Assembly: GCA_038889235.1 (NCBI GenBank)
Contig: JAWAHN010000005.1
Coordinates: 1-22,048, forward strand
Reading direction: 5' to 3'
Source: Candidatus Jordarchaeales archaeon
GTDB taxonomy: Archaea; Asgardarchaeota; Jordiarchaeia; Jordiarchaeales; Freyrarchaeaceae
DNA length: 22,048 bases
A program made the position numbers and the translations under genes. This document shows, one piece after another, positions 1 to 22,048 of the stretch. Position 1 is the stretch's first letter, and every line of letters begins with the position of its first letter. The notes below the pieces were generated by a model. It worked only from the letters and a program-made list of their open reading frames with translations. It was not told the origin of the DNA and made no database searches.

Positions 1-28
1 CGGGGTTATAGGGGTTTATAAGGGGAAA

Positions 29-1361
29 GAAACAAAAACAGTCCCCACAAATGGGGATTGAAAGGTGCACTGGCAACATTTTGGCTTATGGTGTACGCCA
101 TGTCGTGAAACAAAAACAGTCCCCACAAATGGGGATTGAAAGTTTTGCGTACCACAGCATTTTTAATTCCATGTGCTTCTCCGAAACAAAAACAGTCCCC
201 ACAAATGGGGATTGAAAGAGAAGCTTATTCGTGACGCATTCACCCCTGTACTTGTTGAGAAACAAAAACAGTCCCCACAAATGGGGATTGAAAGCATTTT
301 TTTGTGCAATCGTCCAATTTATACAGCAACGTGAAACAAAAACAGTCCCCACAAATGGGGATTGAAAGAAGTACCCCCGCTGCCCGCATCTAGGACACTC
401 GACCGGCGCGAAACAAAAACAGTCCCCACAAATGGGGATTGAAAGTGCCGAAAGCAAACCCAGTTTTTGTGTGGATCTCTGCAAGAAACAAAAACAGTCC
501 CCACAAATGGGGATTGAAAGGTAGGAAAAATTGAGGCGCCAACACTAAGCGATGCCATGAGGGCATGCGAAACAAAAACAGTCCCCACAAATGGGGATTG
601 AAAGAGTAAAATATTTTGATATTATCAATGTTTTTTTGTTTGTTTGAAACAAAAACAGTCCCCACAAATGGGGATTGAAAGTCAGCTACTACGCCGGCCT
701 TGGGAAGCCGGGGTGTGTGGAAACAAAAACAGTCCCCACAAATGGGGATTGAAAGTTCGGTTATCCTCGCGACAACCCCCCTCAGCCCCCTCCCGAAACA
801 AAAACAGTCCCCACAAATGGGGATTGAAAGTATATCAGGGGAGACTGGGTTTTCAGGATAAGGGAGTCCAAGAAACAAAAACAGTCCCCACAAATGGGGA
901 TTGAAAGTACATGAAACTGGTGGTGGTTCTGTTGGAGGTCGTTAATCCTGGAAACAAAAACAGTCCCCACAAATGGGGATTGAAAGTGAATCGTGGCCGG
1001 CTTACGCAAGCCGGCTTCAATAGTATGAAACAAAAACAGTCCCCACAAATGGGGATTGAAAGGGGTGTTTTTTGCATTCTCCTCTCTCCCGTTTCTTTCT
1101 TGAAACAAAAACAGTCCCCACAAATGGGGATTGAAAGTCGATGCTACTCTATAGCTAAGTAGGTCGTCGTCGATGTGAAACAAAAACAGTCCCCACAAAT
1201 GGGGATTGAAAGAGGTTCGCTGCCTTCGCTGCCTTAACTGCTTCCTCTGGAAACAAAAACAGTCCCCACAAATGGGGATTGAAAGAAGATGAGGGAGGAG
1301 TTGAGGGAGGCCGCTGTAAAGGAAGAGACGAGAGCAGTCTTTACAGGTGGGGGGTTGAAGG
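29..1361 (+). CRISPR. CRISPR array, 17 identical repeats plus a degenerate terminal repeat, 17 spacers
   Basis: Seventeen identical 36-bp repeats begin at 29, 107, 183, 259, 333, 410, 485, 569, 646, 720, 795, 872, 951, 1027, 1102, 1177 and 1250. Each starts GAAACAAAAACAGTCC and ends ATTGAAAG, the 8-nt 5' handle typical of archaeal type I/III crRNAs. An internal stem CCCCA/TGGGG with loop CAAA supports Cas6 processing. Spacers are 37-48 bp, mostly 38-43. A diverged 37-bp copy at 1325-1361 follows a 39-bp spacer, so it is the decayed trailer-end repeat. The array is therefore read left to right, and the leader should lie at or before position 28. Bases 1-28 contain GGGTTTATAAGG, which could be a leader TATA box or the end of another spacer; the window is too short to tell. 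No cas gene is visible here, so the subtype is undetermined. Confidence 0.98.
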
Positions 1362-1499
1362 AGAGTCTGTGAGATGTGTATTGGTGAGCTGAGATAGGAG
1401 GTGGTTCTATGAGTTGGGGGGTTTTGAGGTATGAAATTGGTATGTGGTAGGTTTGGGGTGTGAGATGGTTTTGGGTGGTGGGGTTTGGTGTAATTTTGG

Positions 1500-2438
1500 G
1501 TGATGTGTTTTGGTGTTGAGTTTTTTGGGGAAGGTTTTTATGTGTGGTGTTTGGGGGGTTTTGTGGTGGTTGTTTTGGGTTGGAGGTTTGTTTTTGTTTT
1601 TCCTTTTGTGTTGTTTTTTGTTTTCTTTCTTTATAGGGCGACGGTGGCTTCTTTTTATGGGAGTTTGAGGGCGCCGTTTTTTGTGTTTTTGGTTTATTTG
1701 GTTTTGTTTGTTGTTGTTAGGAGGTTTGGGGGTGTTTTTGCGCGTGTTGTGTTTGTGGCTGGTCTTGTTCATGTTTGTTTCTGTTTTTCGTTGGTGTTGA
1801 GGGCGAGTTTCGCTTCTGTTTTTGTTTCGCTTGTTCCTTTGCTTGTTTTGTTGTTTTTCGTGTTGGTGTGTTTTGTTGTTCGTTTGTGGCCTTGTGTTGG
1901 TGCTTCGGCTGTTCTTGATGGTTTTGCGGTTTTTGCTGGTTTGAAGGTTAGGTTGGTTGTTTTCTTTAAGCTTGGGGGTGTGGGGGATGTGGGGGTGCTG
2001 CTTGGGGAGGCTTGGTCTAGGCGTTTGTCTTTTACTGTTGAGAGGTTGGGGGGTGAGGTTTTTGTTTCTGTTTGTTTTGAGGGGTTTTCGTATGGGAGGG
2101 TTGAGGGGGCTGCCGTGGAGGGGGCTGGGTGGTTTGAGGAGGTGTTGAGGAGGGGTGGTTTTAGGCCTAGGAGGGTGGAGGGTTGGGTTGAGGTTGAGAG
2201 GCTTCTTTATGCTCCTTTGTCTCCTGGGTGGGAGGCTTTGTATTTTGAGCCGTGTGTTGGTGGGTGGTCTACTGTTCGCCTTTTGCCGCCTTTGGGGAGG
2301 AGGGGGAGGGCGGTGGCTGTTAGGCGCGCTTTCAAGCCGGGTGGGCTTGACCCTCACCCTCAGTTTGCGCTTAAAGCTTTTATTAGTGGTTTTCAAGATA
2401 GTTTTGAGGGGTGGCGTGTTGGAGCTGCGCGAGATTAA
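1500..2438 (+). CDS. Hypothetical polytopic membrane protein with C-terminal soluble domain
   Basis: I do not recognise a named family. The 312-residue ORF has hydrophobic segments over about residues 15-50, 58-80, 85-105 and 108-135. A soluble C-terminal half (about 145-312) follows with a beta-rich stretch, LSFTVERLGGEVFVSVCFEG, then a gap and FEEVLRRGGFRPRRVEG. This TM-then-soluble layout and local pattern loosely resemble the N-terminal part of VirB4/HerA-type translocation ATPases, and the gene at 3719 has a similar plan; that link is inference. The start is uncertain: GTG 1500 follows an in-frame TAA at 1491, and later starts such as TTG 1551 are possible. The 3' end overlaps the RadA-like gene by about 20 bp, which suggests co-transcription. 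Composition is extreme (G+T about 90% at the 5' end). A long antisense ORF is a shadow of this skew. Confidence 0.6.
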   Translation: MMCFGVEFFGEGFYVWCLGGFVVVVLGWRFVFVFPFVLFFVFFLYRATVASFYGSLRAPFFVFLVYLVLFVVVRRFGGVFARVVFVAGLVHVCFCFSLVLRASFASVFVSLVPLLVLLFFVLVCFVVRLWPCVGASAVLDGFAVFAGLKVRLVVFFKLGGVGDVGVLLGEAWSRRLSFTVERLGGEVFVSVCFEGFSYGRVEGAAVEGAGWFEEVLRRGGFRPRRVEGWVEVERLLYAPLSPGWEALYFEPCVGGWSTVRLLPPLGRRGRAVAVRRAFKPGGLDPHPQFALKAFISGFQDSFEGWRVGAARD

Positions 2439-3402
2439 GGGGGTTGGACCTGAAACCCTTAGGAAGCTCATGGATGCGGGCTACACTACTGTTGAGAGTG
2501 TCGCTTTTGCCAGCCCGCAGGATCTTGCCTCTGATGCTGGGATAGGTGAGGCTACGGCTAGGAGGATAGTGGAGCAGGCGAGGAGGCTTGTCGCGAGCGG
2601 GGAGGGTAAGGGTGGGAGGCTCGTGCAGATACTTCCGGGGAGGGAGGCTAGGCGTATTCTGAGCAGCATAGAGAGGGTTACCACCGGTCTCAGGGGGCTC
2701 GACTCTATTCTCGGGGGCGGTGTCGAGACTTGTGCCATAACAGAGTTCTATGGTCCGGCTAGGGCCGGCAAAACCCAGCTCTGCCACCAGCTCTGCGTCA
2801 CGGTCCAGCTTCCGAGGGAGAGGGGTGGGCTCGAGGGTAGGGCATTGTACATAGACACTGAGAGGACGGTGAGGTATGACGCTATAGCGAGGATCGCTGA
2901 GAGGTTTGGGCTGGACCCGGACAGCGCTTGCGACAACGTTTTCTACACGTATGCCGTCAACAGTGAGGCGCTCCGGGAAACGATAAGGGGGCTCGACGGG
3001 GTGGTTAAGCAGGGCGCGGTGAAGCTGGTAGTGGTGGACTGCCTCACGGGGCACTTTAGGGCTGAGTACACTGGGAGGGAGACGCTGGCTTTGAGGCAGC
3101 AGCTCATAAACAGGATGATACACGACCTTCTCAGGCTTGCCTTAAGCTACGATCTGGCAGTTGTGGTCACAAACCAGGTTCACGCCCAGCCCGACGTTTG
3201 GGGCAAGAGCGAGGCGCCCACGGGGGGCCACGTCGTAGCCCACGGAGTAACGTACAGGGTTGGTCTCTCTGTGAAGAAGGGGAACGTTAGGATAGCGAGC
3301 TTGGTCGACGCGCCCGCTCTTCCGCCTTCATCCGCCTTCTTCGCTATAACCGACAGGGGGCTGGTGGATGTGAGCGAGGAGGAGGCTAAGAGGGGGGACT
3401 AG
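2419..3402 (+). CDS. radA: RadA/Rad51-family DNA recombinase, possibly a RadA paralog
   Basis: RadA is the archaeal RecA-family recombinase that assembles on single-stranded DNA and drives strand exchange. An N-terminal helix-hairpin-helix domain (ELREIKGVGPETLRKLMDAG, then IGEATARRIVEQA) is followed by the ATPase core. Visible motifs are Walker A GPARAGKTQ, the catalytic-Glu strand YIDTERTVR, Walker B LVVVDCLTGHFRAEY, loop 1 (TLALRQQLINRMIHDL), VTNQVHAQPD and the GGHV segment. The length, about 327 residues, is normal for RadA. TTG 2419 is preferred because GAGGGG at 2406-2411 sits 7 nt upstream; GTG 2416 is possible. The interdomain linker before VTTGLRGLD lacks a clear F-x-x-A polymerisation motif (it reads ILPGREARRILSS). 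This may therefore be a paralog rather than the housekeeping RadA. It leads a co-oriented DNA-handling gene run. Confidence 0.88.
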   Translation: MELREIKGVGPETLRKLMDAGYTTVESVAFASPQDLASDAGIGEATARRIVEQARRLVASGEGKGGRLVQILPGREARRILSSIERVTTGLRGLDSILGGGVETCAITEFYGPARAGKTQLCHQLCVTVQLPRERGGLEGRALYIDTERTVRYDAIARIAERFGLDPDSACDNVFYTYAVNSEALRETIRGLDGVVKQGAVKLVVVDCLTGHFRAEYTGRETLALRQQLINRMIHDLLRLALSYDLAVVVTNQVHAQPDVWGKSEAPTGGHVVAHGVTYRVGLSVKKGNVRIASLVDAPALPPSSAFFAITDRGLVDVSEEEAKRGD

Positions 3403-3404
3403 CC

Positions 3405-3722
3405 GTGTTGAGGCCCCTTCCCAGGCGTGTTAGAAAGTTCGAGTCGGAGAGGAGGAGGCTGAAGAAGAACGTGAGGGTGGTTGCTTTGAGGGGGGAGAGG
3501 TGGATGGCCTACGCGTCTCTTCCCTGGATGCGCGAGCTCTGCGGCCACCTTTACGGGGAGAACTGCTGCGTCAAGCTGGAGGAGAAGGGGGAGGGAGTGG
3601 TCCAAGCCACGGTTTACGCCTCGACAGCCGAGCTGGCTGATGCCGTGGCCTCCGAGCTTGAAAGGGGGTTCGAGATTTTCAGGACGGTGGAAGGTTGGGA
3701 GAAGAGGAAGGGGCAGGCGTGA
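3405..3722 (+). CDS. Small basic hypothetical protein
   Basis: This 105-residue protein has a strongly basic N-terminus (LPRRVRKFESERRRLKKN). A compact alpha/beta segment follows (VRVVALRGERWMAYASLP, ELCGHLYGENCCVKLEEKG, VVQATVYASTAELADAVASE). There is no TM segment and no motif that I recognise. It starts 2 nt after the RadA-like stop, with GGGGGGA at 3393-3398 as ribosome site for GTG 3405 (TTG 3408 is an alternative). Its last codons overlap the next gene by 4 bp. This tight packing between RadA-like and VirB4/HerA-like genes suggests it is an accessory nucleic-acid-binding or adaptor subunit of the same system, but that is context only. Confidence 0.7.
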   Translation: MLRPLPRRVRKFESERRRLKKNVRVVALRGERWMAYASLPWMRELCGHLYGENCCVKLEEKGEGVVQATVYASTAELADAVASELERGFEIFRTVEGWEKRKGQA

Positions 3723-4315
3723 AGTTGAGGGGGAGGAGGCCGGACTACCTTCTCGTGTCGCTCGGAGCGCTGGCGGCGCTTACACTAGCGGTTGCCGCCG
3801 CACCCCAACTGGCCCCGCTCGCCGCCGCAGTGCTCCCCGCGCTGGCCGCGTACTTCGCCTGGAGGCTGCGCCCCCGGGCGCTCGGCGGTGTTGTCAGGCG
3901 CGAGTCGGCCTTCTTAGGGGATGTCGTAGCCTCGTGGGTTGGGGGGAGGTGGAGGGCTTACAGCATGTTGCAGGTTGCATCGGTCCCGGACGTCATACGT
4001 GGAGACGTGAAGCGCTTTTTCAGGATGATGTACCTTGAGGGGGTTCCATTCTTCTACCACGTGAGGCAGGGGCCTGCGTCCTCTTGGTTTGTGAAGGGCG
4101 GGCGTGAGGCTGCTGTGAGGGCTTCGGGGGTGTGGAGCACGTCCATAGTGATAGGTGTCTGGGGTGAGGGGGCGAGGTTGGACGACGCTGTGAGGGAGGC
4201 GAGGGCTAGGGCTGAGAAGGCTAAAGCATTCTTCGAGGCGTCCTTCCCCCACCACAGGGTCGAGCTGCTTAAGGGTGGAAGCCTAGTTGACGCCGTGAAG
4301 GAGTGTTTTCCGTGA
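3719..4315 (+). CDS. Two-TM protein with VirB4/HerA N-terminal-like domain
   Basis: The predicted protein is about 198 residues. A short basic start (KLRGRRPDY) leads into two Ala/Leu-rich membrane helices over about residues 10-45 (LVSLGALAALTLAVAAAPQL and LAAAVLPALAAYFAWRL). A soluble domain follows with VRRESAFLGDVVASWVGGRW, YLEGVPFFYHVRQGPASSWF and DDAVREARARAEKAKAFFEA. The pattern of a short beta strand, a YxVRQG-like element and a helix before FPHHRVELLKG resembles the region preceding the ATPase in archaeal VirB4/CedB-type proteins. GTG 3719 overlaps the preceding TGA (GTGA) and has AAGGGG at 3708-3713. The ATPase-like partner begins 9 nt downstream, so this looks like a VirB4-type protein split into membrane/N-domain and motor-domain genes. 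The homology is by-eye inference. Confidence 0.6.
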   Translation: MKLRGRRPDYLLVSLGALAALTLAVAAAPQLAPLAAAVLPALAAYFAWRLRPRALGGVVRRESAFLGDVVASWVGGRWRAYSMLQVASVPDVIRGDVKRFFRMMYLEGVPFFYHVRQGPASSWFVKGGREAAVRASGVWSTSIVIGVWGEGARLDDAVREARARAEKAKAFFEASFPHHRVELLKGGSLVDAVKECFP

Positions 4316-4324
4316 GGTGGAAGG

Positions 4325-5767
4325 TTGAAGAGGTTCCGCTTGACGGGCGACGAGCTGAGCAGGTATGTGTCATTTGAGGGCACTGTCCGCGTAGGGGTCA
4401 AGAGTAGGCCGCCGGCAGAGTTCACTCTTCCACCTCTCCCATTTGACTTCCCCGTGGGCCTGGTAGTTGAAGCCGAGAACGTGGCGCCGCACAGTGTTTT
4501 CGGGTTCACGGTGGAAAACATGGCTGAAGGAGTGCTCGTAGCTGGGGGGAGCGCGGAGGAAAGAGTCAACACGCTCCTGAGGATCCTGGGCGGCTCCTCG
4601 AAGCTGGGCTGGAATATCGCCGCCGCCACCTCAAGAAACCTGGCCCGCGTCAGGTCTGTTGCACCACAAGCCAGGGTTTATGACGGATTCCCCCTCAACC
4701 CCTTAGACCCGGAAGAGGCGGGGGGCGCGGAGTACGCTTCAGCCCTCTCACTCACGCTTCAGTCGGCCCTCGGGTTGACGGGCGGCCAGAGGCTCCTACT
4801 GGAGGACGCAATCGCAATGTGCATGGATGAGGGAGCTCTAACACTTGAGGAGCTTAAGGAGAAGGTTAGGGAGGCGGCTGTAAGCGAGCTGAGGAGCCAG
4901 GCGGAGAGAAGGGAGGCGGAGCTCCTACACAGGGAGCTGGGGTTGACCATGTCCCTTAAGGGGGCTGAAAAGCTGTCACCGGCAAACCCTTCGACGCTCC
5001 GCTGGATGGTTGAGGCGCCGACAGTCGCACTACTGTGGGAGCCTAGGCTGGCGGCGGTCGCCCAGGCTTCGCTCCTAGCTAAAGCGATGTGCTTGGAGGT
5101 TAGGGGGTTCAGCGTGCTCGTCGAACTAGACTGTTTTGCCGAGCCGGAGCCGCTCGCCGGGGTCTTTAGGAGGCTTAGGGAGAAGGAGGTCGGAGTGGTT
5201 GCTTTGTCGCCGAGCGTCTCGCACGCCGGCTCCGCCGCCAGCGTCCTCGGAAACAGGGTCATACACAGGCTTGAGGACGGCGGCGAGGCGGGGCTTGTAG
5301 GCAGGCTTATGGGGTTGAGGGAGGAGGGGGAGAGCGTGCAGAGCGGTAGGAGACACAGGCTGTACCAGGTGGAGGTGTTAAGGTTCCTCGAGTGGGGGGA
5401 GGCCGTGGTTCAGAGGAGCGACAACCCTTCCCCGGTTTTGGTAGTCTTCGAGATGGTTGAGGGGGGTGAGGCGAGGGCGGAGCCTGTTTCGGGGGCTGGA
5501 GGGGGGAGAACGCCGCTCGAAGTTGACTTCGGGAGCGACGCGGCCGACGCCTTGAAGGTAATACAGTTGGTCCACGACTTTCCGCAGATAACGCTGAGCC
5601 AGGTGGTGGGCGGCCTACCAGAGATTGGGGAGAAGGCGAGGGTTCTCGCGCTCAGGCTGGCGGATAGGGGCTACCTCGCGTCGTTCAGGGATGGGAGGGG
5701 GAGGAGGGTTTTCGTGGTGACGAGGAGGGGTGAGGATGCCTTGAGGAGGGTTAGGGGTGGGGGCTGA
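4325..5767 (+). CDS. HerA/VirB4-like ATPase fold with degenerate nucleotide-binding motifs, C-terminal winged helix
   Basis: HerA/VirB4 proteins are hexameric motors that pump DNA or protein. This 480-residue protein keeps the family's layout but not its catalytic motifs. At the expected P-loop (about residues 68-90) the sequence reads EGVLVAGGSAEERVNTLLRI, with no GxxxxGK[ST]. LNPLDPEE (about 124) matches the family's NP-L segment. At the Walker B site (about 262) it reads FSVLVELDCFAEP rather than a DEAH-type box. VGVVALSPSVSHAGSAASVL and GNRVIHRLEDG match the sensor/IxxR-L region of HerA. Residues about 398-478 form a probable winged helix (FPQITLSQVVGGLPEIGEKA, then ADRGYLAS). TTG 4325 lies 4 nt after GAGGTGG. 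The gene overlaps the nuclease gene downstream by 11 bp. It is likely a non-hydrolysing subunit or scaffold. Confidence 0.6.
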   Translation: MKRFRLTGDELSRYVSFEGTVRVGVKSRPPAEFTLPPLPFDFPVGLVVEAENVAPHSVFGFTVENMAEGVLVAGGSAEERVNTLLRILGGSSKLGWNIAAATSRNLARVRSVAPQARVYDGFPLNPLDPEEAGGAEYASALSLTLQSALGLTGGQRLLLEDAIAMCMDEGALTLEELKEKVREAAVSELRSQAERREAELLHRELGLTMSLKGAEKLSPANPSTLRWMVEAPTVALLWEPRLAAVAQASLLAKAMCLEVRGFSVLVELDCFAEPEPLAGVFRRLREKEVGVVALSPSVSHAGSAASVLGNRVIHRLEDGGEAGLVGRLMGLREEGESVQSGRRHRLYQVEVLRFLEWGEAVVQRSDNPSPVLVVFEMVEGGEARAEPVSGAGGGRTPLEVDFGSDAADALKVIQLVHDFPQITLSQVVGGLPEIGEKARVLALRLADRGYLASFRDGRGRRVFVVTRRGEDALRRVRGGG

Positions 5768-6572
5768 CCTTTCACCTTTCGCCTCGTGGCGCCGGGCGGG
5801 GGGCCTTGGGAGGCTTGCGGTCGACGGCATGAACGTGCTCGTCGGCCAGCTCAGGTGGTCGAGGTGGGGGTGGAGGGTGGCGGCGGTGAACACGCTTTAC
5901 AGGCTTTTGAGGCTGGTGGAGCTCGGGGCTCACCCCGTATTCGTCTACGATGGGAAGCCTCACAAGGCGAAGGTGAGGGGGGAGGGTGGGGTAGCGCTCA
6001 GGTCGGCTTTGGGGCTCGTCGTTGAGGGGGCCCGGCTCATGGGGGTCCCATGCGTCCAGGCGCCCGGGGAGGGGGAGGCGCAGGCGGCTTACATGGCTGC
6101 TATTGGAGTGGCTGACGCGGTTTTCACGTCGGACTATGATGCCTTCCTCTTTGGCTCGCCTGTCGTTGTGAGGGAGCGTGGGGGGCTGGAGGAGTGTACT
6201 CTTAGAAGCGTGTTGGAAGCTTCCGGGTTGACGCTCAGGCAACTTGTGGACGCAGCGGTCCTCTCGGGAACGGACTTCAACACGGGTGTGAAGGGGGTCG
6301 GGATAAGGAGGGCGGTGGCGCTCGTGAAGGAGCATGGGTGCCTTGAGGGGGCACTGCGAGCCCTCGGAGTAAGTGAGTGTGACGAGTTCATCGAGGCGAG
6401 GAGGCTCTTTCTAGATCCTGACGTGGCGGATGTCAAAGTGGTGTTCGTAGCCCCCCAGATTGCTGGGCTCAGAAAGCTTCTCTCCGAGCATCTCTCAGAG
6501 TCTCACGCTGAAAACTTCGTCAAAAGACTGATGAATGCTAGGACGAGGCAGTTGAGGCTGGTGGAAGATTGA
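5757..6572 (+). CDS. FEN-1/XPG-family structure-specific nuclease, shortened form
   Basis: FEN-1 cleaves 5' flaps in replication and repair using two metal ions. The start MGADLSPF matches the family's MGVDL N-terminus and supports GTG 5757, inside the previous gene. Metal ligands are visible in LAVDGMN (about 24), VYDGKP (about 66), QAPGEGEAQAAYMAA (about 106-112), FTSDYDAFLFG (about 131-133) and LSGTDFN (about 182). VKGVGIRRAVALVKEHG is the helix-two-turn-helix DNA-binding element. The protein has 271 residues instead of about 340. Between DGKP and RLMGVP there are only about 30 residues, so most of the helical arch is missing, and the C-terminus (TRQLRLVED) has no PIP box for PCNA. It is therefore probably a dedicated paralog for substrates that do not need arch threading. 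It overlaps the next gene by 4 bp. Confidence 0.85.
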   Translation: MGADLSPFASWRRAGGLGRLAVDGMNVLVGQLRWSRWGWRVAAVNTLYRLLRLVELGAHPVFVYDGKPHKAKVRGEGGVALRSALGLVVEGARLMGVPCVQAPGEGEAQAAYMAAIGVADAVFTSDYDAFLFGSPVVVRERGGLEECTLRSVLEASGLTLRQLVDAAVLSGTDFNTGVKGVGIRRAVALVKEHGCLEGALRALGVSECDEFIEARRLFLDPDVADVKVVFVAPQIAGLRKLLSEHLSESHAENFVKRLMNARTRQLRLVED

Positions 6573-7306
6573 TTGACGCGTTAGTGTTTGTGGCGGCTTT
6601 AGCTGTAGTGGTGGCGGCGGCCGCGGCTTACGTTCTTGGAAGACACGTGTTGGCGGCGTTAGTGTGGCTGAAGCTTGCAGGCTGGGCGGCTAGGGTTGTA
6701 GTACGCCACTGGAGGCTGGGGGCAACGGTGGCTGCCGCTGCATTTGCTTTCGTGCTTCTTCAGGCGCCACTTCAAAGCGCGGCCTTCGCGGTCTTACCAT
6801 CTCTCCTAGCTGGCGCGGCTGCGTGGTTGCTGCTGCACGGGAGGGGGAGGGGGGCGGCAGCTTTGGGACTACTGGCGCTCACGTCAGTTGCTGCGCCGCG
6901 TGCGGCTCAGGCTCTGGCGCCGCTGGCCGCCGTGACAACGCTAGCGGCGGTAGCCCTAGCGGTGTTGGGGCTTGCTGCTTCAACTTTAAAAGGCAGAACG
7001 CCGCGGGAGGCCTTTCAAGCCACATATACTACTCCGGGGCTGACGGGAACTGTGGTGGGGGCGGTCAAAGAGAAAGGAGGGGTTAGGGTGGTTATGGTGG
7101 CCGTTGCAGACGGCGAGACGACGAGGGTGACTATCTCTGGAACGCTGAGAGACGAGTTCGAGGAGAAAGCGGGGGGAGTGGTGGCGAGCACCGTAAACAC
7201 TACGCGCGAGGTTAAAAAAGCCTGGAAACGCTACCTTGAGAGGGGAGACCCGCAGCTTGCGGTCACCTTGCTCTTAAAAACACTTCGGGCGGGTAACGGT
7301 CACTAG
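6569..7306 (+). CDS. Polytopic membrane protein with cytoplasmic tail
   Basis: This 245-residue protein has four to six Ala/Leu/Val-rich membrane helices over about residues 3-140 (for example LVFVAALAVVVAAAAAYVLG, GATVAAAAFAFVLLQAPLQS and FAVLPSLLAGAAAWLLL). A soluble tail of about 95 residues follows, with strands TYTTPGLTGTVVGAVKE, VRVVMVAVADGETTRVTISG and a basic helix TTREVKKAWKRYLERG. TTG 6569 overlaps the nuclease TGA. I do not recognise the family. A polytopic protein of this size beside a VirB4/HerA-like gene recalls the CedA-CedB pairing of the crenarchaeal DNA-import system, but I see no diagnostic CedA motif. The context suggests a membrane channel or anchor for the neighbouring DNA enzymes. 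Confidence 0.7.
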   Translation: MIDALVFVAALAVVVAAAAAYVLGRHVLAALVWLKLAGWAARVVVRHWRLGATVAAAAFAFVLLQAPLQSAAFAVLPSLLAGAAAWLLLHGRGRGAAALGLLALTSVAAPRAAQALAPLAAVTTLAAVALAVLGLAASTLKGRTPREAFQATYTTPGLTGTVVGAVKEKGGVRVVMVAVADGETTRVTISGTLRDEFEEKAGGVVASTVNTTREVKKAWKRYLERGDPQLAVTLLLKTLRAGNGH

Positions 7307-7342
7307 GGGCAGGTTGGACGAGGAGAACTGGAGGTGGGTTGC

Positions 7343-7720
7343 TTGGCTGTTAGGGTTTGTGTTTGCAGCCTTTGTGGCTCGTACTTCTCGTCTAAGGCTG
7401 GGAGGCCTAGGTGTCCTAGGTGTGGGGGGTGGGGGAGGGTGGTTGAGGAGGTTCTTGGAGCTGCGGCGGCGGCTCGGAGGGTGAGGGAGTTGCAGGCTTG
7501 TTCCAGCTTCCAGGAGTCTGGGGTTGTGGGGCCCGGTCGCTGTAAGCTGAGGGGGATGGGTAAGCTTAAATCCTATGTTGAGAGGCTTGGAGGAGTGGTG
7601 ACGGTGGAGGAGCTAGAGAGGGAGTTCGACGAGGAGTGGCTTAAGGTAGCTCTGGAGGAGCTTGAGGCGAGGGGTTTGGTTGTGAGGGTGGGTGGGAAGC
7701 TAGTTTTCAGGGAGGTGTAG
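7343..7720 (+). CDS. Zinc-ribbon / winged-helix protein
   Basis: This protein of about 125 residues begins with a four-cysteine zinc ribbon (CSLCGSYFSSKAGRPRCPRCGG, giving CxxC and CPRCGG knuckles). A spacer follows with two more cysteines (QACSSF, GRCKLRG). A C-terminal winged-helix-like segment has VERLGGVVTVEELEREFDEE and ALEELEARGLVVRVGGKLVF. TTG 7343 is preferred because GGAGGTG at 7330-7336 is 6 nt upstream; an in-frame GTG at 7334 sits inside that ribosome site. The small size and double DNA-binding look suggest a transcriptional regulator or DNA adaptor of the surrounding cluster. The specific family is unknown to me. Confidence 0.7.
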   Translation: MAVRVCVCSLCGSYFSSKAGRPRCPRCGGWGRVVEEVLGAAAAARRVRELQACSSFQESGVVGPGRCKLRGMGKLKSYVERLGGVVTVEELEREFDEEWLKVALEELEARGLVVRVGGKLVFREV

Positions 7721-7724
7721 GGGG

Positions 7725-8369
7725 TTGTCGTCCCTTGGCGGGCGGACTAGGGCTGCTAGGAGTGGGGGGCTTGTGATCCACGTTTGGGGGGAGGCTGGGA
7801 GCGGGAAGACCGCTCTCGCGGCTCGGGTAGCTTCAACTCTCTCCGAGGAGGGCTTCCACGTCATATATGTCTCAGATAGGCTTCCCAGGAGTGTTTGGGG
7901 GGATGTTGAGCGGGTGACCTTTGTAGTGGCTTCCGATGAGCGCGTTATTCCGGAGCTCCCAGACACGCTGGAGAGGCTTGTGAATCCGAGAACGAGGCTG
8001 ATAGTCTTGGACACTGCTGCCTCGCTTTACGGGCATTTGCCGAGAACCGCGAAACTGAGGCTTCTCCCGCTGGTCCTCCTGAAGCTTAAAAGGCTCGCAG
8101 CTGAGAAGGGGGTCTCAACCTTACTGCTAAACGACGCAGTGCAGGCGAGCGGTGGGGTGAAGCCGTGGGAGCAGGAAGAACTAGAGAAGTACGCGGACTT
8201 AACAGTTCACCTGGCGAAGTGGGACGGCGAGCGGATAGCTAAAGGCGCCCCGCTTACAGACTACCTCCCATGGGAGGCGCTAGAAACACTGGCCGCGAAA
8301 AGCGGTGAAACAGCGAGAGGAAGCCAAACCGGAAACACGGCACTAAACGCTAGGCGAAGCCGCGGGTAA
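7725..8369 (+). CDS. RecA-superfamily P-loop ATPase (RadB/KaiC-like)
   Basis: This 214-residue single-domain ATPase carries Walker A GEAGSGKTALAARVA (about residues 22-36) and Walker B TRLIVLDTAASLYGHLP (about 94). The following strand STLLLNDAVQASGG corresponds to the VTNQV strand of RadA. It lacks the helix-hairpin-helix domain and is close in size to RadB and short RecA paralogs, which assist recombinases and have weak ATPase activity. TTG 7725 is well supported by GGAGGTG at 7711-7717 with 7-nt spacing, 4 nt after the upstream stop. The last 25 or so residues (TARGSQTGNTALNARRSRG) look disordered. It is the last gene of the cluster that opens with the RadA-like gene, so two RecA-family proteins bracket the run. 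Confidence 0.8.
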   Translation: MSSLGGRTRAARSGGLVIHVWGEAGSGKTALAARVASTLSEEGFHVIYVSDRLPRSVWGDVERVTFVVASDERVIPELPDTLERLVNPRTRLIVLDTAASLYGHLPRTAKLRLLPLVLLKLKRLAAEKGVSTLLLNDAVQASGGVKPWEQEELEKYADLTVHLAKWDGERIAKGAPLTDYLPWEALETLAAKSGETARGSQTGNTALNARRSRG

Positions 8370-8374
8370 GCCAC

Positions 8375-8390
8375 TATCCTCGCGGGGATA
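8375..8390. terminator. Possible terminator hairpin after the recombination cluster
   Basis: An inverted repeat TATCCT/GGGATA with loop CGCG (one T-G pair) lies 5 nt past the TAA of the RadB-like gene. No T-run follows, so termination is only suggested by position. Confidence 0.25.
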
Positions 8391-8430
8391 AATACTGCCG
8401 CCGTGTTCCATGCGGTGTTGCCGCTGGAGC

Positions 8431-8916
8431 TCAACGGGCGGAGGCCGTAGTGGTGTTTGTCGCGATGTTGTTTCGTGGAACCATGTTTGGCTGCCCGTGG
8501 TAGAGAAGGCTGGATGACGGTTTGCGGCCCTTCATTTCCTTTATTGCCACGTTGATTCTTCCGTCGACAACTACTCTGTAAGAATCCGCACGGGGGTTAC
8601 CCGTCCCCGTCTATGCTGTGTTGTCTGCCACGACGACAAGCTGCGTGTTAGTCAGGTCCTCTGTGAGGGTGAAGTTGTCTGAAAACGTGTCGTCTGGAGC
8701 TACACCTGCGGCTGCCGGCTTTGCCGTGGTAGGGCAAGCAGCGGAACAAACGGGGACAGGCGGCGGGACCGCTACGACAGACGCAACAGACAGTGCCGCC
8801 CCGACAAAACGCCCCCAATCTCGCGGCCAAACGCGTGGCCCAGAAACGCAACCGAAACACGCGACAAGAGCAGGAAGACCTTTCACCCTGGCAAACCTGA
8901 ACACTCCGCAGCACAC
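8431..8916 (-). pseudogene. Possible decayed secreted or pilin-like protein gene; otherwise empty 787-bp gap
   Basis: The stretch 8370-9156 has no convincing intact gene. On the minus strand one frame reads a hydrophobic segment (FVGAALSVASVVAVPPPVPV), then KPAAAGVAPDDTFSDNFTLT and EDLTNTQLVVVADNTA, and meets a TAG at 8611-8613. Beyond that stop the same frame continues for about 59 codons with protein-like sequence (ADSYRVVVDGRINVAIKEMK) before a TGA at 8431-8433. Read through, it looks like an exported protein with an N-terminal membrane segment and a polar beta-rich body, as in archaeal pilins. No family match is claimed, and the start and upstream part are unclear. It could also be chance coding in GC-rich spacer. 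An opposite-strand ORF at 8618-9121 looks low-complexity and is not supported. Confidence 0.3.
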
Positions 8917-9156
8917 CAGAAAGCACGCGACTTCAAAAATCGTCCAAAAGCGAAACTTGCAACCCAGACCCCACTTTACAGACGCCTATCATGCAACTGG
9001 TTCGCCGCCTCCACTCTTCAGGTTCGCCTCGAAAAACAGCAACAGAAAAACAATGAAACGAAAACAGCAAAATGGGAAAGCGCGGCGGCTACAGCGGAAA
9101 ACGGTAGGGCGCGGCAGCTAGATGACGCCTGGCTGTGCAAAAGAAAGTGGTTTTTC

Positions 9157-10062
9157 TCAGACAGAGATGTTTAATCCAAGTTCCTTCACTATTTGTTTAT
9201 ATCTATTCCTGATGGTGACTTCGGTGCATCTTGCTACTTCTGCGATTTCCCTTTGGGCTCTTCTTTCTCCTGTTAGTATGCCGGCGATGTACAGTATGGC
9301 GGCTGCTAGTCCGGTTGGGTCTTTGCCGCTTGTTAATCCTTTGGCTTTTGCTTTTTGCAGTATTTCTAGCGCTTTTATTCTAGTTTTTGTTGAGAGGTTG
9401 AGTTCTTCTGCGAATCTTGGGATGAAGTCTGCTGGGTCTGGTCGGGGTGTCTTGAGTTGAAGCCCTCTTAGGATTAGTCTGATGCAGTGTGCTAGCTCTT
9501 TTCGGTTTACTTTTGCTGTGTGCTCGATTTCGTCTAGGGGTCGTGGGACCTTGTGCTCTCTGCAGGCTAGGTACACTGCGGCGGCTACCATGCTGTCGAT
9601 CGATCTTCCTCTTACCAGTCCGTTCTCGAGCGCCCTTCTGTATATGTATGCGGCTGTTTCTCTGATCTCTCTTGGCACTCCAATTTGGCTTGCGATTCTG
9701 TTGAGTTCGGGCATGGCTTGTGCGAGATTCCTGTCCTCCGAGTTCGTGACGCGCGTTCGCACCTGCCATTTTCTTATCCTGTATATTTGGGCTCTTCTTC
9801 TTGGCGAGATTTTGCGCCCATACGCGTCTCTATCTGATTTTGATATTGTTGTGCTTAGTCCTCTGTCTGGCATTCTTAGTGTTAGTGGTGACCCTGTTCT
9901 CGCTCTGTCTCTTTTTTCTTCTGGCGTGAATGCTCTCCATTCTGGCCCTGTGTCTATCATTGTGTTGTCTATGACTAGTCCGCACTCGCTGCATGTGGTT
10001 TCGCCCCTGACATAGTCTCTTATGATGTTTGTGCTGCCGCAGTTTGGGCATTGGGTGGTCAT
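9157..10062 (-). CDS. tfb: Transcription initiation factor B (TFB)
   Basis: TFB is the archaeal TFIIB homolog. It binds TBP-TATA and the BRE and recruits RNA polymerase. The 301-residue protein is full length. It has an N-terminal zinc ribbon (CPNCGSTNIIRD, TTCSECGLVID), the B-reader/linker region (GPEWRAFTPEEKRDRARTGS, then SKSDRDAYGRKI), and two cyclin folds. The first contains ETAAYIYRRALENGLVRGRS and DSMVAAAVYLACRE. The second contains ALEILQKAKAKGLTSGKDPT and GLAAAILYIAGILTGERRAQ, ending in an HTH (EVARCTEVTIRNRYKQIVKE). ATG 10062 has GAGGTGAGA upstream. It stands alone, with a TATA box close upstream and the next gene on the same strand more than 100 bp away. Confidence 0.97.
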   Translation of the reverse strand: MTTQCPNCGSTNIIRDYVRGETTCSECGLVIDNTMIDTGPEWRAFTPEEKRDRARTGSPLTLRMPDRGLSTTISKSDRDAYGRKISPRRRAQIYRIRKWQVRTRVTNSEDRNLAQAMPELNRIASQIGVPREIRETAAYIYRRALENGLVRGRSIDSMVAAAVYLACREHKVPRPLDEIEHTAKVNRKELAHCIRLILRGLQLKTPRPDPADFIPRFAEELNLSTKTRIKALEILQKAKAKGLTSGKDPTGLAAAILYIAGILTGERRAQREIAEVARCTEVTIRNRYKQIVKELGLNISV

Positions 10063-10087
10063 GGGGTCTCACCTCTGAGGGAGTGAG

Positions 10088-10103
10088 GTTTTATAAGTTT
10101 TTC
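10088..10103 (-). promoter_or_regulatory. BRE/TATA promoter of tfb
   Basis: On the minus strand CGAAAAA precedes CTTATAAAA, a good archaeal BRE plus TATA box. It is centred about 30 bp upstream of the ATG at 10062, so the transcript should have a very short leader of a few bases that may clip the GAGGTGA site. Confidence 0.6.
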
Positions 10104-10171
10104 GGTTAGTAGAAGTAGAATTGGAGTATTAGCTATTTTTAATTATCGCATGGGGGTTTATATATTTTTCG

Positions 10172-10564
10172 TTATGTGATGGTTGTTATTTCGACGCTTG
10201 ATACTCCTTGTATTTGTTGTATTTGCTGCATGAGTTGTTGTGGGTCTGTTTTCAGTTGTGCTTTATCTAGGTATGCTTCGTAGTAGCATTGTTTTCCTTT
10301 CTTGCAGAGTCCTGTGGTGTAAAGAAATGTGATGTTGTTTTTTACGATTATTGTTCCGAGTTCTTTTAGGAATTTTTGTGTGAGTTTGTCTATTGTTATT
10401 GTTATTTTTATTGTTTGGGGGCTTTGTGTTGGTATTATTCTTATTTCTCCTGTTGTCGCGATTGCTATAGCGTTTGTCTGCTGCAGTTGCTGTGTTAGTT
10501 CTGGTGGTATTTGTGCGGGTTGCCCAGGGTTTATTGTTATCATTTTTGCTGTTGTTAGGGGCAT
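10172..10564 (-). CDS. Small hypothetical protein, ferredoxin-like/ACT-like fold suspected
   Basis: The 130-residue protein is rich in Gln, Thr and Ile. Its N-terminal half has ITINPGQPAQIPPELTQQLQ and strand-like IKITITIDKL. A helix LTQKFLKELGTIIVKN and CKKGKQCYYEAYLDKAQL follow, then a C-terminal beta-alpha-beta (DPQQLMQQIQQIQ, VSSVEITTIT). The alternating strands and helices suggest an ACT-like or ferredoxin-like sandwich, but no motif fixes it. It starts 9 nt after the SCP2 gene stop, so the two form an operon with the SCP2 gene first. ATG 10543 is a possible internal start. Confidence 0.65.
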   Translation of the reverse strand: MPLTTAKMITINPGQPAQIPPELTQQLQQTNAIAIATTGEIRIIPTQSPQTIKITITIDKLTQKFLKELGTIIVKNNITFLYTTGLCKKGKQCYYEAYLDKAQLKTDPQQLMQQIQQIQGVSSVEITTIT

Positions 10565-10573
10565 GTTTTCGCC

Positions 10574-10918
10574 TCAGAGCTCGTCTCGGGCTATTTCGAG
10601 TATTGTTCTGAATTTTACTGCGTCTGGTAGGGGTCCTGTTATTTTTAGGTCTCCGCTCATGTAGGCTGATGTTGCGTCTAGTTCTCCTTTTAGTATTGCT
10701 AGTATTGTTTCTTTGCTTGCTTCGAATGTGAGGTCGGGGTTTTGGTGTGTGCCCTGGTGTATTGTTAGTTTTCCGTTTTTTGTTTGGACGTAGAATGGTT
10801 GGGCTCCTTCTATGTTGAACTGGAGTATTCTGTCCCATCCTTCTATCTCTGCCTGTATGTCTTCGTTTTTTGCTGCGATTTCTTCTATTTTTTTGAGGAG
10901 TTGCTCTAGTTCTTCCAT
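10574..10918 (-). CDS. SCP2 sterol/lipid-binding-fold protein
   Basis: SCP2 domains are small lipid- or acyl-CoA-binding folds. The 114-residue protein has the expected order: an acidic N-terminal helix (MEELEQLLKKIEEIAAKNED) and strands RILQFNIEGAQPFYVQTKNG and KLTIHQGTHQNPDLTFEASK. The characteristic C-terminal helix and strand follow (ETILAILKGELDATSAYMSG, DLKITGPLPDAVKF). The gene is the first of a two-gene minus-strand unit with the 130-residue protein. The ATG is preceded by GGGATGA as ribosome site. The likely role is lipid or hydrophobic-ligand binding in the cytoplasm; the ligand is unknown. Confidence 0.85.
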   Translation of the reverse strand: MEELEQLLKKIEEIAAKNEDIQAEIEGWDRILQFNIEGAQPFYVQTKNGKLTIHQGTHQNPDLTFEASKETILAILKGELDATSAYMSGDLKITGPLPDAVKFRTILEIARDEL

Positions 10919-10964
10919 TTTTCATCCCTTTTTGTGGTTTTGGTTTGGGTTTTTGTGCCAGGTG

Positions 10965-10980
10965 TTATATAAGGGTTTCT
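10965..10980 (-). promoter_or_regulatory. BRE/TATA promoter of the SCP2 operon
   Basis: Minus-strand AGAAACCC followed by TTATATAA lies about 50 bp upstream of the ATG at 10918. Initiation about 25 bp downstream would leave a leader of roughly 25-30 nt holding the GGGATGA ribosome site. Confidence 0.5.
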
Positions 10981-11117
10981 GTGCATGTCTTTGGGTTTAC
11001 TTCAACTTGTATGGTTTTTTGTTGTGGCCGTTTTTTTGTTGCTTGCGATGTGTGTGGTAAAAGCTAAATAGTGGTTGTTTCTAGTTTATTCTGTGGGTTT
11101 ACTGGGGCTGGTGTTCT

Positions 11118-12089
11118 ATGAGTGTGGTTGTTTATGAAGTTGACGAGGAAGGTGAGCTTGTCGGTCTTCCAGGGTTGAGCAGGGATGTTCTAGGAAGTGA
11201 GAAGGTCGTCATAGTTGTCGCCGAGAGGCAGAAGAAGATTTACCTGTGGAAGGGGAAGCGCTCCTCTGTTAAGAAGAAGTTTGTTGGAGCTAGGAAGGCT
11301 GCCGACTTGAGGGCGGAGTGGGGGCTGACTTTCAAAGTGGTGGCTGTCGACGAAGGGGAGGAGGACAGCGACTTTTTGGGGTTGATGGGCGCGAAGGCCG
11401 AGGCTCCCGTAAGGGCTCAGAGGAGGGCTGAAGCTGCTGTGGAGGTTGAGAGGGCGCGCACTGAGAAAGTCGAGGCTGTCCAGGAACGTGTGGCTGAAAA
11501 GGCGCGCGCCGAAAAAGTTGAGATTGTTCAGGAACGTGTGGCTGAAAGAGCGCGTGTCCCAGCCGAGAGGGTTGAGGTCGTTCAGGAGAGGGCGGCTGAG
11601 AGGGTTCGTGTTCAGCCTGTTGAGAGGGTTGAGGTTGTTCAGGAACGTGTGATTGGGGGGGCGCGCGCTGAAAAAGTTGAGGGGGGTTCTGCTGTTTCGG
11701 GGGTCCGTGTTCAGCCTGGTGGTGTTCAGGGTGGAGGTCAGCTTTCTGGTGATTTGAGTGAGGAGTTTGTGCTTTCTAAGTTGAGCGAGGTTGGAGTCCC
11801 TGAGGGTTATGTTAGGGAGATGGTTGTTGTCGGCCCGTGTGTTTATGTTGTGAAGGAGGTTAGGTCGAGTATTTTTGGTAGGGAGAGGGTGGAGCGTAGG
11901 TTGGAGAGGGTTGAGCCGCCTGAGGGCGTTTTTGTTGTTGAGGACTTTGTTACTAGGGTTATTGTTGATGGTGGTAGGGTTGTGGCCGTGGAGTTTTTGA
12001 GGGAGGATAAGGGTCGGGGCGTTGAGGCTTTGAAGAGCGAGATGGTTAAGCACCTTGAGGATATTATTTCCGCGTTTAGGAGCGGCTAG
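11118..12089 (+). CDS. Gelsolin-like-domain protein with repetitive charged arm
   Basis: Residues 1 to about 90 look like an archaeal gelsolin-like domain: VVIVVAERQKKIYLWKGKRS, then SSVKKKFVGARKAADLRAEW and FKVVAVDEGEEDSDFLGLM. The I-Y-L-W-x-G-K strand followed by a basic helix and DEGEE is the family's signature. Gelsolin domains bind actin and/or Ca2+ in eukaryotes and Asgard archaea; the partner here is unknown. Residues about 110-190 are four imperfect copies of an ERARxEKVEVVQERVA-type unit, likely a long charged helix or coiled coil. Residues about 205-323 form a separate alpha/beta domain (SEEFVLSKLSEVGVPEGYV, VVVGPCVYVVKEVR). ATG 11118 has only a weak ribosome site. The Roadblock gene follows on the same strand about 65 bp later, which suggests a functional pair. 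Confidence 0.75.
   Translation: MSVVVYEVDEEGELVGLPGLSRDVLGSEKVVIVVAERQKKIYLWKGKRSSVKKKFVGARKAADLRAEWGLTFKVVAVDEGEEDSDFLGLMGAKAEAPVRAQRRAEAAVEVERARTEKVEAVQERVAEKARAEKVEIVQERVAERARVPAERVEVVQERAAERVRVQPVERVEVVQERVIGGARAEKVEGGSAVSGVRVQPGGVQGGGQLSGDLSEEFVLSKLSEVGVPEGYVREMVVVGPCVYVVKEVRSSIFGRERVERRLERVEPPEGVFVVEDFVTRVIVDGGRVVAVEFLREDKGRGVEALKSEMVKHLEDIISAFRSG
11448..11684 (+). repeat. In-frame imperfect tandem repeats, unit about 48-57 bp
   Basis: Four diverged units plus a partial one encode ERARTEKVEAVQERVA, EKARAEKVEIVQERVA, ERARVPAERVEVVQERAA and ERVRVQPVERVEVVQERVI. At DNA level the block CAGGAACGTGTG recurs three times. Units of 16-19 codons keep frame, so copy-number change would alter arm length without breaking the protein. 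Confidence 0.85.
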
Positions 12090-12155
12090 CGGGGTTGTTT
12101 TTTTCTTAAAGTTTATTTGGGTGGTGTGTGATTTTATCTGTGGAGGTTGGGGAAC

Positions 12156-12920
12156 TTGCTTGTAGCTGAGAACGTTACGCGGATTGTTGGGATGCTTAGG
12201 GAAGAGTTGAGGGTGCTTGGGGCGATAACTGCCAGGGGGATTGCGCTTTACAGTGTTGGGGGCAAGAAGATTTACTCGGACTTGGACCCGGCTGTTGAGG
12301 AGAGACTTAGGGTTTTCGTTCCAAGCTTCCCGGGGCTGAGTGTTGGCTCGCACATAACGGTTAACATAGGTGAGAGGAACCTTGTGATCATGAGGTTGTC
12401 GGAGAGGGCTGTCCTAGCCGTTTTCACCCACCAGAGGGTCGGAATAGTGCTGGTGAAAATGGGAGCGCTCATAAAGTCGTATGGGTCGACGCTGGACAAA
12501 GTGCTCGAAGGAGTAGTTGAAGAAGAGGTTCCAACCGTCCAGCTACCCCCAGTCGAGGAGAAGGCTGAAGCAGCCGAGGCCGTCGAAGAAGTAGTCGAGG
12601 AAGTTAAAGCAGTTGAGGAGGCTAAGGTTGCCGAGGAGGTTAAGGTTGAGGCGCCCCCAGCGCCCGCGGCGGCTGAGGGGGCTAGGGGCGGCTTGAAAGT
12701 GGTAACGGTCCAAGTGCCCGTGATCCTCGACGCGAGCATAATCGAAAAGAGTAGTGGAAGAGAGAGGAAGATACTCGAGCTATGCGACGGGGAGAAGTCT
12801 GTGGACGAGATAGCCAAAGCGGCCGGCGTCCCGTTCTTCGAGGTCCTCCAGTTGTGCACGAAGTATAGTGCTAAGAAGAAGATACGCCTACTGGACAGGC
12901 CGAGGGTGGTGCAGGGCTAG
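12156..12920 (+). CDS. Roadblock/LC7-domain protein with C-terminal winged helix
   Basis: Roadblock/LC7 domains dimerise and regulate small GTPases or motors; prokaryotic forms include MglB. Residues 1 to about 112 fit the fold: VTRIVGMLREELRVLGAITA, GIALYSVGGKKIYSDLD, VNIGERNLVIMRLS, then AVLAVFTHQRVGIVLVKMGA. Residues about 118-175 are a flexible Glu/Ala/Val/Lys-rich linker. The last 70 residues look like a winged helix (ERKILELCDGEKSVDEIAKA, then VLQLCTKYSAKKKIRLLDR). The start is uncertain: GGAGG at 12142-12146 abuts TTG 12147, so TTG 12156, 9 nt downstream, is preferred. It follows the gelsolin-like gene; no separate strong promoter is seen between them, though the AT-rich 12100-12130 segment could hold one. 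Confidence 0.78.
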   Translation: MLVAENVTRIVGMLREELRVLGAITARGIALYSVGGKKIYSDLDPAVEERLRVFVPSFPGLSVGSHITVNIGERNLVIMRLSERAVLAVFTHQRVGIVLVKMGALIKSYGSTLDKVLEGVVEEEVPTVQLPPVEEKAEAAEAVEEVVEEVKAVEEAKVAEEVKVEAPPAPAAAEGARGGLKVVTVQVPVILDASIIEKSSGRERKILELCDGEKSVDEIAKAAGVPFFEVLQLCTKYSAKKKIRLLDRPRVVQG

Positions 12921-12957
12921 CGTTGGAGCTGCTGGGGGAGAAAGTGGAAGGGTGATT

Positions 12958-13037
12958 TTACTTCTCCTTGTGGCGGAGTGAAAGCACTTCGCCTTCTGGC
13001 GGTCTCTGATCTAGCAGTTACTTCTTCGTGTGGCAGA
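12958..13037. repeat. Pair of imperfect 20-bp direct repeats, 60 bp apart
   Basis: TTACTTCTCCTTGTGGCGGA at 12958-12977 and TTACTTCTTCGTGTGGCAGA at 13018-13037 match at 17 of 20 positions. Each coincides with a minus-strand TAA at the end of the anchor-like frame, which suggests local duplication of a gene end. Confidence 0.6.
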
Positions 13038-13254
13038 CGGTCATCACCGCGGCTCCAGTGGTGGATGCCGCTGCGAGTGACGCTAGGATCGTGCCTCCCT
13101 GCGAGGCTGTTACTGGTATGAGTAATGGTAAAAGGTTACCATTGGTTTCGTAGATTGTTGTTGAGGTATATATGGGTGGTTTTGGGCGTTTTCCCTGTTC
13201 CCACTTGGGGCAACTGGGTGTTAAAGTTCGACTGATGACGGGGAAGAAAAAGTT
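12958..13254 (-). pseudogene. Remnant of a surface-protein C-terminal anchor in a 392-bp gap
   Basis: The gap 12921-13312 has no intact gene. On the minus strand a frame opens after a stop at 13255-13257. It reads CPKWEQGKRPKPPIYTSTTI and then NLLPLLIPVTASQGGTILAS, AAASTTGAAVMTVCHTKK, ending at TAA 13018-13020. A Thr-rich stretch, a hydrophobic segment and a short basic end are what archaeal cell-surface proteins have at their membrane anchor. No ATG, GTG or TTG start is available upstream in frame, so it cannot be an intact gene. Beyond the stop, 19 further in-frame codons end PPEGEVLSLRHKEK at a second TAA (12958-12960). The call rests on appearance only. Confidence 0.3.
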
Positions 13255-13312
13255 TTAGTGTGGCTTCGTTTCTTTTTAGAGTTGAGAGATTGTTCTGGGT
13301 AGCGGTGGTATT

Positions 13313-14536
13313 TTGTCGGATAACGGTGAAATGATTGTTGTGACGGCGATTGGCAGGGATAGGCCGGGGTTGGTCGCCGAGCTCACCGGGGTAATAGCTG
13401 GGGTCAATGGCAACATAGTCGACATAGAAGAGGTTGTAGTAAGGGGACTCTTCGCCATGTTCATGATAGTCGACTTGAGCAAGGCTGCAGCGTCCTCGGG
13501 AGAGCTCAGGGAGGCGCTCCTAGCCAAGGGTAGGGAGCTGGGTTTACAGGTGAACGTTGAACCCTATGTCCCCGGGAGGAGGAAAGCGGACAAGAGGCTC
13601 GTATACATTAACGTCCTCGGCAAGGATAGGCCGGGCATAGTGGCCGCGATTTCCTCCCTCCTCAGGGACTACAACATAAACATTGAGCGCATACGCATGA
13701 TAGCGAGGGGGGAAATGTTCGCGATGGAGATGATCGCGGACGTGAGTGACGCAAGCGGCGACCTCGAGGAGGTTAAGTCTAGGTTGAAGGCAAAATGCGA
13801 GGAGATGGAGCTGAGCGCAGTAATCCAGAGGGAGGATGTGGCCGGTGTGCCTAAAAGGCTGGTAGTGTTCGACATGGACTCCACGCTCGTGGAGCAAGAG
13901 ATAATAGACGAGATAGCCAAGGTTGCAGGAGTCGGGGACGAGGTGCGCGAGATAACGAGGCTGGCCATGGAGGGGAAAATAGATTTCAGGGAGGCATTGA
14001 AGAGAAGGGTTAAGCTCCTGGCGGGGTTGAGAGTGGAGGAGCTCGAAAAAGTGGCGCAGAGTATACGCTTGACGGCTGGGGCGAGGGAGCTCATACAAGC
14101 GTTGAAGAGCATGGGTTGTAAGGTCGCCCTAATAAGTGGAGGTTTCACGTACTTCACGGACAGGCTTAAGGAGATGCTTGGGCTGGACTACGCGTTCGGG
14201 AACAAGCTCATAATAAAGGACGGAGTCGTGACAGGCGAGGTTGAGGAGCCGATAATAGACGCTGAGAGGAAGGCGGAGATAATAAACTGGATAGCTGAGA
14301 ACGAGGGCATAAGCAAAGACGAGATAGTTGCGGTCGGAGACGGGGCCAACGATAGGTTCATGCTGAAGAACGTCGGGCTTGGAATAGCTTTCAACGCGAA
14401 GGAGATACTGAAGCAGGTGGCGGACGGAGTCATAAGCCAGAAAAACCTGCTGAGCGTATTGTACGCCTTCGGCATCCCCCAGTCTAGCATAGAGAAGTAC
14501 GTGAACAAGGGTGGTGAGGTTAAAGAGAGCGGCTGA
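13313..14536 (+). CDS. serB: Phosphoserine phosphatase with two N-terminal ACT domains
   Basis: SerB catalyses phosphoserine + H2O to serine + phosphate, the last step of the phosphorylated serine pathway. Residues about 6-85 (VVTAIGRDRPGLVAELTGVI) and about 95-170 (VYINVLGKDRPGIVAAISSL) are two ACT domains, each starting with the RDRPG/KDRPG ligand-site loop, so amino-acid feedback is likely. The HAD core has motif I VVFDMDSTLVEQE (about 185), motif II KVALISGGFTYFTD, a conserved Lys in RKAEIINWI, and motif IV VAVGDGANDRFML. The cap between motif I and II includes EITRLAMEGKIDFREALKRR, typical of SerB. TTG 13313 is preceded by GGTGGT; ATG 13331 is an alternative. It is 407 residues and complete. 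Confidence 0.95.
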   Translation: MSDNGEMIVVTAIGRDRPGLVAELTGVIAGVNGNIVDIEEVVVRGLFAMFMIVDLSKAAASSGELREALLAKGRELGLQVNVEPYVPGRRKADKRLVYINVLGKDRPGIVAAISSLLRDYNINIERIRMIARGEMFAMEMIADVSDASGDLEEVKSRLKAKCEEMELSAVIQREDVAGVPKRLVVFDMDSTLVEQEIIDEIAKVAGVGDEVREITRLAMEGKIDFREALKRRVKLLAGLRVEELEKVAQSIRLTAGARELIQALKSMGCKVALISGGFTYFTDRLKEMLGLDYAFGNKLIIKDGVVTGEVEEPIIDAERKAEIINWIAENEGISKDEIVAVGDGANDRFMLKNVGLGIAFNAKEILKQVADGVISQKNLLSVLYAFGIPQSSIEKYVNKGGEVKESG

Positions 14537-14553
14537 CTGGCACCGAAACTTTT

Positions 14554-14569
14554 GCGAGAAAAATTTAAG
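14554..14569 (+). promoter_or_regulatory. BRE/TATA promoter of the thioredoxin-HAD unit
   Basis: GCGAGAAAA followed by ATTTAAGA, 18 bp after the serB stop, gives a credible BRE and TATA. Initiation about 25 bp downstream leaves a leader of roughly 25 nt with GGGGGA as ribosome site before TTG 14619. Confidence 0.5.
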
Positions 14570-14618
14570 AGAGAGTTTCTCAGTTTAATGTTTTTAACCA
14601 ATTTCTGGGGGACAGGCT

Positions 14619-15050
14619 TTGCCAGAGGACTCGTTTGAAGAAGATGAGGAGTTAAGGAAGATTAAGGAGAAGAAGATTAAAGAGCTCGTGAAGAAAAGCC
14701 GGGAGGCAGAAGCTGGGGGCGTTAAGAACATAGTGATGCTCAACGAGGAAAGCTTCGACAGCTTCGTGTCGGGTTCCACGACTCCTGTGCTAATCGACTT
14801 CTTCGCCACTTGGTGCCCCCCGTGTAAGATGATGGAGCCGGTTATGGAGAAACTGGCGGAGGAGTTCGCCGGGAAAATAGCCTTCGGCAAGGTCGACGTA
14901 GACGAAAACATGAATCTCGTCAGCAGGTTCGACATAACAGCTGTTCCGACTTTCATACTGTTCAAGAAAGGCAAGGTGGTTGGAAGGGTAGTGGGAGCTA
15001 GGAACTACGAGACGTTCAAGAAGATGCTCGAAAAAGTTCTAGCCAGGTGA
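14619..15050 (+). CDS. Thioredoxin with charged N-terminal extension
   Basis: This is a cytoplasmic dithiol-disulfide oxidoreductase. The active site is WCPPC in IDFFATWCPPCKMMEPVMEK (about residues 65-69), and the cis-proline lies in ITAVPTFILFKKGKVVG. The thioredoxin fold covers about residues 38-143. The first 35 or so residues are a Lys/Glu-rich extension (EEDEELRKIKEKKIKELVKK) not found in minimal thioredoxins; it may form a helix or bind a partner. WCPPC replaces the commoner WCGPC, a known variant that raises the redox potential in some proteins. TTG 14619 follows GGGGA. The gene overlaps the HAD gene by 4 bp, so the two are translated together. Confidence 0.93.
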   Translation: MPEDSFEEDEELRKIKEKKIKELVKKSREAEAGGVKNIVMLNEESFDSFVSGSTTPVLIDFFATWCPPCKMMEPVMEKLAEEFAGKIAFGKVDVDENMNLVSRFDITAVPTFILFKKGKVVGRVVGARNYETFKKMLEKVLAR

Positions 15051-15763
15051 GGGAAGCCCCCTTGGAGGTGGCCGAGCTCATTCTCTCCAGGAGGGCTGTC
15101 GTCTTCGACTGCGACGGGACGCTCGTCAGCCAAGCAATAGACTACAAGGCAGTGAGAGAGACCGTAGCGGAGCTGCTGAAGAAACACGGCGTTCCAGGCG
15201 TGCTCATCTCACCAAGCGACGGAGTCATGATGATGCTCCGGAGGAGCGTGGAGTACTTATCGGCCAAAGGCGCACCCGTCGACCAAGTGGTCTCAGAGGT
15301 CGACAGGGTGGTCGAGGCGTTCGAGCTGAGGGCAGCCAGCAAGACCAACCCGATGCCCGGAGCCATAGAGTTGCTCGCCTTCCTGAAGGAGCGCGGGTTC
15401 AAGCTGGGGCTTTTCACACTGAACAAGAGGTCCGCCATGATGCTTGTCGCTAGGCGCTTCAACTTTGACAGGTTCATGGACGCCATGGTCTCAAGGGACG
15501 ACACGCCAGCTCCGAAGCCGGACCCACGCCACTTAGTAGCAGTTCTCTCGAAGCTGTCGGTTGAAGCGCAGGAGGCCGTGGTTGTAGGGGACCACCCAGT
15601 GGACGTGGAGTGCGCCGTGAAGGTAGGCGCTGCGGCCATAGGGGTCCTCTCATCTGGGAGGAGCAGAAAGGAGCTCGAGGACGCTGGAGCCTGGGTTGTC
15701 GTGGACAGCGTGGCCTCCATACTTGAGGCCCTGATGGACGCTAGTGGCCCCTCACGGGCATAG
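15047..15763 (+). CDS. HAD-superfamily phosphatase, phosphoglycolate-phosphatase-like
   Basis: The 238-residue protein carries HAD motif I VVFDCDGTLVSQ (nucleophile Asp at about 21), motif II LGLFTLNKRSA, motif III Lys in PAPKPDPRHL, and motif IV AVVVGDHPVDVECA. A helical cap lies between motifs I and II (about residues 35-100), as in subfamily I enzymes such as phosphoglycolate phosphatase. The substrate cannot be read from sequence. GTG 15047 overlaps the thioredoxin stop; TTG 15062, downstream of AGGTGA, is a possible alternative. The 3' end overlaps the convergent UROD-family gene by 23 bp. Confidence 0.85.
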   Translation: MREAPLEVAELILSRRAVVFDCDGTLVSQAIDYKAVRETVAELLKKHGVPGVLISPSDGVMMMLRRSVEYLSAKGAPVDQVVSEVDRVVEAFELRAASKTNPMPGAIELLAFLKERGFKLGLFTLNKRSAMMLVARRFNFDRFMDAMVSRDDTPAPKPDPRHLVAVLSKLSVEAQEAVVVGDHPVDVECAVKVGAAAIGVLSSGRSRKELEDAGAWVVVDSVASILEALMDASGPSRA

Positions 15764-16805
15764 AGCCTTTGTAGCGCCACTTTTTTGCCTCGAGCACCAT
15801 CGCCAACACGTTCTCCACTCTGCACGCCTTGTGGAGGCTGTTGCTTGATGAGAGTATGTAACCGCCGTCCCTCCCCGCCTTCGCTATGGTCTCGCCCACC
15901 ACTCGCCCAACTTCGTGTGGAGGGGCGGATGGTAGTAGGGTGTCGCAGTCTATGTTCCCAACTAGGACCAGCTTGTCACCGTACTTCTCTTTCACCCAGC
16001 CTATGTCAATGCCCGCAGCTGGCTCCAGCGAGTGGACTGCGTCTACTCCGGCCTCGATGAGGAGGGGGAGTAACGGGATGATGTAACCATCCGAGTGGTG
16101 GATTACCTTCACCCCGAGCTTCTTGAACGCTGAAACCTCCCTTTTTAAAAGGGGGAGGACAAGCCTCTTGAAAGTCTCAGGAGAGAAGAATGGGCCTGTT
16201 TTGTAGGCGTAGTCGTCCGCCAAGACTAGGGCGTCGACCCCGAGCTCAACTTCTATTTTTCCAACCTCTATCCAGTAGTCGCAGACCTTCCTCATGTGCT
16301 CCACTACGAAGGATGGATCTGCGTGCACGTCTGCAAGGAACCTTTCATGGGATCTTCCGAGCGCGGCGCGCTCTAGCGGACCTCCTACGAAGCCGACGAC
16401 AGCCATGTCGCCGCTCAGCTCCAGGACGCGCTTGACGTTAACGTACCTCTCCGACATATTCGGGTCTGGCCAGCTCCACGACTCAAAGTCCTCCCGCGTC
16501 GCTATGACGCCGCCAGCATACCAGACGGTTCCATCCTCAGTGATGACTCTCTTACGCCCCCACTCGTCCACGTACCCTCTCCTCCCCTTCTCATCTTTGA
16601 AGTGGGTGACGGGGAAAGTTTCCGGCCACGCAGTTACAGCGTCCAAGCCCAGCCACTTGAGGCACTTGACGCCGAGCTCTAAGCTGTACTCTTTGGCCCC
16701 CATTATTTTTACCACAAGGTCCTCATCCACCCCCATATCGTAGATTGGAATGGCGTCCGGCACCCCGTGATCGAGTGCAGTGAGGAAGCGCTCCCTGGGC
16801 TTCAA
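15741..16805 (-). CDS. Uroporphyrinogen decarboxylase (UROD/MtaA) family protein
   Basis: The 354-residue protein has the UROD TIM-barrel signs: the start MKPRERFLTALDHGVPDAIP, the strand DALVLADDYAYKTGPFFSPE, VKVIHHSDGYIIPLLPLL, VDAVHSLEPAAGIDIGWVKE and VLVGNIDCDTLL. The HHSDG motif and the following Glu/Cys positions resemble the zinc site of corrinoid methyltransferases (MtaA, MtbA, CmuA). A methyl-transfer role is as likely as decarboxylation. No other heme or corrinoid gene is nearby. The start is TTG 16805 with GGTG upstream and a TATA-like CTTAAATG about 20 bp away, so the mRNA may be nearly leaderless. It overlaps the HAD gene tail to tail. Confidence 0.85.
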   Translation of the reverse strand: MKPRERFLTALDHGVPDAIPIYDMGVDEDLVVKIMGAKEYSLELGVKCLKWLGLDAVTAWPETFPVTHFKDEKGRRGYVDEWGRKRVITEDGTVWYAGGVIATREDFESWSWPDPNMSERYVNVKRVLELSGDMAVVGFVGGPLERAALGRSHERFLADVHADPSFVVEHMRKVCDYWIEVGKIEVELGVDALVLADDYAYKTGPFFSPETFKRLVLPLLKREVSAFKKLGVKVIHHSDGYIIPLLPLLIEAGVDAVHSLEPAAGIDIGWVKEKYGDKLVLVGNIDCDTLLPSAPPHEVGRVVGETIAKAGRDGGYILSSSNSLHKACRVENVLAMVLEAKKWRYKGSMPVRGH

Positions 16806-16877
16806 CCCTAGACACCGTGAACATTTAAGGGGCGGGTGGGTTAAAAAGTTGAAGGAATAACTTTGGGGGATTTAACC
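16806..16877. promoter_or_regulatory. Divergent promoter region
   Basis: This short spacer serves two divergent genes. The minus strand has CCCTTAAATG at about 16823-16832, close to TTG 16805. The plus strand has GGTTAAAAAG at about 16838-16847, then GGGGGA 7 nt before TTG 16878. Both genes would have very short leaders. Confidence 0.45.
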
Positions 16878-17594
16878 TTGAGTAGGAAGGTTAGGGTTGC
16901 CGCCGTCGGGGACGTGCACTCCCCCCGCTACTTTGACCTACTCCTTGAAACATTGAAGGAGGGGCTTGAAGTCGACTTGCTGATGCTCGCGGGAGACATG
17001 GTCGACAAGGGGAAGGTCGATGAGTACCCGAAGGTCCTAGACCTGATCGAAAGCCGCGTCGACGCCCCCATAGTGGCTTGCTTTGGAAACGAGGAGTACG
17101 AGGACTTGCATGACAAGGTAAGGGAGGTTTGCAGTGGAAGAGTGGTCTTCTTGGAGGAGGAGGCCTTCACGCTAAGCGTGGGAGGCGTAAGTTTGGGCAT
17201 AGTTGGGTCTAAGGGTTCACTTGACAGGCCCACGTGGTGGCAGTCCAGGAACGTGCCGGGAATAAGGGAGCTGTACGCTGCTAGAGCTGAGAAGGTGAAG
17301 GAAAAGGTTTCCAAGCTCGACACGACGTATAGGGGGCTGCTGACGCACTATGCTCCAACCTACTGCAACCTGGAGGGGGAAAAGCCTTCAGCTTGGCCGG
17401 AGATGGCGTCTAGGATGTATGAGCCGGTGCTCGAAATGGTGGACTTCGCGGTCCACGGCCACGCTCACAAGGGCAAAACGTTCTGCGAGTTTAAAGGGGT
17501 CCCCGTGTTCAACGTGGCGCTGCCAGCCGCTAAGAGCGTGACAGTGTTCGAGGTCCCAGCGAGAAAGGTTAGGCTGGACGCGTTCTTCAGATGA
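16878..17594 (+). CDS. Calcineurin-like metallophosphoesterase
   Basis: This is a two-metal phosphoesterase. Motifs in order: VAAVGDVHSPRYF (D-x-H), LMLAGDMVDKG (GD), VACFGNEEYED (a GNEE form of the usual GNHD/E), LLTHYAPTYCN (H) and VDFAVHGHAHKG (GHxH). At about 238 residues it is a single-domain enzyme. The GNEE variant lacks the common His of GNHD, which is frequent in crenarchaeal members as far as I recall. The substrate is unknown. TTG 16878 is preferred over TTG 16863, because GGGGGA at 16866-16870 serves the former. The last 8 bp overlap the convergent radical SAM gene. Confidence 0.9.
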   Translation: MSRKVRVAAVGDVHSPRYFDLLLETLKEGLEVDLLMLAGDMVDKGKVDEYPKVLDLIESRVDAPIVACFGNEEYEDLHDKVREVCSGRVVFLEEEAFTLSVGGVSLGIVGSKGSLDRPTWWQSRNVPGIRELYAARAEKVKEKVSKLDTTYRGLLTHYAPTYCNLEGEKPSAWPEMASRMYEPVLEMVDFAVHGHAHKGKTFCEFKGVPVFNVALPAAKSVTVFEVPARKVRLDAFFR

Positions 17595-18636
17595 GACCTA
17601 TAGCGTGGAGTTGCCTTCCGAACGGGATGTCGTTTAGCAGTCCCGGGTAGAAGAAGCACTCCTTGCAGAACTCTGGGAGCCTCCCCCTCCTGAAAACCCT
17701 CCTCAACCTGTTATACTTTTCACCGTCCCAGACCTCGCGGAAGCTTCTGTTTTTAACGTTTCCCATCACCACATCGCTGTAGCAGCAGGGGACCACGTCG
17801 CCGTTGTGGTTTATGTCCGCCGACAGCCACGGCCTGTAACAAGTCACCCCTTTCAGGGGGCGCCTGTAAAGCGACAGGAATTCTTTAGCGTTGACGAGTA
17901 AGCCGTAACTCTCAGCTTTAACGGCCGCCCTTTTCAAGCACTCAACCATCACCCTGACCTCGTTCTCGTCCAACACTAGGGCGGGGTCTTCGGGGTAGTA
18001 CTTGTCGAATGTGAGCACTTGCGCCCCCATGTTGTGGGCGAAGTCCACCATATCCTCGAGCAAGTAGTAGTTGAGCTTCGTAACCACGCAGTGAATGTGG
18101 AGTATGGGTTTCGCAGCCCTCTTCAGCCTTTTAACCCTCGTCAGTTCCTTCATAGCAGAGGAAACGCGCTCGAACATACGGGCGGAGCCCCTAATCTCCT
18201 TGTAGACCTCGGGCGTCGGCGCGTCGACAGAGAACATCGCGACGTCCCACCCCATGTCGATCAAAGCCCGGGCAACCGACTCGTTGAGAAGCGTCCCGTT
18301 CGTCGTCAACACACCTTCCATTCCCAGCCTCTTGACGGTGCCCATTATTTCGAGGATATCCTCCCTCAGCAAGGGCTCCCCTCCACCCACCACGTGGATG
18401 CGCCTAACGCCGAAAGACGAGAGCTCCCTCAACAATTCTAGGTAGCGGCTGGTGGGGAGCTCCTCCGCTAGGGCGCGCCTACGGTCCTCCTCAGACAGCT
18501 TCCTCTGAAAGCACATCTTGCAGCGGAGGTTGCAGCGGAGCGTCGGCTTCAAGTCAACCTCCATCGGAGGAGCAAAACCCCTACAATGCCAAATAGAAGC
18601 GTAGAGAAGCGGAGCCATGGACCAACTGTAAACCAT
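17587..18636 (-). CDS. Radical SAM enzyme with SPASM-like C-terminal cysteines
   Basis: Radical SAM enzymes use a 4Fe-4S cluster and S-adenosylmethionine to make a 5'-deoxyadenosyl radical. The CxxxCxxC motif is in TLRCNLRCKMCFQRK (about residues 34-41). HVVGGGEPLLREDI is the GGEP SAM-binding motif, and GVLTTNGTLLNESVARALID and VAMFSVDAPTPEVYKEIRG match the barrel. The C-terminus carries VTCYRPWLSADINHNGDVVP, CCYSDVVMGNVKNRSFREVW and FCKECFF, a SPASM-type auxiliary cluster region. Such enzymes modify peptides or cofactors; the substrate is unknown. ATG 18636 is chosen because GGGAGGG sits about 6 nt upstream. A longer open frame reaching 18996 has an N-terminus that does not look like this family. 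Confidence 0.9.
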   Translation of the reverse strand: MVYSWSMAPLLYASIWHCRGFAPPMEVDLKPTLRCNLRCKMCFQRKLSEEDRRRALAEELPTSRYLELLRELSSFGVRRIHVVGGGEPLLREDILEIMGTVKRLGMEGVLTTNGTLLNESVARALIDMGWDVAMFSVDAPTPEVYKEIRGSARMFERVSSAMKELTRVKRLKRAAKPILHIHCVVTKLNYYLLEDMVDFAHNMGAQVLTFDKYYPEDPALVLDENEVRVMVECLKRAAVKAESYGLLVNAKEFLSLYRRPLKGVTCYRPWLSADINHNGDVVPCCYSDVVMGNVKNRSFREVWDGEKYNRLRRVFRRGRLPEFCKECFFYPGLLNDIPFGRQLHAIGLI

Positions 18637-19261
18637 GAAGAACCCTCCCAGCAACTCGCAAAGAGGGGAGCAAAGAAAGAAAAACGTTTCGCCCCGAACA
18701 GCGCTTCCAAGCACGGTTACTGCACCAAACACACATATAGAGCAACAAGCTACAATTTGAAGCTCCACCATTTCAAGGACGGAGGCTTGGGAAGGCTTAC
18801 AATGTACTTTGGCGGCGTGCAGGCACAGACAAGAATGCGCAATTAGCCAAAAATAGACACGAGGAAAGTGAAGCAATTTTTCATGAGAAATGGTAGCAAC
18901 ACTTGTGAAAGCCCTTGGGCCAGCGCAGTCAAGCCTCTGAAAAAGTAACTCCCTCGGGTACCCTGGCAAGGAACTAGTGCTCTGAGGGCGGTTCAAAGCT
19001 GGTTAAAAGCGACTGCAGTCAAGCGTGTAATTTTAATGAAAAAGACTGGTGGCTGCGCTCAACATTAGAAAGAAGGGCTTGCCCAACGTGGATTCCGACC
19101 TCTCTGACTGTCATGTGAAAGATGTAAACGCGAGTAGATGGCAGGAGGACTCGTTCTCCATGGATGGGAGGGGGCCAGAAGGGGGGTGGCAGATGCGCGA
19201 GCACGACACGTTTTAGCATTGTCTGAAAAGCGTTCCGTCAGAACACAGGGAAGCTAATAAA
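18637..19261. other. Gene-poor intergenic stretch
   Basis: About 625 bp without a supported gene. Minus-strand TTCGGGGCGAAACGTTTTTC near 18680-18700 may hold the radical SAM promoter, though no clear TATA box is seen. A plus-strand open frame from GTG at about 19048 to TAG near 19215 (including SRWQEDSFSMDGRGPEGGWQ) has no ribosome site and no recognisable family. It may be a gene scrap or chance. Confidence 0.5.
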
Positions 19262-19272
19262 GTTTTTAAACC
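19262..19272 (+). promoter_or_regulatory. TATA box of the tRNA gene
   Basis: GTTTTTAAACC is centred about 36 bp upstream of the tRNA 5' end, preceded by AATAAA. Spacing fits an archaeal tRNA promoter with a short 5' leader trimmed by RNase P. Confidence 0.5.
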
Positions 19273-19303
19273 CGCTATACATAAAGAATTGTAGACCCTA
19301 CGA

Positions 19304-19402
19304 AGCGGGGTAGGGTAGTCAGGAGATCCCGCGGGGCTCATAACCCCGAGATCGGTGGTTCAAAGCCGTTGCTTAAGCGGCGAATAAATCCACCCCCCGC
19401 TA
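19304..19402 (+). tRNA. Initiator tRNA-Met (CAU) with a 24-nt intron in the T-loop
   Basis: The cloverleaf folds by hand. Acceptor AGCGGGG (19304-19310) pairs with CCCCGCT (19395-19401), discriminator A 19402. The D-arm is GGG...CCC. Anticodon stem CGGGG/CCCCG carries loop CTCATAA. T-stem GGTGG (19354-19358) pairs with CCACC (19390-19394). Three stacked G-C pairs at the loop end of the anticodon stem and the A1-U72 pair mark an initiator. The T-loop TTCAAAT is split by 24 extra bases at about 365-388. Because of an AAA repeat the exact boundary can slide from 362-385 to 365-388. The insert folds as GCCGTT/AGCGGC around GCTTA, as expected for a splicing-endonuclease substrate. The mature tRNA would be 75 nt without CCA. 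Confidence 0.93.
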
Positions 19403-19484
19403 TACCCTTCCAACATTTTCATTAACGCTTTTTTCACGAATGAACACTTCAGCCTTGAATCTGGGGCTGGCTTCCTTGCGGGTT

Positions 19485-19851
19485 TTAGGGCAATTTACTG
19501 GAATGTATTCCGCGAAGGATGTTAGACGCGACCTTGACCGATGCTGCAGACTCTCGTGTTCTCCTGCTCCTCGAAATGTAGAAGCTTGTGTATACGTCTT
19601 CGCTGGTTAGCGTTATCGCGAGAACACTATTTGCAGTGGCCTTCAGTCTTTTCAGCTGCTTAGTTCTCGGTAGCGGGTAATAGCTGTCTCTTTTCTTGCC
19701 GCGGTACGGTATACTGGTTTTTCTCTTGCTCCAATTGTTGCCAGGTGGATCTCGAAAGGAGTGGAGGCTGGGAGACTTGCTTTTTCCTCTATTCTCGCTT
19801 TAGAGTTGCCTCCCGTTCTTGTTGCCTCCAGGTATGAAGAGTACCCCGTTT
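19485..19851 (-). pseudogene. Frame-broken remains resembling a nucleotidyltransferase (MNT) and HEPN toxin-antitoxin pair
   Basis: Two overlapping minus-strand frames look like decayed protein. The upstream one (about 19851 to TGA 19652) reads NSKARIEEKASLPASTPFEI and HLATIGAREKP. The TPFEIHL segment resembles the C-terminal part of archaeal minimal nucleotidyltransferases. The second (to TAA 19485-19487) reads YYPLPRTKQLKRLKATAN, ITLTSEDVYTSFYISRSR and ESAASVKVASNILRGI. That order is like a HEPN domain: PRTH-type motif, then D-Y-TSRY-type motif, then a C-terminal helix. Both lack starts and N-terminal parts. HEPN-MNT pairs are common archaeal toxin-antitoxin modules. The assignment is by pattern only, and the region could be unrelated. 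It begins about 80 bp past the tRNA 3' end. Confidence 0.3.
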
Positions 19852-20188
19852 AGGATTGCTATGACAATACAATCATTTTAAACCGCGTGATTAACCTTTT
19901 CCCTTGATTAGTGGGTGTTAAGGAGGCTTTCAGGTTCTGAAGCCTGTGGGCGGCTGGTCATTTCTGACGTCGCCTTGTTAAGGGGCCTTCAGAGAGTGAA
20001 ACACTTAAGTGACGCGTACGCCAAGTGCATCGTTGGAGCACCAAAAACAGGGAAATTTGGAAACCATAAAAAAGGAGCAGGGTTTAGAGATGTTAGAGTG
20101 GTCGTGGAGACATCGTTCCCAGTTGAGAACGCGGTCGGAGACTTGATTTAATAAAGGGAAGTAAGGGGGTTGCCGGCATAAAGGTGTG
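19852..20188. other. Intergenic; weak 78-codon open frame only
   Basis: A plus-strand frame from GTG 19915 to TAA 20151 encodes 78 residues (SDVALLRGLQRVKHLSDAYA, KCIVGAPKTGKFGNHKKGAG). It has no ribosome site immediately upstream and no family I recognise. CATTTTAAACC at about 19874-19884 could act as its TATA box. It may be a small gene or a scrap; evidence is weak either way. Confidence 0.25.
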
Positions 20189-20203
20189 GGCGGTGAAACC
20201 GCC
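20189..20203. terminator. Hairpin with AT-rich tail downstream of porB
   Basis: GGCGGT-GAA-ACCGCC forms a perfect 6-bp stem, followed on the plus strand by TTAAAACGATTTTT. It lies about 70 bp past the porB stop and could end transcription from either side. Confidence 0.3.
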
Positions 20204-20273
20204 TTAAAACGATTTTTAACGGAAAAGTCAGATTAAAACAACGAAGCCACAGAAAGGTGGAGATGTTTAAGGC

Positions 20274-21200
20274 TTACTGCTGTGTTAGTTGTTCTAGTTT
20301 TTGTAATTCCTGCCACTTTTTGTCGGTGTGCGCCTGTATGGCGTCAATTATGTCGCGCCTGATCTTCGGCGTGAACAGGTGGCTGAAGCGCCCCTGCGGG
20401 CGGAGATAGTATTCTACTGGGAGCTTCCGCTTCGGCCTCAACGTGATCCTGTACTGTCCATTTTCCACCTCGTAGAGGGGGAACATGCATGTTTGAACGG
20501 CTAACCGTCCCAGCTCTATTGTAAGGTGGGGAGGCGTTCTCCAACCTCTGGGGCATGGTGTTAAGGCTAGGATGAATGCCGGTCCGTCGGCGTTTATGGC
20601 CTTTTTCATTTTCCTCTGCAGGTCCATGGGGTAAGAGGGGCTTACTGTCGCAGCATAGGGTATGTCGTGCGCTACCACTATCTTCATGAGGTCTTTTTGC
20701 CACTCCATTTTCCCAGGGATGACTTTTCCAGCTGGGCTAGTCGTGGTCCACGCAGCCTTCGGAGTGGCGCCGGACCGCTGTATTCCAGTGTTCATGTAAG
20801 CGTCGTTCGTATAGCAGACGTAGACGAACTTGTGTCCCCTTTCTAGGGCTCCCGAAAGGGCTTGTAGTCCTATGTCGTATGTGCCTCCATCCCCCGCGAG
20901 GGCGAGCACCACGTCCCACTTCTTCTTCTTGCCTTTGCGCAGTAGGACTTTCTGTGCTGCCTCTACGCCGGCCGCAACTGCTGCCGTGCACTCGAACGCG
21001 GCGTGTATCCAAGGAGTCCTCCAAGCGGTGTAGGGGAACGGTGTGGTTGAAACCTCTAAGCAAGAGGTGGCGTTGCATATTATAGGAGGCTCGTCGAAGG
21101 CCTTCAGTATCTGCCGTAGAGCCACGCCTTCACCGCAACCTGCGCAGAGCCTGTGTCCGGGTGCAAGGTACTCGTGTAGGGGTAGTTCCTTCAATGCCAT
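20274..21200 (-). CDS. porB: Pyruvate (2-oxoacid):ferredoxin oxidoreductase, beta subunit
   Basis: PorB holds thiamine diphosphate and a 4Fe-4S cluster in the enzyme that converts pyruvate and CoA to acetyl-CoA, CO2 and reduced ferredoxin. The N-terminus has the cluster motif GHRLCAGCGEG and NATSCLEVS. The ThDP/Mg motif is LAGDGGTYDIGLQALSGALE with TNDAYMNTGIQRSGATP. The C-terminal region includes FILALTPCPRGWRTPP, with a further conserved cysteine. ATG 21200 is chosen because GAGGTGG, overlapping the porA stop, is 5 nt upstream; GTG 21209 is less likely. The length, about 308 residues, is normal. It is translated directly after porA. Confidence 0.96.
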   Translation of the reverse strand: MALKELPLHEYLAPGHRLCAGCGEGVALRQILKAFDEPPIICNATSCLEVSTTPFPYTAWRTPWIHAAFECTAAVAAGVEAAQKVLLRKGKKKKWDVVLALAGDGGTYDIGLQALSGALERGHKFVYVCYTNDAYMNTGIQRSGATPKAAWTTTSPAGKVIPGKMEWQKDLMKIVVAHDIPYAATVSPSYPMDLQRKMKKAINADGPAFILALTPCPRGWRTPPHLTIELGRLAVQTCMFPLYEVENGQYRITLRPKRKLPVEYYLRPQGRFSHLFTPKIRRDIIDAIQAHTDKKWQELQKLEQLTQQ

Positions 21201-21210
21201 AACAACCACC

Positions 21211-22048
21211 TCACGGCCCTATACATCCGGTTCCACGGCAACCGACAACCCTGTAGTCTTCCTCGACCTCGTCTCTCTCAACTATCCTGAGAAGCTCTTC
21301 TGTTACTTTGACCAGGTGCTCGACGCGTATGTCGCGCCCGCCTAGCCCCGTTGGGAACCCCATGACGTGCGGCCTGTTTCTCAGCTCGTAGAGCGTAGCC
21401 CTTACCTCCATGTTCAGCGCGCCTCCTAGGGCACCGAAGCTTATGTGTCTGTCGATCACTCCGACAGCCTTCACCTTGACCAGTGTTTTCCTGAGATCCT
21501 CCACCGGGAGGGGGCGGAAGAGCCTTAGCTTGACCAGCCCTACAGGCTTCCCCATGGACCTCATTTCGTCAACGGCGTCTTTCGCTGTCCCACTAACGCT
21601 CCCTATAGTGAGGAGGGCGACCTCCGCGTCGTCCATGCAGTACTCTTCGATCACTCCGTAGTTCCTTCCGAAGGTCTCGTTAAACTCCCTTATTATCTCC
21701 TTTATTCTACCGAGGGATTTCTTAGTCGCGACCTCCTGCTGGTACTTTATTTCGGGGTAGTAGTCTGGGATGCCAACACACCCCATTGTTATCGGCTTGT
21801 TAACGTCCAGCGTGTAGAGGGGGGTTCTCGGCGGCAGGAACGAGTCTACGTCGCTGTCGCTCAGAACTTCGACGCCCTCGGTCGAGTGGCTTACGACGAA
21901 GCCGTCGTGGCACACCATGATCGGCAGAAGAACCTTGTGGTCTTCAGCTATCTTGAATGCCATTATGGTGAAGTCGTAGACCTCTTGGGCGTTTTCATTG
22001 TAGAGCTGTATCCAGCCGCAGTCCCTAGCTCCCATGGTGTCGCTCATG
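21211..22048 (-). CDS. porA: Pyruvate:ferredoxin oxidoreductase, alpha subunit (5' end outside window)
   Basis: The visible part, about 279 residues, is the C-terminal two thirds of PorA. It begins inside the conserved DTMGARDCGWIQLYNENAQE segment and continues through LPIMVCHDGFVVSHSTEGVE, VEVLSDSDVDSFLP, GRNYGVIEEY, DAEVALLTIGSVSGTAKDAV, VGLVKLRLFRPLPVEDLRKT and VGVIDRHISFGALGGALNME. The remaining N-terminal part and probably the gamma/delta subunit genes lie to the right. In the 4-subunit archaeal enzyme alpha forms the pyrimidine-binding part of the ThDP site. Its stop is followed after 10 nt by the porB ATG, so the two are one operon. Confidence 0.95.
   Translation of the reverse strand, partial: MSDTMGARDCGWIQLYNENAQEVYDFTIMAFKIAEDHKVLLPIMVCHDGFVVSHSTEGVEVLSDSDVDSFLPPRTPLYTLDVNKPITMGCVGIPDYYPEIKYQQEVATKKSLGRIKEIIREFNETFGRNYGVIEEYCMDDAEVALLTIGSVSGTAKDAVDEMRSMGKPVGLVKLRLFRPLPVEDLRKTLVKVKAVGVIDRHISFGALGGALNMEVRATLYELRNRPHVMGFPTGLGGRDIRVEHLVKVTEELLRIVERDEVEEDYRVVGCRGTGCIGP

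Follow-up and report, generated by a model that had tools for sequence, protein, structure and literature searches.

A candidate membrane-linked DNA-processing gene cluster of Asgard archaea that includes a VirB4/HerA-like protein without a Walker A motif

Host and organization of the locus

The window (the whole stretch of DNA that was analysed, 22,048 nucleotides) derives from an Asgard archaeon of the same order as Ca. Jordarchaeum. This placement comes from named relatives, which all point to Asgard and rule out the Thermoproteota, among which the initial annotation had put the host. Nine ORFs, g1 to g9, lie on the forward strand between positions 1500 and 8369, and neighbouring ORFs overlap or sit 2 to 27 bp apart. 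This bears out the initial description of tightly packed, co-oriented genes from 2419 to 8369 with a ninth membrane ORF starting at 1500. The features of the locus are as follows:

29..1285, +, CRISPR array of 17 perfect 36-nt repeats (context only, outside the system)
1500..2438, +, g1, hydrophobic N-terminal helices and a soluble C-terminal region; no assigned family
2419..3402, +, g2 (RadA2), RadA/Rad51 paralogue with an HhH domain; Walker A (GPARAGKTQ) and Walker B both intact
3405..3722, +, g3, small protein; nothing significant in Pfam or NCBIfam
3695..4315, +, g4, hydrophobic N-terminus (two helices) and a predicted VirB4 N-terminal-domain-like fold; alternative start GTG at 3719
4325..5767, +, g5, predicted HerA/VirB4/TrwB-type pseudo-ATPase domain and a C-terminal winged-helix-like region
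5757..6572, +, g6 (FEN2), FEN-family nuclease paralogue; helical-arch segment absent, catalytic acids retained
6569..7306, +, g7, polytopic membrane protein with about five helices and a soluble C-terminal region
7334..7720, +, g8, Cys-rich zinc-ribbon-like N-terminus and winged-helix-like C-terminus
7725..8369, +, g9, RadB-like RecA-fold ATPase with Walker A GEAGSGKT

The system must exceed the window, because the contig begins inside the CRISPR array and because a gene for a Hel308-like helicase bearing a SWIM-like cysteine motif, which belongs to the system and lies upstream of the cluster in the sister species (G003), is absent from this broken-contig assembly. The repeat of the array was not found in five relatives. 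CRISPR arrays in the host genome are flanked by tracts of extreme strand-asymmetric composition.

Scattering of the genes in related genomes had been named beforehand as evidence against a joint system. Instead, homologues occur in conserved order in the sister species and linkage is kept across Asgard, so the proposal was not refuted and the cluster cannot be put down to chance.

RadA, RadB-like and FEN paralogues

The RadA-like and FEN-like assignments made initially were confirmed, g2 matching the Rad51 model of Pfam at 5.8e-74 and g6 matching XPG_I at 3.7e-20. The score of g2 against the RadA equivalog TIGR02236 was 334.6 bits, under the cut-off of 361.15, although it passed the cut-off of NF003301. 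The canonical RadA of the host is encoded at C1:818133 and is 51% identical to g2, and in the tree the cluster RadAs split from canonical RadA at 99/95 support, one long-branch row excepted. By equivalog score and by tree grouping, RadA2 is thus not the canonical RadA.

The same holds for FEN2. Members scored 139 to 163 bits against the archaeal FEN-1 model TIGR03674 (cut-off 351.95; g6 itself 139), while the canonical FEN of the host, at C1:802784, reached 508 bits. In the window and in the sister species the segment between D65 and the GEGEAQ motif is absent (alignment A5), whereas D23, D65, E105, E107, D126, D128, D165 and D173 are invariant in the FEN2 alignment. The acids of the FEN superfamily are therefore present, while the score and the helical arch of archaeal FEN-1 are not, in agreement with the arch-less nuclease first described. 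RadA2 and FEN2 as redundant housekeeping copies were ruled out, since canonical copies are encoded elsewhere in the genome; canonical RadA and FEN are likewise retained elsewhere in most of the cluster-bearing genomes examined.

For g9, the match to the RadB model TIGR02237 (1.1e-7, 32 bits) upholds the initial RadB-like reading as a relationship but lies under the 172.4-bit equivalog cut-off. Its homologue in the sister species is 65% identical and lies upstream of g1. The family also occurs in the clusters of f2 Jordarchaeia, Baldr, f10, f26 and f27, with weaker relatives in Thorarchaeia and Lokiarchaeia.

The pseudo-VirB4 encoded by g4 and g5

Neither g4 nor g5 had a significant match in Pfam or NCBIfam, and their assignment comes from predicted structures, which agree with the VirB4/HerA relation suggested at the outset; models unrelated to VirB4 and HerA had been the other outcome named beforehand as refuting the proposal. 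The AF2 model of g4 is of modest confidence (pLDDT 71). Its top Foldseek match was TrwK/VirB4 (7o42, E 1.7e-3, prob 1.00), and VIA superposed residues 64-206 on TrwK 216-374 (Z 8.1, 130 residues, 4.6 A), so that the model of g4 resembles the VirB4 N-terminal domain at the level of a modest match. The model of g5 (pLDDT 82, pTM 0.70) is of the HerA/VirB4/TrwB type, with Foldseek matches to HerA (4d2i, E 7.7e-11), TrwB (2.7e-9) and VirB4 (4ag5, 3.2e-9). By VIA it matched VirB4 4ag5 with Z 22.9 over 315 residues at 3.8 A, and its best match was DndH-C (Z 24.7), several anti-phage HerA complexes also scoring high. HerA, TrwB and VirB4 fit g5 about equally by both programs.

Walker A (GxxxxGK[ST]) is missing from g5, which was rightly called a pseudo-ATPase, and from nearly all of the 53 aligned proteins of the family; one of these is a fragment without residues at that place and the sole exception resembles an ordinary HerA. 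Loss of this motif means that the VirB4-like subunit cannot work as a normal motor driven by ATP. Many members conserve GG[ST]xxER around the missing P-loop. The two genes adjoin in Jordarchaeia, Baldr and f10 and form one polypeptide in Thorarchaeia, while in Lokiarchaeia the g4-g5 fusion carries a second g4-like unit; hhalign matched the g4 family to the fused thorarchaeal N-terminus and to both lokiarchaeal N-terminal units.

Remaining genes of the cluster

No match to g1 was obtained in Pfam, NCBIfam, PADLOC or PHROGs, and its homologue in the sister species (53% identical over 262 aa) lies directly upstream of RadA2. As a candidate second VirB4 N-domain it was rejected, hhalign against g4 finding nothing with only two sequences available. 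The homologue of g3 there is 61% identical and in the same place, and that of g7 is 41% identical and follows FEN2. In f2 Jordarchaeia a polytopic gene is found between FEN2 and g9/g8; hhalign detected no homology of g7 to this protein or to C16, and orthology was rejected. The g8 family adjoins RadA2 in Thorarchaeia and g9 in f2 Jordarchaeia and f10, and it was found weakly beside helicases in Lokiarchaeia.

Helicases and membrane proteins

The CxCx(n)CxH motif of the Hel308-like helicase is invariant, and the SWIM model of Pfam gave no match in this protein. A second helicase is XPD-like in Thorarchaeia, f26 and f27; in Lokiarchaeia it is a DEAD helicase that carries a helical insert and that we read as Hef-like. 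The Hel308-like helicase and pseudo-VirB4 lay at most 12 kb apart in 56 of the 61 genomes that had both on one contig. Both were present in 76 genomes, one of them alone in 12 and 16, and neither in 123, counts that are not corrected for relatedness. Membrane proteins with large predicted ectodomains, an M28 peptidase or an alpha-alpha toroid with Ig-like domains, recur in the clusters. Comparisons of the small and polytopic cluster proteins aimed at a CedA1/VirB2-like pilin or a VirB6/CedA-like channel, families for which sequence methods are weak, gave only weak matches, and no relaxase or coupling protein was recognised.

These parts could belong to a membrane-tethered repair centre without DNA transfer, in which pseudo-VirB4 and the membrane proteins would anchor chromosomal DNA while RadA2, FEN2 and the helicases repaired broken or replicating DNA there. 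Every enzymatic part is indeed a repair enzyme, including the XPD-like second helicase and the lokiarchaeal one as read here; moreover, a dead VirB4 suits a scaffold better than a transporter, and no pilin or channel was recognised. Nevertheless, the large predicted ectodomains and several polytopic proteins fit a purely cytosolic job poorly and VirB4 relatives otherwise act in transfer across membranes (PMC9905601), and we regard such a centre as somewhat unlikely.

Distribution among Asgard archaea

Counting weak matches, the system was found in 114 of 227 Asgard genomes, and its distribution is patchy, several fairly complete thorarchaeal genomes being without it. RadA2, FEN2, helicase and pseudo-VirB4 lie on one contig in several Asgard families. 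The RadA and FEN paralogues share a contig in f26 (G112 C106), f27 (G113 C11), f10 (G023 C21), Lokiarchaeia (G180 C11), f2 Jordarchaeia and Thorarchaeia. In the helicase tree the lineages form clean clades, and cluster order is retained within Thorarchaeia. A scan of genome contigs with one peptide pattern returned 8 loci, all from Asgard, by which restriction to this group is weakly tested.

Patchiness, together with VirB4 ancestry, loss of the P-loop and the presence of the helicase and a g5-like gene in two copies in one genome (G164), would suit a conjugative element that was domesticated or has degenerated, its VirB4 having decayed, and that is by now chiefly a relic or else still moves. 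Such an origin appears improbable: the conservation around the lost P-loop is unlike decay, the neighbouring genes examined included no recognisable integrase, relaxase or replication gene, and viral contigs, plasmids and phages gave no match to the cluster, on which ground a mobile element was set aside.

Patchy presence would also suit defence, the HerA-like protein, helicases and nuclease recognising invading DNA at the membrane and destroying or blocking it, and the scores of g5 against DndH-C and anti-phage HerA complexes point the same way. We consider this very improbable, however, since HerA, TrwB and VirB4 match g5 about as well, the clean clades and the retained thorarchaeal order are unlike typical shuffled defence islands, and viral, plasmid and phage sequences are again without a match. 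The matches from PADLOC, to mad8 and a single candidate model, were all weak, and a known defence system was set aside for this reason.

Proposed function

Asgard archaea are the closest known relatives of eukaryotes. From the computed gene content, predicted folds, Walker A loss, fusions, linkage and paralogue status, we tentatively propose a chromosomal, Asgard-wide membrane system for DNA processing, with DNA uptake or exchange between cells, coupled to homologous recombination, as its likeliest role, a reading we hold with slightly less than even confidence. The membrane-anchored g4 and cytosolic g5 would assemble into a ring-like scaffold there, joined in a complex by g1, g7 and the lineage-specific ectodomain proteins. 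As this scaffold is without a normal P-loop, it would be for the helicases encoded alongside (the Hel308/SWIM-like one and, in some lineages, the XPD-like or Hef-like one) and the RecA-fold ATPases to supply the driving force. At the membrane a dedicated RadA2, probably assisted by g9, would coat single-stranded DNA for pairing with the chromosome, FEN2 would trim the resulting flaps, and g8 would act as an adaptor. Counting against this reading are the failure to recognise a pilin, channel, relaxase or coupling protein, the loss of the P-loop that a motor needs, the modest fold match of g4, the patchy distribution and the absence of the helicase gene from this assembly.

A bolder version seems unlikely to us, namely that this is an ancient Asgard machine unlike any described, in which a dead VirB4/HerA ring holds DNA, helicases drive it and the RadA/FEN pair recombines it, as a cell-to-cell DNA exchange apparatus inherited along the lineage to eukaryotes. 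DNA exchange and recombination in Asgard bear on how genetic exchange arose on the way to eukaryotes, and we found no description of such an apparatus for this group. The cluster provides a list of genes for testing in Lokiarchaea in culture. The proposed scaffold itself would also stand out as a DNA-pumping ATPase converted to a structural role.

Comparison with known systems

The gene cluster is apparently undescribed so far: we found no paper describing these parts together in Asgard, and a 2014 survey of archaeal dark-matter islands mentions neither RadA nor an inactivated ATPase. The likeness to the Ced system noted in the initial annotation proved apt. In Ced (CedA/A1/A2, CedB, CedD and CedE of Sulfolobales), likewise a chromosomal membrane system of archaea, the VirB4 N-domain is split between CedB and CedD (PMC11868833), and Ced is thought to feed homologous recombination, as proposed here for Asgard. 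Ted of Thermoproteales (TedA, TedB and TedC) likewise pairs a VirB4-like protein with proteins of the membrane, and genes for HerA, ParA and Rad50 are often close by (PMC9905601).

Ced and Ted would be functional counterparts of an Asgard machine built differently. Unlike Ced, the Asgard cluster has an ATPase domain without Walker A, includes dedicated RadA, FEN and helicase genes, and has no recognised CedA/CedA1-like protein; a search for CedD in the host's own genome gave sub-threshold HerA-type matches only. In Ted, TedB is described as a VirB4/CedB-like AAA+ ATPase (PMC9905601), and the Asgard cluster differs from Ted also in its neighbours, which are RadA2, FEN2, the SWIM-like helicase and the RadB-like ATPase; no pilin was recognised. 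The predicted folds of g4 and g5 follow in the same order as the N-domain and ATPase domain of VirB4/TrwK in bacterial T4SS; in the window, however, they are split and Walker A is lost, and no VirB6, VirB2 or relaxase was recognised. HerA-NurA end resection also places a HerA-type fold beside recombination enzymes, but g5, which is without a P-loop, has a membrane N-domain as its partner and neighbours a FEN-type nuclease.

Complexes of RAD51 paralogues with SWIM proteins (Shu/SWS1-type) exist in eukaryotes. In these, as in Asgard, RecA-family paralogues are encoded with a CxCx(n)CxH protein, a likeness at the level of the motif, which in Asgard is part of a Hel308-like helicase that has membrane partners.

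Host and Gene Content of the Run

The window is the entire contig C5 (22,048 bp) of a genome of 2.14 Mb, 8 contigs and 95% completeness. The initial annotation had assigned it to Thermoproteota, and this label was wrong: the relatives named by a genome scan (Ca. Jordarchaeum, Freyarchaeota, Jordarchaeia, Baldrarchaeota, Thorarchaeota and one labelled Lokiarchaeota) were all Asgard and, therefore, the host is an Asgard archaeon. The genes described were all present.

1500-8369, + strand: g1 to g9, nine co-oriented ORFs with overlaps or 2-27 bp gaps
Upstream of g1: CRISPR array, 17 repeats

Pfam and NCBIfam provided names only for g2 (RadA-like, here RadA2), g6 (FEN-like, here FEN2) and g9 (P-loop ATPase, RadB-like), while g1, g3, g4, g5, g7 and g8 gave no match or no significant match in these collections. 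Transmembrane (TM) segments were counted by a simple hydropathy scan. In the sister species G003, of the same genus, the matching run was split over two contigs, with the break inside g5. The first carried the helicase C-terminus, g9, g1, g2, g3, g4 and the N-terminal part of g5, and the second the rest of g5, g6 and g7; g9 has thus a different position, having moved between the two species. Identities were about 92% for g2, about 70% for g5 and g6, 63% for g4, 61% for g3, 53% for g1 and 41% for g7. The membrane ORF at 1500 (g1) is a genuine gene, since its homologue sits within the same run in G003.

A Divided VirB4-Like Protein without P-Loop

AlphaFold2 models, built on the window proteins together with named relatives, were compared by Foldseek and VIA-align. 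The g5 model (pLDDT 82) matched HerA 4d2i (E 7.7e-11), TrwB and VirB4 4ag5 in Foldseek, and DndH-C (Z 24.7), VirB4 4ag5 (Z 22.9) and TrwB (Z about 22.5) in VIA-align, several of them tied. The three best Foldseek matches of g4, a modest model (pLDDT 71), were all TrwK/VirB4 (best E 1.7e-3, prob 1.00), and VIA-align placed its residues 64-206 on TrwK 216-374 (Z 8.1, 130 residues, 4.6 A). The proposed VirB4/HerA relation of both proteins is upheld by these predicted structures, in which g4 and g5 together resemble a VirB4 split into two parts and preceded by hydrophobic helices. The two form one protein of about 780 residues in Thorarchaeia, and in Lokiarchaeia one of about 1,300 residues comprises two g4-like units (hhalign probability 99% for both), with the g5-like domain after them.

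The GxxxxGK[ST] motif was visibly absent at the P-loop in all but two of 53 distinct g5-family proteins aligned; the exceptions were a fragment without residues there and a weak family match (L106) which looks like an ordinary HerA. GG[ST]xxER replaces the motif in many members, with an Arg that was invariant in the first 12-sequence alignment. Therefore, the loss of the P-loop is conserved rather than the product of random decay. The description of g5 as a HerA-like pseudo-ATPase stands, with Walker A absent and a HerA/VirB4/TrwB fold predicted.

Recombination Enzymes

The window genome retains on contig C1 a canonical RadA, 51% identical to g2, and a canonical FEN (508 bits vs. 139 for g6). 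In the RadA tree, a branch with 99/95 support parted the cluster RadAs from the canonical ones, with one long-branch exception (family f8). Both Walker A and Walker B are kept in g2. In g6 the catalytic acids are kept and the segment carrying the helical arch is missing, as the arch-less FEN assignment had stated; this segment is present in the Thorarchaeia FEN2 copies, several of which have C-terminal QxxLxxWF-like tails resembling PCNA-binding motifs.

A Hel308-like helicase belongs to the set as its third enzyme. It has an invariant CxCx(n)CxH motif which resembles SWIM, although the Pfam SWIM model was not matched. Full-length SWIM-like helicases outscored by far ordinary Hel308, whose matches to the model covered only the first 460 or so positions. 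In G003 the end of this helicase lies just upstream of the run. It was absent from the assembled window genome, where the contig starts inside the CRISPR array, so that the gap may be either the host's or the assembly's.

With respect to further copies, Baldrarchaeia G034 and G012 have two near-canonical FEN genes each, and at least two RadA genes of canonical type lie outside the cluster in G004, G007, G113, G112 and Lokiarchaeia.

Gene Order and Distribution

The conservation of gene order, proposed as a check, was confirmed by the recurrence of the run in G003 and of the linkage across Asgard families. Up to 15 genes recur in Thorarchaeia in a nearly fixed order. In families f10, f26 and f27 and in Lokiarchaeia, rearranged versions have the RadA paralogue, FEN paralogue, helicase and pseudo-VirB4 (g4 plus g5, split or fused) on one contig.

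Gene orders and four-part sets
Thorarchaeia, first part: two unknown genes, RadA2, g8-like, unknown, XPD-like helicase
Thorarchaeia, middle: 2-TM protein related to g4 (hhalign 91%), small protein, pseudo-VirB4 fusion, SWIM-like helicase
Thorarchaeia, end: 2-TM protein, RadB-like, polytopic, RadB-like, FEN2
Jordarchaeia family f2, first part: FEN2, 4-TM protein, g9, g8, helicase
Jordarchaeia family f2, second part: RadA2, M28-peptidase ectodomain protein, 4-TM protein, g4, g5
Four-part set: G023 C21, 16.9-38.6 kb
Four-part set: G112 C106, 3.3-20.7 kb
Four-part set: G113 C11, 597-632 kb
Four-part set: G180 C11, 95-122 kb

Among the matches listed, 76 of 227 Asgard genomes had both the helicase and the g5 family, 12 and 16 had one only and 123 neither, a patchiness inflated by MAG incompleteness. 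Where both lay on one contig (61 genomes, again among the matches listed), they were within 12 kb in 56 and within 35 kb in 60. The Fisher p of 4e-31 for co-occurrence among these matches is descriptive only, since the counts ignore relatedness. In the helicase tree the Thorarchaeia, Lokiarchaeia, Jordarchaeia f2 and Baldrarchaeia copies form one clade each, the pattern that long vertical inheritance with losses would give. Viral contigs, plasmids and phages yielded no relatives; the apparent absence outside Asgard is based on one short-pattern scan and mobile-element collections.

Neighbouring Membrane Proteins and Helicases

Several Asgard lineages have large membrane proteins with predicted ectodomains next to the system. 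The RadB-like gene of Lokiarchaeia is adjoined by a small 2-TM protein and by a six-TM protein that weakly matches M50/zincin peptidases, and their g8-like gene by a DEAD helicase carrying a helical-bundle insert, read as Hef/FANCM-like, where Thorarchaeia have the XPD-like helicase.

Accessory genes
L029-L032: M28 peptidase ectodomain proteins
L034 16285-19527: alpha-alpha toroid ectodomain protein
L183 2571-7505: the same, with bacterial Ig-like domains
L181 8475-10820: probably a further large ectodomain protein, by eye
L181 5608-6729, L182 10496-11660: 2-TM and six-TM proteins
L181 11442-13571, L182 17345-19438, L188 1331-3358: DEAD helicase with insert

Proposed Function and Known Systems

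The system is supported by its conserved neighbourhood, predicted folds, lost P-loop, g4-g5 fusions and paralogues apart from the housekeeping enzymes. In the mechanism we propose, g4-g5 would be a VirB4-like ring at the membrane, no longer pumping, with the driving force supplied by helicases; RadA2 with g9 would be loaded on single-stranded DNA, and FEN2 would remove flaps. Large ectodomains (M28 peptidase; alpha-alpha toroid with Ig-like domains) recur and presumably point outward, which favours contact with other cells or external DNA. Therefore, DNA import or exchange coupled to recombination is our tentatively favoured reading. It is followed by a membrane-tethered repair centre, which we consider rather unlikely, then by a decayed or domesticated conjugative element, an improbable origin, and lastly by a defence system, for which the probability is lowest.

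In spirit, the system comes closest to Ced and Ted (PMC9905601, PMC11868833). The comparison with Ced made by the initial annotation was apt, as the VirB4 N-domain is also shared there between two proteins (PMC11868833). Nevertheless, we do not file the system under T4SS, Ced or Ted, because the P-loop, a defining feature of VirB4, was looked for and found missing in the Asgard g5 family, and no pilin or channel was recognised among the small and polytopic membrane proteins searched by sequence methods, which are weak for these families. Should import be shown, it would count as a variant of archaeal T4SS-like exchange. No description of it was found among openly licensed papers, and no system is known to combine these parts.

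Strand-Asymmetric Tracts around CRISPR Arrays

The window is C-poor on the + strand at 1330-2450, a stretch of about 1.1 kb that follows the CRISPR array and includes most of g1. C is down to 1% at 1401-1600 and returns gradually to a normal level by about 2.5 kb. Silent sites of g1 showed 36 C-to-T and 2 T-to-C changes relative to G003, vs. 25 and 19 in the control g2 (direction assumed from the sister, with no outgroup). In this genome, tracts of 1-2.5 kb with an extreme strand-asymmetric composition lie beside the CRISPR arrays. They are G+T-rich and C- and A-poor on the strand that leads outward from the array, weaken with distance and are independent of the direction of the genes.

Array-flanking tracts
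C1 1601-2800 (L193)
C2 3993-5800 (L194)
C2 455001-463000 (L196)
C3 left end (L198)
C4 left end (L197)

In two other arrays with the window's repeat (C1, C2) a G+T-rich tract lies on the 3' side regardless of how the genes are oriented, and the array at the C3 right end has no such tract there. An array with a different repeat is A+C-rich on the leader side and G+T-rich on the trailer side. At the start of C3 and C4, T+G-rich tracts come after part of the repeat; C3:1-120 and C4:1-120 are identical, and their opening bases are the first half of the repeat in reverse complement. Either leader regions have been duplicated here or the assembly broke at arrays. The skew thus diverges from the arrays, and it might reflect strand-specific deamination through transcription or repair synthesis.
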